From: Yoonia litorea
GTDB taxonomy: Bacteria > Pseudomonadota > Alphaproteobacteria > Rhodobacterales > Rhodobacteraceae
Length of the DNA: 64,000 bases
Direction of reading: 5' to 3'
Assembly (NCBI RefSeq): GCF_900114675.1
Contig: NZ_FOZM01000001.1
Span: forward strand, 868,001-932,000
The notes under the pieces were generated by a model. The model was not told where the DNA came from. It made no database searches and was given only the letters and a program-made list of their open reading frames with translations. Below, one piece after another: positions 1-64,000 of this stretch. The first letter of the stretch is position 1. The number at the start of each line of letters is the position of its first letter. A program made the translations under genes and the position numbers.

Positions 1-1026
1 TCGGCAGAACATGGCGAAGGCCTGCTTGATCTTTACAACGCCCTGACACCAATCGCTGAGGCGCGTGCCGAACAGGCCGAAGCCGACTTGCCTGAGACAG
101 ACGTTGATGTCGGAGATGATGACGAAGATGCAGCGCGTATTCCAACGAAGGCGCGGCCCTTGCAGATTGCAGTGGTCGGTCGTCCGAACGCTGGCAAATC
201 GACGCTGATCAACAAGATCATCGGGGAAGAGCGCCTCTTAACCGGTCCCGAGGCTGGCATCACGCGCGACGCGATCTCGGTCCAGCAGGACTGGGGCGGT
301 GTGCCAATGCGGATTTTTGACACCGCAGGGATGCGCAAAAAGGCGAAGGTCCAAGAAAAGATCGAAAAGCTCTCCGTGTCTGATGGCTTGCGCGCCGTCA
401 AATTCGCAGAAGTCGTGGTCGTCTTGCTGGATGTCGAAATCCCGTTTGAGCAACAGGATTTGCGTATTGCTGATCTTGCCGAACGCGAAGGGCGAGCCGT
501 CGTCGTTGCTGTGAACAAATGGGACACCGAAGACGACAAGCAGGACAAACTGCGCGATTTGAAAGAAAGCTTTGAGCGTCTGTTGCCGCAACTGCGTGGT
601 GCACCGCTGGTGACAGTCTCAGCCAAGACCGGAAAAGGGCTGGATCGTCTGCAGCAGGCGATCATGCGTGCACATGATGTCTGGAACCGGCGTGTGACAA
701 CGGCGAACCTGAACCGCTGGCTGACGGGAATGCTGGAACAGCACCCGCCACCGGCGCCAGGCGGGCGACGGATCAAGATGCGCTACATGACGCAAGTGAA
801 GACCCGACCACCGGCGTTTGTCGTGATGACATCTTTCCCCGATATGGTCCCGGACAGCTATAAACGCTATCTGATCAACGGTTTACGGCTTGATTTTGAT
901 ATGCCCGGTACGCCGATCAGGCTCTACCTGCGTGATCAGGGCGACAAGAACCCGTACAAGGACAAGAAGTCTTCGCAACCCTCGCGTCTGTCAAAGCATC
1001 TCAAGAAGAAGCCGACAGACCGCTAG
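1..1026 (+). CDS. der: GTPase Der (EngA), 5' end cut by the window
   Basis: Ribosome-assembly GTPase of the Der/EngA family, which carries two tandem G domains and a C-terminal KH-like domain. The frame is open from base 1, so the first G domain and the true start lie upstream; the internal Met at base 88 is not the start. Visible are an acidic linker rich in D and E, the second G domain with GRPNAGKST (G1), DTAGM (G3), NKWD (G4) and SAKTG (G5), then the KH-like domain and a basic tail ending KKKPTDR. The last 26 bp overlap the end of the converging TspO-like gene. Identification is firm. Confidence 0.95.
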
Positions 1027-1720
1027 GCCGACGCATTGCGACAAGCGCAAGCATGATCGCGATACCGACCGCAGCCATCGCTGATACGGTCCAGAGGTCA
1101 AGTTGGTTGGCAACGATGATTGCCACCAAGGCCCAGACGACCGTCAGACCGTAGGATGGTGCCTTGCTGAACCATTGCACCGGTGCGGCGACCAAAAGCG
1201 CACCGGCAATTCCAAGATAAGCCCAGCCTGTCTGGTCTGTAATGAGGCCGTAGCCAGCGGCAGTGCTGCCAAGCGACACGAATGAGGCGGCTGTCAGCCA
1301 GCCTGCGTAAATTCCGACGGGGACGCGGAACAGCCAGATGTCGCGTTCCGGCGTCCGCAGAAGTGCAACGATTGCGCCTGCCGCCATGATGAAAATCGTG
1401 ATCGAGGCCCAAACTGCGCTATTGTTCGCTATCGCGAGCCAAGGCGTGCCGACAGCCAGGCTGACAATCAACGGCCAGCGCGCGCGGTGCCAATCAGCGG
1501 CCTCCGGTCGTTTGACAACGCCGTAAAGTGCTGAAACCGCAAGCCATGTGTAGATCAGTCCCCAGATCGCAAAGGCATAGCCCGCAGGCTGAACGGGCGG
1601 TTCGACTTGCGGGATAGGAAGTTGATCGGCGCGAAATCCGCTGAACGGATTTGCAACAAGCGGAGACAGCACGAAGGTCGCTGTCAGTACGAGTGTGATA
1701 TAGGCGGCTAATTTTTTCAT
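1001..1720 (-). CDS. TspO/MBR-like tryptophan-rich membrane protein
   Basis: A 239-residue integral membrane protein with about seven or eight hydrophobic segments and many tryptophans, several in motifs such as [13 protein letters not shown] near residues 45-60. This resembles the tryptophan-rich sensory protein family related to TspO, which binds tetrapyrroles or affects their traffic, but it is longer than the five-helix TspO core. The ATG at 1720 was chosen because the signal-anchor-like [12 protein letters not shown] begins there; the longer frame has a non-membrane N-terminus. It converges on der with a 26 bp overlap of the two coding ends. Membrane protein is certain; the family call is moderate and the substrate unknown. 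Confidence 0.6.
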
Positions 1721-1817
1721 ATCGGGCAAACGCCGCGTTGCAGCAGTTGGTTCCAATACCCAGACCCTTGAAAGAGGCGAGGCGGATTGCGCAACCCGCC
1801 TCGGTCCAAAAGAGTAA

Positions 1818-3110
1818 TCAGACGAGCTGACCCTCTGCGGTGATCCGCGTGCCACCGCGCAGGTAGGGGTGCAGGACCTCTGGCAGATCAACGGAGCCAT
1901 CGGCTTGCTGACCGTTTTCGATGACCGCGATCAACGTGCGGCCGACGGCGAGGCCCGAACCGTTGAGCGTGTGGACAAACTGGGGTTTGCCGCCCTCTGC
2001 CGGTTTGTAGCGGGCATTCATCCGCCGCGCCTGATAATCACCTGCGATCGAAACAGAACTGATCTCGCGGTAGGCATTCTGCCCGGGTAGCCAGACTTCG
2101 ATATCGTGGGTCTTGCGCATTCCGGCACCCAAATCGCCTGTGCAAAGCACGACAGTCCGGTAGGGCAGGCCGAGTTTCTCAAGGATCGTTTGGGCCTGTT
2201 GCGTCATGCGGTCATGTTCCGCGGCGCTGTCCTCTGGGCGCGTGATGCTGACCATTTCGACTTTTTCAAACTGGTGCTGGCGCAGCATGCCGGATGTGTC
2301 GCGGCCCGCGCTGCCGGCCTCTGACCGGAAACACTGGGTGTGCGCGACATAGCGCCGTGGCAGATAGTTTTCCTCAATCGTCATCCCGTTGACGATATTG
2401 GTCAAAGTCACTTCTGCCGTCGGGATCAGCCACCAGCCGTTTGTGGTCTGATAGCTGTCCTCGCCGAATTTGGGCAATTGTCCTGTGCCATACATCATGT
2501 CTTCCCGGACCAGCACCGGTGTGATGGTTTCGGTTAGTCCATGTTCTTCGACGTGCACATCAAGCATGAATTGCGCCAAGGCACGATGGAGCCGTGCCAC
2601 TGCGCCCGAAAGAAGAACAAAACGGCTGCCTGAGAGCTTGGCGGCTGTTTCAAAATCCATGCCGGGGCGGATTGCTGGCACCTCGTAGTGTTCGACGGGT
2701 TGAAAGTCGAAGGTGCGCGGCTCGCCCCAGCGGTGGATTTCAACATTGTCGTCCTCGTCCTCGCCGTCGGGGATGCTTTCGTCCGGCAGGTTCGGGATAC
2801 CCATCAAGAGGTCATTCAGTTTGGCATCTTCTGCCTTTGCTTCCTCGTTCAGGGCGGCGATTTCAGCTTTCTTGTCAGCCATAAGCGTGCGCAGGCGCTG
2901 GAATTCTTCCTCATCGCCACGTGCTTTTGCGGCGCCAACCTCTTTGGCCGCTTTATTGGCCTCGGCCTGCGCGGTCTCTGCGGCAAGGATTTTGGCGCGG
3001 CGCGCTTCGTCGATGGCGAGGATCTTGGAGGATACGGGCGACATCCCACGACGAGACAGGGCGGCATCAAATGCAGCCGGGTTGTCACGGATAATGCGAA
3101 TATCATGCAT
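1818..3110 (-). CDS. serS: Seryl-tRNA synthetase
   Basis: Class II aminoacyl-tRNA synthetase charging tRNA-Ser. The 430-residue length is usual. Residues 1-105 form the N-terminal antiparallel coiled-coil arm that grips the tRNA (start [18 protein letters not shown], then alternating charged heptads). The class II catalytic core follows, with motif 2 ([21 protein letters not shown]) and motif 3 near the C-terminus ([20 protein letters not shown]). Monocistronic on the minus strand; the 248 bp upstream gap is shared with divergent yajC and should hold both promoters, though no clear pair was recognised. Confidence 0.97.
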
Positions 3111-3358
3111 GGTATCGTCCTCGGTGATTGATTGAAGTGCGCGTCATATGCCTGATTGCGCAAGTCAAGGAAACTGCCAATTTTGCCTGTCCTTTCCTGC
3201 CGTCATCTGAAAGGTCGTTTGCTTTCTCGCAGACCGCACCCCATATCGAAAACCAAGCGTGAAATAGAAGGCAATCGCGGTTGCCAATCGAGTGGTCGGG
3301 ACATAATGTGCCGCGACTTCGATAAGCGGCTGTGCTGCGCCTATAAAAGGGATGGGAA

Positions 3359-3640
3359 ATGAGACCTGAAGACCTGATTATGCTCCTTTTGATCTTTGTG
3401 ATCATGTATTTCCTGCTGATCCGTCCGCAGCAGAAAAAAGTGAAAGAGCATACTGCAATGCTTGAGGCCCTGCGCCGTGGCGATCAGATCATCACGCAAG
3501 GCGGCGTTGTTGGCAAAATCGTCAAAGTCAAAGACGACGCCAATGAGGTTGAAGTCGAGATTGCAGACGGTGTCAAAGTTCGCGTGGTGAAGTCCACGAT
3601 CGCAACCGTGATGAACAAGACCGAACCGGCAAAGTCGTAA
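3359..3640 (+). CDS. yajC: Preprotein translocase subunit YajC
   Basis: Small single-pass inner-membrane protein that associates with SecDF. It has 93 residues: a hydrophobic helix near residues 6-22 (IMLLLIFVIMYFLLIRPQQKK), the family hallmark RPQQKK at its end, and a cytoplasmic domain with the QGGVVGKI segment. An AAAAGGGA ribosome binding site precedes the ATG. It starts the yajC-secD-secF operon, 24 bp before secD. Confidence 0.95.
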   Translation: MRPEDLIMLLLIFVIMYFLLIRPQQKKVKEHTAMLEALRRGDQIITQGGVVGKIVKVKDDANEVEVEIADGVKVRVVKSTIATVMNKTEPAKS

Positions 3641-3664
3641 ACTCTGCCGCAAAAGGCGCTGCTG

Positions 3665-5326
3665 ATGCTCAATATTTCGTTCCCCAAGCTTGTGATGATC
3701 TGGCTTACGGTCGTCGTTGGCTTGGTTTTCGCCATGCCCAATGCGTTTTACTCGCGCGTCGAGACCCACAATGACGCCATGGCGATCATTGAAACGGGGC
3801 AAACCAACGCCGCATTGCAAGAGGATGCGAGCCTCTGGCCGGAATTCCTGCCGTCCGGTCTGGTCAATCTTGGGCTTGATTTGCGTGGTGGCGCGCATCT
3901 TCTGGTCGAGGTGCAGGTTGAGGATGTGCACGCGTCGTTTCTCGAAGGGTTCTGGCCAACGGTGCGCGACGCGCTTGCCGCCGAGCGCAACTCAGTCGGT
4001 TTTGTGACCCGCGAGGACAGCCCGCCAACCGAATTACGCGTTCGCATCTCTGAAGAGGCTGGCGCAACTGAGGCGTTTCAAATCGTGCGTGGCCTGGCCA
4101 CGCCAGTTGCCTCTTTCACAGGGGCGGCTGCCACAAACATTGATGTCTCGATTGACGGCACGCTCCTGACGATCACCTTGTCGGAGGCAGAAATCGTGGC
4201 GATGAACGAGCGCACGATCCTGCAAACGCTCGAAATCATCAGACGCCGGATCGACGAGGTCGGCACGCGTGAGCCCACGATCCAGCGACAAGGGTCTGAC
4301 CGGATTTTGGTGCAAGTGCCGGGTGTCGGGTCCGCCAATGAGATTATCGAACTTCTGGGAACGACGGCACAGCTGACGTTCAATCCCGTTGTCGGGCGCA
4401 CGGCCGAAGCAGATGCGTCTGCGGGAACCGGCAATATCGTTGTGCCGGCCCTCGATGAGCCGAATGTCTTTTACATTATCGAACGCCGTCCGGTGGTGAC
4501 TGGCGAAGATCTGGAAAACGCTCAGCTTGATTTTGACCAGAATGGCCGTCCTGCTGTCGGCTTCCGGTTCAACACGTCAGCGGCGCGCGAGTTTGGCGAT
4601 TACACGCTTGAGAACATCGGGAGCCCCTTCGCGATTGTTCTCGACAACGAAGTCATTTCGGCGCCGACCATCCAGAGCCATATTCCAGGGGGCTCAGGCA
4701 TTATCACCGGCAACTTCACCGTCGAAGAAGCAACCAACCTCGCTGTTTTGCTAAGAGCGGGTGCGCTGCCGGCGGAACTTGAGTTTCTTGAAGAACGCAC
4801 CATTGGCCCTGAACTGGGTGCTGACAGCATTGCGGCCGGGCAGGTGGCCTGTATCGTCGCCGGGATCGCGATCCTTGTTTACATGATGTTGAGCTACGGT
4901 CTTTTCGGGCTTTTCGCCAATATCGCGCTTGTGATCAACGTCGGGCTGATCTTCGGGCTGTTGAGCATCGTCGGGGCAACGCTGACGCTGCCGGGTATTG
5001 CGGGGATCGTGCTGACGATTGGTATGGCCGTGGATGCCAATGTCATCGTCTTCGAGCGGATCCGTGAAGAACTCAAGACAGCCAAGGGGCCTGCACGCGC
5101 AATCGAGCTTGGTTATGAAAAGGCCCTGTCGTCCATCATTGACGCCAACATCACCACGTTCATTACTGCTGTGATCCTTTTCACCATGGGGTCAGGCCCC
5201 GTCAGTGGTTTCGCCGTGACCTTGGGTTTTGGCATCATCACATCCGTTTTCACCGCGATTTTCGTCACACGGTCCCTGATCGTGATCTGGTTCTCGCGCA
5301 CCCGCCCAAAGACAATCGAGGTCTGA
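3665..5326 (+). CDS. secD: Protein translocase subunit SecD
   Basis: Inner-membrane RND-type partner of SecYEG that uses the proton gradient to complete protein export. The 553-residue protein has an N-terminal membrane helix (residues 5-25), a large periplasmic P1 region containing the LGLDLRGGAHLLVEV motif, and a C-terminal block of about five membrane helices from roughly residue 390. The family motif GMAVDANVIVFERIREE lies in that block. secF begins one base after its stop. Length and architecture are normal for alphaproteobacteria. Confidence 0.97.
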   Translation: MLNISFPKLVMIWLTVVVGLVFAMPNAFYSRVETHNDAMAIIETGQTNAALQEDASLWPEFLPSGLVNLGLDLRGGAHLLVEVQVEDVHASFLEGFWPTVRDALAAERNSVGFVTREDSPPTELRVRISEEAGATEAFQIVRGLATPVASFTGAAATNIDVSIDGTLLTITLSEAEIVAMNERTILQTLEIIRRRIDEVGTREPTIQRQGSDRILVQVPGVGSANEIIELLGTTAQLTFNPVVGRTAEADASAGTGNIVVPALDEPNVFYIIERRPVVTGEDLENAQLDFDQNGRPAVGFRFNTSAAREFGDYTLENIGSPFAIVLDNEVISAPTIQSHIPGGSGIITGNFTVEEATNLAVLLRAGALPAELEFLEERTIGPELGADSIAAGQVACIVAGIAILVYMMLSYGLFGLFANIALVINVGLIFGLLSIVGATLTLPGIAGIVLTIGMAVDANVIVFERIREELKTAKGPARAIELGYEKALSSIIDANITTFITAVILFTMGSGPVSGFAVTLGFGIITSVFTAIFVTRSLIVIWFSRTRPKTIEV

Positions 5327-5327
5327 T

Positions 5328-6296
5328 ATGCGTCTGAGACTGGTTCGCGAAAACACCTCCATCGACTTTTTCAGCCGCGCCCGCATCTGGCTTGGCATTT
5401 CCATGGTTGCGATGGTGATCGCTTTCGCATCATTCCTGATCCAAGGGCTGAATTACGGGATCGACTTTCAGGGTGGGACGAGCATCAGAACCCAATCAGA
5501 GCAGCCTGTTGATGTGGCTGCTTACCGCGCTGTTCTGGAACCGCTTGAGCTTGGTGATGTTTCAATCGCCGAAGTCTTCGATCCAACCTTTGAAGAAAAC
5601 CAATTCGTCGCGATGGTGCGCATTCAGGCGCAAGAAGGCGATGAACGGATTGCATCAGAAACGATCGAGGCGATCCAAGCTGCGCTTAGGACGCTTGACC
5701 CCGACATGCTTTTCCCATCGGTAGAATCTGTTGGGCCAAAGGTGTCTGGCGAATTGATCCAGACTGCGATTATCGCTGTCGCTTTGGCGGTTGTCGCGAT
5801 CCTGCTCTACATCTGGCTGCGGTTTGAATGGCAGTTTGCCATCGGTGCTGTTTTGGCGCTCAGTCACGATGTGATCCTGACGATTGGTATCTTCAGTGAG
5901 CTTCAGATCAAATTCGATTTGGCGATCATCGCAGCCCTGCTGACAATCGTCGGCTATTCGATCAACGACACTGTGGTTGTCTTTGACCGCGTCCGCGAGA
6001 ACCTGCGCAAGTACAAGAAAAAAGACCTCAAGGAGGTTTTGAACCTCTCGATCAATGAAACGCTTAGCCGGACATTGATGACCTCGGTCACGACACTTCT
6101 GGCGCTCATTTCGCTTTTTGTGCTCGGCGGTGACGTGATCCGCGGTTTCGTCTTTGCGATGATCTGGGGCGTGATTATCGGCACCTATTCGTCGATCTTC
6201 GTTGCGTCGGCGATCCTCTTGGTCTTGGGCGTAAAACGCGACTGGTCCAAGAAGGACCCAAGCGCGGGCACCCGCTACGGTCACATCGACACCTGA
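5328..6296 (+). CDS. secF: Protein translocase subunit SecF
   Basis: Forms the SecDF complex with the preceding gene and is probably translationally coupled to it. It has 322 residues: a first membrane helix near 20-38, the periplasmic domain beginning with GIDFQGGTSIR, and five C-terminal helices. The RND motif SINDTVVVFDRVRENLRK is intact. The Mth938-like gene starts 10 bp downstream, so the operon probably continues into ccmABCDG. Confidence 0.97.
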   Translation: MRLRLVRENTSIDFFSRARIWLGISMVAMVIAFASFLIQGLNYGIDFQGGTSIRTQSEQPVDVAAYRAVLEPLELGDVSIAEVFDPTFEENQFVAMVRIQAQEGDERIASETIEAIQAALRTLDPDMLFPSVESVGPKVSGELIQTAIIAVALAVVAILLYIWLRFEWQFAIGAVLALSHDVILTIGIFSELQIKFDLAIIAALLTIVGYSINDTVVVFDRVRENLRKYKKKDLKEVLNLSINETLSRTLMTSVTTLLALISLFVLGGDVIRGFVFAMIWGVIIGTYSSIFVASAILLVLGVKRDWSKKDPSAGTRYGHIDT

Positions 6297-6306
6297 AGGA
6301 GCAGCC

Positions 6307-6660
6307 ATGCGCCTTAACGAAATCAGCTACAATGACGCGGTGCCAATCGATGGCTACGGGCCGGGCTTTTTCCGGATTGGTGGCCAAAAACACGACGGAC
6401 CGGTTGTTGTGCTGCCATCAGGCGTGAAAACCTGGGGCGGGTTTGACGACGTCGACACTGTGCTTGGTGTGGTTGGCGACATCGACGTCCTCTTTGTCGG
6501 AACAGGTGCTGAAATCGCGCATCCCCCAAAAACCTTTCGCGAAACCCTCGAGGACGCAGGTATCGGGGTAGAGGCCATGGCGTCACCGGCGGCGTGCCGC
6601 ACCTACAATGTGCTTTTGTCAGAGGGGCGCCGCGTGGCGGTCGCCTTGCTGCCGGTCTGA
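6307..6660 (+). CDS. Mth938-like domain protein
   Basis: A 117-residue soluble protein of the Mth938/DUF498 fold, whose eukaryotic relative NDUFAF3 helps complex I assembly; no bacterial role can be read from the sequence. Recognised by the N-terminal ISYNDAVPIDGYGPGFFRIGG, the glycine-rich turn LFVGTGAEI and the ending AACRTYNVLLSEGRRVAVALLPV. It sits between secF and ccmA, a common arrangement in Rhodobacterales. Its TGA overlaps the ccmA ATG by one base (TGATG), implying coupling. Confidence 0.85.
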   Translation: MRLNEISYNDAVPIDGYGPGFFRIGGQKHDGPVVVLPSGVKTWGGFDDVDTVLGVVGDIDVLFVGTGAEIAHPPKTFRETLEDAGIGVEAMASPAACRTYNVLLSEGRRVAVALLPV

Positions 6661-7274
6661 TGCTGACTGTCTCTGGCGTGACCTGCGCCCGAGGCGGCGT
6701 GCCAGTCCTCGCTGATGTCAGCTTCTCTGTCGAGGCAGGCCATGCGCTTATTCTGCGCGGGCCAAACGGTATCGGGAAAACCACGCTCTTGCGGACCCTT
6801 GCCGGTCTGCAGCCCGCGATTGAAGGCGAAGTGAGCTACCCTGAGGATGAAGGCGCCTACGCAAGCCATGCTGACGGCATCAAGACCGCGCTCACGGTGA
6901 CCGAGAACCTCAAGTTCTGGGCCGATGTGCACGGTGCGACACTCCCTGGTGACATTCTGGAAACCTTCGATTTGGCCGATCTGAAAAACCGTATGGGCGG
7001 GACCTTGTCAGCCGGACAAAAGCGGCGTCTGGGACTGGCACGGTTGGGCGTGATTGGCCGCAAGGTGCTTTTTCTGGACGAACCGACTGTGTCGCTCGAC
7101 GGCTTCTCCGTGAGGCTTTTTGCAAGTTGGTTGCAGGACAAGCATCTGGCCTCGGGCGGCGTGGCCGTTATTGCAACGCATATCGACCTTGGCATCGCGG
7201 CGCCAGAGCTCGATCTGACACCGTTTAAAGCAGCACCTGATGCCGAAGGCGGCGCGGATGAGGCCTTCCTGTGA
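6660..7274 (+). CDS. ccmA: Haem exporter ATPase CcmA
   Basis: ATP-binding subunit of the CcmABCD complex of System I cytochrome c maturation, which powers release of haem-loaded CcmE. The ATG at 6660 overlaps the preceding stop and gives 204 residues, the normal CcmA length; a longer upstream frame adds unrelated residues. Walker A is GPNGIGKTT, the ABC signature LSAGQKRRL and Walker B VLFLDEPTVSLD. ccmB overlaps by 4 bp. Confidence 0.95.
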   Translation: MLTVSGVTCARGGVPVLADVSFSVEAGHALILRGPNGIGKTTLLRTLAGLQPAIEGEVSYPEDEGAYASHADGIKTALTVTENLKFWADVHGATLPGDILETFDLADLKNRMGGTLSAGQKRRLGLARLGVIGRKVLFLDEPTVSLDGFSVRLFASWLQDKHLASGGVAVIATHIDLGIAAPELDLTPFKAAPDAEGGADEAFL

Positions 7275-7927
7275 TTGCGCTTTTGTGGCGTGACCTGCGG
7301 CTGGCGATCAGGGCAGGTGGGGGCTTTGGTCTGGGGCTTGCCTTCTTTCTCATTGTGGTTGTGCTTGTGCCGTTCGGCGTCGGACCAGAGACTGCGCTTC
7401 TGTCGCGAATCGCGCCTGGTATCCTTTGGGTGGCTTCGCTGCTTGCTGCCTTGCTGTCGCTCGACCGGATTTTCGCGCTTGACTACGAGGATGGATCGCT
7501 GGCGCTGCTTGCGACCTCTCCGCTTCCTATGGAGGGCGTCGCGATGACAAAGGCGCTGGCGCATTGGATCACGACAGGCCTGCCACTGACCTTTGCGGCA
7601 CCTGTCCTCGGGTTCCTGCTCAGCCTTGCACCTGAGGCATATTTCTACCTTCTGCTCTCGCTTCTGATCGGCACGCCTGCCTTGTCGATGATTGGTACCT
7701 TTGGTGCGGCGCTGACCGTGGGGTTGCGCCGCGGCGGGCTGCTCTTGTCGCTCTTGGTTCTTCCACTTTATGTCCCGACCCTGATCTTCGGGGCCGAGGC
7801 TGTGCGCCGTGGCGCAGAAGGCCTCGACCCGACTGGGGCACTGATGTTGATGGGCGGGATCACAGCAGGCTGTTTTGCATTGCTCCCTTTCGCAACTGCG
7901 GCGACGTTGCGCATCAATCTGCGGTGA
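7271..7927 (+). CDS. ccmB: Haem exporter permease CcmB
   Basis: Membrane subunit of the CcmABCD complex, 218 residues with six predicted membrane helices. Opens on GTG at 7271 inside the end of ccmA (overlap GTGA). The N-terminal signature LLWRDLRLAIRAGGG, the loop DYEDGSLALLATSPLP and the terminal FATAATLRINLR are typical of CcmB. ccmC follows after 43 bp. Confidence 0.95.
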   Translation: MIALLWRDLRLAIRAGGGFGLGLAFFLIVVVLVPFGVGPETALLSRIAPGILWVASLLAALLSLDRIFALDYEDGSLALLATSPLPMEGVAMTKALAHWITTGLPLTFAAPVLGFLLSLAPEAYFYLLLSLLIGTPALSMIGTFGAALTVGLRRGGLLLSLLVLPLYVPTLIFGAEAVRRGAEGLDPTGALMLMGGITAGCFALLPFATAATLRINLR

Positions 7928-7970
7928 AGGGGGATTGTTGGGCACTATGAGGAAGGCTAGATAACCGGTC

Positions 7971-8699
7971 ATGTCGATGTGGGAATATGCCAATCCGAAG
8001 AAGTTCATGGGCTGGACCCGTCCGGTGTTGCCATGGACATTTGCCCTGGCTGGCATATGCCTGGTCGTGGGGCTGATTTGGGGCTTCTTCTTTACGCCTG
8101 ATGACTTCCGGCAAGGCTCGACCGTCAAGATCATCTACCTGCATGTGCCTTCGGCACTGATGGCCATCAACGCCTGGATCATGATGCTGGTCGCCTCACT
8201 GATCTGGGTCGTCAGACGGCATCACGTGTCCGCCCTTGCGGCCCGTGCGGCAGCGCCTGTGGGGGTGGTCTTTACCCTGATTGCGCTCTTTACCGGCGGC
8301 ATCTGGGGGCAGCCGATGTGGGGCACCTACTGGGCGTGGGATCCCAGGCTGACGTCGTTTTTGATCCTGTTTCTCTTTTATCTTGGCTATATCGCCCTGT
8401 GGGAAGCGATTGAGGATCCCGATACGGCGGCTGATCTGACCAGCGTGCTTTGCATGGTGGGATCGGTCTTTGCGATCCTGTCGCGGTATGCTGTGCTCTT
8501 CTGGAATCAGGGACTGCATCAGGGGGCATCGCTGTCACTCGACAAGGAAGAGAACATCTCGGATGTATTCTGGTTTCCTTTGCTCGTCTGCATTGCAGGC
8601 TTTGTGCTGCTCTTCATCGCTCTGGTGCTGATGCGCACCCGTACCGAAATCCGCGCACGCCGGATGCGCGCCTTGGAAGCGAGGGCGCGCCGTGCCTGA
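7971..8699 (+). CDS. ccmC: Haem handling protein CcmC
   Basis: Six-helix inner-membrane protein that binds haem and loads it onto CcmE. The 242-residue product carries the tryptophan-rich haem-handling motif WGTYWAWDPRLTS in its second periplasmic loop and the flanking histidines expected of the family (LHVPSALMA; NQGLHQGASLS). Stop and ccmD start overlap by 8 bp, so the two are coupled. Confidence 0.96.
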   Translation: MSMWEYANPKKFMGWTRPVLPWTFALAGICLVVGLIWGFFFTPDDFRQGSTVKIIYLHVPSALMAINAWIMMLVASLIWVVRRHHVSALAARAAAPVGVVFTLIALFTGGIWGQPMWGTYWAWDPRLTSFLILFLFYLGYIALWEAIEDPDTAADLTSVLCMVGSVFAILSRYAVLFWNQGLHQGASLSLDKEENISDVFWFPLLVCIAGFVLLFIALVLMRTRTEIRARRMRALEARARRA

Positions 8700-8835
8700 T
8701 CTTGGAGCTTATGCCGCAGAAGTCCTGTCAGCCTATGCGGTGAGCATTGCGCTGCTGGTGGCCCTCATCTGGATGAGCTATCGCCGCTACATCAAAGTGC
8801 GTGCCGCCTTGGAGGATGTCGAAAGAAATGGCTAA
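8692..8835 (+). CDS. ccmD: Haem exporter small protein CcmD
   Basis: A 47-residue single-helix membrane protein starting on GTG inside the end of ccmC and ending inside the start of ccmG. One hydrophobic helix (AVSIALLVALIWMSY, residues 16-30) is followed by a basic RRYIKVR stretch and an acidic tail, the usual CcmD layout. It stabilises CcmABC and releases holo-CcmE. Position between ccmC and ccmG supports the call, which would be weak from sequence alone. Confidence 0.88.
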   Translation: MPDLGAYAAEVLSAYAVSIALLVALIWMSYRRYIKVRAALEDVERNG

Positions 8836-9364
8836 GATCTCGCCACTTATGATCCTGCCGCCGGCCATATTTGCAGCCTTCGCCGGTTTGGCGATTGCCG
8901 GGATGTTGCGTGACAACCCTGACGAGCTTCCTTCGACGTTTATCGGCAACCCCGCGCCACCTGTGCCGTCAGAGGCGGTGAACGGCACCACACAGATTAC
9001 GGATGCGGATTTGCGGACCGGCGACATTACCATCGTCAATTTCTGGGCAAGCTGGTGTCCGCCATGCCGCGCAGAGCATCCCAACCTGCTCGACCTCGAG
9101 GCGCAGGGCTACCGGATTGCTGGTCTCAATTTTCGCGACCAGCAGGAACAGGCCTCGCAATATCTGATCGACTACGAAGACCCGTTCTTTGCCACCGGGT
9201 TTGACCTGCGCGGACGTGTTGCAATTGACTGGGGCGTCACCGCACCGCCTGAGACATTTATTGTCGACGGGGATGGGACTGTGCTTTTCCGGTTTGTCGG
9301 CCCGCTGGTCGGCTCTGACTATGAACAGCGGTTTTTGCCTGAACTCGCGAAAGCGATGGAATAA
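8828..9364 (+). CDS. ccmG: Thiol:disulfide reductase CcmG (DsbE)
   Basis: Membrane-anchored periplasmic thioredoxin that keeps apocytochrome c cysteines reduced for haem ligation. The ATG at 8828 overlaps ccmD by 8 bp and yields 178 residues. A signal anchor spans about residues 7-26, and the active site WCPPC lies in NFWASWCPPCRAEHPNL with the cis-Pro segment GVTAPPETF later. It ends the ccm run here; ccmE, ccmF, ccmH and ccmI are not in this window. Confidence 0.95.
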   Translation: MAKISPLMILPPAIFAAFAGLAIAGMLRDNPDELPSTFIGNPAPPVPSEAVNGTTQITDADLRTGDITIVNFWASWCPPCRAEHPNLLDLEAQGYRIAGLNFRDQQEQASQYLIDYEDPFFATGFDLRGRVAIDWGVTAPPETFIVDGDGTVLFRFVGPLVGSDYEQRFLPELAKAME

Positions 9365-9433
9365 GGGCCAAGCGCCCTTCATCATTTTGCCAAAAATACT
9401 CCCGCCGGAGGCTCCGGCGATTGCACCAATGCA

Positions 9434-9464
9434 AAAGGCCCGGGATTGTTACCCCCGGGCCTTT
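9434..9464 (-). terminator. Terminator between ccmG and acnA
   Basis: Perfect 11 bp inverted repeat AAAGGCCCGGG / CCCGGGCCTTT with a 9-base loop, followed on the minus strand by a short T run. It lies just past the acnA stop and can also serve the converging ccm operon. Confidence 0.8.
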
Positions 9465-9484
9465 CAATGTGTTTGTTGTGGCGC

Positions 9485-12235
9485 TTAGGCTGCCTTGGCG
9501 AGATTGCGCAGAACGTAGTGCAGCACACCACCGCTCTGGATGTATTCAATCTCGACGGCCGTATCGATACGACACTTAAGTGTCACCTCTTTGACCGAAC
9601 CGTCGGCCATCTCGATCTTGGCTGTGACGTCCTGCAAAGGCTTCACGGTCTCAAGTCCCTCAATGGTCACGGTTTCCTCGCCGGTCAGACCGAGCGACTT
9701 GCGTGTATCACCGCCGGTGAACTCGAACGGGACAACGCCCATACCAACCAGGTTAGACCGGTGGATACGTTCAAATGATTCCGCGATGACGGCCTTGACG
9801 CCCAGCAGGGATGTGCCTTTGGCTGCCCAGTCGCGCGATGAACCCGCACCATACTGCTCGCCACCGAAGATAACGAGTGGTGTGCCGTTGGCCTGATGCG
9901 CCATTGAGGCTTCAAAGATCGACGTCTGTTCGCCGTCAGGTCCTTTGGTGTAGCCACCTTCGACACCGTCGAGCATCTCGTTCTTGATGCGGATGTTGGC
10001 AAATGTGCCGCGCATCATGATCTCGTGGTTACCACGGCGCGATCCGTAGCTGTTGAACTCGCGCACAGGCACCTGACGTTCGATCAGATACTGACCTGCT
10101 GGTGTGCTTTCCTTGAACGAGCCTGCAGGGGAGATGTGGTCGGTTGTAACCATGTCACCAAGAACCGCCAGAACCTTGGCATCAACAACGTCGTTGATAG
10201 AGCCTGCGTCCTTCGACATACCCTGGAAGTAAGGCGGGTTCTGGACATAGGTTGATGTCGCCGGCCAATCGTAGGTCTCGCCAGTGGAGGTTTCGACAGC
10301 CTGCCACTTTTCATCACCCTTGAAGACGTCAGCGTATTTCTTCTGGAAGGCTTCGCGTGTGACGGTTTTCTCGACCAGTTCATTGATCTCGGCAGAGGTC
10401 GGCCAGATGTCCTTGAGGTAGACATCATTGCCGTCCTTGTCCTGACCCAGCGGGTCATTCGTGAGGTCAATATTCATATCGCCAGCCAGCGCGTAAGCCA
10501 CGACAAGCGGCGGCGAGGCAAGGTAGTTGGCGCGCACATCAGGCGAGATCCGGCCTTCGAAGTTGCGGTTGCCTGACAGCACGGAGGTTGCGATCAGATC
10601 GCCTTCGGCGATGGCCTCTGACAGCTCTTTCTGGATCGGACCGGAGTTACCGATACAGGTCGTGCACCCGTAACCCACAAGGTTGAAACCGATCGCATCA
10701 AGGTCTTCCTGCAGGCCAGCGGCTTCGAGGTATTCCGATACAACCTGCGAACCCGGTGCGAGAGATGTCTTGACCCAAGGTTTGCGGTTCAGGCCCAGTT
10801 CGCGGGCCTTGCGCGCGACCAGACCTGCGCCGATCATCACGTAAGGGTTCGATGTGTTCGTGCAGGACGTAATCGAGGCGATCACAACCGAGCCGTCGCG
10901 CAATTCGTATTCCTCACCAGCGACAGGTTGGCTCTTGCGCGGGTCCATTGGCTCTTTGGGGGCAGGGCCCTCGGATGCCATCTTGTCAGCGGCATCGCTG
11001 CTGTCGATGCCGCGATATTCGTTGACCACGTCCATGAAGGCAGAAGATGCCTGATCAAGCGGCGTGTAATCCTGCGGACGCTTCGGACCAGAGATCGCAG
11101 GCACGATGGTGCCCATGTCGAGGTGCAAAGTGTCCGAATAGATCGGCGCGTAGTTTTCATCACGCCAGAACCCGTTTTCCTTGGCATAGGCTTCGACCAA
11201 GGCAATGCGGTCTTCGTCGCGACCGGTGTTGCGCAGGTAGCGGAGCGTTTCGCCGTCAATCGGGAAGAAACCACAGGTCGCACCGTATTCAGGCGCCATG
11301 TTTGCGATTGTCGCACGGTCGGCCAGTGGCAGACGGTCAAGACCTTCGCCATAGAACTCGACGAATTTGCCAACAACGCCAAGCTCACGCAGCATTTCCA
11401 CGACCTTCAGAACGAGGTCGGTGCCTGTTGTGCCTTCGACCATCTCGCCTGTCAGCTCGAAACCCACGACTTCAGGGATCAGCATCGAGACCGGCTGGCC
11501 CAGCATGGCGGCTTCGGCTTCGATCCCGCCAACGCCCCAGCCCAGGACGGCCAGACCGTTGACCATTGTGGTGTGGCTGTCTGTACCGACGAGGGTGTCA
11601 GGATAAGCGACTGTTTCGCCATTCTGGTCTTCGTCTGTCCAGACGGTCTGCGCCAGATACTCAAGGTTCACCTGATGGCAGATGCCGGTGCCTGGCGGCA
11701 CAACGCGGAAGTTGTTGAACGCGCCCTGACCCCATTTCAGGAACTGGTAACGTTCCATGTTGCGCTCATACTCGCGATCCACGTTCATCTGGAAGGCACG
11801 CGGGTTGCCGAATTCGTCGATCATAACCGAGTGGTCGATGACCAGATCGACAGGGTTCAGCGGGTTGATCTGCTGCGCATCGCCACCCAGTGCCACGATG
11901 CCGTCGCGCATGGCGGCAAGGTCAACAACCGCAGGCACGCCGGTGAAGTCCTGCATCAGAACGCGGGCAGGGCGGTAGGCGATTTCACGCGGGTTCTTAC
12001 CACCTTTGTCGGCCCATTCCGAGAACGCCTTGATATCGTCGACGGAAACCGAAAAGCCGCCATCTTCAAAACGCAGCAGGTTTTCGAGAACCACCTTCAA
12101 GGCCGCAGGCAGTTTGGAGAAGTCACCAAGACCCGCAGCCTCGGCAGCGGGGATCGAATAATAAGCGACTGACTGATCGCCGACCGTCATGGTCTTGCGG
12201 GTTTGTGCGGTATCCTTGCCGACTGTAATTGGCAT
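9485..12235 (-). CDS. acnA: Aconitate hydratase AcnA
   Basis: TCA-cycle enzyme interconverting citrate and isocitrate with a [4Fe-4S] cluster. The ATG at 12235 follows a GGAAGGGA ribosome binding site and gives 916 residues, usual for the AcnA/IRP type. Cluster ligands are the Cys of SITSCTNTSNP and the pair in YGCTTCIGNSG. The N-terminal ILMQDFTGVPAVVDLAAMR segment and C-terminal swivel domain (NSYGSRRGNHEIMMRGTF; YGAGSSRDWAAKG) are intact. Monocistronic. Confidence 0.97.
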   Translation of the reverse strand: MPITVGKDTAQTRKTMTVGDQSVAYYSIPAAEAAGLGDFSKLPAALKVVLENLLRFEDGGFSVSVDDIKAFSEWADKGGKNPREIAYRPARVLMQDFTGVPAVVDLAAMRDGIVALGGDAQQINPLNPVDLVIDHSVMIDEFGNPRAFQMNVDREYERNMERYQFLKWGQGAFNNFRVVPPGTGICHQVNLEYLAQTVWTDEDQNGETVAYPDTLVGTDSHTTMVNGLAVLGWGVGGIEAEAAMLGQPVSMLIPEVVGFELTGEMVEGTTGTDLVLKVVEMLRELGVVGKFVEFYGEGLDRLPLADRATIANMAPEYGATCGFFPIDGETLRYLRNTGRDEDRIALVEAYAKENGFWRDENYAPIYSDTLHLDMGTIVPAISGPKRPQDYTPLDQASSAFMDVVNEYRGIDSSDAADKMASEGPAPKEPMDPRKSQPVAGEEYELRDGSVVIASITSCTNTSNPYVMIGAGLVARKARELGLNRKPWVKTSLAPGSQVVSEYLEAAGLQEDLDAIGFNLVGYGCTTCIGNSGPIQKELSEAIAEGDLIATSVLSGNRNFEGRISPDVRANYLASPPLVVAYALAGDMNIDLTNDPLGQDKDGNDVYLKDIWPTSAEINELVEKTVTREAFQKKYADVFKGDEKWQAVETSTGETYDWPATSTYVQNPPYFQGMSKDAGSINDVVDAKVLAVLGDMVTTDHISPAGSFKESTPAGQYLIERQVPVREFNSYGSRRGNHEIMMRGTFANIRIKNEMLDGVEGGYTKGPDGEQTSIFEASMAHQANGTPLVIFGGEQYGAGSSRDWAAKGTSLLGVKAVIAESFERIHRSNLVGMGVVPFEFTGGDTRKSLGLTGEETVTIEGLETVKPLQDVTAKIEMADGSVKEVTLKCRIDTAVEIEYIQSGGVLHYVLRNLAKAA

Positions 12236-12463
12236 GCGTTTCCCTTCCGTGGCTAAAGCATTGCAGGCATTTCTGATCGATGTGGGCCAAAAAGCACGCA
12301 TCGCGAATCCTGCGATTTCGCGCGCTGTATACTATTGCACACAATCAAGATCAACAGCCTTGATGTTTGAAATAATCTTAACGCTACACTCGCAATTCGT
12401 TGATTGGTCATTTCAGCGCAAGGCCTCTAAACCTGAATGAAATCACTCAACCAAAGGCCCGTC

Positions 12464-13156
12464 ATGCGCGTTCTCTTCGCAGTTCTGTCATTTCTCGGTT
12501 TTTTCAGCGCGCAGCACGCCGTCGCTGAGGATGGTCCGGTGGTGGTTGAGCTTTACACCTCGCAAGGGTGCAGCTCTTGTCCGCCTGCAGATGCGCTCTT
12601 GCATGATCTGGCCGCGCGAGAGGACGTGATCGCGCTCGCACTTCACGTCGACTATTGGGATTACATCGGTTGGAAAGACATTTTTGGCCGGCCCGAAAAC
12701 ACCCAACGCCAGCACGGTTATGCAAGGGCGGCCAATGAACGGATCGTTTATACCCCTCAAATGGTGATCAACGGGCAGGACCATCTTGTCGGGTCGCGCA
12801 CCGGCGAGGTCATGGGCGCAGTGGAGCGTCATCTGGCCTTGGGTCAGGTCTTTGACGTGTCAGTCGTGCGTCAGGGCAACACAGTGACAATCGGTGCTGA
12901 TCCCGGCCCGCGCGGCCAGTATGAGGTGCAGATCGTCCGCTACTTGCCAAAAGCCACCGTCGACATTCGGCGCGGCGAAAACGCGGGTCGCACCATAAGC
13001 TATGCCAATATCGTTACGGCGTGGGATGCGGTCGCGCAGTGGGACGGACGTCAGGCGTTGCGGTTACGTGCGACAATCAGTGGTGACGAACCGGTTGTGG
13101 TGTTGCTTCAGTCTGTTGGTCATGGACCCATCGTTGGCGCAGCACAGCTTCGCTAG
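12464..13156 (+). CDS. DUF1223 secreted thioredoxin-like protein
   Basis: A 230-residue exported protein with an N-terminal signal sequence (MRVLFAVLSFLGFFSAQHAVA) and a thioredoxin-like N-terminal domain holding a CxxC in LYTSQGCSSCPPADALL. DUF1223 proteins are common in alphaproteobacteria with no settled function; the CxxC suggests periplasmic redox or metal handling. The ATG at 12464 has AAAGG six bases upstream; an in-frame ATG at 12437 is possible but poorly served. Its stop overlaps the converging acyltransferase stop. Confidence 0.85.
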   Translation: MRVLFAVLSFLGFFSAQHAVAEDGPVVVELYTSQGCSSCPPADALLHDLAAREDVIALALHVDYWDYIGWKDIFGRPENTQRQHGYARAANERIVYTPQMVINGQDHLVGSRTGEVMGAVERHLALGQVFDVSVVRQGNTVTIGADPGPRGQYEVQIVRYLPKATVDIRRGENAGRTISYANIVTAWDAVAQWDGRQALRLRATISGDEPVVVLLQSVGHGPIVGAAQLR

Positions 13157-14037
13157 GGCTGACCGCCATCCTTCCACCGCCGATGCACCCAGAACCATTG
13201 TGACGGATGACGCGCAATCTGCGCCTCAAGCCGCGCATTGAGCGCGAGGATCATCTCAACGGGTGTAGTGTGCGGAATTGGCGCTTCGACCTCGATCTGG
13301 AATGAAACACCGTCGTCTTGGCGGATGCCAAAGACTGGGATCACAATCGCATCAACCCGTAATGCAATTTCGGCAAGCGAGATGGCCGTCTTTGCCTTAT
13401 GACCCAGAAAAGGCAGGCGCTCGTGACCGGCTGAGACGTCAAAGTAGAGCGTTGCCATCCCGCCGCGCTTCAGGTGTTTGACAAAAGCCATTGTGCCTTG
13501 ACGGCCTTGGGCAAAGCAGGGCGCGCCGAGCGATTCAAGCGCGCCGACGTAAAGCTCGTTGAAATAGGGGTTGGTCATGGGCCGGTAGAGACTGCCAATC
13601 TCGTAGCCAAGTGCGGAAAGGGCGTGCCTTGGGGCTTCAGGGTTGCCGAAGTGCGCACCGGCAAGGATCACGGGCCGTTTCGCCGCTGCTGCCTCTGCCA
13701 GAACCGGCAGTCCCGGTCCGACCGGGGGCAGGGCTGCCGCGTGATCGGTGAACTCACGAAATGACTGGAATTCCATAAAGCTGCGACCGAAGTTGTCGCA
13801 GACGGCGTCTGCAAGCGCACGGCGTTCGGTGGCCGACATTTCAGGATAGATCCGCGCCAGATTATTTTCGGCACGCTTGGTATAGCCAGAGAGTGGCCCA
13901 ATTGCCTTTGCTGTGATGCGTCCAAAACGGGCGATGCGCTCCGCATAAGGGCGACGCCTCAGCGCGGCAATCATCGCACGTAACATACGGTCGGTCACCC
14001 AATCGGCGGCCTTTGAGCTTGAGGTTGTCTTTGCCAC
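13153..14037 (-). CDS. Lysophospholipid (LpxL-like) acyltransferase
   Basis: Membrane-associated acyltransferase of the LpxL/HtrB-like LPLAT family, 294 residues. Family features are GAHFGNPEAPRHALS (in place of the classic HxxxxD), the glycine-rich LGHKAKTAISLAE, and the C-terminal PSQWFWVHRRWK. It may acylate lipid A or another lipid; the acceptor cannot be told. A GTG start at 14037 lies 5 bp after the nitrile hydratase alpha-like stop with no clear ribosome binding site, so it looks translationally coupled to that operon. An internal Met at residue 18 is an alternative start. Confidence 0.82.
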   Translation of the reverse strand: MAKTTSSSKAADWVTDRMLRAMIAALRRRPYAERIARFGRITAKAIGPLSGYTKRAENNLARIYPEMSATERRALADAVCDNFGRSFMEFQSFREFTDHAAALPPVGPGLPVLAEAAAAKRPVILAGAHFGNPEAPRHALSALGYEIGSLYRPMTNPYFNELYVGALESLGAPCFAQGRQGTMAFVKHLKRGGMATLYFDVSAGHERLPFLGHKAKTAISLAEIALRVDAIVIPVFGIRQDDGVSFQIEVEAPIPHTTPVEMILALNARLEAQIARHPSQWFWVHRRWKDGGQP

Positions 14038-14042
14038 GGGCG

Positions 14043-14678
14043 TTAGGGTGCCTTTGCCAGTCCGGTGCCGATCATGCTGTCTCTGGTGACGAGTGCGGCA
14101 AGCGCCTCCTCATCAAGCCCTTCTGTCCCTTCAGGGCGCATCGGGATCACCACGTAGCGCATATCGGCAGTGCTGTCGTGCACCCGGACCGTCGTGCCAT
14201 CGGGCAGATCGACGCCAAACTCCGCAAGCACCTTGCGCGGTTCCTTGACGGTGCGGGCGCGATAGGCGCGGGATTTGTACCAGTCCGGCGGCAATCCCAA
14301 AAGATTGCGCGGATAGCACGAACACAAGGTGCAGACGACGACGTTATGGACCTCTGCTGTATTCTCAAGCGCAATCAGGCGCATGGGCCCGATATCAAAA
14401 CCCATCTCGCGCGTTGCCGCACTGGCGTCGGCAAACAACGCCTCGCGAAAGGCAGGGTCGGTCCACGCGCGCGCCACGACTTTTGCGCCATCAGTAGGGG
14501 ATCGCGCATCCATAGCGTCAATTTGGGCGCTGATCTCTGCGGCTGTGGTCACACCCTTTTCGATCAGCAACTCGCGCACCGCGATTTCCATTTGCTGCCA
14601 ATAGGTAAGCGGGTGATCGTTATCCGGCCGATAGGGGTGACCTGATGGTGACAGGTGGTCATGGTGATCATGTGGCAT
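14043..14678 (-). CDS. Nitrile hydratase alpha / thiocyanate hydrolase gamma-like subunit
   Basis: Metal-binding catalytic subunit of the nitrile hydratase superfamily, 211 residues. The claw motif VCTLCSCYP supplies Cys116, Cys119 and Cys121, the cobalt-type pattern in which two cysteines are oxidised to sulfinic and sulfenic acids. The C-terminal RPEGTEG and ALVTRDSMIG blocks are typical, and the N-terminus is rich in histidine (PHDHHDH). The ATG at 14678 overlaps the end of the preceding gene by 11 bp. Thiocyanate hydrolase gamma and classic alpha subunits share these motifs, so the substrate (nitrile, thiocyanate or other) is not settled. No activator gene is adjacent. Confidence 0.88.
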   Translation of the reverse strand: MPHDHHDHLSPSGHPYRPDNDHPLTYWQQMEIAVRELLIEKGVTTAAEISAQIDAMDARSPTDGAKVVARAWTDPAFREALFADASAATREMGFDIGPMRLIALENTAEVHNVVVCTLCSCYPRNLLGLPPDWYKSRAYRARTVKEPRKVLAEFGVDLPDGTTVRVHDSTADMRYVVIPMRPEGTEGLDEEALAALVTRDSMIGTGLAKAP

Positions 14679-14970
14679 GGGGTGCCTCCGCAGGCGCAAG
14701 CCAGTGGGCGTAGATTTCAGCATCGAGCGTGTCTTGCGGATTCTCTGCCGCATCGCCCCATACCTCCGCCATCGAAAACCGGACCCGCAGCAATGGTGTC
14801 GGGGTTCCGGCGTGGCGATAGGCGAGTTCTTCGGGATTAGGAAAGGATCCAAGCTCGCGTTCGATCCATCCTGTTTTGCCGCGCAAGTAGGCAGGCGTTC
14901 TCACGTGGCCCGGCGGCATATCCTCACGGACCCGCAGATATGTGCGTTCAGTCACTTGCGGCCTCCCCAT
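14668..14970 (-). CDS. Nitrile hydratase beta C-terminal half (thiocyanate hydrolase alpha-like)
   Basis: A 100-residue SH3-like protein matching only the C-terminal half of nitrile hydratase beta. GHVRTPAYLRGKTGWIE (residues 21-37) contains the Arg24 equivalent that contacts the oxidised cysteines in this family, and RVRFSMAEVWGDAAENPQDT is the usual beta C-terminal block. It overlaps the gene for the N-terminal half by 23 bp and the alpha-like gene by 11 bp. A GTG at 14955 is an alternative start giving a smaller overlap. This separate-gene state matches thiocyanate hydrolase and toyocamycin nitrile hydratase. Confidence 0.85.
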   Translation of the reverse strand: MGRPQVTERTYLRVREDMPPGHVRTPAYLRGKTGWIERELGSFPNPEELAYRHAGTPTPLLRVRFSMAEVWGDAAENPQDTLDAEIYAHWLAPAEAPHAT

Positions 14971-15298
14971 ATGTCGGGCCGCGTGCGGCGACCTCGGTCA
15001 TTTTGGTGGCAAGTTCGGCAGTCGTATAAACACCGGCTTCGATCAGGTTCTGATTGACCGAGGAAATCCAGCGTTCGTAGTATGACATGGTTTCAAACGC
15101 TTCTTCCCCCATATCTTCAAGGACGCGTCGCAGACCATCGACCGTGAAATGACCTTCTGAAGACGCTATCACCAGCAGGGCGTCAACGCGTTTTTCCCAA
15201 AGTGCGAAATCATGTGAGGCGTCAGGTACAGGCCCGGCGGCTGTTCCGCCCATGTCGTGCCAGCGCCGCCCGTCGAAGGATTTGGATGTTGTGCTCAT
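14948..15298 (-). CDS. Nitrile hydratase beta N-terminal half (thiocyanate hydrolase beta-like)
   Basis: A 116-residue protein matching only the N-terminal half of nitrile hydratase beta. It keeps the opening WHDMGG signature (residues 13-18) and MSYYERWISS (71-80), whose Arg76 matches the family arginine that contacts the metal site. It ends TKMTEVAARGPTYGEAASD with no SH3 barrel, which is supplied by the next gene. Nitrile hydratase activator proteins are also related to this half, so it could double as a maturation factor. First gene of the operon. Confidence 0.83.
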   Translation of the reverse strand: MSTTSKSFDGRRWHDMGGTAAGPVPDASHDFALWEKRVDALLVIASSEGHFTVDGLRRVLEDMGEEAFETMSYYERWISSVNQNLIEAGVYTTAELATKMTEVAARGPTYGEAASD

Positions 15299-15380
15299 GC
15301 TTGTGAGCGTAACGCAAATCCGAAACAGGGTGAATCATATTTTCAGGGCAGGGGTGGCTAAGGCCGCAATCGACATAAGA

Positions 15381-16415
15381 TCAATCTGGAGCGAGTTCAT
15401 CGTCAGGGTCTTTGAGGGTGATCAGTCCAGCCTCGACCATTTCCCTAATGGCTGCCGTGACCTCTGCCATGGCTGCTTCTGCCTTGTCTTTCTGCACCTT
15501 GCCGCGCTCGTCGATTTCATCGCGAAGCTGCGAGGCCATCCTTTGGGAAAGGCTGGAAAGGATAAACTCTGCCGATTTTACATGTGCATCATCACTCGCG
15601 CTGGCCGCAGCTAGGGCGGTGCTGAGTGCTGTGTTATCCACGTTGCGGATCACGTTCGGGATATCGGTGGCCTGAACACGCGGTGCGATATCCTTGAACG
15701 TGAAGATCGCCTTTCGGACATCACTGGCAAAGGGCCGATCCTGGGCATCAAGATGTTCCAGCACATCTTCGCGGGTCTCTGATGGTGTCGCATTCAAAAC
15801 AGCACCCAGCCGCTGCACGGGAGGCTTATCAAAGGCGCGCGGGCTGGGTCGCGCGTAATCCTGTGCCAGTGCTGCCCCGATCCTGCGGACTGCATCGGGT
15901 TTGACGTCTGCTGTCTTTGACATTGCATATGTGATGGCGCGGGCGTGCGGCCCCTCAAGCTTGGACAGAACGGCGGCAGCTTTGCTGACTTGGGTTTTGG
16001 ACAGCACGATTGCGGAAACCTCAATGCTTTCGTTTTGCATGATCTTGACGATCTCCGCCTCTGGCAGGTCCACTACCAGCGGCCAGTGATCGCCTTCCCG
16101 CACGGATGTCAGCTGTTGGCGCAGGCTTTCGGCCAAGGGTGGGCTTAAATGCGCTGAGAGTGCCTCAATCGCGCCGTCCCGTGAGCCTGGCGCAGTCAGG
16201 CCGATGCTTTCGATTTCCGCGGTAAACTCGGCCACAATCGCATCGAGATCCTGCCTGCTGATCCGTCTGATGTCCCCCAAAGCATCCGTCAGCGCGCTTT
16301 GTGTCGATTCGGGCAGTTTCGCCAGTTCGATCCCATCGCCCGTTTCAATCATGAGTTGAACGACAGCGGCGGCTTTTTGTCGCTGGGTGAGTGGATATGT
16401 GTTGGGTGTCTCCAT
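15381..16415 (-). CDS. Orphan FliG-like flagellar motor switch protein
   Basis: A 344-residue protein with FliG architecture. It opens LTQRQKAAAVVQLMI as FliG does; a middle domain has LSKLEGPHARAITYAM where canonical FliG has EHPQ, so that motif is degenerate; the C-terminal torque domain is best conserved (VRKAIFTFKDI; then SQRMASQLRDEIDERG). No other flagellar gene is in the window. It could be a rotor component encoded apart from the main cluster or a paralogue with another role. It lies 47 bp after the HTH-less LuxR gene and may share its transcript. Confidence 0.75.
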   Translation of the reverse strand: METPNTYPLTQRQKAAAVVQLMIETGDGIELAKLPESTQSALTDALGDIRRISRQDLDAIVAEFTAEIESIGLTAPGSRDGAIEALSAHLSPPLAESLRQQLTSVREGDHWPLVVDLPEAEIVKIMQNESIEVSAIVLSKTQVSKAAAVLSKLEGPHARAITYAMSKTADVKPDAVRRIGAALAQDYARPSPRAFDKPPVQRLGAVLNATPSETREDVLEHLDAQDRPFASDVRKAIFTFKDIAPRVQATDIPNVIRNVDNTALSTALAAASASDDAHVKSAEFILSSLSQRMASQLRDEIDERGKVQKDKAEAAMAEVTAAIREMVEAGLITLKDPDDELAPD

Positions 16416-16462
16416 CAGACTGCCTTAGCCTGAAGGAGGTAAAGAATTCGTCTAGCCTAACG

Positions 16463-16951
16463 CTACGATCCGGGGTGGGTCACCATGACTGCCATCTTCT
16501 TGAGATGCGCAAGCGTCGCCTCGTTCAGTTCGGAGGTATCTGCGGTCGCATCGTGGATCAGTTTCATGTCCTTGAAGATCAGTTCAATCTCTTCATCTGT
16601 CAGTTCGCGATCCGATCGCGCCAAGCCGCCCAAACTGCGGCTTCCATTGGTGTTCACGGCAACAACCGCACCAAACTTCATGCCGTATTCAGACGCGAGT
16701 TTCATCACGCCGGAGCTGTCATCAAGGTTCGACCAGCGCTCTGTTCCTTCGTTCGAGAAACCCCATGCAACCATCGGATCAACCATCAACAATCCGTTGC
16801 TGGAATAGTGGTCCAGCCATGCCTTCGGGTAGGTCTGAAAGACAAACTTGGGCGCCATCAGCTCGATATGAAACCCGAGTGCATATCCAGCGGGACTCAA
16901 CTTATGGAGACGTCCGAGGGCTTCACTAACTATGGTTTCATTCGTCGACAT
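16463..16951 (-). CDS. LuxR-like autoinducer-binding protein without HTH domain
   Basis: A 162-residue protein made only of the LuxR autoinducer-binding domain. Family ligand-pocket positions are kept in WLDHYSSNGLLMVDPMVAWG (Trp, Tyr, Asp-Pro) and YGMKFGAVVAV, and RSDRELTDEE matches RSDREFTELE in the neighbouring LuxR, showing paralogy. The chain stops where the helix-turn-helix would begin, and the 47 bp to fliG hold no HTH remnant. It could bind signal or form inactive dimers with the intact LuxR, as HTH-less LuxR proteins do elsewhere; that is inference. Divergent from luxR across 141 bp. Confidence 0.85.
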   Translation of the reverse strand: MSTNETIVSEALGRLHKLSPAGYALGFHIELMAPKFVFQTYPKAWLDHYSSNGLLMVDPMVAWGFSNEGTERWSNLDDSSGVMKLASEYGMKFGAVVAVNTNGSRSLGGLARSDRELTDEEIELIFKDMKLIHDATADTSELNEATLAHLKKMAVMVTHPGS

Positions 16952-16985
16952 GTTGTACTCAACTTGGGGTAGGTGGGCAGATGAT

Positions 16986-17037
16986 ACACAATTTGGTGTT
17001 ATCCAAATGCTAACGCCCCTATTCTAGTCGCATTAGC
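16986..17037. promoter_or_regulatory. Inverted repeats between the divergent luxR-like genes
   Basis: Two dyad elements in the 141 bp intergenic region: ACAC-AATTTG-GTGT (16986-16999) and GCTAACGC / GCATTAGC (17009-17016 and 17030-17037, one mismatch, 13 bp spacer). Candidate operators for LuxR or another dimeric regulator; neither matches the classic lux box closely. Confidence 0.4.
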
Positions 17038-17092
17038 GTTGATGCCACAAACACTTTGTTTTATGCCGGTCGGGGACCTTTGAGGTAGAAAT

Positions 17093-17701
17093 ATGTCAGA
17101 TCTTCTCGGCCTTGACGAGATTGGACAGCTAGCGCCGGCAGGTTACTACATTGCTTTGCGGATCGGCTTTGCGTTCCCGATGGAAGAGGTGAACGAGCTT
17201 CCTGACGATTGGGTCCGTCACTATACCGTCAACGGTTTTGGGCTGTTTGATCCTGTCCTGAGGTGGGCCTATGCCAATGTCGGGACATGCCGCTGGTCCG
17301 ACCTGAAAATCGACGATCCCCGCAATATCATGTCACAGGCGCAAAGCTTTGGCCTGCGTTACGGGCTTGTGGTGTCGGTCTTCGATTCCGGCGCAAATGC
17401 ACAGCGGTCCTTTGCATCTTTTGCGCGATCTGACCGTGAATTTACAGAGCTTGAGTCAAAGCTGCTGCTGGCCTACCTGCGGCGCCGTCATCACGAGGCA
17501 GCACCACCCACCAACCTGACCAAAGCAGAGCTTGAAGCACTGGGTATGGTGAAGGACGGATTGCGACTGAAAGAAATCGCCTACAGGTTGAATGTGAGCG
17601 AGGGTGCGGTCAAGCAAAGGCTCAAGAACGCCAAAAAGAAACTTGGTGCAAAAACGGGCTCGCAAGCTGCCGCATTAGCCAACCAGTTCGGTCTAATCTA
17701 G
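17093..17701 (+). CDS. LuxR-family quorum sensing regulator
   Basis: A 202-residue transcriptional regulator with an N-terminal autoinducer-binding domain (residues 1-140) and a C-terminal LuxR HTH (about 143-202). Ligand-pocket residues appear in WVRHYTVNGFGLFDPVLRWA. The HTH reads LTKAELEALGMVKDGLRLKEIAYRLNVSEGAVKQRLKNAKKKLGAK, a normal GerE-type domain (shown here in outline: LKEIAYRLNVSEGAVKQRL is the core). GAGG precedes the ATG. luxI lies 123 bp downstream on the same strand, so the two form a LuxR/LuxI pair. Confidence 0.92.
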   Translation: MSDLLGLDEIGQLAPAGYYIALRIGFAFPMEEVNELPDDWVRHYTVNGFGLFDPVLRWAYANVGTCRWSDLKIDDPRNIMSQAQSFGLRYGLVVSVFDSGANAQRSFASFARSDREFTELESKLLLAYLRRRHHEAAPPTNLTKAELEALGMVKDGLRLKEIAYRLNVSEGAVKQRLKNAKKKLGAKTGSQAAALANQFGLI

Positions 17702-17725
17702 TCAGAACGCCCGGTTTTTTTTCAC

Positions 17726-17755
17726 TTAGCGAAGAATTAACGCTAACCTTAGGTT
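17726..17755 (+). promoter_or_regulatory. Candidate operator upstream of luxI
   Basis: Two overlapping dyads about 70-100 bp before luxI: TTAGCG / CGCTAA (17726-17731 and 17741-17746, perfect, 9 bp spacer) and AACCT-T-AGGTT (17745-17755). The CGCTAA hexamer recurs in the region before luxR. Possible LuxR site for autoinduction; TTAACGCTAACCTTA also loosely resembles a CtrA site. Confidence 0.4.
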
Positions 17756-17824
17756 GTCGGCAAGTCGCCGGCGCGGATGAATGTGGGGTCATCTGGGACA
17801 AAGGCTACAACCTGAGGGAAGCAC

Positions 17825-18481
17825 ATGCAAAACATTACTTTTAACCTGACAGAGCTGCACAAGCACGGAACGGCGTTCTTCGAATACCTCGCACTTCGCA
17901 AGCAATTCTTCGTCGATCAACTGGGCTGGGACATCCCACATGACGAGGATGTCGAGATGGATCAATACGACAACCCTAAGGCGTTTTACTCGCTCGCCGT
18001 CAAAGATGGGAAAGTTGTCGGCGGCATGCGAACGATGGCGACAACCGCGCAGTGGGGTTCGCATACCTACATGCTGCGTGACGCCGTTGATGGAAAGCTG
18101 ATCGGCATCCCGCAAGATATTCTGCCTGAGGCCGAAGTGACACCTTCAGTCTGGGAGGCGACGCGCATCGTAATTGCGGATGAGGTTGGGACCCACAAGG
18201 AACGGTCACAGTGCCTGGGGCTGTTGCTTGATGGTGTGTGCCGTCAGGCAGAAGAGCATGGCGCCACCGAAATCATGGCACTTTGCCCGCCGGTTTTTGC
18301 ACGGACCATGCGCACGATTGGTTATCCGGTCTACCCGATTGGCGAACCATATGTGAATGAGCATGACAACCGGAAGTATGTGGCCATGAAAGGCAAGCTG
18401 GCAGGGATCACTGCCAAGCGGCAGCCCCATGATGTCAATGTGCTGCGTCCTGACTTCTTAGGTCAAACGACAGCCGCATAA
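17825..18481 (+). CDS. Acyl-homoserine lactone synthase (LuxI family)
   Basis: Makes N-acyl-homoserine lactone signal from S-adenosylmethionine and an acyl-ACP. The 218 residues keep the family-invariant set: Arg25, Phe29, Trp35, Glu44, Asp46, Asp49 (EMDQYDN), Arg69, Glu111 and Arg114 (WEATRIVI). The loop after Arg69 reads MATTAQW instead of the usual LxPT. The acyl chain made cannot be predicted. A GAGGGAA site precedes the ATG. Likely activated by the upstream LuxR. Confidence 0.93.
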   Translation: MQNITFNLTELHKHGTAFFEYLALRKQFFVDQLGWDIPHDEDVEMDQYDNPKAFYSLAVKDGKVVGGMRTMATTAQWGSHTYMLRDAVDGKLIGIPQDILPEAEVTPSVWEATRIVIADEVGTHKERSQCLGLLLDGVCRQAEEHGATEIMALCPPVFARTMRTIGYPVYPIGEPYVNEHDNRKYVAMKGKLAGITAKRQPHDVNVLRPDFLGQTTAA

Positions 18482-18501
18482 TGGCTTAGTCAGACTTTAC
18501 C

Positions 18502-18525
18502 GGTCCCGCCTTAGGTGGCGGGACC
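18502..18525. terminator. Stem-loop between luxI and purB
   Basis: Perfect 9 bp stem GGTCCCGCC / GGCGGGACC with a 6-base loop between converging genes. No T run follows on either strand, so it may be a weak terminator or a 3' protecting structure. Confidence 0.5.
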
Positions 18526-18538
18526 GTGCAGAAGGCCG

Positions 18539-19849
18539 TTAGGCCGAGGTGCCAAAGACGCGGGCAAAAATCGTGTCTACATGTTTGGTATGGTAGCCGA
18601 GGTCGAACTTCTCTTCGATCTCTTCGGCAGACAGTGCCGCCAGCACATCGTCATCGCCGAGAAGCTCGGTTTTAAAGTCCTTGCCTTCTTCCCAGACCTT
18701 CATCGCATTACGCTGCACGAGGCGATAGGCGTCCTCGCGGCTGACACCGGCTTGGGTCAGGGCAAGCAAGACGCGCTGAGACATGACCAACCCGCGGAAT
18801 TTATTCATATTGGCCAGCATATTGTCAGGGTAGATCACAAGCTTCTCGATCACACCGGCTAGACGGTTAAGTGCGAAATCCAGCGTAACGGTCGTGTCGG
18901 GGCCGATGGCGCGCTCAACGGATGAATGGCTGATATCACGCTCATGCCAGAGCGTGACGTTCTCCATTGCAGGCACAACGGACATGCGTACCAGACGGGC
19001 AAGGCCGGTGAGGTTCTCTGTCAGGACAGGGTTGCGTTTGTGCGGCATCGCCGAAGACCCCTTCTGCCCCTTTGAGAAGAATTCTTCGGCTTCCAGAACT
19101 TCGGTGCGCTGCATGTGGCGGATTTCGGTTGCGATGTTTTCAATGCTCGATGCGATGACACCAAGCGTGGCGAAGAACATTGCGTGACGGTCGCGCGGGA
19201 TCACTTGTGTGCTGATGGGTTCAGGTTTCAGGCCCAGTTGCGCGCAGACGTGTTCCTCAACAAACGGGTCGATATTGGCGAATGTGCCAACCGCACCGGA
19301 AATCGCGCCGGTTGCGATTTCTTCGCGTGCATTGACAAGACGGGCACGGCCACGATCCATTTCGGCATAAAAGCGGGCAAAGGTCAGACCCATTGTCGTG
19401 GGTTCGGCGTGGATACCGTGGCTGCGTCCGATCCGGACCGTGTCCTTGTGCTCATGGGCGCGGTCTTTTAGCGCCGCCAGCACGCGGTCCATGTCAGCGA
19501 TCAGGATATCGGCGGCACGGACAAGCTGCACGTTGAGTGTCGTGTCCAACACATCTGAAGAGGTCATGCCCTGATGGACAAAACGCGCGTCCTCGGACCC
19601 GATGTGTTCGGCAAGATGTGTCAGAAAGGCAATAACGTCGTGCTTGGTGACAGCCTCGATCTCATCGATCCGCGCCACGTCGAACTCCACATCCTTTGCT
19701 TTCCAGACAGCCTCGGCGTTTTCCTTCGGGATCACACCCAGCTCTGCCTGAGCGTCACAGGCATGCGCCTCGATTTCATACCAAATGCGGAACTTGGTTG
19801 CTGGCTCCCAAATGGCAGTCATTTCCGGGCGGGAATAGCGGGGGATCAT
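18539..19849 (-). CDS. purB: Adenylosuccinate lyase
   Basis: Catalyses two steps of purine synthesis: SAICAR to AICAR and adenylosuccinate to AMP. Length of 436 residues is normal. Family signature GSSAMPHKRNP is intact, with the catalytic-histidine region GRSHGIHAEPTT and the TSSDVLDT substrate loop. The start MIPRYSRPEM is the standard PurB opening. Monocistronic on the minus strand and convergent with luxI. Confidence 0.97.
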   Translation of the reverse strand: MIPRYSRPEMTAIWEPATKFRIWYEIEAHACDAQAELGVIPKENAEAVWKAKDVEFDVARIDEIEAVTKHDVIAFLTHLAEHIGSEDARFVHQGMTSSDVLDTTLNVQLVRAADILIADMDRVLAALKDRAHEHKDTVRIGRSHGIHAEPTTMGLTFARFYAEMDRGRARLVNAREEIATGAISGAVGTFANIDPFVEEHVCAQLGLKPEPISTQVIPRDRHAMFFATLGVIASSIENIATEIRHMQRTEVLEAEEFFSKGQKGSSAMPHKRNPVLTENLTGLARLVRMSVVPAMENVTLWHERDISHSSVERAIGPDTTVTLDFALNRLAGVIEKLVIYPDNMLANMNKFRGLVMSQRVLLALTQAGVSREDAYRLVQRNAMKVWEEGKDFKTELLGDDDVLAALSAEEIEEKFDLGYHTKHVDTIFARVFGTSA

Positions 19850-19934
19850 GGCAAGGCACCTTTTTTCGAGGGTAGGCAGTGGTTTCGCCTCGCGTCATAA
19901 GGGGGCTGGCACAAAGCCTCAAGGGAGAGAACAC

Positions 19935-20264
19935 GTGACCCGCGTCCTGATCGCAGTATTGATGCTTGCAGTCCCAGCACAGGCTGACGGATGGAGGGTC
20001 ATGTCGGGGGCAGAAATCACACGGGCTCTGACTGACCGGACCTTGATTTACAGTGCTGCGACACAACGCTTCTACGCGTCAGGGCGCACGCTTTACGATG
20101 CAGGACGTGAAAGTTGGGGGTACTGGGCGGTACGCGGTGATCAGTACTGCAGCCAGTGGCCACCTTCGGACGGTTGGGACTTCTACGACATGGCGACAGA
20201 CGGGACGCAATTGCGGTTCATCGCTTCTGACGGCAGCACGACTGACGGGGCGTTTGCCGAATGA
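19935..20264 (+). CDS. Small secreted protein of unknown function
   Basis: A 109-residue protein beginning at GTG 19935 behind a strong AAGGGAGAG site. The start gives a short signal peptide (TRVLIAVLMLAVPAQA) and a mature domain rich in Trp, Tyr and Gly (ESWGYWAVRGDQYCSQWPPSDGW). The longer upstream frame would have no signal sequence. It overlaps the next gene by 4 bp, suggesting a two-gene unit. Function not recognised; small secreted domains like this are frequent in Rhodobacterales. Confidence 0.75.
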   Translation: MTRVLIAVLMLAVPAQADGWRVMSGAEITRALTDRTLIYSAATQRFYASGRTLYDAGRESWGYWAVRGDQYCSQWPPSDGWDFYDMATDGTQLRFIASDGSTTDGAFAE

Positions 20265-20677
20265 TGCTAACAGCGGAAGACTTTCTCGGGGACTGGCAGA
20301 TATCGCGCGAGATTTCCGATTTTCGCCTCAAGCAAACAGGGACGCTTGAGGGCAGGGCGCGCTTTGTTCAAGAAAACGGGTGTGTGCATTACGCAGAGGC
20401 CGGCACATTGCGCTTTGCCGGTGGCGCACCATTGACGGCGGAACGTCGCTATCTTTGGACGTTTACAGACGGCGAGGTGCTGGTCGCCTATGATGATGGT
20501 GCCCCGTTTCACAGTTTTGCCATTGCCGAAACGGTGCAAGCAACCCCGCATCTGTGTGGCGAGGATATGTACCACGGGACCTATCTGTTCGGCAGCTTTC
20601 CCGACTGGGAGGTCCTCTGGTCTGTCAAAGGTCCGCGCAAGGATTATCGGTCCGTGACGCGCTATCGCCGCGCTTGA
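20261..20677 (+). CDS. DUF6314-like protein
   Basis: A 138-residue cytoplasmic protein with no signal or membrane segment, opening LTAEDFLGDWQISREISD. The lipocalin-like pattern (FLGDW start, G-x-L-E-G, alternating strands, paired FGSFPDWEVLWSVKGPRKDY near the end) fits the DUF6314 family as I recall it. ATG at 20261 or 20264 overlaps the previous stop. No function is known; coupling to a secreted partner is the only context. Confidence 0.65.
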   Translation: MMLTAEDFLGDWQISREISDFRLKQTGTLEGRARFVQENGCVHYAEAGTLRFAGGAPLTAERRYLWTFTDGEVLVAYDDGAPFHSFAIAETVQATPHLCGEDMYHGTYLFGSFPDWEVLWSVKGPRKDYRSVTRYRRA

Positions 20678-20755
20678 TAGCGCCAACGCGCTTGCGCCGC
20701 GTCGCGGCATCGGGCAGAAAGCTCTCAATGTAGTCGACGAAAAGGGGAGGCATCT

Positions 20756-21355
20756 ATGGCCCTTGCAATGAATGATAAAGTTTTGACTGAGGCCTTTGGC
20801 CCCTCCGAAGGCACCGCGCTGCGCATCAAGCAAGTTGCAATGGTGGCTTTGGGGATCATGGTTCTGGCAATCGCTGCCAAGATCAAAATTCCGATGTGGC
20901 CAGTGCCCATCACGATGGGAACGTTCGCAGTCCTCACAATTGGCGCGGCTTATGGCCCGACACTGGGTCTGACAACTATTCTTGGCTATATGATCATCGG
21001 GGCGCTTGGTTTTGACGTCTTCGCAGGATCATCTGCAGAAGCTTACGGCCTGACCTACATGATGGGTGACACAGGTGGCTATCTGGTGGGGTATGTCCTT
21101 GCAACGCTGGCGCTTGGTTTTCTGGCACGCGCTGGATGGGATCGCTCTATGGGCAAAATGGCGCTGGCGATGCTGGCCGGCAATGCACTGATCTACATCC
21201 CGGGTCTGGCGTGGCTGGGTGTCCTTTACGGATGGGACCAGCCGATTTTGCAGTGGGGTCTGACACCATTCCTCATCGGTGACGCCCTGAAGCTGGGACT
21301 TGCCGCGCTGCTTCTGCCTGCTGTTTGGAAAATGATTGGTGACGCGCGCAAGTAA
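20756..21355 (+). CDS. bioY: Biotin transporter substrate-binding subunit BioY
   Basis: S-component of an ECF-type biotin uptake system. The 199-residue protein has six predicted membrane helices and the BioY marks KIPMWPVPITMGTFAVLTIGAAYG (helix 1-2 loop) and GGYLVGY. AAAAGGGGAGG precedes the ATG. No bioM or bioN is adjacent; solitary BioY proteins are common and may work alone or share an ECF module. No clear BioR site was seen upstream. A strong terminator follows. Confidence 0.92.
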   Translation: MALAMNDKVLTEAFGPSEGTALRIKQVAMVALGIMVLAIAAKIKIPMWPVPITMGTFAVLTIGAAYGPTLGLTTILGYMIIGALGFDVFAGSSAEAYGLTYMMGDTGGYLVGYVLATLALGFLARAGWDRSMGKMALAMLAGNALIYIPGLAWLGVLYGWDQPILQWGLTPFLIGDALKLGLAALLLPAVWKMIGDARK

Positions 21356-21378
21356 GCGCTGAACACCTTGAAAAGAAA

Positions 21379-21409
21379 AAAGGCGCTGCAATCCGCAGCG
21401 CCTTTTTTT
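21379..21409. terminator. Bidirectional terminator after bioY
   Basis: AAAGGCGCTGC / GCAGCGCC stem with a 5-base loop, T7 on the plus side and an A run on the other, serving bioY and the converging DUF1328 gene. Confidence 0.92.
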
Positions 21410-21415
21410 ATTGCG

Positions 21416-21583
21416 TTACTTCGCGCTTCGTGCGCCGCGTGCGATCAACGAGATCACGAACAGGACGAGGAATACGAAGAACAGAATTTGCGCGATACCA
21501 GCAGATGCGCCAGCGATGCCGCCAAAGCCCAGGACTGCTGCGATAAGTGCGATTACGAGGAAGGTGATTGCCCAACCCAACAT
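21416..21583 (-). CDS. DUF1328 (YtjA-like) small membrane protein
   Basis: A 55-residue two-helix membrane protein, opening [20 protein letters not shown] with the [19 protein letters not shown] turn and second helix, ending ARGARSAK. This is the DUF1328/YtjA pattern; members are often stress-induced but no biochemical role is settled. AAAGGAG lies 6 bases before the ATG. It shares the bioY terminator and is not part of a visible operon. Confidence 0.92.
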
Positions 21584-21660
21584 AGTAAACTCCTTTCATT
21601 AAGGCGACGCTTGGCGCCGCGATCTGAAGGAGTAACGTATAGTTGGGGAAAATGGTTCCG

Positions 21661-22875
21661 CTAACGGTCCGAGGCCAGCACAGTCGCAACCGTCGAAGAC
21701 CTCTCTAACGTCTTGTGAACAGGGCATTTATCCGCGATTTCGAGAAGCCGTTCACGTTGTTCATCTGACAGGCCACCTTGCAGGTGAATCGTCCTTTCGA
21801 AGTGGTCAACCTTCGCACCGGGATCGCCTGCATCAGCGGCATGTTCTTTGGCGTGCGTGATGTCCACGCTCACCCCCGACAGGGGCCAGCCTTTACGGCG
21901 TGCATACATTCTGATGGTCATTGATGTGCACGCCCCAAGTCCAGCAGCGACGAAACCATAAGGGGTCAGCCCCTTGTTGGTGCCTCCGAACTTCGCGGGC
22001 TCATCTGCCAATACGTGATGAGGACCAGACTGCACATCTTGCAGAAATCCATTCTCGTCCGCCTCTGTCACACGCAAGACGCCTTCGGGAACTTCTGTGG
22101 TTTTCTCGGGGTCTGGCAAACTCAGATACCGTTTCGACCAGGCCGCGATGACGTCGGCTGCATACTCCGCATCTGCCGGATTGGTGATCAGGTGATCCGC
22201 GTCATCCAGTGTCACAAAGCTCTTGGGATGTTTGGCGGCAAGAAAGATATCTGACGCGTTCTCAATACCCACAGTCGCGTCGCGCGGTGCGTGCAGGACC
22301 AGAAGTGCGGCACGCAGATTGGCAACGGCCTCTTTGAGCGATGCGTTGCTGACATCCTCAACAAAGCCTTTCCCGATCCGGAATGGCCGCCCACCCAATG
22401 TGACTTCAGCAACGCCTTGATCCACGATTTCAGGGATTGCCGTGGCAAAGTTGTGGGTCACGTGGCTGGGATCAAAGGGTGCGCCGATGGTCACAACGGC
22501 CTTGATGCTTTCAATCTGGCTTGCGGCTTTCAAGACCGCGGCCCCACCAAGCGAATGGCCGATCATCAAGGCAGGGCCCATCCCGCGCGACGTGAGTGCC
22601 TGTGCTGCATGCACAAGATCGGTCACGTTTGACGTAAAGCTAGTGTTCTCAAACTCACCTTCTGAGTGCCCCAGACCAGTGAAATCAAACCGAAGCACAG
22701 CGATGCCCATCGCCGCCAGTCTCGCCGCAATCCGCCGCGCCGCCGTCAGATCCTTTGAGCATGTAAAGCAATGCGCAAAAAGCGCCGTCGCCAGATGCGG
22801 ACCATTCGGCATATCGAGGCGAGCCGCCAGTTGGTCTCCCGCGTGGCCGGTGAATGTAAGCTTTTCGGTCGGCAT
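21661..22875 (-). CDS. Alpha/beta hydrolase-OsmC fusion protein
   Basis: A 404-residue two-domain protein. Residues 1-250 form an alpha/beta hydrolase with nucleophile elbow GHSLGG (Ser), an acid near LHAPRDATVGIENA and His in DDADHLI. Residues 265-404 are an OsmC/Ohr-like domain with the first active cysteine in GLGACTSMTIRMYA and the second in DKCPVHKTLE, the pair used to reduce organic hydroperoxides. The fusion is a known family; hydrolase substrate is unknown. The ATG at 22875 was chosen by homology-like opening MPTEKLTFTGHAGDQLAARL. Monocistronic. Confidence 0.9.
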   Translation of the reverse strand: MPTEKLTFTGHAGDQLAARLDMPNGPHLATALFAHCFTCSKDLTAARRIAARLAAMGIAVLRFDFTGLGHSEGEFENTSFTSNVTDLVHAAQALTSRGMGPALMIGHSLGGAAVLKAASQIESIKAVVTIGAPFDPSHVTHNFATAIPEIVDQGVAEVTLGGRPFRIGKGFVEDVSNASLKEAVANLRAALLVLHAPRDATVGIENASDIFLAAKHPKSFVTLDDADHLITNPADAEYAADVIAAWSKRYLSLPDPEKTTEVPEGVLRVTEADENGFLQDVQSGPHHVLADEPAKFGGTNKGLTPYGFVAAGLGACTSMTIRMYARRKGWPLSGVSVDITHAKEHAADAGDPGAKVDHFERTIHLQGGLSDEQRERLLEIADKCPVHKTLERSSTVATVLASDR

Positions 22876-23068
22876 GGCGTGACCTTTCTGTGTTGTCTTG
22901 CGTGGTACTGGCCAAGACATGGGCCGCTGCCGGACGTCACACAATGTTTAATGCAGGCAGTCGCGGCAAGGTGAGAGATGTTACCACACGGCGAACTCCT
23001 CAGATCCTGCGCTTGATGAGAGCCAATCGTGCGAGCTTCGGGGACGGTCTGACCCCAAGCGAAACTGT

Positions 23069-24409
23069 TCATTCACCCATTAGCGCAGGATCAAACGGGT
23101 ATTTCGTCAGGTTCTCAAATCCATCTTCGGTGATCAGGACCTGATCCTCCAGCTTGATAGAAAAGTCGCCGTCCTCGGGGCTGATAAGCGCCTCAACGCA
23201 TAAGGTCATGCCGGCCTGTAACTCATAATCGAACGCGCCTTCGACCATCTGGTCAGGATAGGCGACAAGGGGCCATTCATCACACAGCCCCACGCCGTGC
23301 ATGAGACAACCATACTTCAGTTTCTGATATTTTTCGGGGAGGACATGCGTGTTGCGGCTCAGATCCTGGATATTCACACCGGTTTTGAGCATCTCCATGT
23401 TGGTCTGGATATGGTCTACGCCGATCTGCATCGCTTCGATCATGTCAGGCCGTGGCTTGCGGTCCCCGACCCACCATGTGCGGCTGATATCGACGCAGAT
23501 GCCATAGGCACCGATCAGATCGGTGTCGAAGGCCACGATTTCGTTGTTTTGGACAATCCGCCCGCCGCATTCCTGAAACCACGGGTTTGTGCGCGGGCCA
23601 GAGGTCAGAAGGCGCGTTTCGATCCATTCGCCGCCGCGCTTGATGTTTTCGGCATGCAACACGGCCCATATGTCATCCTCTGACATATTGCCCTGTGGCA
23701 CCCCTGTGCGGGCCGCTTTCTCCATCTCGTAGCAGGCAACCTCACAAGCGTGGCTTGCACAGCGCATGGCAAGAATTTCATCCGGACCTTTGATGCTGCG
23801 TGCCTTCTCCGTCAATTCTTCGCCAGGAAAAACCTCAAAACCGATTGCCTCAAGCGCGCGCAGTCCGTGAAGCATCGGTTTGTCCACGCCAAGACGCATA
23901 TTGCCACCACCGTGCTCTGCGATTAGATCGCGGACCTCAGCTGCAAAGGTTCTTGCTGCAGCATTCAACCCATCGCCACGGTCAAAGTAAAAGAGATCAG
24001 CCCCGGACCGCTGTTCGACGACAAGCGGGTTGAACTTTGATAGGAACATCGCGTTTTTGTAGTCCCAGACAACCATATAGCCATCCGCACAGACCAGACA
24101 GGCGCGGAAGGGGTTATGGGTGTTCCACAACTGCATGTTGGTGCTGTCGGTGGCATAGCGGATGTTGAGCGGGTCAAACATCAGAATGCCGCCATAGTCT
24201 CGCGTGTTGACAGCATCACGCAGACGCGCAAGGCGGTATGCGCGCATGGACGGTAAATGCGGCAAGGTCAGTCCGGCGGCCTGCCACTCCGAAAAGGCAA
24301 GTTGCGTCGGGCCGATCTCAACCCTGTCCTGATTGTTTGGTGTCCCGTCGGCAAGCAAGTCACCACGGCTGGGGTCTATCTTGCGGGTGTCGCGGTAGTG
24401 GGTATTCAT
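23069..24409 (-). CDS. dddP: DMSP lyase DddP
   Basis: M24-family (creatinase fold) metalloenzyme that cleaves dimethylsulfoniopropionate to dimethyl sulfide and acrylate. The 446-residue length equals characterised DddP proteins. Metal and active-site residues known from the family sit at matching positions: Asp295, Asp297 (FDTDLIG), Asp307 (CVDISRTWW), His371 (LMHGVGLCDEWP), Asp377, Glu406 and Glu421. The block NIRYATDSTNMQLWNTHNPFRAC is characteristic of DddP rather than Xaa-Pro peptidases. No acrylate or DMSP transport gene is adjacent; two sulfotransferase genes lie upstream on the same strand. Confidence 0.93.
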   Translation of the reverse strand: MNTHYRDTRKIDPSRGDLLADGTPNNQDRVEIGPTQLAFSEWQAAGLTLPHLPSMRAYRLARLRDAVNTRDYGGILMFDPLNIRYATDSTNMQLWNTHNPFRACLVCADGYMVVWDYKNAMFLSKFNPLVVEQRSGADLFYFDRGDGLNAAARTFAAEVRDLIAEHGGGNMRLGVDKPMLHGLRALEAIGFEVFPGEELTEKARSIKGPDEILAMRCASHACEVACYEMEKAARTGVPQGNMSEDDIWAVLHAENIKRGGEWIETRLLTSGPRTNPWFQECGGRIVQNNEIVAFDTDLIGAYGICVDISRTWWVGDRKPRPDMIEAMQIGVDHIQTNMEMLKTGVNIQDLSRNTHVLPEKYQKLKYGCLMHGVGLCDEWPLVAYPDQMVEGAFDYELQAGMTLCVEALISPEDGDFSIKLEDQVLITEDGFENLTKYPFDPALMGE

Positions 24410-24590
24410 GCTGCGCGCCTCCGGTCGCCTGAAGAAAGTATGGAAGCGTCGAAGGTGTGGAATATTGTCCGGAATCGACATGCAAGGCGCAGAATATGGC
24501 GGAAACGTTCCGGTATTTGGGAAGAGCCGCATCGCTTGCGGGACTTGCTTGGCTTTGAAAGTGAAGGGGCAGAACGGATCGGTTGCCTGA

Positions 24591-25265
24591 TTATGACCCG
24601 TAGCCGAAACGTGTCATGTCCTGAGCATAGGCGCGACCGATAAAATCCAACTCTTCGGTCGTGAGCGTGATTTCAAAATCTCTGGCCTTGTTCACACGCG
24701 GAAAACGGGTCGCGTCTATCCCGTATCGTTCGGCAAGACTTGCGGTGAAACCGTCTTCAAGTTTGAAAATATGGGTGTCCGGACCGACAAAGTCGGATTG
24801 GGGTGCAAAGTGACCATCAAAGTGCCTGCGTCGTGCGTGGACACCACGTTTGAGCAGAGCAAGCGTGTTTGCGCGAAAAACCTCGAATTCAATTTTGCCA
24901 CGGGTGCGCCCGAAATACTGGTACCTCAGCGCGGACAAATAGCGCGTTCTTGGGTTTCGGACGATTGCAAAACTTTCCTCAAACGGACCCCAGTGCTGCC
25001 AGACGGAATAGGGCGCATGTTGGATTGAGCGACGCCCCAGTTTTGACGCATCACCGATGATCTGGAATTCGGAGATCGAAAATCGCTTGAAAACCTTCGG
25101 CCCGAGACCTGCTTTTGGCATCAGCCTAACGTTTTGAATTTGCCAGTCTGCATCCAGAAACGCGATGTAAAGGCTTGAACCGGCGCTTTTGGGGATGTGC
25201 GCGAAATAGATGCGTCGCTTGCGCAATTTGCCGTCCAGAACTTCGTTTCGTGTGAGAATAGCCAT
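24591..25265 (-). CDS. Sulfotransferase family protein, copy 1
   Basis: A 224-residue PAPS-dependent sulfotransferase-like protein. The 5'-phosphosulfate loop is AHIPKSAGSSLY (residues about 22-33) and the 3'-phosphate site is FAIVRNPRTRYLSALRYQYFG. The start MAILTRNEVLDGKLRKRR was chosen because copy 2 begins MAILTKAYVKDGAIAHRR; the longer frame is unmatched. Acceptor unknown; relatives sulfate surface polysaccharides. 189 bp downstream of its paralogue. Confidence 0.82.
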   Translation of the reverse strand: MAILTRNEVLDGKLRKRRIYFAHIPKSAGSSLYIAFLDADWQIQNVRLMPKAGLGPKVFKRFSISEFQIIGDASKLGRRSIQHAPYSVWQHWGPFEESFAIVRNPRTRYLSALRYQYFGRTRGKIEFEVFRANTLALLKRGVHARRRHFDGHFAPQSDFVGPDTHIFKLEDGFTASLAERYGIDATRFPRVNKARDFEITLTTEELDFIGRAYAQDMTRFGYGS

Positions 25266-25454
25266 GTGCGCTTGCTTGGGGTCCCGGGACGGTGGCGGTG
25301 TAAAGGGCTTGGATTTTCGACGTCCTACCTGATTGCGGTTCAACTACGATGGCTTATTGCAAAAGGAAAGCGCGGCGAGCCTGCAAGGCGGTTTCACTCT
25401 TGAATCTCTCAATCTTGCCACCCCTTAAGGTGCTACTGACATCTGGTGTTTCAT

Positions 25455-26141
25455 CTACTCGGGCGGCGTATACCCGAATGTCTCGAAATCTTCGGCATAA
25501 ACTGCACGGATCAGATCCAATTCTTCTTGCGTCAGCGTAATTGCCTCCGGAGGAGCCTCATTGACCGATGGAAACGTCCCATCGGCAAATCCGAAATCAT
25601 CCGAAATCTGCTGGGCAAAATCCTCTTCAAAGCGGTAGAGATTCGTTTCGGGGCCGACAAACTGAACCTGCGGCGCAAAATGCCCGTCGAAACGCCGCTT
25701 GCGCGACCATGACCCGCGTCGGACTGCGTTGATGACGCGCCGTCTTGAATCGTCAAGGTCAGCGCCCCCGGTATTGCCGTGGCGATGATGATATTTCAAC
25801 GCTGAGACGTATCGGTCGACCGGATGGCGCACAATTGCAAAGCTTTGCTCAAATGGTCCCCACTGATGCCAGATATCGTATGGCGCGTGCTGAATGCTGC
25901 GCACCATGCGGCGCAAGTTGCCGGTCGTGCCGTATTGCTGGAATTTCTTGATTCCGAATTCGTTGATCACGGCACGGTCGCCTTCGGCCTGGTTGCCTAA
26001 ACGGACGTTCTCGATCATCCAGCCGTCGCGCAGGAAGGCCAGATAGAGGCTGGACCCGGCAGTTTTGGGGATATGCGCAAAGTAGAGGCGTCGATGCGCA
26101 ATCGCGCCGTCTTTCACATAGGCCTTGGTCAGGATTGCCAC
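25455..26141 (-). CDS. Sulfotransferase family protein, copy 2
   Basis: A 228-residue paralogue of the next gene downstream, alike along its whole length (HIPKTAGSSLYLAFL; SIQHAPYDIWHQWGPFEQSFAIVRHP; ending EDFETFGYTPPE versus QDMTRFGYGS). PAPS-binding Lys and Ser are kept. It probably uses PAPS from sulfate assimilation to modify a glycan or lipid; no glycosyltransferase is nearby. The arrangement shows tandem duplication followed by clear divergence. Confidence 0.82.
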   Translation of the reverse strand: MAILTKAYVKDGAIAHRRLYFAHIPKTAGSSLYLAFLRDGWMIENVRLGNQAEGDRAVINEFGIKKFQQYGTTGNLRRMVRSIQHAPYDIWHQWGPFEQSFAIVRHPVDRYVSALKYHHRHGNTGGADLDDSRRRVINAVRRGSWSRKRRFDGHFAPQVQFVGPETNLYRFEEDFAQQISDDFGFADGTFPSVNEAPPEAITLTQEELDLIRAVYAEDFETFGYTPPE

Positions 26142-26310
26142 GTTTACCGCTCACTTGTGGTTTGCGCACAGGAGTAGCCACAGGGCTTGCGGAAAACAAC
26201 CGGTTGTCGCGCGTTTAGGCTTCTTGGCTGTCGAGCGTCGCGCGTTCATCAAATCGTTTCCAGCGAGCATCACGACTTGGCCGTCTGTTAAAGATGATCT
26301 GCTCCACAAG

Positions 26311-26341
26311 AAAAGCCCTGCAGGATCTCTCCTGCAGGGCT
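26311..26341 (-). terminator. Terminator downstream of glnA
   Basis: 11 bp stem AGCCCTGCAGG / CCTGCAGGGCT with a 6-base loop, followed on the minus strand by TTTTC. Placed 24 bp after the glnA stop. Confidence 0.9.
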
Positions 26342-26364
26342 CTCTATCACATCACTGCGCGGAA

Positions 26365-27771
26365 TTAGCAGCTGTAGTACAGCTTGTATTCCATTGGGTG
26401 AGGTGTGTGCTCGTAGGCGTAAACCTCTTCCCACTTCAGTTCCATGTAGCCTTCAAGCTGGTCTTTGGTGAAGACGTCGCCGGCCAGCAGGAACTCGTGA
26501 TCGGCTTCCAACGCTTCCAGCGCTTCGCGCAGCGAACCACAGACTGTTGGGATCGATGCCAGCTCTTCTGGTGGCAGATCGTAAAGGTCTTTGTCGGAGG
26601 ACGGACCTGGGTCGATCTTGTTCTTGATACCGTCAAGGCCAGCCATCAGCAGGGCTGCAAAGCAGAGGTATGGGTTTGCTGCCGGATCTGGGAAGCGCGC
26701 TTCAACACGCTTGGCCTTCGGGCTTTCGGCCCAAGGAATACGGACACAACCCGAACGGTTACGCGCAGAATAAGCGCGCAGAACAGGGGCTTCGAAGCCA
26801 GGGATCAGACGCTTGTAGCTGTTTGTCGATGGGTTGGTGATCGCGTTCAGCGCTTTGGCGTGCTTCAGGATACCACCGATGAAGTAGAGCGCTTCCTGAG
26901 ACAGATCAGCGTATTTGTCACCTGCAAAGAGCGGCTTGCCGTCTTTCCAGATCGACATGTTCACGTGCATACCTGTGCCGTTATCGCCTGCGATCGGCTT
27001 TGGCATGAAGGTTGCCGACTTGCCGTAGGCCTGTGCCACGTTGTGGATAACGTACTTGTACTTCTGCAGCTCGTCTGCCTGATGTGTCAGTGATCCAAAG
27101 ATCAGACCAAGCTCGTGCTGGCAGGAGGCAACCTCGTGGTGGTGCTTGTCGACCTTCATGCCCATCCGCTTCATGGTGGACAGCATTTCGGAGCGCATTT
27201 CCTGACCGTCGTCGATCGGGTTGACTGGGAAGTAACCACCTTTGACGCCCGGACGATGGCCTGTGTTGCCCATTTCGTATTCGGTGTCTGTGTTCCATGC
27301 GCCGTCGATGGCGTCGACTTCGTAGGACACCTTGTTCATCGAAATGTTGAAGCGCACATCATCAAAGACGAAGAATTCAGCTTCAGGGCCGAAATAGGCC
27401 GCATCACCGATACCGGAAGACTTCAGATACTCTTCGGCTTTGACGGCGGTTGAACGTGGGTCACGCTCGTAGGCTTCCATCGTGTCAGGTTCGACGATGT
27501 TACAGTTAATGCAAACTGTCTTTTCTGCGTAGAAGGGGTCGACATAAGCGGTCGATGCCTGTGGCATCAGCTTCATGTCGGACTGGTCGATGGACTTCCA
27601 GCCGGCGATAGAGGAACCGTCAAACATGAAGCCTTCTTCAAGGAAGTCTTCATCCACCAGATCGGCGACCACTGTCACGTGCTGCAGCTTGCCGCGTGGG
27701 TCAGTGAAGCGGATGTCGACGTAGTCGGCTTCCTCGTCCTTGATCAGTTTCAGAACGTCTTTGTTGTCCAT
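26365..27771 (-). CDS. glnA: Glutamine synthetase type I
   Basis: Makes glutamine from glutamate and ammonia; central enzyme of nitrogen assimilation. 468 residues, dodecameric GSI-beta type. Recognised by [12 protein letters not shown], the ATP-binding [16 protein letters not shown], and the adenylylation site LYDLPPEE, whose Tyr is present, so GlnE-type control is expected. Starts 79 bp after glnB and forms the usual glnBA operon. Confidence 0.98.
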
Positions 27772-27849
27772 CAGGTATTACCTTTCTGTCCGTGGGTTTG
27801 TTTCGCCCGCTGCACATCGGCTGTGCCGCAGGATGTTGGTTGAATTTGT

Positions 27850-28227
<378 letters not shown>

Positions 28228-28361
28228 TCATTTCTCTTGCGAAGGAACAATTCGTGGCGGATTTTCAGCATGGAGGGTCAGATGGAAACGAAGGGTGTTG
28301 CCTAATTTTTGTGCAATCTGCCCGCTGATAGTGCGGTTTGGAAAGTGGAGTTGCTGAAAAG

Positions 28362-29924
28362 ATGACTGAATTGCTGACGTCTGCCCAAATGCGCGCCATT
28401 GAAGCCGATGCAATCGCCACAGGTCATGTCAGTGGTTTGGAAATGATGGAAGCCGCAGGAAGTGGTGTTGTCGCGGCCATTTTGGCGTGGCGCGATGGCC
28501 GAGACGGTCCGCTGTCGCTTCATGGCAAGCTGCCTCGGTTTTTCGGGCAAACTGTGGAAACGGGTGCATCGGCGGTCGTGCTTTGCGGCCCTGGCAATAA
28601 CGGCGGCGACGGCTTTGTGATCGGCAGACTGTTGCACCGCGCGGGCTGGGCAGTTGAGGTGTTCTTGCTTGGCGATCCTGAGGCCCTGCGGGGCGATGCC
28701 CGCACCAATTATGAGCACTGGCTGGAAATTGGTGACGTCAGACCACTTTCGGACTGCACATCAGACCGCTGGATTAAGCAGACTTTGGTCGTTGATGCGC
28801 TTTTCGGCACCGGCCTGACCCGTCATCTGCCAGACGTGGTCGAAAACGTCCTTATGGCCACGGCCAACTGTCCGCGCGTGGCCGTGGATGTTCCAAGCGG
28901 TCTCTGCGCTGACCGTGGTGTGGTGTTGAGCGAAAGAAGTCTGCCAGCGGCCCATCTGACAGTCACCTTCCACCGCCCGAAGTTGGGGCATCTTCTTGCC
29001 GATGGGCCGACCCAATGCGGCGCCTTGGCGGTGGCCGACATTGGCCTTGCCGCGCGAGGCATTGCGCCGTTCAAGCATGATCAGGTGGTCAGCGAAGCTG
29101 TGCCATCTGACCTGCGAAAGCAACAAGGTCACAAGTATAGTCACGGCCATGCCCTGGTCTTGTCTGGTGGCGTCGGACGCGGGGGTGCTGCGAGGCTGGC
29201 CGCAAGGGCGGCCTTGCGGGTCGGGGCAGGGGCCGTCACGATCGGATGTCCGCCAGCCGCCATGATCGAGAATGCGGCACAACTAAATGCCATCATGCTG
29301 CAGGCTGTGGGCGATGTCGGCGCTCTGGATGCGATCCTTGACGATAGTCGGATCAATGCACTTTGTGTGGGTCCCGGTTTTGGATTGTCAGAAGATCGCG
29401 CTGACAAGCTGCACGCTTTGCTGAAAAGCGGACGTGCAGCAGTCATCGACGCGGACGCTCTGACACTGCTTTCCAAGGATGCCGATTTACGCGGGGCACT
29501 GCATGGCAAATGTGTCCTGACGCCACATGCAGGGGAATTTGCGCGGCTCTTTCCCGATTTGGCCGATGCAATGGACAGCACACCGGACCGAAACAAAACG
29601 GAAATCGTGCGTATGGCGGCGGCGGATGTGGGGTGCGTTGTCGTGTTCAAAGGCGCAGATACAGTCATCGCTGACCCAACTGGCACGTGCTGTGTCAACG
29701 CATCAGCCTATCATCGGGCAGCGCCCTGGTTGGCGACTGCCGGTTCCGGCGATGTGCTGGCGGGGTTGATCGCAGGGTTGATGGCCCGCGGCGTGACCCC
29801 ATGGGACGCCGCGCAAACCGGCGCATGGCTGCACACCGAATCCGCAGTTTCATTCGGTCCCGGCCTCATTGCCGAGGACCTGCCAGAAGAACTGCCGAAC
29901 GTCCTGCAAAACATCGCTTCTTGA
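28362..29924 (+). CDS. nnrDE: Bifunctional NAD(P)HX epimerase/dehydratase
   Basis: Repairs hydrated NADH and NADPH. Residues 1-210 form the YjeF-N epimerase (GPGNNGGDGFVIGRLL; DALFGTGLTR; DVPSGLCAD), and 230-520 the ADP-dependent dehydratase with ribokinase fold (VLTPHAGEF; VFKGADTVIADP; ATAGSGDVLAGLIAGLMARG). The ATG at 28362 is preferred over a TTG at 28338. 520 residues in all, as in Escherichia coli. Divergent from glnB. Confidence 0.93.
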   Translation: MTELLTSAQMRAIEADAIATGHVSGLEMMEAAGSGVVAAILAWRDGRDGPLSLHGKLPRFFGQTVETGASAVVLCGPGNNGGDGFVIGRLLHRAGWAVEVFLLGDPEALRGDARTNYEHWLEIGDVRPLSDCTSDRWIKQTLVVDALFGTGLTRHLPDVVENVLMATANCPRVAVDVPSGLCADRGVVLSERSLPAAHLTVTFHRPKLGHLLADGPTQCGALAVADIGLAARGIAPFKHDQVVSEAVPSDLRKQQGHKYSHGHALVLSGGVGRGGAARLAARAALRVGAGAVTIGCPPAAMIENAAQLNAIMLQAVGDVGALDAILDDSRINALCVGPGFGLSEDRADKLHALLKSGRAAVIDADALTLLSKDADLRGALHGKCVLTPHAGEFARLFPDLADAMDSTPDRNKTEIVRMAAADVGCVVVFKGADTVIADPTGTCCVNASAYHRAAPWLATAGSGDVLAGLIAGLMARGVTPWDAAQTGAWLHTESAVSFGPGLIAEDLPEELPNVLQNIAS

Positions 29925-29978
29925 CGCGATTTTCCTCTCGCATCCCGCTTTGACCTTTGCTAGACACCGCGCAACTCT

Positions 29979-30006
29979 GGGGCAGGCCCAAAAACCTGCC
30001 CCTTTT
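29979..30006 (+). terminator. Terminator after the NAD(P)HX repair gene
   Basis: 8 bp stem GGGGCAGG / CCTGCCCC with an 8-base loop and TTTT, ending 6 bp before tRNA-Leu. A tRNA promoter must lie upstream of or within it; TTGACC at 29950 is a possible -35. Confidence 0.82.
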
Positions 30007-30012
30007 GATCAT

Positions 30013-30097
30013 GCGGGTGTGGCGAAATTGGTAGACGCACCAGATTTAGGTTCTGGCGCCGCAAGGCGTGGGGGTTCAAGTCCCTCCACCCGCACCA
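30013..30097 (+). tRNA. tRNA-Leu (anticodon TAG)
   Basis: 85 nt with encoded CCA. The acceptor stem pairs GCGGGTG with CACCCGC, the anticodon stem-loop is CCAGA-TTTAGGT-TCTGG with anticodon TAG at 30047-30049, there is a long variable arm (class II) and the GGTTCAAGTCC T-arm. Reads CUA and related leucine codons. It sits 22 bp before tig. Confidence 0.97.
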
Positions 30098-30119
30098 TAG
30101 TTGAAAAGAAGGACAGCAC

Positions 30120-31451
30120 ATGCAGGTCACCGAGACCCTGAACGAAGGCCTCAAGCGCGAATACGCGATCACAGTGACGGCCGCCGAACTGGATGCAAAG
30201 GTTGAGGAAAAGCTGAAAGAAGCGCAGCCCACAATCGAAATGAAGGGTTTCCGCAAGGGCAAAGTGCCAATGGCACTGCTCCGCAAGCAGTTTGGCCAGC
30301 GTCTGCTTGGTGAATCGATGCAGGAAGCCATCGACGGCGCGCTGACTTCACACCTTGAGGAAACCGGTGATCGGCCTGCGGCACAGCCACAGATGAAGAT
30401 GACCAACGAGGACTGGAAAGAAGGCGACGACGTCAACGTCGAGGTCTCTTACGAGAAGCTGCCAGAGATCGAGGAAGTCGATTTCTCCAAGATCAAGCTT
30501 GAGCGCATGGTCGTGAAGGCCGACGACGAGGCTGTCAAGGAAGCGCTCGACAATCTGGCTGAAAGCCCACAGGCGGTCACTTACGAACCAAAGAAAACCC
30601 AAGCCAAAGATGGCGATCAGGTCGTGATGGATTTCGTCGGCAAGATCGACGGCGAAGCCTTTGAAGGCGGATCGGCCGAGGATTACCCGCTGGTGCTGGG
30701 GTCCAACTCTTTCATCCCCGGTTTCGAAGACGGTCTGCTGAAGGTCAAAGCCGGTCAGGAAAAAGACGTCGAGGTCACTTTCCCTGAGGATTATCAGGCG
30801 GAGAACCTCGCCGGAAAAACAGCTGTCTTTACCTGCACCATCAAAGAAGTGAAGGGTCCGAAGAAGCCAAAGATCGACGACGAGCTGGCGACGAAGTTCG
30901 GTGCCGAAGACCTTGATGCGCTGAAGGCACAAATCACAGATCGTCTTGAGGCAGAATACACCGGCGCATCGCGTGCCGTTGCCAAGCGTGCCCTGTTGGA
31001 TGCGCTGGACAAGAAGGTGAAGTTCGATCTGCCTCAGTCGCTTGTCGACGCCGAGGCCGGTCAGATCGCCCACCAACTGTGGCATGAGGAAAACCCTGAT
31101 GTGCAGGGCCACGATCACGAAAAGATCGAGCCAACCAAAGAGCACATCAAGCTGGCCGAGCGTCGTGTGAAGCTGGGTCTGCTGTTGGCAGACATCGGCC
31201 AGAAGGCCGACGTAAAAGTCACCGATCAGGAAATGACGCAAGCCATCATGAATCAGGCGCGTCAGTATCCGGGTCAGGAACGCCAGTTCTTTGAATTCGT
31301 GCAGCAGAACGCACAGTTCCGTCAGCAGCTTCAAGCGCCACTTTTCGAAGATAAGGTTGTCGATCACATCTTCGAGCAAGCCTCTGTGAAGGAAAAAGAG
31401 GTCAGCAAGGACGATCTGCAAAAGGCCGTTGAGAAACTCGAAGAAGAATAA
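30120..31451 (+). CDS. tig: Trigger factor
   Basis: Ribosome-bound chaperone and prolyl isomerase. 443 residues: ribosome-binding N-domain (GFRKGKVP, residues 42-49, is the docking signature), FKBP-type isomerase around 150-240 ([20 protein letters not shown]), then the helical C-domain. The C-terminus is rich in E and K. GAAGGA precedes the ATG. A strong terminator follows; no clp genes are adjacent. Confidence 0.97.
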
Positions 31452-31480
31452 GACGACCTCGGTCTACGAAATGAGAATTG

Positions 31481-31509
31481 AAAAAGGCGCCCTTTGCGGC
31501 GCCTTTTTT
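31481..31509 (+). terminator. Terminator after tig
   Basis: AAAAGGCGCC / GGCGCCTTTT stem, 6-base loop, T6 tail, 30 bp after the tig stop. Confidence 0.93.
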
Positions 31510-31619
31510 GCTGCTGGCGCGCGGGTTGCGCCGAAATCACCGCGAATTCGTCACAGTTTGCCCATCCTGTTTTTGGGATTGCCTGCTAAGCTTCCGACAC
31601 GACAGTGAAGGAAAACGAT

Positions 31620-32099
31620 ATGTTCAAATCCATTTTGGTCGCGATCGCGGCTTTATTCGCAATGACCACTGCGGCGGTTGCCTGCCCTGATTTCAACCTT
31701 TCGCCGCAAGCGGCCTATCAGGCAAGTGGTCAGCAGCTTTATCAAAAGCGCGGGTTCGATGTCGTTGCCGGTGGCAACCATTACATCTGGGATTGCCCCA
31801 GCATCCGCCCCGGCACTGACACGGGGGCAGGGTATTTTCCTGCGGCACCTGATTTTTCGTTCCAGCTCTCTGGCATGTCACGCTACCAACTCGTCTTGAG
31901 CGTGGTCAGCGAATGTGACGCTGCGCTTTTGATCAATACAGCTTCCGCCAACTGGTATTATGACGATGATGACAACGGCAATCTTGACCCGCGGATCGTG
32001 CTGACGCGGCCGATTGACGGGCGCATTGATATCTGGATTGGCACATATGATCGCGACTTCTGCAATGCGCAGCTACAGTTGGAAACTTTCGACCGCTGA
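31620..32099 (+). CDS. Secreted protein of unknown function
   Basis: A 159-residue exported protein. The ATG at 31620 follows GAAGGAAAA and starts a signal peptide (MFKSILVAIAALFAMTTAAVA) cut before CPDFNLSP. The mature part has several cysteines (CPDF, WDCPS, SECDA, DFCNAQ) and an acidic YYDDDDNGNLDPR stretch that looks like a calcium or carbohydrate site in a beta-sandwich. It resembles C-terminal domains of some bacterial pre-peptidases only loosely; no function is claimed. Stands alone between two terminators. Confidence 0.75.
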   Translation: MFKSILVAIAALFAMTTAAVACPDFNLSPQAAYQASGQQLYQKRGFDVVAGGNHYIWDCPSIRPGTDTGAGYFPAAPDFSFQLSGMSRYQLVLSVVSECDAALLINTASANWYYDDDDNGNLDPRIVLTRPIDGRIDIWIGTYDRDFCNAQLQLETFDR

Positions 32100-32140
32100 C
32101 GCATTTGGCACACGCCTTCGAGGCTAATGACAAGCTCTGA

Positions 32141-32169
32141 TGACCCGCCGGCGGATGTTTGGCGGGTCA
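32141..32169 (+). terminator. Stem-loop after the secreted protein gene
   Basis: 9 bp stem TGACCCGCC / GGCGGGTCA with an 11-base loop followed by TTCATTT; a plausible terminator. Confidence 0.6.
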
Positions 32170-32276
32170 TTCATTTGGTGCCACATCACGCAAAACCAAC
32201 GTGGATTATTCAGCCACTTCACTGGTGTCAGGTATCAGTGTGCCTGTGTCGAGAAAGCTCTGCCCTTGGCGTGCAA

Positions 32277-32855
32277 TTAGCCTGCGGCCATCGTCAGTTC
32301 CGTCAGGCTGACGCCTACTGTCAGGGCACCAACAGCCTGTCCTGTCGTGGGATCAGTGATGGTGACCGAAATCTGGCCCTGCACCTCTTGCGTGGATGCG
32401 TCCAATTCTACATCGCCCAGGTGGGTTGCATCAGGGCCGATAGGATAAGTTTGGGTGAATTTCGCCTCATCCCCTTGCCAGTAGTCCGACGTTGGTTCGG
32501 AGGCGGCAACGTTCAGCCCCTTGGCATCCATCACGAAGGCTTCGGTCATGACGCCGCCCGAGGCGGAAACCCGTTCGCGTAGAAATGCAGCAGCAGGATT
32601 GTCGATGACAGCCGTGATAATCGGGGCGTCATCCATGCCTGCATAGGCGCGCCACGTTTCGTCAAGCGTATCGATTTCAGCCTGATCATATCCGGCTGTG
32701 ACCGCGTTCTGATCCTTTATGGCTGAAACAAGCACCGGATCGTTCATCCAGGCCCGCATCTCGGTTTCCAGGTAGTCCTGCATTGCTGCGTTGAAATCAT
32801 CTGCATGGGCTGTCCCTGCAAAGAAAGCCAACGCAGCAGCCATAATATGTTTCAT
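32277..32855 (-). CDS. Periplasmic PDC/Cache-like sensor domain protein
   Basis: A 192-residue exported protein with a signal peptide (MKHIMAAALAFFAGTAHA) and one globular domain. DYWQGDEAKFTQTYPIG, FVMDAKGLNVAAS and the closing VGALTVGVSLTEL follow the PDC/Cache pattern of periplasmic ligand-binding domains in chemoreceptors and kinases. It has no membrane anchor or output domain, so it may be a free binding protein. GGAGG five bases before the ATG at 32855 fixes the start. Family call moderate. Confidence 0.62.
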   Translation of the reverse strand: MKHIMAAALAFFAGTAHADDFNAAMQDYLETEMRAWMNDPVLVSAIKDQNAVTAGYDQAEIDTLDETWRAYAGMDDAPIITAVIDNPAAAFLRERVSASGGVMTEAFVMDAKGLNVAASEPTSDYWQGDEAKFTQTYPIGPDATHLGDVELDASTQEVQGQISVTITDPTTGQAVGALTVGVSLTELTMAAG

Positions 32856-32922
32856 CGTCACCTCCGTTCATTGTGAGGAGACGTTTGAATGAGTATTCCT
32901 AAGAATTATTGAAGCAACAAAG

Positions 32923-32952
32923 AAAAAAGGCCGCCAGAAACGGCGGCCTTTT
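32923..32952 (-). terminator. Terminator of the rpsF-rpsR-rplI operon
   Basis: GGCCGCC / GGCGGCC stem with 6-base loop and T6 on the minus strand, 25 bp after rplI; TTTT on the plus side as well. Confidence 0.9.
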
Positions 32953-32977
32953 CGGAATTTGTGAGGTGACGCGACGC

Positions 32978-33607
32978 TTAGTTGTCGTCGCTTTTGTCCT
33001 CTTCCTCTGTTTCGACGCCGGCAGTTTCAGCCAACTCTTCGTCATCGGATGCAGCGGCACCGATGTCATCGAAGAGTTCCTGAATTTCAAATTCAGCAGC
33101 GGCTTCTTCTTCGGCGGCCAGTTCAGCGATGGACTTGCCTGCTTCCTGCAGCTCGGCCTCTTCAGCGGAACGGGCAACGTTCAGCGTGATTGTGGCTTCG
33201 ACTTCGGGGTGCAGGATGACATCGACTTCATGCAGACCGAGTTCTTTGATGGCGCCCTTCAGCACCACCTGCTTTTTGTCGACCGAGAAACCGGCTTCGG
33301 TAGCAGCATCGGCTGCGTCACGTGTTGTGACGGACCCGTAAAGCGCACCACCGTCGGAGGCGGAACGGATCACGATGAACTTCTGACCGTCCAGCTTTTC
33401 GGCCAGTGCCTGTGCTTCTTTCTTGGTTTCGAGGTTGCGCGCTTCCATCTGGGCTTTTTCAGCCTCAAAGCGAGCGAGGTTGGCTTCGTTGGCGCGCAGT
33501 GCCTTGCCTTGTGGCAGCAGGTAGTTGCGTGCATAGCCTTCCTTTACGGAGACGACTTCACCCATCTGGCCCAGCTTTGCGACGCGCTCAAGGAGAATGA
33601 TATCCAT
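32978..33607 (-). CDS. rplI: Ribosomal protein bL9 with acidic tail
   Basis: Large-subunit protein L9, opening [36 protein letters not shown]. It has 209 residues against about 149 in Escherichia coli; the extra 55 or so at the C-terminus are strongly acidic ([20 protein letters not shown] and EETEEEDKS type repeats of E and D). Such tails occur in alphaproteobacterial L9. Last gene of the rpsF-rpsR-rplI operon, 12 bp after rpsR. Confidence 0.96.
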
Positions 33608-33619
33608 GGGATGTTATCC

Positions 33620-33847
33620 TTATTTTACGGCGTAAGGCAGCAGTGCCAGGAAACGCGCGCGCTTGATCGCACGGGCGAGGGCACGCTGGTTCTTTGCGCC
33701 AACAGCGGTGATACGGGCAGGCACGATCTTGCCACGCTCTGAGATGTAGCGCTGCAGTGTGCGGGTGTCTTTGTAGTCGATCTTAGGGGCGTTTTCGCCT
33801 TCAAACGGATCGGACTTACGACGGCGGAAAAATGGTTTGGTTGCCAT
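33620..33847 (-). CDS. rpsR: Ribosomal protein bS18
   Basis: Small-subunit protein S18, 75 residues, basic, with [19 protein letters not shown] and the end [15 protein letters not shown]. It pairs with S6, encoded 27 bp upstream, on the 30S platform. Normal length and order for the operon. Confidence 0.97.
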
Positions 33848-33874
33848 GATGTCTATTCCTTATCTGATCAACAA

Positions 33875-34228
33875 TTAGCGGCGCTCGCGGCGGTCGCCAC
33901 GTTCTTCGCGCTTTTGCATCTGCACCGATGGGCCTTCTTCGTGCTCGTCGACCTTGATGGTCAGAACACGCATGACGTCGTCATGCAGGCGCATCAGACG
34001 TTCCATTTCCTGCACAGCAGGGGCAGGGGCGTCGGTGCGCAGCAGGGCGTAGTGGCCCTTGCGGTTCTTGTTGATCTTGTAGGCCATTGTCTTCACGCCC
34101 CAATACTCGTTCGAGACGAGCTTGCCGCCGTTGTCGGCGAGGACGGTTCCGAAATGTTCGATAAGGCCTTCAGCTTGCGTGTTGGACAGATCCTGACGCG
34201 CAATCATGACATGCTCATAAAGCGGCAT
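33875..34228 (-). CDS. rpsF: Ribosomal protein bS6
   Basis: Small-subunit protein S6, 117 residues. MPLYEHVMIARQDLSNTQ is the standard start (34228); an upstream in-frame Met adds 22 unmatched residues. VSNEYWGVKTMAYKINKNRKGHY is the family core. The C-terminal tail is charged (QKREERGDRRERR). First gene of the operon; the promoter candidate lies about 110 bp upstream, leaving a leader long enough for the S6:S18 autoregulatory structure known in other bacteria, which I did not resolve. Confidence 0.96.
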   Translation of the reverse strand: MPLYEHVMIARQDLSNTQAEGLIEHFGTVLADNGGKLVSNEYWGVKTMAYKINKNRKGHYALLRTDAPAPAVQEMERLMRLHDDVMRVLTIKVDEHEEGPSVQMQKREERGDRRERR

Positions 34229-34337
34229 GCTAACTCCAGTTCTATATCGGCGCATTTCAAAGGAGGGGCGGTTAACTTGCTGCGGCCCATCCACGAGAGT
34301 CTGCGCAGTTCATAACGTCTTGCAGCAAGGATGCGGC

Positions 34338-34365
34338 CTTATACAGAGTGCTGCTTAAGGTGCAA
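34338..34365 (-). promoter_or_regulatory. Candidate sigma-70 promoter for rpsF
   Basis: On the minus strand TTGCAC (34365-34360), a 16 bp spacer and TATAAG (34343-34338), about 110 bp before rpsF. Good match to consensus; not tested. Confidence 0.5.
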
Positions 34366-34485
34366 GACCTGTCAGTTCGGAAACAGTTTTTTTCGCGTTT
34401 GGGAAACGGTTCCGCAACCCTGCCCAGACCACGCCTCTTTCTCGCCCTCATTGGCTTTCAATCATGAGGTGAGAAACGGGAGAAT

Positions 34486-35118
34486 ATGATGTCCGATATC
34501 GATACCTTGGCCCTGTCCACCTACCGCCAAAACCTGCGCGGCACCAAATTGTCGGTGGATGCCAAAGACTGGGGCTATGTGATCCGTGCCGGACATACCG
34601 CGCCAATGGATGTTCTGATCGGGCAGATCCTCGCGTTTTTCTTTGGCGTCTGCTTTGTGACTGCTGGTCTTGGCCTTTTGCTGTTGCCGGGTCTTTTCGT
34701 TGCTGATGAGGCGGGGCCGATGCGTCTTGGTGCTGCTGGGCTCTTTGGTGCTGGGGCGGCTTACCTTTTGTGGTTTGCCAGCCGTGGTAGCCAAACGGAG
34801 GTCCACATCAATCTTGAAAGCCGTGAAATGACTGAAGTGATCGGCAACAGAGTTGGCAAACCGACACTTCTGGACCGTTTCGCCTTTGACGACATCGGTG
34901 GCGTCTTTGTCGAGGCCAGCGCCGGACGATCGCCTGCCCAGCTTGTGGTCGGTTATCGCGGCAGCATGGTGCTGGTCGCTGAAGGCACTGTCGAAGAACT
35001 CACGCCGCTTCGCGCGCAGCTTGCACGCGACTTGATGGGCCCTGTCGATATGACAAGACCGGTCGCAAGAATTGCCAAAAAATCGCGCCGGCCCAGTGCT
35101 GATAGCGCAGCCGCGTAG
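34486..35118 (+). CDS. Two-helix membrane protein of unknown function, copy 1
   Basis: A 210-residue protein with about 40 cytoplasmic residues, two membrane helices (about 43-68 and 80-97), then a beta-rich domain (EVHINLESREMTEVIGNRVGKPTLLDRFAFDDIGG in outline) resembling a PH-like fold. The neighbour at 35356 shares the layout and blocks such as YLLWFASRG/LLLWYATRG, EMTEVIGNRVG/EMREVVPNIVG and FAFDDIGGVFVE/MPFAEIDGVRLD, so the two are paralogues. Function unknown. Lies downstream of and divergent from rpsF. Confidence 0.72.
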   Translation: MMSDIDTLALSTYRQNLRGTKLSVDAKDWGYVIRAGHTAPMDVLIGQILAFFFGVCFVTAGLGLLLLPGLFVADEAGPMRLGAAGLFGAGAAYLLWFASRGSQTEVHINLESREMTEVIGNRVGKPTLLDRFAFDDIGGVFVEASAGRSPAQLVVGYRGSMVLVAEGTVEELTPLRAQLARDLMGPVDMTRPVARIAKKSRRPSADSAAA

Positions 35119-35221
35119 CGAAACCCGAATCTCGCAGCCGCTCAGTGCCCAGTTTTTTGGCCTGTTGCGGCTGATTGTACGCTCCACCTCAACAAACACG
35201 TGACAGCATGATCACTGGTTC

Positions 35222-35246
35222 CGGCCCCGCATCGTTTTCGGGGCCG
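35222..35246 (+). terminator. Stem-loop after copy 1
   Basis: 8 bp stem CGGCCCCG / CGGGGCCG with a 9-base loop; only two Ts follow, so a weak or factor-assisted terminator. Confidence 0.5.
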
Positions 35247-35355
35247 TTCACCTTGCGTTGCAGATCACGTCCTATTGTCAGCTTCATTGACGAGTGACCC
35301 GCCTTTTTTTCGGGTGATGTGTGTGAGTGTTTTTGTGATTGTGACGAGTGATTTT

Positions 35356-36000
35356 ATGAAGAAAAAGATCGGTCCCGCCACGTTTGGCGATGCCCAATTG
35401 AGCCGACCACCTCTGACTTTGGATGAACAAGAGTCGGGGTATATCCTGAATTCTCCTGGATTGTCGCGCGGGCGTTTCACAGCCACGCAAAGAGTGTGGG
35501 TGTTCGTGGCGGGGCTTCTTCTCGCTTCTGTATTTGTTGGTATGATGCCGGCGTTCACCGGTCGGACACCGGTGGTGAATGCGTTGCACCTTGGCTTTAT
35601 CGTTGCAGTTTTTGCGACGGCTCTGCTGCTTCTTTGGTATGCCACCCGCGGGAGGCGCGCCTACATTTACGTCGATCTTGATGATGATGAGATGCGTGAG
35701 GTCGTACCCAATATTGTTGGCGCGCCGACGGTCCTGAAGCGGATGCCATTCGCTGAAATTGATGGTGTGCGGCTTGATCACGGGGCCGAGGCAGACCTGG
35801 CGGCCCTGTATCTGCGACAGCAAGATGGTGAGTGGGAAGCCTTGGCGCAGTTTGAAGGAAGCCGACACCAACTATCGTTCCTGCGCGAACGGCTGGCGTG
35901 CGACGTGTTCCGCCCGCAGACACCAAGCGCAAGCCGTCCGGCCGCGAATGACAGATTGCAATCTATCGGAAATCGAACAGACTCTGTTCATCCGTGCTGA
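35356..36000 (+). CDS. Two-helix membrane protein of unknown function, copy 2
   Basis: Paralogue of the gene at 34486: a soluble N-terminus, two membrane helices (about residues 49-66 and 78-97) and a beta-rich C-terminal domain (YIYVDLDDDEMREVV). The ATG at 35356 (MKKKIGPATFGDAQLS) is preferred; an earlier in-frame start at 35275 adds a doubtful hydrophobic stretch over a small hairpin. The 237 bp between the two copies hold a stem-loop, so they may be separate units. Function unknown. Confidence 0.68.
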   Translation: MKKKIGPATFGDAQLSRPPLTLDEQESGYILNSPGLSRGRFTATQRVWVFVAGLLLASVFVGMMPAFTGRTPVVNALHLGFIVAVFATALLLLWYATRGRRAYIYVDLDDDEMREVVPNIVGAPTVLKRMPFAEIDGVRLDHGAEADLAALYLRQQDGEWEALAQFEGSRHQLSFLRERLACDVFRPQTPSASRPAANDRLQSIGNRTDSVHPC

Positions 36001-36064
36001 ATTGCGCGCGCTCTACAGGGGCTATCTAACAGAGACGCACATGTTACTCTGATGGAGACCCCCA

Positions 36065-36643
36065 ATGAAGAACCTTATTGCAACGACGGCGATTGCCGCA
36101 GCCACCTTTGCCGCACCTGCTTTCGCAACATCGCAAAGCTACGTGCTGGATTCCAGCCACAGCCAGATCGTCTTTTCATACGACCACCTCGGCTACTCGA
36201 CCACCTACGGTATGTTCTCCGGTTTCGAAGGCACGATCGACTTCAACCAGGAAGACCCTGCAGCCTCCAGCGTGTCTGTTTCTTTCCCGGTCCGCTCTAT
36301 GCTGACAGGCTGGGAAGCCCGCTTTGAGCATTTCATGTCCGGCGATTTCTTTGACGCCGCTGACGACGAGATGGTGACATTCACTTCAACCGCAATCGAA
36401 GTCACCGGTGAAGACACAGCCCTGATCACCGGCGATCTGACACTGAACGGCATCACCCAACCGGTCACTCTCGACGCCAAACTGAACCAGGTTGGTGATC
36501 ATCCGATGGAAGGTAAGCCTTGGGCAGGTTTTGATGCGACAACATCGATTCTGCGTTCAGACTTTGAAGTTGGCGCATTTGCACCATTTGTCAGCGACGA
36601 AGTCGATATCGTGATCTCGATCGAAGCAATGCAGGCTGGCTAA
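36065..36643 (+). CDS. YceI family periplasmic protein
   Basis: Exported lipocalin-like protein that in characterised relatives binds polyisoprenoid lipids. 192 residues with signal peptide MKNLIATTAIAAATFAAPAFA and the YceI core YVLDSSHSQIVFSYDHLGYSTTYG, FFDAADDEMVTFTST and a DVIVISIE-like end. GGAGACCCCC precedes the ATG. The converging gene encodes a second YceI domain fused to cytochrome b561, hinting at a shared role. Confidence 0.92.
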   Translation: MKNLIATTAIAAATFAAPAFATSQSYVLDSSHSQIVFSYDHLGYSTTYGMFSGFEGTIDFNQEDPAASSVSVSFPVRSMLTGWEARFEHFMSGDFFDAADDEMVTFTSTAIEVTGEDTALITGDLTLNGITQPVTLDAKLNQVGDHPMEGKPWAGFDATTSILRSDFEVGAFAPFVSDEVDIVISIEAMQAG

Positions 36644-36666
36644 GCCGCAATAAAACCAAAAAACCA

Positions 36667-36698
36667 AAAAAGGCCGCATCATCTGATGCGGCCTTTTT
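36667..36698. terminator. Bidirectional terminator between the two YceI genes
   Basis: GGCCGCATC / GATGCGGCC stem, 4-base loop, A run before and T5 after; serves yceI and the converging b561-YceI gene. Confidence 0.92.
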
Positions 36699-36720
36699 CG
36701 TTTGGGTGAACGGGGCGCGG

Positions 36721-37893
36721 TTACTCGGCCCGGCTTGCCGTCAACGTAATTGCGACGTCGACACCGAAGGCGAGGTTCGTTTCGTCATTCATGCTGTTGC
36801 CGATCTGGAAGTCACGCCGGTCAAGGCTGACAGCCCCCTGCATCGTCGCGATATCGCCGTTGATTGTCAGATCGAATGGCAGCACCACAGGGACAGAGGC
36901 TTCTTTGATTGTCAGTGTCCCGTCGGCCACATAGCCTGTTTCGCCTCTGACAATCTCGGCTGTAAACGTCGCCGTTGGAAAGCGTGCCGCATCGAAGAAA
37001 TCCGTCTCAAGCGCCTGGTTGGTGACCGAGCCAAGGGTCAGTGAGCCGATGGCGATTGTCGTCGTAACCTCACCGATGTCGTCCGTCGCGGTTTCATCAA
37101 ACCGAATCGCAGCGGTCCAATCCTCGAAGCGTCCTGTCACTGGGGCGTTGAATTGCGTGATCGTCAGCGCGATCTCACCATCCTGCACGGCCCAGTCTGA
37201 CGAGACTGCGGCCAGTGCGACGCGCTCGACGGTCGGCTTCGCCGTGTAGAGACCTGCCGCCGCCCCGGCGACTGTCACAACCAGATAGATACCGATAGCT
37301 GCTAGAGGCGCCGTCAAGGAACTGCGGTGGACCGCCGTTTCTCCGGTTTTTGCGCCGAACCACATCCGCTTGAGTGTCGCGTCTTTGTCGACAAGGTGAT
37401 GTTTGAGAGCACCGGCAAGATGCAGCAAGATCGCGCCGACCATGATCTTGCTCCATGCCCAGTGCAGCCCGGCAAAGAGTTTAGCGACGCCCTCATCTTT
37501 TGGCACAAGCGGGAGGTCCTGACTGATTGGCAACCAGATCGGCGCAAAGCCCGTGGTCGCTGCGTGATGGATCCACCCCGTCAGTGGCACCGCGACCAGC
37601 GAGATATAGAGCGTCCAATGCATCAGATCGGCAAGGAAGGTTTCCAGCTTGCGTTCAGGATGCAGCCCGCTGGGCTTTTTCTGTGTCAGCGCCCAGAGGA
37701 TCCGCGCCAGCGCGACCACAAAGACGATAACGCCCAGCGTTTTGTGGAGCGAGAACATCTGCGCTTTGAAAGCCAATTCAGCGTTGGTTTCATAGGGCAG
37801 GCGGTTTGCAATCGCGCCAAGAGGGATCACGGTCAGGATCAATAAGGCGGTCAGCCAGTGAAAGACCTTGGTTACGGTGCCGTAGGTGGTCAT
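36721..37893 (-). CDS. Cytochrome b561-YceI fusion protein
   Basis: A 390-residue fusion. Residues 1-180 are a four-helix cytochrome b561 of the bacterial CybB type, with haem-ligand histidines in VFHWLTALL, FSLHKTLGVIVF, LMHWTLYIS and LHLAGALKHH. A further membrane helix near 205-225 leads into a periplasmic YceI domain (about 235-390: DWAVQDGEIALTITQFNAPV and DFFDAARFPTATFTAE). The ATG at 37893 was chosen because MTTYGTVTKVFHW is the family opening. Joining a membrane b-haem module to a lipid-binding YceI domain suggests quinone or isoprenoid redox chemistry; inference only. Confidence 0.9.
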   Translation of the reverse strand: MTTYGTVTKVFHWLTALLILTVIPLGAIANRLPYETNAELAFKAQMFSLHKTLGVIVFVVALARILWALTQKKPSGLHPERKLETFLADLMHWTLYISLVAVPLTGWIHHAATTGFAPIWLPISQDLPLVPKDEGVAKLFAGLHWAWSKIMVGAILLHLAGALKHHLVDKDATLKRMWFGAKTGETAVHRSSLTAPLAAIGIYLVVTVAGAAAGLYTAKPTVERVALAAVSSDWAVQDGEIALTITQFNAPVTGRFEDWTAAIRFDETATDDIGEVTTTIAIGSLTLGSVTNQALETDFFDAARFPTATFTAEIVRGETGYVADGTLTIKEASVPVVLPFDLTINGDIATMQGAVSLDRRDFQIGNSMNDETNLAFGVDVAITLTASRAE

Positions 37894-38072
37894 GGGGTTC
37901 TCCGATCTGTCTATCTCCTGATGTAGCGCGCACAGAAACGCCTTCACAGAGGAAGAATTGTGCATCTGCGCTTTGATACTGTGCGCCAGAGGGCGGTGAT
38001 GGGATTGCTTGTGTCGTCAGGCGCAGCAAGGTAAGCCTTTGGGAAAAATCGGGAACAAGAGAGGGGCTGCAC

Positions 38073-39008
38073 ATGCGTGCGTTTGTTTTTCCGGGGCAGG
38101 GTGCCCAGACCATCGGCATGGGCAAGGCGCTGGCCGATGCATATCCGGCTGCAAAGGAAGTCTTCGACGAAGTTGATGAAGCCCTTGGCGAACCTCTGTC
38201 AAAACTGATCTGGGAAGGCGAGATCGAAGAATTGACGCTGACGGCCAACGCGCAACCGGCGCTCATGGCGACTTCGATGGCGGCGATGCGCGCCTTGGAA
38301 GCAGAAGGCGTCAGCATTGATGCCGCGTCATACGTGGCGGGCCATTCACTGGGCGAGTATTCGGCGCTTGCGGCGTCAGGTGCCCTGACGGTGACAGATA
38401 CCGCGCGCCTGCTGCGGACACGCGGTCGCGCGATGCAAGACGCCGTGCCCGTCGGCGAAGGCGCGATGGCCGCCATCCTTGGGCTGGACTTCGCCACAGT
38501 TCAGGATGTCGCCGCAGAGGCGGCCTCTGAAGGGATCTGTCAGGCTGCGAATGACAACGATCCCGCACAGGTTGTAGTCTCTGGCAGTCGCGTAGCAGTC
38601 GAAAGGGCCGTTGATATCGCCAAGGAAAAGGGCGCAAAGCGCGCTTTGTTGCTGCCGGTTTCGGCACCGTTCCATTGCGCGCTGATGGCGCCTGCCGCCG
38701 CAGTCATGGCCGAAGCGTTGTCTGAAGTGACAATCAACGCACCTGCGGTGCCTGTGGTGGCCAACGTTGTGGCGGAAGCTGTGACCGAGCCTGCGCAAAT
38801 CCGTGCGCTTCTGGTCGATCAGGTCACAGGGTCAGTGCGCTGGCGCGAAAGCGTGATGTGGATGGCAGCACAGGGCGTGACAGAGGTTTACGAAATCGGT
38901 GCCGGTAAGGCGCTGTCGGGAATGATCAAGCGGATTGATCGTGGCATCGCGACACAAGCTGTCGGGTCGCCTGACGATGTTGCGGCGGCTGTCGCGGCGT
39001 TGAAATAA
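38073..39008 (+). CDS. fabD: Malonyl-CoA:ACP transacylase FabD
   Basis: Loads malonyl groups onto ACP for fatty acid synthesis. 311 residues; FPGQGAQ near the N-terminus, nucleophile Ser92 in GHSLGEYSAL, and SAPFHCALM with the catalytic His. It leads the fab group and lies 18 bp before fabG, so the two are an operon. Confidence 0.97.
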   Translation: MRAFVFPGQGAQTIGMGKALADAYPAAKEVFDEVDEALGEPLSKLIWEGEIEELTLTANAQPALMATSMAAMRALEAEGVSIDAASYVAGHSLGEYSALAASGALTVTDTARLLRTRGRAMQDAVPVGEGAMAAILGLDFATVQDVAAEAASEGICQAANDNDPAQVVVSGSRVAVERAVDIAKEKGAKRALLLPVSAPFHCALMAPAAAVMAEALSEVTINAPAVPVVANVVAEAVTEPAQIRALLVDQVTGSVRWRESVMWMAAQGVTEVYEIGAGKALSGMIKRIDRGIATQAVGSPDDVAAAVAALK

Positions 39009-39026
39009 ATAAAGAAGGGTTTTGAA

Positions 39027-39764
39027 ATGTTTGATCTGAATGGAAAAAATGCCTTGATCACTGGTGCCTCTGGCGGGATCGGCGGCGCAATCGCGAAAGC
39101 CCTCTACGATGCTGGCGCAACAGTCGCTTTGTCCGGCACGCGGGTGGCACCACTTGAGGAGCTTGCGGCAAACCTTGGCGAGCGGGCCCATGTGCTGCCT
39201 TGCAACCTTTCAGACGCTGATGCTGTCAATGCGCTGCCAAAGCAGGCTGCGGAGGCGATGGGCTCTGTGGACATTCTGGTCAACAATGCCGGCATCACCC
39301 GCGACAACATCTTCATGCGGATGTCCGATGAAGAATGGGCCAGCGTTCTGGAGGTCAACCTGACCTCAACAATGCGGCTGTGCAAAGGTGTGATCCGCGG
39401 CATGATGAAGTCACGCTGGGGCCGCATCGTGAATATCTCTTCGGTCGTGGGGGCGACAGGCAATCCCGGACAGGCGAATTATGCGGCCTCGAAAGCGGGA
39501 ATGGTCGGCATGTCCAAATCCATCGCCTACGAAGTGGCAAGCCGTGGCATCACCGTCAATTGCGTGGCGCCGGGTTTCATCACAACGGCCATGACCGACA
39601 AGCTGACCGACGATCAGAAAGCCGGAATTCTGGGACAGGTGCCTGCGGGCCGGATGGGTGACGCAGAAGAGATTGCGGCGGCAGTTCTGTATCTCGCAAG
39701 CCCCGAAGCGGGCTACACCACTGGCACGACCTTGCACGTCAACGGCGGTATGGCCATGTTGTGA
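39027..39764 (+). CDS. fabG: 3-oxoacyl-ACP reductase FabG
   Basis: NADPH-dependent short-chain dehydrogenase of the fatty acid cycle. 245 residues; TGASGGIGGAI cofactor motif (12-22), NNAG (86-89), catalytic Ser139, Tyr152 and Lys156 (NYAASKAG), and C-terminal TGTTLHVNGGMAML. Directly follows fabD. Confidence 0.97.
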   Translation: MFDLNGKNALITGASGGIGGAIAKALYDAGATVALSGTRVAPLEELAANLGERAHVLPCNLSDADAVNALPKQAAEAMGSVDILVNNAGITRDNIFMRMSDEEWASVLEVNLTSTMRLCKGVIRGMMKSRWGRIVNISSVVGATGNPGQANYAASKAGMVGMSKSIAYEVASRGITVNCVAPGFITTAMTDKLTDDQKAGILGQVPAGRMGDAEEIAAAVLYLASPEAGYTTGTTLHVNGGMAML

Positions 39765-39940
39765 CGCATCTGAACTGGGATGGCTGAAAGCGTTTGCCTA
39801 TGAAAGAATCTCTGCTATAGGCCTCGCAGATTTGCAAATAGCGCTTCGTGACCTTACGTCACTTCGCAGTTTGTGAAGAAACGTTGGGCGCAAGCCCAGG
39901 GAACAACGGGCGTCAGCCCAGAAAGATATGAGGATTTGAT

Positions 39941-40174
39941 ATGAGCGACGTAGCAGACCGCGTACGCAAGATCGTTGTAGAGCATCTTGGTGTTGAAGAA
40001 GACAAAGTGACGGAATCTGCGTCCTTTATTGACGATCTGGGCGCAGACAGCCTCGACACCGTTGAGCTGGTCATGGCTTTTGAAGAAGAATTCGGCATCG
40101 AAATTCCTGACGATGCAGCAGAGACAATCCAGACTTTCGGCGATGCCGTAAAGTTTATCGAGGGCGCGAAGTAA
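39941..40174 (+). CDS. acpP: Acyl carrier protein
   Basis: 77-residue acidic carrier. The phosphopantetheine site is Ser37 in [11 protein letters not shown]. It carries the acyl chain for the fab enzymes and may supply the acyl-ACP used by LuxI. A 176 bp gap after fabG implies its own promoter; a strong terminator follows. Confidence 0.98.
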
Positions 40175-40193
40175 GCGACCCGCGACCGGTTTC

Positions 40194-40228
40194 AAAACGG
40201 CGTCCTGATCCTTCAGGGCGCCGTTTTT
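40194..40228. terminator. Bidirectional terminator after acpP, inside the PilZ-like gene end
   Basis: AAAACGGCG / CGCCGTTTTT outer stem with CCTGA / TCAGG inside. Its right arm covers the last codons and stop of the converging PilZ-like gene (stop at 40213-40215). Confidence 0.9.
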
Positions 40229-41163
40229 CTTTTGCGGCTTGTGACACTTGCAGCAATGATGGCGGACACCTCAACCAGTCCGATCGCGCGACTGAATTGC
40301 AGACCGCTGTAGTGTTGATTGCTCCAGACAACCTGTGATGCGGTCCACTGGTCATCTATCGTGATCTCGATGCTGTCGCCGACGTTCAGCATGTGGTCCT
40401 TTGCCCGTTCAAGCTTTGCCCCGAAGCAATTGATGTCGAGAATGCGCCCCTCAAAGGTGCTCTTCTCATCGCGGTAGGTGGTCCCGTAATAGGTGTTGTG
40501 GCGTTTGGCCCGCCTGCGCCTGAGCACAAGCCAGCGTCTGACCAGGGGGGTGCCCAAGGCGACTGCGGCGATAACGGCGATAAGGATCAGGATATTGCGG
40601 GGCGCGATCACCTCTGCGCCGATGTTGCGCAGGTTCTCGGCCACTTCTGCCATGTCCTCTTCGTCCGTGTTGGTGGTGTGCTGTGATGTGGACCTTGCGG
40701 CGGTGCGTGCGGCGCTATCAATGCTGATTTGCGCGTCAGTGCAGCGCAAGTCCCGCAGATGTGTTTCCATCTTGCCAAGGGTGCGCCGTGCCGCACTGTC
40801 GAAGTAGCGCCTGACGCTGTTGGGATCATCAAGGCTGACGCCTGTCAGCATCGTGCGTGTTTGCGCCAGAAAGCGCCTGACATCCGCGCCGCGCCCGGCA
40901 AGCGTTGATCCGCCGACTGCTGTCTGAACCTCGCTGGGGGTCAAACGGTGCGTCATCGCGCGCAACTGCCGGATGTCGGTCGCAAAGAGGCCTGTGTCAG
41001 GGTTTGCAGCAAGCCTTGTCTGGATTGTGTGCAGCTTGTCGAGCTGGTCGATGATCGCACAATCTGCCACTGCCTTGGGGGCGGCCCAAACAAGGCTGAG
41101 GCCAAAGAGACCGATCAAGAATTTTTGCCACATCAGAACGTTGCCTTGCATGTCGGCTGACAT
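40213..41163 (-). CDS. Membrane-anchored PilZ-like protein
   Basis: A 316-residue protein with an N-terminal signal sequence (MWQKFLIGLFGLSLVWAAPKAVA), a helical periplasmic region (30-200), a membrane helix (IAVIAAVALGTPLVRRWLVL, about 208-228) and a cytoplasmic PilZ-like domain. The PilZ signature appears as RRRAKRH followed by ILDINCFGAKLE; the second box is DxNxxG rather than D/NxSxxG, so c-di-GMP binding is uncertain. Its topology suggests signal crossing between periplasm and PilZ domain. Sits between acpP and fabF on the other strand. Confidence 0.72.
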   Translation of the reverse strand: MSADMQGNVLMWQKFLIGLFGLSLVWAAPKAVADCAIIDQLDKLHTIQTRLAANPDTGLFATDIRQLRAMTHRLTPSEVQTAVGGSTLAGRGADVRRFLAQTRTMLTGVSLDDPNSVRRYFDSAARRTLGKMETHLRDLRCTDAQISIDSAARTAARSTSQHTTNTDEEDMAEVAENLRNIGAEVIAPRNILILIAVIAAVALGTPLVRRWLVLRRRRAKRHNTYYGTTYRDEKSTFEGRILDINCFGAKLERAKDHMLNVGDSIEITIDDQWTASQVVWSNQHYSGLQFSRAIGLVEVSAIIAASVTSRKRKTAP

Positions 41164-41293
41164 TTAGGCCCACGCGCTTAACGCGAGGTGAAAACTCTTG
41201 CCGAGTTGCGGGGACAATGGTTGGCCGCTCTTGCCCCTTGTGGTCTGGCTGGGCTATCAGTGCGTCAAATTTGCCAAGAGGTGAGGGCTGGAT

Positions 41294-42553
41294 ATGCGGC
41301 GTGTGGTTGTAACGGGATTGGGGCTGGTCACGCCTCTTGCTGACGGTGTTGAGGAAAGCTGGTCGCGGATACTGGACGGCCAGTCCGGGGCTGGTCCGAT
41401 CGCCGGCTTCGATGCCAGCAAACTGACCACACAATATGCCTGCGAAGTGCCTTTGGGAGATGGCACTGACGGCACATTCAACGCCGACAAATATATGGAC
41501 GCCAAGGAGCGGCGCAAAGTCGATACATTCATCCTTTTTGGTATGGCCGCAGCACAGCAGGCGATCGAGGATGCAGGCTGGCAGCCCGAGGAAACCGAAG
41601 CGCTTGAGCGCACCGGCGTCCTGATCGGGTCCGGCATCGGCGGTCTGAACTCGATTTCCAATACAGCCGTGATGATGGCCGAGAAGGGCCCGCGCCGCGT
41701 GTCGCCGTTCTTTGTTCCGGGGGCGTTGATCAACCTGATTTCGGGTCAGGTGTCGATCAGATACGGGTTTAAAGGGCCGAACCACTCGGTCGTTACAGCC
41801 TGTTCCACCGGCGCGCATGCAATCGGCGATGCGTCGCGTCTGATCCAGTATGGTGATGCGGATGTGATGATCGCAGGCGGAGCAGAAGCCGCGATCTGCG
41901 AGCTTGGCATTGCGGGCTTTAACGCATGCAAGGCGCTCAGCACACAACACAACGACAATCCCTCAATTGCCAGCCGTCCATGGGACGAAGACCGCGATGG
42001 TTTCGTTATGGGTGAGGGTGCTGGCATTGTCGTTCTTGAGGAATACGAGCACGCCAAGGCGCGTGGTGCGAAGATTTATGCCGAAGTGTTGGGCTATGGG
42101 TTGAGTGGCGATGCACACCACATCACTGCGCCGCCGCCAGACCATGAAGGCGCAGAGCGCGCGATGCGGAACGCTTGCCGGAACGCAAAGATTACGCCGG
42201 ATCAGATCAATTACGTGAACGCCCATGGCACATCGACCATGGCTGACACCATCGAACTGGGTGCGGTCGAGCGTCTGGTTGGGGATGCGGCCTCAAAGTT
42301 GAAGATGTCTTCGACCAAATCGGCAACAGGGCATCTTCTGGGGGCCGCTGGTGCGATTGAGGCGATCTTCTCGATCCTTGCGATCCGCGATCAGGTCGCG
42401 CCACCGACGATCAACCTTGATAAGCCAGCCGTTGAGACTGCGGTTGATCTTTGCGCCAATGAAAAGCGTCCTGCCGAGATCAATATCGCACTTTCCAACT
42501 CCTTCGGCTTTGGCGGGACGAACGCCAGTGTGATCTTCGGGAAAGTCACCTGA
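41294..42553 (+). CDS. fabF: 3-oxoacyl-ACP synthase II FabF
   Basis: Elongating condensing enzyme of fatty acid synthesis, 419 residues. Catalytic Cys170 lies in VTACSTGAHAIGDA; His residues are in NAHGTSTMADTIE and KSATGHLLGAAGA. GGFGGTNAS-like end (FGFGGTNASVIFG) is typical. mltG starts inside its stop (TGATG). Confidence 0.97.
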   Translation: MRRVVVTGLGLVTPLADGVEESWSRILDGQSGAGPIAGFDASKLTTQYACEVPLGDGTDGTFNADKYMDAKERRKVDTFILFGMAAAQQAIEDAGWQPEETEALERTGVLIGSGIGGLNSISNTAVMMAEKGPRRVSPFFVPGALINLISGQVSIRYGFKGPNHSVVTACSTGAHAIGDASRLIQYGDADVMIAGGAEAAICELGIAGFNACKALSTQHNDNPSIASRPWDEDRDGFVMGEGAGIVVLEEYEHAKARGAKIYAEVLGYGLSGDAHHITAPPPDHEGAERAMRNACRNAKITPDQINYVNAHGTSTMADTIELGAVERLVGDAASKLKMSSTKSATGHLLGAAGAIEAIFSILAIRDQVAPPTINLDKPAVETAVDLCANEKRPAEINIALSNSFGFGGTNASVIFGKVT

Positions 42554-43710
42554 TGTGGCGGCATATCGCGGCGAATGCACTGACATTACTGACGCTTGGC
42601 CTTTTCCTTCTGGGTGGGCTGATTGCGTGGGGCTCGCGTGAGTATCGCGCGCCGGGACCTTTGGCGGAGGCGATCTGCCTTGAGGTTCCGATGGGTGGCA
42701 GCATGTCCGGTGTGGCCAATGATCTGATGGATCAGGGGGCGATCGGGTCGACCTTTATCTTTGAAGTCGGCGCAGATTACGAAGAAAAATCCTCAGAGCT
42801 GAAATTCGGCCGTTACCGCGTGCCGGAAGCGGCATCGATGCAGGAGATCGTCGATATCGTGACCCGCGGTGGTCGCAGCACCTGCGGGGCAGAAGTGATT
42901 TACCGCGTCGGTATCAATCGCACGATTGTCGATGTGCGTGAACTGGATCCGGCGACCAACCGCTTTGAGGAAATTGCATCGTTCATCATCAATGAGGAAG
43001 ACGCGCCGTCAGAATATGTTGCCTTGAAAGAGGAGGGCACGGCGTCGTTCCGTCTGGTGATTGCCGAAGGTGCTACAAGTTGGCAAATCGCCAATGCCTT
43101 GGGTCAGCTTGATATTCTGCAGGCTGACGTGCGTGATGCGCCGCCAGAAGGGTCGTTGGCCCCGCGCGATTATGACGTTGAGGTCGGGGACACAGTGTCA
43201 TCCGTGCTGAGACGGATGGCCGAGGTGCAGGAAGAGATCCTTGATGCCGCCTGGCAGAACCGGGCCGATGATCTGCCGATTGAGACACCAGAAGAAGCGC
43301 TGATTCTGGCATCCATCATTGAAAAGGAAACCAGCGTTCCGGAAGAGCGCCGTCAGGTCGCCAGTGTCTTTGTGAACCGTTTGAACCGCGGCATGCGCCT
43401 GCAAACCGACCCCACGGTGATCTATGGCATCACCGAAGGTGAGGGCGTTCTGGGGCGCGGCTTACGGCAAAGTGAGCTTCGCGCTGCAACCCCTTGGAAT
43501 ACATATGTGATCGAGGGTTTGCCACCGACACCAATTGCGAACCCGGGACAGGCGGCCATTGAGGCTGCGGTTAATCCTGACACCACGGACTACATCTTCT
43601 TTGTGGCTGATGGCACAGGTGGCCATGCGTTTGCGACCAATCTTGAAGATCACAACCGCAACGTGGCGCGCTGGCGCGAGATTGAGGCCCAGCAAAACGA
43701 CGACGGCTGA
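42553..43710 (+). CDS. mltG: Endolytic murein transglycosylase MltG
   Basis: Membrane-anchored enzyme that cuts growing glycan strands and limits chain length. 385 residues: an N-terminal helix (about 8-24), LysM-like region, then the YceG domain with catalytic Glu in ILASIIEKETSVPEER and the motif LQTDPTVIYGI. Coupled to fabF. A terminator follows before the GTA genes, so it ends this unit. Confidence 0.95.
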   Translation: MWRHIAANALTLLTLGLFLLGGLIAWGSREYRAPGPLAEAICLEVPMGGSMSGVANDLMDQGAIGSTFIFEVGADYEEKSSELKFGRYRVPEAASMQEIVDIVTRGGRSTCGAEVIYRVGINRTIVDVRELDPATNRFEEIASFIINEEDAPSEYVALKEEGTASFRLVIAEGATSWQIANALGQLDILQADVRDAPPEGSLAPRDYDVEVGDTVSSVLRRMAEVQEEILDAAWQNRADDLPIETPEEALILASIIEKETSVPEERRQVASVFVNRLNRGMRLQTDPTVIYGITEGEGVLGRGLRQSELRAATPWNTYVIEGLPPTPIANPGQAAIEAAVNPDTTDYIFFVADGTGGHAFATNLEDHNRNVARWREIEAQQNDDG

Positions 43711-43733
43711 GACGAAAACGTAAACAGTCTGTG

Positions 43734-43766
43734 AAAGGCCCGCACGGTGAGAACCGGCGGGCCTTT
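43734..43766 (+). terminator. Terminator between mltG and the GTA cluster
   Basis: 10 bp stem AAAGGCCCGC / GCGGGCCTTT with a 13-base loop, 24 bp after mltG. It insulates GTA genes from upstream transcription. Confidence 0.85.
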
Positions 43767-43862
43767 GACTTTTGCGTTGTTTTTCAGTATGTTGGATGGG
43801 CTAGATTTCGGGATGTCCTGAAACTCACCTGTGGGCGGAAGACCCCTAACAGGCAGACTACC

Positions 43863-44243
43863 ATGACAGAGAAAGACAGAAGCGCAGCACCGGCTGCGCA
43901 GGATGCGGCCATGCGTTTGGCCGAAATCAACAAGCTGTTTCACGCAATCAGGCAAACCCTTGAAGAGATGCTGGAACAACTGCGCGCAGGTGAGGGCACC
44001 AAGCCTGCGGACGTTTTGAAAAAGATCGGAGAACTACAGACAGCGCACATCAAAGTCCTTGAACAGGAGAAGGCCTATCATGACTCACTTGGACAAAAAG
44101 ATGGGCCTGAGGCCCTCGACTTTGACGCCATCCGTGCTGAGATCGGGCGCAGGCTTGATCGCATCCGTGCCGTGCAAGACGCGGACGATGTTTCTGGAGA
44201 AATTGCATTCCGATCACACCGCAGCCCTCCCGTATCTTTTTGA
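43863..44243 (+). CDS. GTA gene g1, small terminase
   Basis: 126 residues, helical and charged, matching GTA g1, identified in Rhodobacter as the small terminase. A central coiled-coil-like region (MRLAEINKLFHAIRQTLEEMLEQL) probably oligomerises; the C-terminus (DFDAIRAEIGRRLDRIR) probably contacts the large terminase. The ATG at 43863 is weakly served by AGG; an upstream in-frame GTG at 43731 lies in the mltG terminator and is rejected. It overlaps g2 by about 56 bp. Called mainly by position and length. Confidence 0.82.
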   Translation: MTEKDRSAAPAAQDAAMRLAEINKLFHAIRQTLEEMLEQLRAGEGTKPADVLKKIGELQTAHIKVLEQEKAYHDSLGQKDGPEALDFDAIRAEIGRRLDRIRAVQDADDVSGEIAFRSHRSPPVSF

Positions 44244-45474
44244 TTTCTGGGGGCTGGAGCATCAGCATCCGCCGGTAGGTGATTGGCGGACCTGGGTGAT
44301 CCTGGGCGGGCGCGGGGCAGGCAAGACCCGTGCCGGGGCCGAGTGGGTCCGCACCATGGTTGAAGGGGCCACACCCCATGCCGCAGGTCGGGCGCGCCGT
44401 TTGGGACTGGTGGGCGAGACGATGGATCAGGCGCGCGAGGTGATGGTCTTTGGCGAGAGCGGACTTCTGGCGCTTTGTCCACCTGACCGCAAACCGGAGT
44501 GGATCGCGGGGCGGCGGTTGCTTGTCTGGCCCAACGGGGCTGAGGCGCAACTTTTGTCCGCCCATGATCCTGAGGCCTTGCGGGGCCGTCAGTTTGATGC
44601 GCTTTGGGCTGATGAGCTGGCGAAGTGGAAGCGCGCGCAGGAGGCGTGGGATATGCTGCAATTCGGGCTACGGCTCGGTGATGATCCGCGGGCCTGTGTG
44701 ACGACCACCCCGCGCCGCCTGTCACTGCTTGAGAGCCTGCTTGCGCAACCTTCGACGGCGTGCACCCATGCGCCGACGCAAGCCAATCGGGCCAATCTTG
44801 CCGACAGTTTCCTGCACGAGATCGAGGCCCGCTATGGTGGCACGACGCTGGGCCGTCAGGAGATTGCAGGAGAACTGCTGGGTGAGGTCGAGGGCGCTTT
44901 GTGGTCACGCGCCGCCTTGGATGCGCTACGGGTGGGAGCGCCGCCTGCGCTTGACAGGATCGTGGTCGCCGTCGATCCGCCGGGTGGGTCGAGCGGCGAT
45001 GCCTGCGGGATCATCGTGGCAGGTGTTACCATGCATGGGTCTGTGCAGGACTGGCGCGCCTTTGTGCTGGAGGATGCCACTGTCAGCGGCCTTGGTCCAA
45101 ACGGTTGGGCGCAGGCGGCGGTGGCGGCTTTTCATCGGCATGGGGCCGACCGTCTGGTTGCCGAGGTCAATCAGGGCGGTGACATGGTGGAGGCTGTCTT
45201 GCGACAAGTGGACCCGCTTGTGCCCTATCGTGCCGTTCATGCCGCCCGTGGCAAGGCTGCAAGGGCAGAGCCGATTGCGGCACTTTACGAGCAATCCCGC
45301 GTGTTCCACTTGGGTGGCCTCGACCAACTGGAGGACCAGATGGTGCAGATGTCGGCTGGCGGTTTTGCGGGTCGTGGATCGCCTGACAGGGTGGATGCGC
45401 TTGTCTGGGCTTTGCACGACCTGATGGTTGCGCCTGCGGCCAGCTGGCGTCACCCACAGATTCGCACGCTTTAG
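44188..45474 (+). CDS. GTA gene g2, large terminase
   Basis: DNA-packaging motor and nuclease. Walker A is GGRGAGKTRAG, Walker B is FDALWADELAKW, and the coupling region is CVTTTPRR. The nuclease domain follows with acidic motifs VVAVDPPGGSSGD and DRVDALVWAL. 428 residues from the ATG at 44188 (MFLEKLHSDHTAALPYLF), where the family begins; the frame is open to 44059 but that part lies in g1. No clear ribosome binding site, so translation may be coupled to g1. Confidence 0.92.
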   Translation: MFLEKLHSDHTAALPYLFDFWGLEHQHPPVGDWRTWVILGGRGAGKTRAGAEWVRTMVEGATPHAAGRARRLGLVGETMDQAREVMVFGESGLLALCPPDRKPEWIAGRRLLVWPNGAEAQLLSAHDPEALRGRQFDALWADELAKWKRAQEAWDMLQFGLRLGDDPRACVTTTPRRLSLLESLLAQPSTACTHAPTQANRANLADSFLHEIEARYGGTTLGRQEIAGELLGEVEGALWSRAALDALRVGAPPALDRIVVAVDPPGGSSGDACGIIVAGVTMHGSVQDWRAFVLEDATVSGLGPNGWAQAAVAAFHRHGADRLVAEVNQGGDMVEAVLRQVDPLVPYRAVHAARGKAARAEPIAALYEQSRVFHLGGLDQLEDQMVQMSAGGFAGRGSPDRVDALVWALHDLMVAPAASWRHPQIRTL

Positions 45475-45586
45475 CGGTGTTGCGTGCCACCCCGCACGGT
45501 GGGGTGGCAATTTCCTCAGACCTTGGTGGCAGATTGTTTTGCGAGAACAGCAGACACATCAGCCGACCGGCAATGAGGAGATTTGA

Positions 45587-46768
45587 ATGTTTGGATGGAC
45601 GATCCGCAGGCAAGCGCAAGATGCCCCGCCTGCTGTCAAAGCCTCAGCTGCTGGCCGCGTTGCGGCCTTGGGCGCTGCAGGGCGTGTGGTCTGGAGCCCG
45701 CGTGATGTGGCCTCACTGACCAAGGCAGGCTTTACGGGTAACCCCATCGGGTTTCGCGCCGTCAAGCTGATCGCAGAGGCCGCAGCGGCCATGCCTGTCA
45801 TCGTGCAGGATACGAACCAGCGGTTTGATGTGCATCCCGTGCAGGCGCTTTTGCAGCGCCCCAATGTGGCGCAGGGCCGGGCGGAACTTTTTGAGGCGCT
45901 GATCGGTCAGATCCTGCTGACCGGCAATGGGTATGTCGAGGCGGCTGGCGCAGAGGGCTTTCCTGATGAGTTGCATGTGCTGCGCTCCGACCGGATGTCG
46001 GTCGTGCCAGGAACGGATGGTTGGCCGGTTGCCTTTGACTATGCCGTGGGTGGGCGCAAGCATCGGTTTGCGGTGGTTGAGGCGCAAAGCCCGGTTTGTC
46101 ACATCAAGAGCTTCCATCCTCAAGATGATCACTATGGCATGACCGCGCTGACGGCGGCTGCTGCCGCAATAGACGTGCATAACGCGGCATCGCGCTGGTC
46201 GAAGGCTTTGCTGGACAATGCTGCGCGGCCCTCCGGGGCGATTGTTTATGGCGGGTCTGACGGGCAGTCGTCCCTCACCCCAGACCAGTATGATCGTCTG
46301 CTGATGGAAATGGAGACGCAGCACCAAGGTGCGCGGAATGCAGGCCGGCCCATGTTGCTGGAAGGCGGGCTGGACTGGAAGCCGATGGGCTTTTCACCGT
46401 CTGATATGGAATTTCAGAAAACGAAGGAAGCCGCCGCGCGCGAGATTGCAGTCGCCTTTGGCGTGCCGCCGATGATTCTCGGTATTCCGGGGGATGCAAC
46501 CTACGCCAATTATCAGGAGGCGAACCGCGCCTTCTATCGCCTGACGGTGCTGCCGCTGATTTCGCGGGTGCTTGGATCGCTGGGTGCGTGGCTTTCGGAA
46601 TTTGCAGGAGAGGAGATTTTCCTGCGCCCCGATCTGGATCAGGTGCCGGCGCTGTCTGCAGAGCGCGATGCCCAGTGGCGGCGTGTGTCCGATGCGGCCT
46701 TCCTCAGTGACGCGGAAAAGCGGCACTTGCTTGGCTTGCCAGCGATGGAGGTCGGCCATGGATCCTAA
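45587..46768 (+). CDS. GTA gene g3, portal protein
   Basis: Dodecameric portal through which DNA enters the head, HK97 family. 393 residues with GNPIGFRAVKLIAEAAAAMP at the start of the wing region, LLTGNGYVEAAG, GMTALTAAA, and the family block EIAVAFGVPPMILGIPGDATYANYQEANR. GAGGAG precedes the ATG. 112 bp separate it from g2. Overlaps g3.5 by 11 bp. Confidence 0.95.
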   Translation: MFGWTIRRQAQDAPPAVKASAAGRVAALGAAGRVVWSPRDVASLTKAGFTGNPIGFRAVKLIAEAAAAMPVIVQDTNQRFDVHPVQALLQRPNVAQGRAELFEALIGQILLTGNGYVEAAGAEGFPDELHVLRSDRMSVVPGTDGWPVAFDYAVGGRKHRFAVVEAQSPVCHIKSFHPQDDHYGMTALTAAAAAIDVHNAASRWSKALLDNAARPSGAIVYGGSDGQSSLTPDQYDRLLMEMETQHQGARNAGRPMLLEGGLDWKPMGFSPSDMEFQKTKEAAAREIAVAFGVPPMILGIPGDATYANYQEANRAFYRLTVLPLISRVLGSLGAWLSEFAGEEIFLRPDLDQVPALSAERDAQWRRVSDAAFLSDAEKRHLLGLPAMEVGHGS

Positions 46769-46967
46769 GGTGATTGATATCTCCGGGCGGCCGCACCCCG
46801 TTGCGCCACCAGTGCCCGATTTCTGGTTTGCGCAGGTGGATCACAGGCTGGGCCGGATCGAGGCCATGGTTGGCCGATTGGAGCGCGCGATCTGGACTGT
46901 CGTCTGCGCCAGCGCAGGGTTGTTGATCCTGGAAATTGTGAAAGTGCTAAGCGAGGGACGTCTATGA
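46758..46967 (+). CDS. GTA gene g3.5, small membrane protein
   Basis: 69 residues. N-terminal part polar with prolines (GRPHPVAPPVPDFWF), then an amphipathic helix and a C-terminal hydrophobic helix (IWTVVCASAGLLILEIVKVL). Matches g3.5 of Rhodobacter GTA by place and size; its role is unknown. Starts inside g3 and overlaps g4 by 4 bp (ATGA). Confidence 0.8.
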   Translation: MDPKVIDISGRPHPVAPPVPDFWFAQVDHRLGRIEAMVGRLERAIWTVVCASAGLLILEIVKVLSEGRL

Positions 46968-47500
46968 AACTGGAACACAAGTTTTGCACCAGCGGCGGCG
47001 AGATTGCCGTCACAGATGGCACAACGATCAGCGGCTATGCTTCGCTTTTCGGGGCGATTGATCAGGGTGGCGATATCGTTGAGCGCGGAGCTTATGCGGG
47101 GTCACTCGCCAAGGGGCATGGGGTCAAGATGCTTTGGCAGCACGATCCGGCCCAGCCAATCGGCGTCTGGGACGAGGTGCGCGAGGATGCCAAGGGTCTG
47201 TGGGTCAAGGGGCGTTTGCTGACCGACGTGGCCAAAGGGCGCGAAGCGGCATCACTGATCGCTGCGGGCGCAATTGACGGGCTGTCGATTGGATACCGGA
47301 CATTGCGCGCCACAAAGGACCAAAGCGGGCAACGCCATCTGACCGAACTTGAATTGTGGGAAGTTTCGCTGGTGACGTTTCCGATGCTGTCTGAGGCCCG
47401 TGTCGGTGCCAAGGCCGATGAGACCGAGGTCAGTTCGATGGCGCTGCTGACCGAAGCCTTTGCGGCGGCGCGCGCCAGCCTCAACCATCCTCAAGAGTAA
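46964..47500 (+). CDS. GTA gene g4, prohead protease
   Basis: HK97-type serine protease that matures the prohead. 178 residues; catalytic His60 in MLWQHDP and Ser108 in DGLSIGY, with SGYASLFG and LWEVSLVTFPM typical of the family. It lies immediately before the capsid gene, whose N-terminal arm it should cut. Confidence 0.94.
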   Translation: MKLEHKFCTSGGEIAVTDGTTISGYASLFGAIDQGGDIVERGAYAGSLAKGHGVKMLWQHDPAQPIGVWDEVREDAKGLWVKGRLLTDVAKGREAASLIAAGAIDGLSIGYRTLRATKDQSGQRHLTELELWEVSLVTFPMLSEARVGAKADETEVSSMALLTEAFAAARASLNHPQE

Positions 47501-47518
47501 TCCAAGAAGGACAATCAG

Positions 47519-48700
47519 ATGACAAAGACCGAGACCAAGTCCCGGGCCGGGGAAGATTTGTCCCCAGCCCAAGAACTCACCGCGGCCATGACCGGCTTCG
47601 TGACTGATTTCAAAGCGTTTTCCCAAGACGTGAAATCCCAACTTCAAGAGCAGGATAAACGAATGACCAAGCTTGACCGAAAGACGATGATGACCGCACG
47701 CCCTGCGTTGGCGCAGGCTGCAGTGGCAGAAGCGCCGCACCAGAAGGCCTTTGCCGCCTATTTGCGCTCTGGTGATGACGATGCGCTGCGCGGCCTTGAG
47801 ATCGAGGGCAAGGCGATGAGCACTGCCGTTGCCGCAGACGGCGGGTATCTTGTTGATCCGCAGACAGCAGCGACGATCCAGAGCACGCTTTCCTCGACCG
47901 CCTCGATCCGGTCGATTGCGAATGTCGTGAACGTCGATGCCACGTCGTTTGACGTGCTGGTCGATCATTCCGAGATGGGTGCTGGATGGGCCACAGAAAC
48001 TGCTGCGACGGCTGAGACCGATACCCCGCAGATCGAGCGGATCACTATTCCGCTGCATGAGCTGTCGGCCTTGCCCAAAGCCTCGCAACGGCTGCTGGAT
48101 GACAGTGCGTTTGATATCGAAGGGTGGCTTGCTGGCCGGATTGCGGACAAGTTCGCCCGGTCAGAGGCTGCGGCCTTCATCAATGGTGATGGTGTGGATA
48201 AGCCGATGGGTTTCCTCTCCCATGCAAAGGTCGCCGAGAACGCGTGGACCTGGGGCAGTCTGGGGTATGTGCCCTCAGAGACGGCGGGCAGCATCACACG
48301 CGCCGATCCGATCATTGATCTGGTGTATGCGCTTGGTGCCAATTACCGCGCCAATGCGACTTTCGTGATGAACTCCAAAACTGCGGGCCATGTGCGCAAG
48401 CTGAAAGACAATGATGGCCGCTTTGTCTGGGCGGACGGTCTGGCGCTGGGCGAACCTGCACGCTTGCTGGGGTATCCGGTTCTGATTGCCGAAGACATGC
48501 CGGATATCGCCGACAATGCCATGGCCATTGCCTTTGGTGATTTTACGGCAGGCTACACGGTGGCTGAACGTCCTGACTTGCGTGTCTTGCGCGACCCGTT
48601 TTCTGCCAAACCGCATGTCCTGTTCTATGCCACCAAGCGCGTTGGCGGCGCGGTGAGCGACTTTGCAGCGATCAAGCTGATGAAATTCGCGGCCATCTGA
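47519..48700 (+). CDS. GTA gene g5, major capsid protein
   Basis: HK97-fold capsid protein, 393 residues. Residues 1-95 are a charged, coiled-coil-like scaffolding arm; the mature part starts near AMSTAVAADGGYLVDPQTAA and holds SIRSIANVVNV and RSEAAAFINGDGVDKPMGF. The end FAAIKLMKFAAI is usual. AGGACAA precedes the ATG. The gap to g6 that follows is the largest in the cluster. Confidence 0.96.
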   Translation: MTKTETKSRAGEDLSPAQELTAAMTGFVTDFKAFSQDVKSQLQEQDKRMTKLDRKTMMTARPALAQAAVAEAPHQKAFAAYLRSGDDDALRGLEIEGKAMSTAVAADGGYLVDPQTAATIQSTLSSTASIRSIANVVNVDATSFDVLVDHSEMGAGWATETAATAETDTPQIERITIPLHELSALPKASQRLLDDSAFDIEGWLAGRIADKFARSEAAAFINGDGVDKPMGFLSHAKVAENAWTWGSLGYVPSETAGSITRADPIIDLVYALGANYRANATFVMNSKTAGHVRKLKDNDGRFVWADGLALGEPARLLGYPVLIAEDMPDIADNAMAIAFGDFTAGYTVAERPDLRVLRDPFSAKPHVLFYATKRVGGAVSDFAAIKLMKFAAI

Positions 48701-48716
48701 GGGTGATCTGCGAACA

Positions 48717-48738
48717 GGCAAGGGCGTTGGTCCTTGCC
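48717..48738 (+). other. Stem-loop in the g5-g6 gap
   Basis: 7 bp stem GGCAAGG / CCTTGCC with an 8-base loop, 17 bp after the capsid stop and without a T run. It is in the only sizeable gap (156 bp) after g3 in the cluster. Confidence 0.5.
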
Positions 48739-48856
48739 GCCCCTCCGGGCACGCAAGGCAATCCTTCGCATTGTCTAGCATTCCCTTCCGTCCGAGCAGT
48801 GCGAGGGGCAGTGCCCGGAGGTTTCTTTCAAGGCCCTGTGATGTCGGAGCAATTCC

Positions 48857-49456
48857 ATGATGTTAATCGAAGTGACCCATGTGAGCCAGGCGGCTTTGCC
48901 GGTCGAGCAGTTCAAAGAGCATTTGCGCCTGGGCAAGGGGTTTGCCGATGATGCCACGCAAGACGGGTTGCTTGAGACGCATTTGCGTGCGGCGCTGGCC
49001 GCGATCGAGGCACGAACCGGCAAGATCCTGATTGCGCGTGAGTTTTCATGGGTGCTGCACCAGTGGCGCGATCCAGCAGGGCAGGTTCTGCCCGTTTCGC
49101 CGGTGACAGATGTGGCGTCTGTCGTGCTGATTGACAGACATGGTGCGGAACGCACGGTTGATCCAGACAGCTGGTTTCTGGAGCCCGATCAGCACCGTCC
49201 CACGGTGCGTCCGCTTGGCGGTGACCTTCCGCTTGTTCCGCAAGGCGGGCAAGTGCGTGTCGTGATGACCGCAGGCTACGGGCCTGACTGGACCGACCTG
49301 CCGCGTGATCTTGCCCAAGCGGTGATCATTCTGGCCGGACACTACTATGACAATCGCTTTGCCGCTGCGACCGCTGTTGCGATGCCGGAAATGGTGCGCG
49401 CGCTGATCGAGAGCTACCGCCACTTGCGCCTATTCATGGGGGGTGCGCATGGCTGA
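48857..49456 (+). CDS. GTA gene g6, head-tail adaptor
   Basis: 199-residue connector of the phiE125 gp8-like family. FKEHLRLGKGFADDATQDGLLETHLRAALAAIEARTGK is the helical start common to these adaptors (given in outline), with PVSPVTDVASVVLIDRHG and an RALIESYRHLRLFMGG end. It joins portal and stopper. Overlaps g7 by 8 bp. Confidence 0.88.
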   Translation: MMLIEVTHVSQAALPVEQFKEHLRLGKGFADDATQDGLLETHLRAALAAIEARTGKILIAREFSWVLHQWRDPAGQVLPVSPVTDVASVVLIDRHGAERTVDPDSWFLEPDQHRPTVRPLGGDLPLVPQGGQVRVVMTAGYGPDWTDLPRDLAQAVIILAGHYYDNRFAAATAVAMPEMVRALIESYRHLRLFMGGAHG

Positions 49457-49787
49457 TCCGTTGATGAACCGTTCTCTAATCCTCGAAGCACCACAGCGCG
49501 TCGCCGATGGCGCAGGCGGGTTTAGCCGGACCTGGGAGCCTTTGGGCGTCTTGTGGGCCGAGGTCAAAGCTGGCCGTGGTCGGGAGATGGCGCAAGGTCA
49601 GGCAGTGCTGTCGCGGGTGCCGCTGAGGATCACAGTCAGGGCCGCCCCTGTTGGGGCCGTATCGCGTCCCAAGGCCGGACAGCGGTTCGTCGAAGGCACG
49701 CGCGTTTTCAGCATTCATGCTGTTTCCGACGCGGGATCGCACGGGCAATTCCTGACCTGTCATGCGCTAGAGGAGGTGGCCCCATGA
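49449..49787 (+). CDS. GTA gene g7, head-closure (stopper) protein
   Basis: 112 residues of the phage head-tail joining (SPP1 gp16-like) family: LEAPQRVADGAGGFSRTWEPLG, then WAEVKAGRGREMAQGQ, KAGQRFVEGTRVFSIHAV. It plugs the portal channel in GTA structures. ATG at 49449 preferred over GTG at 49443. Overlaps g8 by 4 bp. Confidence 0.88.
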   Translation: MADPLMNRSLILEAPQRVADGAGGFSRTWEPLGVLWAEVKAGRGREMAQGQAVLSRVPLRITVRAAPVGAVSRPKAGQRFVEGTRVFSIHAVSDAGSHGQFLTCHALEEVAP

Positions 49788-50197
49788 GTTATGGGATGGC
49801 CGCAGCTTTGCAATCCGCCGTTTATGCGCGTCTAGGTGCAGACCCTTCCTTGGCCGCAGTCGTCGGCGAGGCGATTTACGATGCCTTGCCGGAAGGCGCG
49901 TTGCCAGCCCTTTACGTGGTCCTGGGTGCCGAGGAGGTGCGGGATGCCTCTGATCAGACAGGCCAAGGCGCAGAGCACCGCTTCGTCATTTCTGTTGTGA
50001 GCGATCATGCCGGTTTCGCTGCCGCGAAAGCAGCGGCGGCGGCCATCAGTGATGCCCTCGTCGATGCGTCTCTTCCGCTCGATCGGGGGCGGCTTGTGGC
50101 CCTGAATTTTGCAAAGGCGCGTGCCTTGCGTGTGGGGACCGGCGCGCAGCGGCAGATCAACCTGACCTTTCATGCGCGCGTTTCTGACGACACCTGA
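49784..50197 (+). CDS. GTA gene g8, tail terminator
   Basis: 137 residues, DUF3168-like. ALQSAVYARLGADPSLAAVVGEAIYDALPEG is typical of the family (outline), with FVISVVSDHAGFAAAKAAAAAI and GQINLTFHARV-type end. It caps the tail tube. GAGGAGG lies upstream of the ATG at 49784, inside g7. Confidence 0.88.
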   Translation: MSYGMAAALQSAVYARLGADPSLAAVVGEAIYDALPEGALPALYVVLGAEEVRDASDQTGQGAEHRFVISVVSDHAGFAAAKAAAAAISDALVDASLPLDRGRLVALNFAKARALRVGTGAQRQINLTFHARVSDDT

Positions 50198-50226
50198 ACA
50201 ACCACTTCATTGAAGGAGAAAGCGGC

Positions 50227-50643
50227 ATGGCTGCACAAAACGGCAAGGACCTTTTGGTCAAGATCGACATGACGGGCGGCGGATCGTTTCAAACGGTCGC
50301 GGGGCTGCGGGCGACGCGCCTGAGCCTGAATGCAGAGCCGGTTGATGTGACATCACTGGAGAGCACCGGAGGGTGGCGTGAGCTTCTGGGTGGGGCCGGG
50401 ATGAAAACGGCGGCGATCTCTGGTGCCGGTGTGTTCAAGGACGCGGCCACTGACGAACGTGCGCGGCAGATCTTCTTTGATGGTGAAACACCGGAGTTTC
50501 AGGTGATCGTTCCCGATTTTGGCACGATAGAGGGCCGGTTCCAGATCACCGCGATTGAATATGCCGGATCGCACAACGGCGAGGCGACATATGAAATCTC
50601 GCTCGCGTCAGCAGGGCCGCTGTCCTTCGTGGCGATCCTGTGA
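50227..50643 (+). CDS. GTA gene g9, major tail (tube) protein
   Basis: 138-residue tube subunit. KDLLVKIDMTGGGSFQTVAGLRATRLSLNAEPVDVTS is the classic tail-tube opening (outline), then FKDAATDERARQIFFDGETPEFQ and YEISLASAGPLSFVAI. AAGGAG precedes the ATG. It stacks into the tail; g10 starts inside its stop (TGATG). Confidence 0.94.
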   Translation: MAAQNGKDLLVKIDMTGGGSFQTVAGLRATRLSLNAEPVDVTSLESTGGWRELLGGAGMKTAAISGAGVFKDAATDERARQIFFDGETPEFQVIVPDFGTIEGRFQITAIEYAGSHNGEATYEISLASAGPLSFVAIL

Positions 50644-50960
50644 TGGCCAATCCTTATGCCGGAGAAGTGCAGGTCGTGATTGATGGTGCGTCTTACGACT
50701 GCAAGCTGACGCTTGGTGCTTTGGCCGAGCTTGAGGCGGGGCTTGCTGCGGGATCGTTGGTCGATCTGGTGCGCCGTTTCGAGGAAGGGGCCTTTGCCAG
50801 TGCCGATGTGCTGGCGGTGATCGTTGCAGGGCTCCGCGGTGGCGGTTGGGCAGGGCAGGCGGCTGATTTGCTGCAGGCCGAGATCGCTGGCGGGCCGATA
50901 GGTGCGGCACGTGCAGCGGCTATGCTTCTGGCGCGCGCCTTTGCCACCCCCGAGGACTAA
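50643..50960 (+). CDS. GTA gene g10, tail chaperone-like protein
   Basis: 105 residues: NPYAGEVQVVIDGASYDCKLTLGALAELEAGL is the gene-transfer-agent GTA-gp10 pattern (outline), followed by helical repeats rich in Ala and Gly. It and g10.1 lie between tail tube and tape measure, where phages place tail assembly chaperones. ATG at 50643. Confidence 0.85.
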   Translation: MANPYAGEVQVVIDGASYDCKLTLGALAELEAGLAAGSLVDLVRRFEEGAFASADVLAVIVAGLRGGGWAGQAADLLQAEIAGGPIGAARAAAMLLARAFATPED

Positions 50961-50962
50961 GC

Positions 50963-51157
50963 ATGGACTGGCGGGGCTTAATGGAAGCAGGGCTGCACCG
51001 GTTGCAGCTCACGCCCGATGTGTTCTGGTCACTGACCCCCTGTGAACTGCAGCTGATGCTGGGACTTGCCGATGGTTCTGCGCCCATGCTGCGTGCCCGG
51101 TTTGATGATTTGATTGCCGCCTTCCCTGACCTTGAAAAGGATGAGTTTGATGGATGA
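50963..51157 (+). CDS. GTA gene g10.1, tail assembly chaperone
   Basis: 64 residues: MDWRGLMEAGLHRLQLTPDVFW then SLTPCELQLMLG and FDDLIAAFPD, the small phage tail assembly chaperone pattern (TAC). Overlaps g11 by 8 bp. Phages often frameshift between such a pair; here the two have separate starts and no slippery site was seen. Confidence 0.85.
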   Translation: MDWRGLMEAGLHRLQLTPDVFWSLTPCELQLMLGLADGSAPMLRARFDDLIAAFPDLEKDEFDG

Positions 51158-51809
51158 AATTGATGCGCTCGATGTCTTGGAAAGCGATGTCTCCGCACTG
51201 GAACGTGCGCTTGGCGATACCTCGGCTATGACAGCCGCGTTTGAGGGGCAGTTGCGCGATGTTCAATCGACCTTGGGTGCTACGACACGCGATCTTGGCA
51301 ATCTTGAGCGCGGCTTTTCAGCGGGTCTGCGTCAGGCTTTTGACGGTGTTGTGCTGGGGGGGCGGAGTCTGACCGACGTCCTCGGCGGATTGGCAGAAAA
51401 GATGTCTGCCACGGTCTATCGCGCGGCGGTAACGCCTGTGACCGATCACTTTGGTGGTTTGCTGGCTGATGGGTTGAATTCGGGGGTTGCCGGTCTGATG
51501 CCCTTTGCTGATGGAGGCACGTTCCACCAAGGGCGGGTCATGCCATTTGCGAAAGGTGGTGTCGTCAGCACCCCAACGGTCTTTCCGATGCGCGGAGGTA
51601 CCGGACTGATGGGTGAAGCCGGACCGGAAGCGATCATGCCTCTTGCCCGCGGGCCAGACGGATCTCTGGGCGTGCGCGGCGGCGGAGCGGGCCACATCAC
51701 AGTCAATATGAATATCTCGACGCCTGATGTGGCGGGTTTCCAGCGTAGCTCGTCACAGGTTGCCGCCCGTCTGTCGCGGGCTTTGTCGCGCAGCCGACGC
51801 CATCTTTAG
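51150..51809 (+). CDS. GTA gene g11, tail tape measure protein
   Basis: 219 residues, very short for a tape measure, which fits the short GTA tail. N-terminal helical part (DVLESDVSALERALGDTSAM), then a Gly-rich hydrophobic segment (ADGGTFHQGRVMPFAKGGVV) and MPLARGPDGSLGVRG, the C-terminal tape-measure block. The ATG at 51150 has AAGGA 8 bases upstream; one at 51141 does not. Confidence 0.88.
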   Translation: MDEIDALDVLESDVSALERALGDTSAMTAAFEGQLRDVQSTLGATTRDLGNLERGFSAGLRQAFDGVVLGGRSLTDVLGGLAEKMSATVYRAAVTPVTDHFGGLLADGLNSGVAGLMPFADGGTFHQGRVMPFAKGGVVSTPTVFPMRGGTGLMGEAGPEAIMPLARGPDGSLGVRGGGAGHITVNMNISTPDVAGFQRSSSQVAARLSRALSRSRRHL

Positions 51810-51817
51810 GAGCCACA

Positions 51818-52450
51818 ATGACCTTCCATGAAATCAGATTTCCCGCGTCGCTTAGCTTGGGCGCATTGGGCGGGCCGGAGCGACGCACCGAGATTGTGAC
51901 CCTTTCCAACGGGTTTGAAGAACGGAACACGCCCTGGGCGCATTCACGCCGAAGATACGATGCCGGGCTGGGGCTGCGGTCCATGGATGATGTGGCTGAC
52001 CTGATCGCGTTCTTTGAGGCGCGGCAAGGGCAGCTGATCGGGTTTCGGTGGAAGGACTGGAGTGACCACAAGTCGTGCCTGCCCTCAAAGGACATTGCAG
52101 CGGATGATCAGTTGCTGGGGCTGGGCGACGAACACCAGACTGTGTTTCAGCTGTTGAAAACCTACCGCTCAGGGGATCAGGTTTATCAGCGCCCGATTGC
52201 GAAGCCTGTGGCGGGGTCCGTGCAGGTATCTGTTGGCGGCGTTCCGATGGTTGAGGGCAGTGATTACGCGCTCGACTTCACCGATGGTCTGATCACCTTT
52301 TCATCACCGCCTGATCTTGGCGCGGAGGTTCGCGCCGGGTTTGCCTTTGATGTGCCTGTCCGTTTTGACACTGACCGCATCCAGATCGCGGCGTCACGCT
52401 TTGCCGCCGGTGAGATCCCCGACATTCCCGTTGTGGAGATCAGGTTATGA
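51818..52450 (+). CDS. GTA gene g12, distal tail protein
   Basis: 210 residues of the DUF2460 (TIGR02217) family: FHEIRFPASLSLGALGGPERRTEIVTLSNG (outline), WKDWSDHKSC and a PDIPVVEIRL end. It forms the distal tail ring where the baseplate attaches. Overlaps g13 by 4 bp. Confidence 0.92.
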   Translation: MTFHEIRFPASLSLGALGGPERRTEIVTLSNGFEERNTPWAHSRRRYDAGLGLRSMDDVADLIAFFEARQGQLIGFRWKDWSDHKSCLPSKDIAADDQLLGLGDEHQTVFQLLKTYRSGDQVYQRPIAKPVAGSVQVSVGGVPMVEGSDYALDFTDGLITFSSPPDLGAEVRAGFAFDVPVRFDTDRIQIAASRFAAGEIPDIPVVEIRL

Positions 52451-53328
52451 GCCGAAAAGCATTGCATACGCATCTGGCAACAGGTGTCACCCATAGCTGT
52501 CGCGCCTGGGCTGTGAAACGCAAGGACGGGGTCCGCTTCGCCTTCACCGACCATGATCGGCCTTTGCAGTTCGGGGGATATACGTTTTCCCCGCAGGGCG
52601 GGCTTTCTACCCGCGCAATGGTGCGGAGCACAGGCCTGTCCGTTGATAACACGGCGGCCATGGGTGTTCTGTCTGATGACCGGATTACCGACACCGATAT
52701 TGTCGCGGGGCGTTTCGATGGTGCCGAAGTGACAATCTGGCTGGTTCAATGGGATCAGGTCGCGGCGCGAGAGATCCTGTTTCGCGGGGCGATTGGTGAA
52801 ATCTCTCGCAGCGATGGGGCGTTCGAGGCCGAGTTGGTGGGGCTTGCCGCGCCACTCAACCAGCCGGTGGGACGGACTTACATGCGGACATGCGATGCAG
52901 GTCTGGGTGATGCGGCCTGCGGCATTGCGCTGACAGGACCAGAATTTATGACCGACCAGACGCTTGTCGACGATCTGGCTTCTGTGGTCTTTCCGCTGGA
53001 AGCGGATGGATTTGCGGAAGGCTGGTTCTCACAAGGGATCTGTGAGGTGTTGAGTGGCCCTGCAAAAGGCCTCAGGCAAGCAATTCTGGCTGATGAAACC
53101 GTGTCCGGGACGCGGCTGATCTCACTTTGGGCACCGTTTGAAATTGTGCCTCAAACGGGTGATCAACTCAGGCTGACCGCTGGGTGTGACAAGCGTGCAG
53201 AAACCTGTCGTGACAAGTTCGCAAACTTTCTCAATTTCCGCGGGTTTCCTGATATGCCCGGAGATGACTGGTTGATGTCAGTGCCGCGCACCGGTGCCAG
53301 CAACACTGGCCGGAGCCTCGTGCGATGA
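52447..53328 (+). CDS. GTA gene g13, baseplate hub protein
   Basis: 293 residues of the DUF2163 / phage BR0599 (TIGR02218) family. HLATGVTHSCRAWAVKRKDGVRFAFTDHDRPL (outline) leads it, and the C-terminal cysteines in TAGCDKRAETCRDKFANFLNFRGFPDMPG are the family cluster that binds an iron-sulfur cluster in the known GTA structure. Overlaps g14 by 4 bp. Confidence 0.92.
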   Translation: MSRKALHTHLATGVTHSCRAWAVKRKDGVRFAFTDHDRPLQFGGYTFSPQGGLSTRAMVRSTGLSVDNTAAMGVLSDDRITDTDIVAGRFDGAEVTIWLVQWDQVAAREILFRGAIGEISRSDGAFEAELVGLAAPLNQPVGRTYMRTCDAGLGDAACGIALTGPEFMTDQTLVDDLASVVFPLEADGFAEGWFSQGICEVLSGPAKGLRQAILADETVSGTRLISLWAPFEIVPQTGDQLRLTAGCDKRAETCRDKFANFLNFRGFPDMPGDDWLMSVPRTGASNTGRSLVR

Positions 53329-53756
53329 ATGATGCTGTTGTGACAGAGGCGCGGCGCTGGCTGGGGACGCCATATCTGCATCAGGCCTCGGTTGCCGGTG
53401 TGGGGTGTGATTGTCTGGGTCTGTTGCGTGGCATTTGGCGTGCACTTTACGGTGCTGAACCCGAAGTGATCCCTGCCTACACGAGCGATTGGTCAGAACC
53501 ACAGGGTGATGAGCAGCTTTACCGCGCAGCCATGCGCCATTTGCGGCGCACAGATGGTGCATGGCAGGAAGGGCAGGTTCTGCTTTTCAGGATGCGCCGC
53601 GGTGCGGTTGCGAAACACCTCGGTGTGCTGAGTGCAACTGGGCCAGCACCGTCTTTTATCCATGCCTATAGCGGACACGGGGTCGTTGAGAGCCCGCTGT
53701 CTGAGCCCTGGCGTCGTCGTGTCAGCGCGCGATTTGAATTTCCTCTGAAAGGTTAG
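53325..53756 (+). CDS. GTA gene g14, NlpC/P60 peptidoglycan peptidase
   Basis: 143 residues. Catalytic Cys30 in GVGCDCLGLLRG, His98 in AKHLGVL, with further His113. RWLGTPYLHQASVAG is the family start. It should cut cell-wall peptides during DNA entry. Ends 3 bp before g15. Confidence 0.93.
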   Translation: MNDAVVTEARRWLGTPYLHQASVAGVGCDCLGLLRGIWRALYGAEPEVIPAYTSDWSEPQGDEQLYRAAMRHLRRTDGAWQEGQVLLFRMRRGAVAKHLGVLSATGPAPSFIHAYSGHGVVESPLSEPWRRRVSARFEFPLKG

Positions 53757-53759
53757 AAT

Positions 53760-56700
53760 ATGGCTACCATTGCACTTTCGGCAGCAGGTATGGCGCTGGG
53801 CGGGTCCGTTGGTGGGTCCGTTCTGGGACTGTCGATGGCAACTATTGGCCGGGCAGCGGGTGCCGCATTGGGTCAAAGAATTGACCAGCAGCTCTTAGGG
53901 CAGGGCAGTGCGGCGGTCGAGACCGGACGGCTCGACGGGTTGCGCCTGACAGGTGCTGCCGAGGGTGCAGATGTTCAGCGCATCTACGGCCGTATGCGTG
54001 TTGCAGGACAGGTCATATGGGCGTCCGAGTTCCGGGAAGAGACGACGACTACCGGCGGTGGTGGCAAAGGGAGCAAACCGGCACCTGTCACGACGAGTTA
54101 CCGCTATACCGTGAGCCTTGCCATCGCATTGTGCGAGGGCGTCCTGTCTCGCGTTGGTCGGGTCTGGGCTGACGGCACCGAGATTTCACCGCAGCAGCTG
54201 AATATGCGGCTCTATCAAGGCACATCTGATCAATTGCCTGATCCCCTCATCGCGGCGATCGAAGGTGACGCATTTGCGCCAGCTTATCGCGGCACCGCCT
54301 ACGTCGTGCTGGAAGACCTGCCTCTCGGTCAGTTCGGGAACCGCATTCCGCATCTGACATTCGAGGTAATGCGCAGTGCTGCGGACGAGGTCTGGGGTGA
54401 CCTGCGCGGTGTCGTCCTTGGCGAAGGAACCGGGGAATACGCGCTTGCCACCAGCCAGCTTCACGGGTGGGGTGCTGACAGCGTCCAATATGCGCTGAAC
54501 ACACACTCCCCCTTGGGTGGAAGTGATTTTGCCGTATCTGTGGACGCATTGGAGGGCGACCTGCCAGCAGTCGACTCGGTTGTCCTACCTGTGGTCTGGT
54601 TTGGCGACGATCTGCGCTGCGCTGTCTGTCAGATTGCGCCGATGGTTGCGGAAGATCTGATCGAGGCCACGGCAATGCCTTGGCGGGTCAGCGGAGTGGA
54701 GCGCGCGGCTGCGAATGTCTTGCCATCCGGAACGGCTGGCACCCCCTCTGACGCGGCAGTGATCGAAGCCATCGCCGATCTAACCCAGCGGGGAAAGCGT
54801 GTGGTGTTGCAACCGCTTCTGAAAATGCGCCAGCAGACCGGCAATGGCCTTCCAGACCCGTGGGGTGAAGACGAGCAGGCTCCAGCGCCTTGGGTTGGCC
54901 GCGTCACCTTGTCAAAAGCGCGTAGTCGGGATGGCACATCTGACAGGTCCCAAATTGCCGCTGATGAGATTGACGCGTTTTTCGGCGACGCTGAAGCTGA
55001 TGACTTTGCCGTCTCAGGGCAGTCGGTCAGTTACACCGGACCTGCGACGGGGGGTTACCGGCAATTGGTTCTGCACTACGCCTTTCTTGCAAGCCAAGCG
55101 GGGGGCGTCGACAGTTTTCTGATTGGGACTGATCTGGCCGGGCTGACACCGGTCCGTGATGATCAGGGTGCCTTTCCAGCGGTGGAGGCGTTGCAACGCC
55201 TTGCCCAAGATGTGCGGCTTATTCTTGGACCAGATTGCCTGATTGGCTATGCCGCTGACGGCGACGAGGCGCTGGGCGACACGCCACCTGGCACAGAAGA
55301 TCGGTTTTTTCCGTTGGACCAGCTTTGGGCAGACAATGAGATCGACTTTGTCGGGATCAATCTGCGTATCCCTTTGGCAGACTGGCGAGAGGGGACAGAC
55401 CATGCCGATGCGCATGCGGGTGTCATCCATAATCCGGCGTATCTGAAAGACAATGTTGCCGGTGGCGAAGGTTATGACTGGATCTATCCCACGCCTGAGG
55501 CGCGTGCCGCGCAACGCAGGGTTCCGGTCATCGACCCCGATGGAGAACACTGGGTTTGGCGCAAGAAAGATTTGCGCGGCTGGTGGGAAAGCGCGCATCA
55601 CCCGCGCGTGGGTGGCGTGCGCAAGACTACGCCAACCGTCTGGACACCACAGGGAAAGCCTTTGTGGTTTACCGCCTACGGCTGTGAAGCGGTCGCGCTT
55701 GGGGCAAACCACCCCGATCCTGTGCGGGACGGCATTGACTTGCCGCAAGGGTCAAACGGGCAGCGCGATGATCTGATGCAGATGCAGTACCTACGGGCCG
55801 TCCGCGACCACTTCTGCGATGCAAACAACAACCCCGTTTCTGACGTCTATGGGGCGCGGATGATTGATCTGGCGCGGTGCCACGCGCGGCATTGGGATGT
55901 GCGCCCGTTCCCGTTTTTTCCAAATGACCGGAATAGCTGGGCGGATGGCGCGAGTTACGAAACCTCAGCTACGTTGAACGGTCGCGCCAGCAGCCGCAGT
56001 CTTGCCTCTGTGGTTGCGGAAATTTGTACGCGTTCCGGTGTGTCCCATTTTGACGTCTCCGCGCTTTATGGCGTCGTGCGCGGATGCCAAGCGCGCGGGG
56101 TGGAGACCGGTCGGGCAGGGTTGCAACCTCTGATGTTGGCCTACGGCTTTGACGCATTCGAGAAGAATGGCGTTCTGGTGTTCCAAAGCCAGTATGATCG
56201 CGCCGGTTTGGTGCTCGATCCTGAAAGGCTCGCAAGAGACCCTGAGACCGATCAGGCACTGCGATCAGTCCGAAATGGAGAGGCAGAGAGAACAGGGCGG
56301 TTACAGATCGGGTTTTTCGATGCTGATGGGGATTATGCGCCGGTCGCCCGCGAAGCCGCCTTGCCGGACGAGACGGACCCGCGCGTTGAGCGAAGCGTCC
56401 TGCCGCTGGCGCTGACCGGTGCCGAGGGCGCGCGCTGTGTGCAGCGGTGGTTGCAGGAAGCACGCGTTCAGCGGGAACATATCGCATTTGCATTGCCGCC
56501 ATCGGCGCAGGGACTTGGTGCAGGTGATCTGGTGCAGCTTGGCGATGCGCATTATCGCATTTCGCGGATAGAAGATGCTAGCACGCGTTCGGTCGAGGCA
56601 GAGCGGGTCATACCGCAGATGCGTGCTATGCATTCAGGTCCCGAGATGTCATCGGGTCTTCGTGCCTCCTATACAGGCCCGGTGCCGGCTAATGTTCTGC

Positions 56701-57608
56701 TGATGGACCTGCCTCTTTTGACAGGGGACGAAATTCCGCATGCGCCGCATGTGGCGGCCTACGGTGCACCCTGGCCCGGAACCGTGGCACTTTATACGGC
56801 AGCGCAGGATAGCGACTATCAGCTTGAGGGTCTTTATGATCAGCCAGCGATGGTTGGCGTCACCGAAACCGCGCTGCCTTCTGCAGCTGTCGGCCTGTGG
56901 CAGCGGGTGAGTTTGCGGGTGCGCTTTGCGCAAGGCTCTTTGAGTTCGGCCACAGCAGAAGCCCTTCTCGGCGGCGCCAACACTATCGCGATTGGGAACG
57001 GTCAAACTGATGGCTGGGAAGTGATGCAATTTCTTAATGCGACGCCTGCGCCTGGTGGATTTGTGCTGTCGGGGTTCTTGCGAGGCCTGAAGGGCACGGG
57101 GTTGCAGATACCGTCAAGCTGGCCGGTTGGAACGCATGTGGTTGTGATTAACGGGGCTCTGCGCCAACTCGATTTGCCGAGCGCAGCGAGAGGGACCGCA
57201 CGGCACTTCAGGTTTGGTCCGGCGACGCAACCCATGACGGACGCGAGTTATCGGTACGTCGCCAACACTTTTGCTGGTGTCGGCCTAAGGCCATACCCGG
57301 TTGTGCATCTACGGGCGCGCGAGATCGCTGGCGATGTGCTTTTGACTTGGGTCAGGTGTACGCGGGTGGATGGTGATCAATGGGACGGGATTGATGTGCC
57401 GCTGGGTGAAGACATCGAATCCTATCTGGTGCGTGTCCGGCAAGGCAATACAATCATCCGCGAAACGACCGTCCCGGACCCAAGTTGGGCTTATACTGCC
57501 GCTATGCGGGCGGCTGACGGCATCGTTGGAAGCTGTGAACTGGGCGTGGCACAGATATCGGCACGCTTTGGGGCCGGTCCGATGAATTATGTCAGCACTG
57601 ATCTATGA
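53760..57608 (+). CDS. GTA gene g15, baseplate megatron / receptor-binding protein
   Basis: 1282-residue baseplate protein. An Ala/Gly-rich hydrophobic N-terminus (MATIALSAAGMALGGSVGGS) is followed by tail-protein domains, a glycoside-hydrolase-like TIM barrel (about 420-740; ADNEIDFVGINLRIPLADWR), and the phage-tail_3 region (about 790-950). C-terminal fibronectin-like segments come last. It recognises or penetrates the recipient envelope. Longest gene of the window, with no stop or frameshift. Confidence 0.93.
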   Translation: MATIALSAAGMALGGSVGGSVLGLSMATIGRAAGAALGQRIDQQLLGQGSAAVETGRLDGLRLTGAAEGADVQRIYGRMRVAGQVIWASEFREETTTTGGGGKGSKPAPVTTSYRYTVSLAIALCEGVLSRVGRVWADGTEISPQQLNMRLYQGTSDQLPDPLIAAIEGDAFAPAYRGTAYVVLEDLPLGQFGNRIPHLTFEVMRSAADEVWGDLRGVVLGEGTGEYALATSQLHGWGADSVQYALNTHSPLGGSDFAVSVDALEGDLPAVDSVVLPVVWFGDDLRCAVCQIAPMVAEDLIEATAMPWRVSGVERAAANVLPSGTAGTPSDAAVIEAIADLTQRGKRVVLQPLLKMRQQTGNGLPDPWGEDEQAPAPWVGRVTLSKARSRDGTSDRSQIAADEIDAFFGDAEADDFAVSGQSVSYTGPATGGYRQLVLHYAFLASQAGGVDSFLIGTDLAGLTPVRDDQGAFPAVEALQRLAQDVRLILGPDCLIGYAADGDEALGDTPPGTEDRFFPLDQLWADNEIDFVGINLRIPLADWREGTDHADAHAGVIHNPAYLKDNVAGGEGYDWIYPTPEARAAQRRVPVIDPDGEHWVWRKKDLRGWWESAHHPRVGGVRKTTPTVWTPQGKPLWFTAYGCEAVALGANHPDPVRDGIDLPQGSNGQRDDLMQMQYLRAVRDHFCDANNNPVSDVYGARMIDLARCHARHWDVRPFPFFPNDRNSWADGASYETSATLNGRASSRSLASVVAEICTRSGVSHFDVSALYGVVRGCQARGVETGRAGLQPLMLAYGFDAFEKNGVLVFQSQYDRAGLVLDPERLARDPETDQALRSVRNGEAERTGRLQIGFFDADGDYAPVAREAALPDETDPRVERSVLPLALTGAEGARCVQRWLQEARVQREHIAFALPPSAQGLGAGDLVQLGDAHYRISRIEDASTRSVEAERVIPQMRAMHSGPEMSSGLRASYTGPVPANVLLMDLPLLTGDEIPHAPHVAAYGAPWPGTVALYTAAQDSDYQLEGLYDQPAMVGVTETALPSAAVGLWQRVSLRVRFAQGSLSSATAEALLGGANTIAIGNGQTDGWEVMQFLNATPAPGGFVLSGFLRGLKGTGLQIPSSWPVGTHVVVINGALRQLDLPSAARGTARHFRFGPATQPMTDASYRYVANTFAGVGLRPYPVVHLRAREIAGDVLLTWVRCTRVDGDQWDGIDVPLGEDIESYLVRVRQGNTIIRETTVPDPSWAYTAAMRAADGIVGSCELGVAQISARFGAGPMNYVSTDL

Positions 57609-57904
57609 GACCTGTGACACTGGCTGATCTGGAAGTTGCGGTGCGGGCGATTGTGCGTCACCCGCAGGAGGACCGGGAGGCGTTTGCGGTCAAGCTGCTG
57701 GGTGATGCCGCAATCGCGGACAGCTTTCGCGCAAAGACAGGCAAGTTGCATCCGTCTTTTGGCGCGGGGACCCTGATGTCAGCGGCTATGCAGCACCCGC
57801 TTGCTGCTAGGCCAGAATGGGCTAAGCCGGAAACTCTGGCGGCATTAGGCTTCGTTTTGAAGGGTTTAGACGCAAAATACGGTCAATCACAAAATGTGAA
57901 ATAG
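57605..57904 (+). CDS. Small GTA-trailing protein
   Basis: 99 residues, soluble: MRPVTLADLEVAVRAIVRHP, then FAVKLLGDAAIADSFRAKTGKLHP and ALGFVLKGLDAKYG. It starts inside the g15 stop (ATGA), so it belongs to the GTA transcript. It resembles a small family seen after g15 in Rhodobacterales (DUF7742, from memory). No motif reveals a function. Confidence 0.75.
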   Translation: MRPVTLADLEVAVRAIVRHPQEDREAFAVKLLGDAAIADSFRAKTGKLHPSFGAGTLMSAAMQHPLAARPEWAKPETLAALGFVLKGLDAKYGQSQNVK

Positions 57905-57982
57905 CAGATCACAGGTTTATTCTTGGCTTGCAGCCCCTATGTGCATTACACCAAAGGCCCAAAGTGATGCGAGGAGCGCGCC

Positions 57983-58792
57983 ATGCCACAAGTCCAGCCG
58001 AACCTGACCCAGCTTGACCCTGTCTGGCACCGGATTTGTGCCGAGGCAGAGGAAGCCGTGGCGAAAGAGCCGCTGATGGGTGGTTTGATCCACGCGGGGA
58101 TTTTGCATCATAAATCACTTGAAGGGGCATTGGCCTACCGGATTTCGATGAAACTGGGATCGCCGGAAATGTCGGAGCAAATCCTGCGCGAGATTGCTGA
58201 TGAGGCCTATCGTACCTCACCTGAACTCGTCGAGGCCGCGAGGGCCGATTTGGTTGCGACTTACGACCGCGATCCTGCCTGCCACCGGTTGATGAAACCA
58301 CTCTTGTTCTTCAAAGGGTATCAGGCCGTGCAGTCTTACCGTCTGGCGCATTGGCTCTACCAGCGGGATCGTAAGGATATGGCCTATTTCATCCAGATGC
58401 GGACGTCGGAAATGTTCGGTGTTGATATCCATCCGGCGGCACGGATTGGTAAAGGTATCATGATCGACCACGCCCACTCAATCGTTGTCGGCGAGACAGC
58501 GGTTGTCGGTGATAATGTGTCGATGCTGCATTCCGTGACGCTTGGCGGAACGGGCAAAGAGGACGATGACCGTCATCCCAAGATCGGGAACGGTGTCCTC
58601 ATTGGTGCCGGTGCCCATGTGCTTGGCAACATCAAGATCGGTGATTGCAGCCGCATCGCGGCAGGATCCGTCGTGCTGGAGGCCGTACCGGCCAAAAAGA
58701 CCGTCGCCGGTGTTCCAGCGAAGATCGTCGGCGAAGCAGGCTGTTCGCAGCCGTCTCTGACCATGGACCAGATCCTGAAAACGGTGATGTAG
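57983..58792 (+). CDS. cysE: Serine O-acetyltransferase
   Basis: First step of cysteine synthesis, acetylating serine with acetyl-CoA. 269 residues: helical N-domain, then a left-handed beta-helix with hexapeptide repeats (GVDIHPAARIGKGIMIDHAHSIVVGE in outline) and catalytic His residues in DHAHS and MLHSVTLGG. C-terminal Ile-rich tail is short here. ATG at 57983; AGGAG upstream. It stands 78 bp after the GTA cluster, on the same strand. Confidence 0.96.
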   Translation: MPQVQPNLTQLDPVWHRICAEAEEAVAKEPLMGGLIHAGILHHKSLEGALAYRISMKLGSPEMSEQILREIADEAYRTSPELVEAARADLVATYDRDPACHRLMKPLLFFKGYQAVQSYRLAHWLYQRDRKDMAYFIQMRTSEMFGVDIHPAARIGKGIMIDHAHSIVVGETAVVGDNVSMLHSVTLGGTGKEDDDRHPKIGNGVLIGAGAHVLGNIKIGDCSRIAAGSVVLEAVPAKKTVAGVPAKIVGEAGCSQPSLTMDQILKTVM

Positions 58793-58920
58793 GCCTGCCG
58801 TTCTGATCGCGGTGGCGCACCTCTTTGAGAGGGAAGATGCCTCCGGCGGGGATATTTTGGGGCCGGTATTAAAGTTAGACGCGGCAAGCCTCATCGCACT
58901 GACCGCCAGTCGTAGAAACA

Positions 58921-58948
58921 AAAACGCCGGCTCGAAGGCCGGCGTTTT
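58921..58948. terminator. Bidirectional terminator between cysE and pdhC
   Basis: AAAACGCCGGC / GCCGGCGTTTT 11 bp stem with a 6-base loop. A and T runs on both sides; 17 bp after the pdhC stop. Confidence 0.92.
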
Positions 58949-58965
58949 CTTTCTATTTTCATGCT

Positions 58966-60306
58966 TTAGGCGAGCATGGTCATCGGGTTTTCAAGGTTGT
59001 CCTTGATCGCCTGCAACAGATTCGCGCCAAGCGCACCGTCGATCACACGGTGATCGACCGAGAGCGTCGTTGACATGACCGTGCCGACCGTCAATTCGCC
59101 ATCGGCACCCACAATCGGCTTTTTCACACCCGCACCGACGGCGAGGATGGCCGCATGTGGCGGGTTGATGATCGCATCAAAGTTATCGATACCGAACATG
59201 CCGAGGTTCGAAATCGCAAAGCTGCCGCCCTGATATTCATGCGGGGCCAGTTTGCGGTCGCGAGCACGCGAGGCGAGGTCCTTCATCTCTGCCGACAGGG
59301 CGGAGAGGGACTTCATTTCTGCGTCCTTCAGGACCGGCGTGAACAGGCCGCCTTCGATCGCGACAGCGACAGCAACGTCGGATTTTTCAAACTTCAACGT
59401 GCGGTCGCCCGCCCAGACGGCATTCGCCTCAGGCACCTGCTGGAGGGCCAACGCGCAGGCTTTGATGATGAAGTCGTTGACCGACAGCTTTACGCCGCGC
59501 GGTTCGAGCTGTTTGTTTAGCTGGCTGCGGAACTTCAACAGATCGTCCAGCATGATATCGCGGCGCAGATAGAAGTGCGGCACGGATTGCTTGGCCTCGG
59601 TCAGGCGGGCGGCGATGGTTTTGCGCATGCCGTCGAGTTTGACCTCTTCGAAGGGGCGGCCGTCGTACATCTTGACCACTGCGTCTGTCGACGGGCCCGC
59701 TGCCATTGCAGCCCCAGCAGGTGTCGCCGCGGCAGGCGCATCGGCCTTTGCAGCCGGTTCAGCCGCTGTCTTCGCGCCAGGTTTCGCGTTCTCGACATCG
59801 GCCTTGATGATGCGCCCGTGCGGGCCGGAGCCTTTGATGTCTTTCAGATCAAGGCCCTTGTCGGCTGCAATACGGCGGGCGAGTGGTGTTGCAAAAATCC
59901 GCTCACCATCTTTCGAGGGTGCCGAAGGTGCAGGGGTCGCGTCTGTCTCGCCGCGGCCGTAGCCCTTCTCGGGTGCGGTCTTGTCGCTTGCTTCTGCCGG
60001 GGCAGCATTGGAAGAGGCATCATCGGATTTGCTCGGCGTTTCGCCGATATCATCCGCGCTCTCGCCGTCCTCAAGCAGAATGGCGATCACATCGTTGACC
60101 TTCACGCCTTCGGTGCCTTCGGCCACGATAATCTTGCCGATTGTGCCTTCGTCGACGGCCTCGAACTCCATGGTGGCCTTATCGGTCTCAATCTCGGCCA
60201 TGACATCGCCGGACGATACGGTGTCACCTTCTTTGACGAGCCATTTGGCCAGCGTGCCTTCCTCCATTGTGGGGGACAGGGCGGGCATCAGGATTTCTGT
60301 TGGCAT
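58966..60306 (-). CDS. pdhC: Pyruvate dehydrogenase E2, dihydrolipoyl acetyltransferase
   Basis: Core of the pyruvate dehydrogenase complex, 446 residues. One N-terminal lipoyl domain with lysine in [14 protein letters not shown], a Pro/Ala linker, a peripheral-subunit-binding domain ([17 protein letters not shown]) and the catalytic domain ending with [10 protein letters not shown] (active His). It follows pdhB by 12 bp. Its lipoyl domain is closely alike that fused to pdhB. Confidence 0.97.
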
Positions 60307-60318
60307 TGCTCTGGCTCC

Positions 60319-61695
60319 TTAACGGTAGGTGACTTGTTTCACGGCGTCGATGACTTCGGCGGTCGTGACAAGCGCGTGCTTTTCAAGGTTTGCGGCATAA
60401 GGCATTGGCACATCCTTGCCGGTGCAGTTGATCACGGGTGCGTCTAGGTAGTCGAATGCCTCTTGCATGATCACGCTGGAGATGTAGTTGCCAACGCTGC
60501 CCTGCGGCCAGCCTTCTTCGACTGTGACGCAGCGGTTTGTCTTGCGCACAGAGTTCAGGATCGTCGCGGTGTCCATCGGGCGCAGCGAGCGCAGGTTGAT
60601 GACCTCGGCGTTGATGCCGTCCTCGGCAAGTTTCTCTGCCGCTTCCAGCGCGTAGGTCATGCCGATACCGAAGCTGACGATGGTCACGTCATCACCGGCG
60701 CGTTCGATCTTGGCCTTGCCGAAGGGAATGGTGAAATCATCCATGACCGGCACGTCAAAAGATTTGCCGTAGAGGATTTCGTTTTCGAGGAAGATCACAG
60801 GGTTCGGGTCGCGGATTGCGGTCTTCATCAGACCTTTCGCGTCAGCAGCTGAGTAGGGCATCACGACCTTAAGGCCCGGCACCTGCATATACCATGCGGC
60901 GTAGTCCTGAGAGTGCTGCGCACCCACGCGGGCAGCAGCACCGTTCGGGCCACGGAAGACCATCGGAGCACCCATCTGACCACCTGACATGTAGAGTGTC
61001 TTGGCGGCAGAGTTGATAATGTGGTCAATGGCTTGCATGGCGAAGTTGAAAGTCATGAATTCGACAATCGGCTTCAGGCCGCCAAAGGCCGCACCCACAC
61101 CGATCCCGGCAAATCCATGCTCTGTGATGGGGGTGTCGATCACGCGCTTGGCGCCGAATTCGTCCAGCAAACCTTGGGAAATCTTGTAGGCGCCTTGGTA
61201 CTCGGCCACTTCCTCACCCATGAGGAACACGTCCTCGTCGCGGCGCATTTCCTCGGCCATGGCATCACGGAGCGCCTCGCGCACGGTCGTTTGCTTGACC
61301 TCGACATCCGCATCCCAGTCAGGGGTCGTGTCGGCCATTGGTGCGGCAGGAATTGTTGAGGCCGGCGCCTCGGCATGTTCGGCTTCGGGCGCTTCTGCTT
61401 CGGCCTCATCCTCTTTCGCAGCAGGGGACGCGCCTTCGGCAGGAACGTCTTCGCCTTCTTCTACAAGGATTGCGATCGGTGTATTCACCTTCACGCCTTC
61501 GGTGCCTTCGGCGATCAGAATTTTGCCGACGATCCCTTCATCGACAGCTTCGAATTCCATCGTGGCCTTGTCGGTTTCGATTTCAGCCATGATATCGCCG
61601 GAAGAGACGGTGTCGCCTTCTTTCACGAGCCATTTGGCCAATGTGCCTTCTTCCATCGTGGGCGAAAGGGCGGGCATAAGAATTTCGGTTGCCAT
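60319..61695 (-). CDS. pdhB: Pyruvate dehydrogenase E1 beta with lipoyl domain
   Basis: 458 residues: an N-terminal lipoyl domain (about 1-80, lysine in [14 protein letters not shown]), an Ala/Glu/Pro-rich linker, then the E1-beta transketolase-like part ([45 protein letters not shown], both outlined). The lipoyl fusion is a known alphaproteobacterial trait. The ATG at 61695 lies 4 bp after pdhA. Confidence 0.96.
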
Positions 61696-61699
61696 GTCT

Positions 61700-62710
61700 T
61701 TAGGCCTCTTGCGGAATTTCGGTTGCGTAGATGTCGGTCCAAAGCTCATCCAGATGCGGCTCGGGGCTCTCTTTCGAGAACTCGGCAGCGTCATTGACGA
61801 TTGCCTTGATTTCCTTGTCGATGGCCTTGAGGTCATCATCTGTCGCGTGTTTGCCGGTCAGCAGCATATCGCGGACCTGTTCGATCGGGTCGCGCTCGTC
61901 ACGCATTTTCTGCACTTCTTCGCGGGTCCGGTATTTTGCAGGGTCCGACATGGAATGGCCGCGATAGCGGTATGTCTTGACCTCAAGAATGTAGGGGCCT
62001 TTGCCGGAGCGGCAGTGGGCCACCGCGCGTTCGCCAGCTTCTTTCACAGCGAGGACGTTCATGCCGTCGACTTCTTCACCTTTGATGCCGTAGGCGGCTC
62101 CGCGTTCCCACAATGAAGGGGATTTGGTGGAGCGTTTGACGGATGTCCCCATGGCGTACTGGTTGTTCTCAATTACGAAAACGACCGGCAAATCCCACAG
62201 TTGCGCCATGTTGTATGTCTCATAGACCTGACCCTGGTTGGCAGCACCGTCACCAAAGTAGGTGAAGGTCACGCGGTCATTGCCTTTGTATTTGTCAGAA
62301 AACGCCAGTCCTGCACCCAGTGGCACCTGTGCTGCGACGATCCCGTGACCGCCGTAAAAGTGCTTCTCTTTCGAGAACATGTGCATCGAGCCACCCTTAC
62401 CTTTAGAGTAGCCCCCTTCGCGGCCGGTCAATTCGGCCATCACACCTTTGGGGTCCATGCCGCAGGCGAGCATATGCCCGTGGTCACGGTAGGATGTAAC
62501 GCGCTTGTCGCCTTCTTCGGCGGCAGCTTCCAGTCCGACGACGACCGCTTCCTGACCGATGTAGAGGTGGCAGAAACCACCGATAAGCCCCATGCCGTAA
62601 AGCTGGCCTGCCTTTTCTTCAAAGCGCCGGATGAGCAGCATTTCTCGATAATGTCCGAGCAGTTCCTCTGCCGAGACGTTGGGTTTTGCGGCGGCCTTCT
62701 TTGGCGGCAT
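61700..62710 (-). CDS. pdhA: Pyruvate dehydrogenase E1 alpha
   Basis: 336 residues, thiamine diphosphate-dependent. [17 protein letters not shown] carries the cofactor motif (GDG...N), and the phosphorylation-loop region [15 protein letters not shown] is intact. The ATG at 62710 is 7 bases from GGAGGA; the one at 62716 abuts it. First gene of the pdhABC operon. Confidence 0.97.
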
Positions 62711-62850
62711 GTGCATTCCTCCAGCGAAATCTCAAATAGTTTAGTATTAAACCATTCCTTATCCTATGCGTTCCAAAAATGCGAGTGGCAATGTGACGTC
62801 CGGTCACAAGTCAGCGGAATAGCCGTGTTGCGTCTGGTGACTGACTGGAA

Positions 62851-63150
62851 TTAGCGGATGACGATTTCGTCGGCGCGGATCAAGCCAAGGACATTGCGCG
62901 CCTGTTGATCCAAAAGGTCCAGATCGAGAAAACGATCCGACAGCCGTGCTGTCAGGTTTTCCATTTCGGCGACCTCTGATTGCAGCGCGGCGAGTTCCTG
63001 GCGCAGCGCATCGCCTTCGGCATTGACCTCGATCCGCTTGAACAGGCCGTAGTCCCCTTGCACAGCGGCAAAGGTGAAATACACCCCCAGCATGATCATG
63101 CCGAGATAGTAAAATAGCGCGCCTAGCTGGGTGCCACTGCGTCGGATCAT
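62851..63150 (-). CDS. ftsB: FtsB/DivIC-like septum formation initiator
   Basis: 99 residues: a membrane helix (LGALFYYLGMIMLGVYFTFAAV, about 9-30), then a leucine-zipper coiled coil (EGDALRQELAALQSEVAEMENL) and a C-terminal DLLDQQARNVLGLIRADEIVIR typical of FtsB-type proteins of alphaproteobacteria. Part of the division-site complex with FtsL and FtsQ. Own unit upstream of pdhA. Confidence 0.88.
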   Translation of the reverse strand: MIRRSGTQLGALFYYLGMIMLGVYFTFAAVQGDYGLFKRIEVNAEGDALRQELAALQSEVAEMENLTARLSDRFLDLDLLDQQARNVLGLIRADEIVIR

Positions 63151-63376
63151 CGGTCTGCCTCTTGTGTCGCCTCTGACGGGCAACTGGAAAGAGAATCGCA
63201 TATTTGAATCGCAAAGGGAATCCCTTGTGCAGAAAAAACTAGGCCAGCGGGCCATATTATATTGACCGAACCGGACGCGACAGATCACGATAAGAGTCAG
63301 GCTTGATGGAAGAGCGTTATCGTTGCTGACCGGCCATTCAGCGCAAGATCGCGCATTGTCCGACGGAGAGAGTGAA

Positions 63377-63910
63377 ATGCCCAAGGAAATCACCGTTACG
63401 GTTTGCGACACACTGCCCGAGAAGGCGGACCTCAACGACGTCCTGTCCCAGTATTACACGCTCATCGTCAAGCGCATGACTGACATGGGATTTGCAATCG
63501 ATCCTTCGGCCCCCGAGAGCGCCTTGGCGGAGTTCTGGGCGAATGTTGATGACTATATGCCACCAAAGGGATGCCTTGTGATTGCCCGCGACGCGCAGGG
63601 CATCACGGTCGGATGCGGTATGCTCAAGACACTCGACGACGAAACCGGCGAGCTCAAGCGGGTCTTTGTGACCGAGGCCGCGCGTGGCACAGGGACAGGC
63701 CGCAAGATCATTGAACTGCGGGAGGCCGTGGCACGGCAAATGGGTCTAAAGCGCCTTGTTGCCGATACGCTGACCCCGAATGTCGAAATGCGAAACCTCT
63801 ATCCCAAACTGGGATTTCGTGAGGTCTTAGAACCGATAGAAACGACGACCTACCGCGATCAGCATATGCTGCGCGACCATCTCCATTACTTCGTCAAAGA
63901 TCTGACCTGA
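63377..63910 (+). CDS. GNAT family N-acetyltransferase
   Basis: 177 residues with the GNAT fold: acceptor part first (YYTLIVKRMTDMGFAID), then the acetyl-CoA motif RVFVTEAARGTGTGRKIIEL with R/Q-x-x-G-x-G pattern, and MRNLYPKLGFREV. The substrate is unknown. GGAGAG precedes the ATG at 63377. Converges with the partial gene that follows. Confidence 0.88.
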   Translation: MPKEITVTVCDTLPEKADLNDVLSQYYTLIVKRMTDMGFAIDPSAPESALAEFWANVDDYMPPKGCLVIARDAQGITVGCGMLKTLDDETGELKRVFVTEAARGTGTGRKIIELREAVARQMGLKRLVADTLTPNVEMRNLYPKLGFREVLEPIETTTYRDQHMLRDHLHYFVKDLT

Positions 63911-63914
63911 GGCT

Positions 63915-64000
63915 TCAGGCCTTGCCGCGATAGATATCGACAAGCTTGCCCAGCATGGCCAGCGCATCCGCCCTGTCGCGCTGGAAGCTGTTGCGCCCGA
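63915..64000 (-). CDS. C-terminal fragment, possible class I aldolase
   Basis: The last 27 codons of a minus-strand gene whose start lies past the window. The residues read GRNSFQRDRADALAMLGKLVDIYRGKA. GRNSFQR followed by an amphipathic helix resembles the end of FbaB/DhnA-type class I fructose-bisphosphate aldolase, which often lies near pgk in this group. Too short for a firm call. Confidence 0.4.
   Translation of the reverse strand, partial: GRNSFQRDRADALAMLGKLVDIYRGKA

Follow-up and report, generated by a model that had tools for sequence, protein, structure and literature searches.

The Yoonia litorea genome carries a locus with conserved catalytic residues, a signature of purifying selection and membership of a deep group of nitrile hydratases (NHases) in which beta is split into two genes and a separate activator is lacking. 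Its three genes most likely encode a three-subunit, cobalt-dependent, self-maturing NHase that would convert R-CN and H2O to R-CONH2, a reading to which we assign a probability of roughly 75%. Alpha would carry the Co(III) claw, while betaN and betaC would each give one arginine holding the oxidised claw cysteines and would together replace one fused beta subunit. betaN would probably also bind apo-alpha during maturation (as alpha-betaN2) and help cobalt in before the three-part enzyme assembles. Activity, cobalt, complex and chaperone role are proposed here by analogy with AnhDEA of S. canus, for which the available text of PMC7329996 reports activity and the chaperone role.

Within the window, meaning the whole 64,000-nucleotide stretch of DNA analysed, the operon consists of three overlapping minus-strand genes at 14043-15298 in the order betaN-betaC-alpha. 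betaN (14948..15298, minus strand, 116 aa) is a free-standing N-terminal half of NHase beta resembling ScnB and AnhD (PF21006, 67.5 bits, cut-off 21.5). betaC (14668..14970, minus strand, 100 aa) is the free-standing C-terminal half, ScnA/AnhE-like (PF02211, 63.8 bits, cut-off 27.7), and matched C-terminal halves of NHase beta among PDB sequences, and alpha (14043..14678, minus strand, 211 aa) is NthA/AnhA/ScnC-like (PF02979, 272.9 bits, cut-off 27.2). These coordinates and the three Pfam matches confirm the claim of the initial annotation that this is an NHase-family operon with beta encoded as two genes. With ATG starts the genes overlap by 23 and 11 nt; betaC may instead start at a GTG at 14955, giving an 8-nt overlap with betaN, because many of its listed relatives are 95 aa long. 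Alpha passed the NHase alpha model TIGR01323 (nitrile_alph; 263.4 bits, cut-off 249.85), and betaN and betaC matched opposite ends of TIGR03888 as separate proteins (61.0 and 60.7 bits, cut-off 152.2), with no single fused beta above that cut-off at the Yoonia litorea locus.

Searches at E <= 0.001 returned 1915 homologues of betaN and 891 of betaC (best 120 of each listed), and comparison with nine relatives gave pN of 0.10-0.32 and pS of 0.62-0.82, the latter near saturation, in all three genes, as expected under purifying selection. Homologues in many genomes and pN far below pS argue that betaN, betaC and alpha are real genes. The host genome (99.94% complete) holds a single alpha match and a single PF21006 match. 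Among the matches listed, named near relatives of betaN and betaC were mostly from Yoonia, and NCBI names for relatives included 'ScnB-like protein', 'SH3-like domain-containing protein' and 'nitrile hydratase subunit beta'.

Alpha was found in 156 of 295 searched genomes of the host's family (Rhodobacteraceae). Forty-five listed matches, including the window's own, were >= 68% identical; 41 of these were fetched, and betaN, betaC and alpha were separate intact genes, in that order, in all 40 fetched close relatives (of 44 found) as in the window. Among the 29 fetched loci with alpha matches <= 62%, 23 had a fused beta in the order alpha-beta-activator, four were split (L041, L043, L050, L056), one had a broken beta (L046) and one was incomplete (L063). 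No close relative combining the window's gene order with a fused beta appeared among the loci fetched. Whole genes also lie between betaN and betaC in three loci (2412-2933 in L010 and 2414-2959 in L025, both cupin-like by eye, and 471-1247 in L015, lysozyme/chitinase-like by eye), indicating that translational coupling of the two halves is not required. Broken beta genes do exist in alpha-first operons with an activator (L046, L082), but the intact genes of the close relatives, the intervening genes, purifying selection and a deep separate clade make it scarcely credible that the window holds a two-subunit operon that has decayed or recently come apart.

The split arrangement extends well beyond the family. 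Plasmids of Planktothrix and Streptomyces carry it in the order betaN-betaC-alpha, and plasmids of Polymorphobacter, Rhizobium and Azospirillum in the order betaC-alpha-betaN. Many further split loci came from a wider genome scan that is not a fair sample, as 80 of at least 593 candidates were kept by rank of likeness to the gamma subunit of thiocyanate hydrolase (SCNase). The 104 non-SCNase split loci, often annotated generically, come from Pseudomonadota, Actinomycetota, Cyanobacteriota and Binatota, and within the host genus betaN matches of more than 170 bits were found in 18 of 25 genomes, counting its own. On the Rhizobium plasmid (L108, 475-4309) an IS21 element sits inside the betaC-alpha-betaN operon, with alpha read in two frames.

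The cobalt-type cysteine claw described in the initial annotation was borne out as C116-T-L-C-S-C121 of alpha (14316..14333, minus strand), intact in the window and conserved in 182/182 loci. These are the loci with readable architecture, L003-L189 without the alpha-first operons L046 and L082, whose beta is broken, and without the incomplete L063, L145 and L153. Locus counts are not independent events: there are 47 distinct alphas among the 53 window-clade loci (six identical pairs, from near twins or genomes retrieved twice) and 50 among the 52 fused loci. Membership of the window and SCNase clades was assigned by hand from similarity and tree, and the SCNase-clade loci L129-L135, only 58-62% identical to ScnC, may not be SCNases. 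Two arginines had also been assigned to the metal site. The one in the C-terminal half was right, as betaC Arg24 (14899..14901, minus strand) aligned with Arg149 of the P. putida enzyme (PDB 3qxe) and was arginine in 182/182 loci. The one in the N-terminal half, given as Arg76, was wrong: P. putida Arg52 (3qxe chain B) aligned with Arg57 of the betaN pair Arg57-Arg58 (15125..15130, minus strand), and Arg57 was arginine in 182/182 loci. The Arg52 numbering was counted on 3qxe_B and agrees with PDB entries titled beta-E56Q and beta-H71L, the latter being 3qyh. Arg76 itself aligned with P. putida His71 (YYEHW), and its position was arginine in 53/53 window-clade, 26/26 SCNase-clade, 48/51 other split and 6/52 fused loci.

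Two further arginines appear to set the split enzymes apart. Alpha Arg124 (14307..14309, minus strand) aligned with SCNase gamma Arg136, the position of the NHase tryptophan, and was arginine in 53/53 window-clade, 26/26 SCNase-clade and 48/51 other split loci (the rest two W and one K), while the 52 fused loci carry W (45), F (5) or H (2) there and never arginine. betaN Arg58 was likewise arginine in 53/53 window-clade, 26/26 SCNase-clade and 39/51 other split loci, and its position was H, F, Y or A in 49/52 fused loci. The sequence of PDB 3vyg ('Thiocyanate hydrolase mutant R136W') shows a swap of this residue, and 3vyh ('aW116R mutant of nitrile hydratase') is by its title the reverse swap at the equivalent position. 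Because of alpha Arg124 and betaN Arg58, the window enzyme and SCNase have an Arg-rich pocket in common. Since nearly the whole split group has it, this pocket is no mark of thiocyanate hydrolysis, and arginine at the gamma Arg136 position is correspondingly unspecific as an indicator of SCNase. The enzyme may nonetheless act on a polar or anionic substrate, given the SCNase-type Arg124. Conserved betaN E61 and betaC H22 look like the counterparts of AnhD-Glu56 and AnhE-His21, which contribute to catalysis in the S. canus enzyme according to the available text of a 2026 review (PMC13243292).

The genes anhD-anhE-anhA of S. canus CGMCC 13662 encode betaN, betaC and alpha of an NHase (ScNHase) whose host genome has no activator, as described in the accessible part of PMC7329996. 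There the complex is given as AnhD2E2A2, AnhD2A activates the apoenzyme and AnhD is the cobalt chaperone. The 2026 review, as far as its text was available, gives the same layout and groups ScNHase and the S. rimosus NHase in a separate branch (PMC13243292). Compared by published description, the window's operon is like that of ScNHase in its betaN-betaC-alpha order, lack of an activator, small beta halves and probable status as a cobalt enzyme, and unlike it in phylum; activity is shown for ScNHase only. Two other Streptomyces split loci (L104, L146) likewise have arginine after the claw and no activator, and in the alpha tree L104 falls with the split enzymes. The initial annotation regarded the layout as one known for thiocyanate hydrolase and toyocamycin NHase, which was correct as far as it went but missed the closest published case, S. 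canus AnhDEA (PMC7329996, available text), and the layout is also widespread. Since AnhDEA was already published, as that text shows, the layout is not new, and the present analysis adds its occurrence in marine Rhodobacteraceae and the traits linked to it.

Among those traits is the distribution of activators relative to the architecture of beta. Fused relatives in the host's family run alpha-beta-activator and have W, F or H where the window has Arg124. The toyocamycin NHase ToyJKL of Streptomyces rimosus, which we take to be a three-subunit NHase in a biosynthetic context, shares its three-subunit build with the window. It is cited in PMC13243292 and, as TNHase, in PMC7329996, the latter noting that its alpha subunit alone was reported active. 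The two-subunit cobalt NHases of P. putida (3qxe) and P. thermophila (1ire), unlike the window, have one fused beta and a separate activator, and Roseobacter sp. MedPE-SWchi has a two-subunit cobalt NHase with an activator as well (PMC7321127, available text).

An extra betaN-like (activator) gene was present in 50/52 fused loci, being absent from L094 and from L165, which lies at a contig end. It was found at 0/53 window-clade loci (47 distinct alphas), with flanks of 1.5-4 kb in most and L008 ending 29 bp after alpha. Only 2/51 other split loci had an extra match, in L108 a fragment in the alpha frame of the IS21-broken operon and in L163 a second betaN in tandem. Genome-wide, the activator model TIGR03889 scored over its cut-off in 0/42 genomes regarded as split-only, 38 of them judged from fetched loci and four (G004, G045, G162, G276) from alpha identity alone; a weak match in G143 (21.7 bits) fell on betaN itself. 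Among genomes with a fused locus 15/16 were over the cut-off, with G128 counted by its match beside an unfetched alpha, and the sixteenth, G127, reached 41.6 bits against a cut-off of 46. The host genome (99.94% complete) gave 0 TIGR03889 matches in two scans, the first run without a positive control and the second giving matches in 16/16 fused-locus genomes (15 over the cut-off); no activator gene of the kind found with two-subunit NHases was thus found in it.

This co-occurrence (fused loci 50/52 with an activator, window clade 0/53) fits an AnhD-style chaperone role, and the lack of a separate activator suggests that betaN probably doubles as the maturation partner of apo-alpha. The association does not represent many independent events, because split versus fused is roughly one deep branch of an unrooted tree. 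Splitting alone also does not remove the need for an activator, since SCNase-clade loci are split and have one in 14/18 cases (and in 7/8 fused loci of that clade). A tree of betaN (104 rows, only 93 columns, bootstrap not settled) put free betaN and all SCNase rows on one side (57 rows, 100/99). NHase activators formed one group on the fused side (23 rows, 100/99) and SCNase activators another inside the SCNase betaN clade (5 rows, 100/97). The two groups suggest that dedicated activators evolved from betaN on two separate occasions, a lead rather than a proof given the few columns.

Trees, unrooted and drawn at midpoint, placed the window among split enzymes. In the alpha tree (76 rows, 199 columns) alphas with fused beta formed one group (26 rows including L082 and PDB 2dpp; 100/97), and the window lay within ten split rows, mostly Rhodobacteraceae (100/98). 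Within the split alphas, SCNases including PDB 2dd4 grouped as a five-row clade (100/100), and one long split row, L151, attached beside the fused group (97/87), against a clean division. In the concatenated tree (78 rows, 376 columns) the fused group of 25 rows, including L082 with its broken beta but not L151, was supported at 100/100, the window clade of 10 rows, mostly Rhodobacteraceae, at 100/99, and the SCNase clade of 8 rows at 100/100. The earlier proposal of a three-subunit NHase-family enzyme that is not a recent split was supported by this separate split clade, and both trees kept the window outside the fused group of ordinary two-subunit NHases. Actinobacterial members of the SCNase clade (L120-L126, L128; Mycobacterium, Actinomycetospora) have a fused beta and keep arginine after the claw, apparently through a second, independent beta fusion.

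A role in thiocyanate use had also been suggested, in which the window would encode a thiocyanate hydrolase or SCNase-like enzyme (SCN- + 2 H2O -> COS + NH3 + OH-) supplying nitrogen or sulfur. SCNase-type residues are indeed present: alpha Arg124 corresponds to gamma Arg136, the residue swapped in 3vyg and reversed in 3vyh, betaN Arg58 and Arg76 are also arginine in 26/26 SCNase-clade loci, and the three-gene order is that of SCNase loci L110-L119. The role itself found no support. ScnBAC of Thiobacillus thioparus (2dd4, 3vyg) differs in having its own clade, which holds PDB 2dd4 and excludes the window in both the alpha and concatenated trees, a gamma insertion that column comparison found absent from the window alpha, and a separate activator in 14/18 split loci. 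At 26 SCNase-diagnostic columns (17 alpha, 7 betaN, 2 betaC), picked from the same sequences and with seven in the gamma insertion, the window matched 0/26. Alpha scored 200.8 bits against the SCNase gamma model TIGR03887, below its cut-off of 291.45. Forcing the window clade and SCNase together, in groups chosen after the alpha tree was known, lowered the log-likelihood by 27.5 (p-AU 0.028). Transport genes of the SCNase clade (ABC ATPase in L119, NMT1-type binding protein in L111) had no counterpart among the window neighbours scanned, the host genome had no SoxB over cut-off (133 versus 550 bits), and the S. canus NHase, which has this layout, acts on neutral nitriles (PMC7329996, available text). 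By these family comparisons the window is on the split-beta side, as SCNase is, but is not an SCNase, and thiocyanate hydrolysis is improbable.

Substrate range within the NHase reading could be shaped by the same arginines. Acetamiprid and thiacloprid are N-cyano compounds. ScNHase hydrates both, as well as 'BN', which we read as benzonitrile, and does not hydrate indole-3-acetonitrile, according to the available portion of PMC7329996. Specialisation for a small polar or N-cyano substrate of the cyanamide type through an Arg-lined pocket is thus a tentative possibility, consistent with Arg124 in place of the W/F/H of fused enzymes, with Arg58 in place of mostly H/F/Y/A and with the two N-cyano substrates; against it, ScNHase also takes 'BN', no split-NHase structure was found in which to place the arginine, and the linked genes point to no such substrate. 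An auxin-type role, with indole-3-acetonitrile hydrated toward indole-3-acetic acid (IAA) as suggested for algae-associated roseobacters, is very unlikely. The accessible marine Rhodobacteraceae literature does contain the terms nitrile hydratase, indole-3-acetonitrile and Sulfitobacter, but ScNHase is inactive on this nitrile, no pathway genes were seen beside the window genes, and a Phaeobacter inhibens Tn5 mutant in a 'nitrile hydratase subunit beta' gene (split or fused not stated in the available text) still makes IAA (PMC5148602).

The neighbourhood of the operon is often conserved. An LpxL/HtrB-type acyltransferase gene (13153..14037, minus strand; PF03279), a neighbour outside the enzyme, starts 6 bp after alpha and is possibly co-transcribed with it. 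Homologues lay downstream on the same strand in 26/38 loci (L003-L040, the window's own included) and a DUF1223 gene lay on the opposite strand in 23/38; neither was found in the 2-kb flanks of 23 fused family loci. These neighbours mark a stable chromosomal slot, which points to vertical inheritance and names no pathway. Directly upstream of betaN is a divergent FliG-like gene (15381-16415, minus strand; TIGR00207, 114.5 bits, cut-off 226.7), and 21 of these 38 loci, counting the window's own, have a homologue upstream in the same orientation. The neighbour proteins scanned included no amidase, nitrile-forming enzyme or cobalt importer, and the host genome contains no CbtA and three amidase-family genes, all unlinked to the locus. 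In L144 and L056, from two other split clades, the gene immediately after alpha encodes an amidase, as expected for a route from nitrile to amide to acid. Aquaporin genes occur near L104, L106, L108 and L146, while L104 and L105 have a NixA-type transporter. A further gene follows alpha in nine loci; in the two of these that were tested, L159 and L013, it encodes an EamA-type transporter.

More broadly, and as speculation, split-beta NHases could be an old, widespread lineage in which betaN is both catalytic subunit and its own cobalt chaperone. Activators would have arisen from betaN at least twice (with the fused beta and in the SCNase lineage), and the Arg pocket of alpha Arg124 and betaN Arg58 would direct the marine Rhodobacteraceae enzymes mainly to a small polar or anionic cyano compound, not ordinary nitriles. 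The literature available to us yielded ScNHase and TNHase as the only characterised three-subunit NHases, against 104 non-SCNase split loci here. The three linked traits (split beta, no activator, arginine after the claw) make a simple sequence rule for a possible class of self-maturing cobalt enzymes. They open two questions to experiment, namely whether betaN takes the place of the activator and whether substrate choice depends on the Arg/Trp position, and activator-free enzymes would be easier to use as catalysts.

Other observations concern the surroundings and the subunits themselves. A LuxI-type synthase and two LuxR-type genes lie at 16463-16951 (minus), 17093-17701 (plus) and 17825-18481 (plus). 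A 162-aa LuxR-type protein may lack a DNA-binding domain, because only the autoinducer-binding part of the model matches, and a homologue (61%) occurs in the Yoonia maricola locus L188. A LIEKGV/LIEAGV motif is common to the initial helices of alpha and the final helices of betaN. A betaN profile matched alpha N-termini with up to 30 bits, and an iterated profile, which may have absorbed alpha sequences, with up to 55 bits, a hint of old common ancestry of the alpha and beta subunits.
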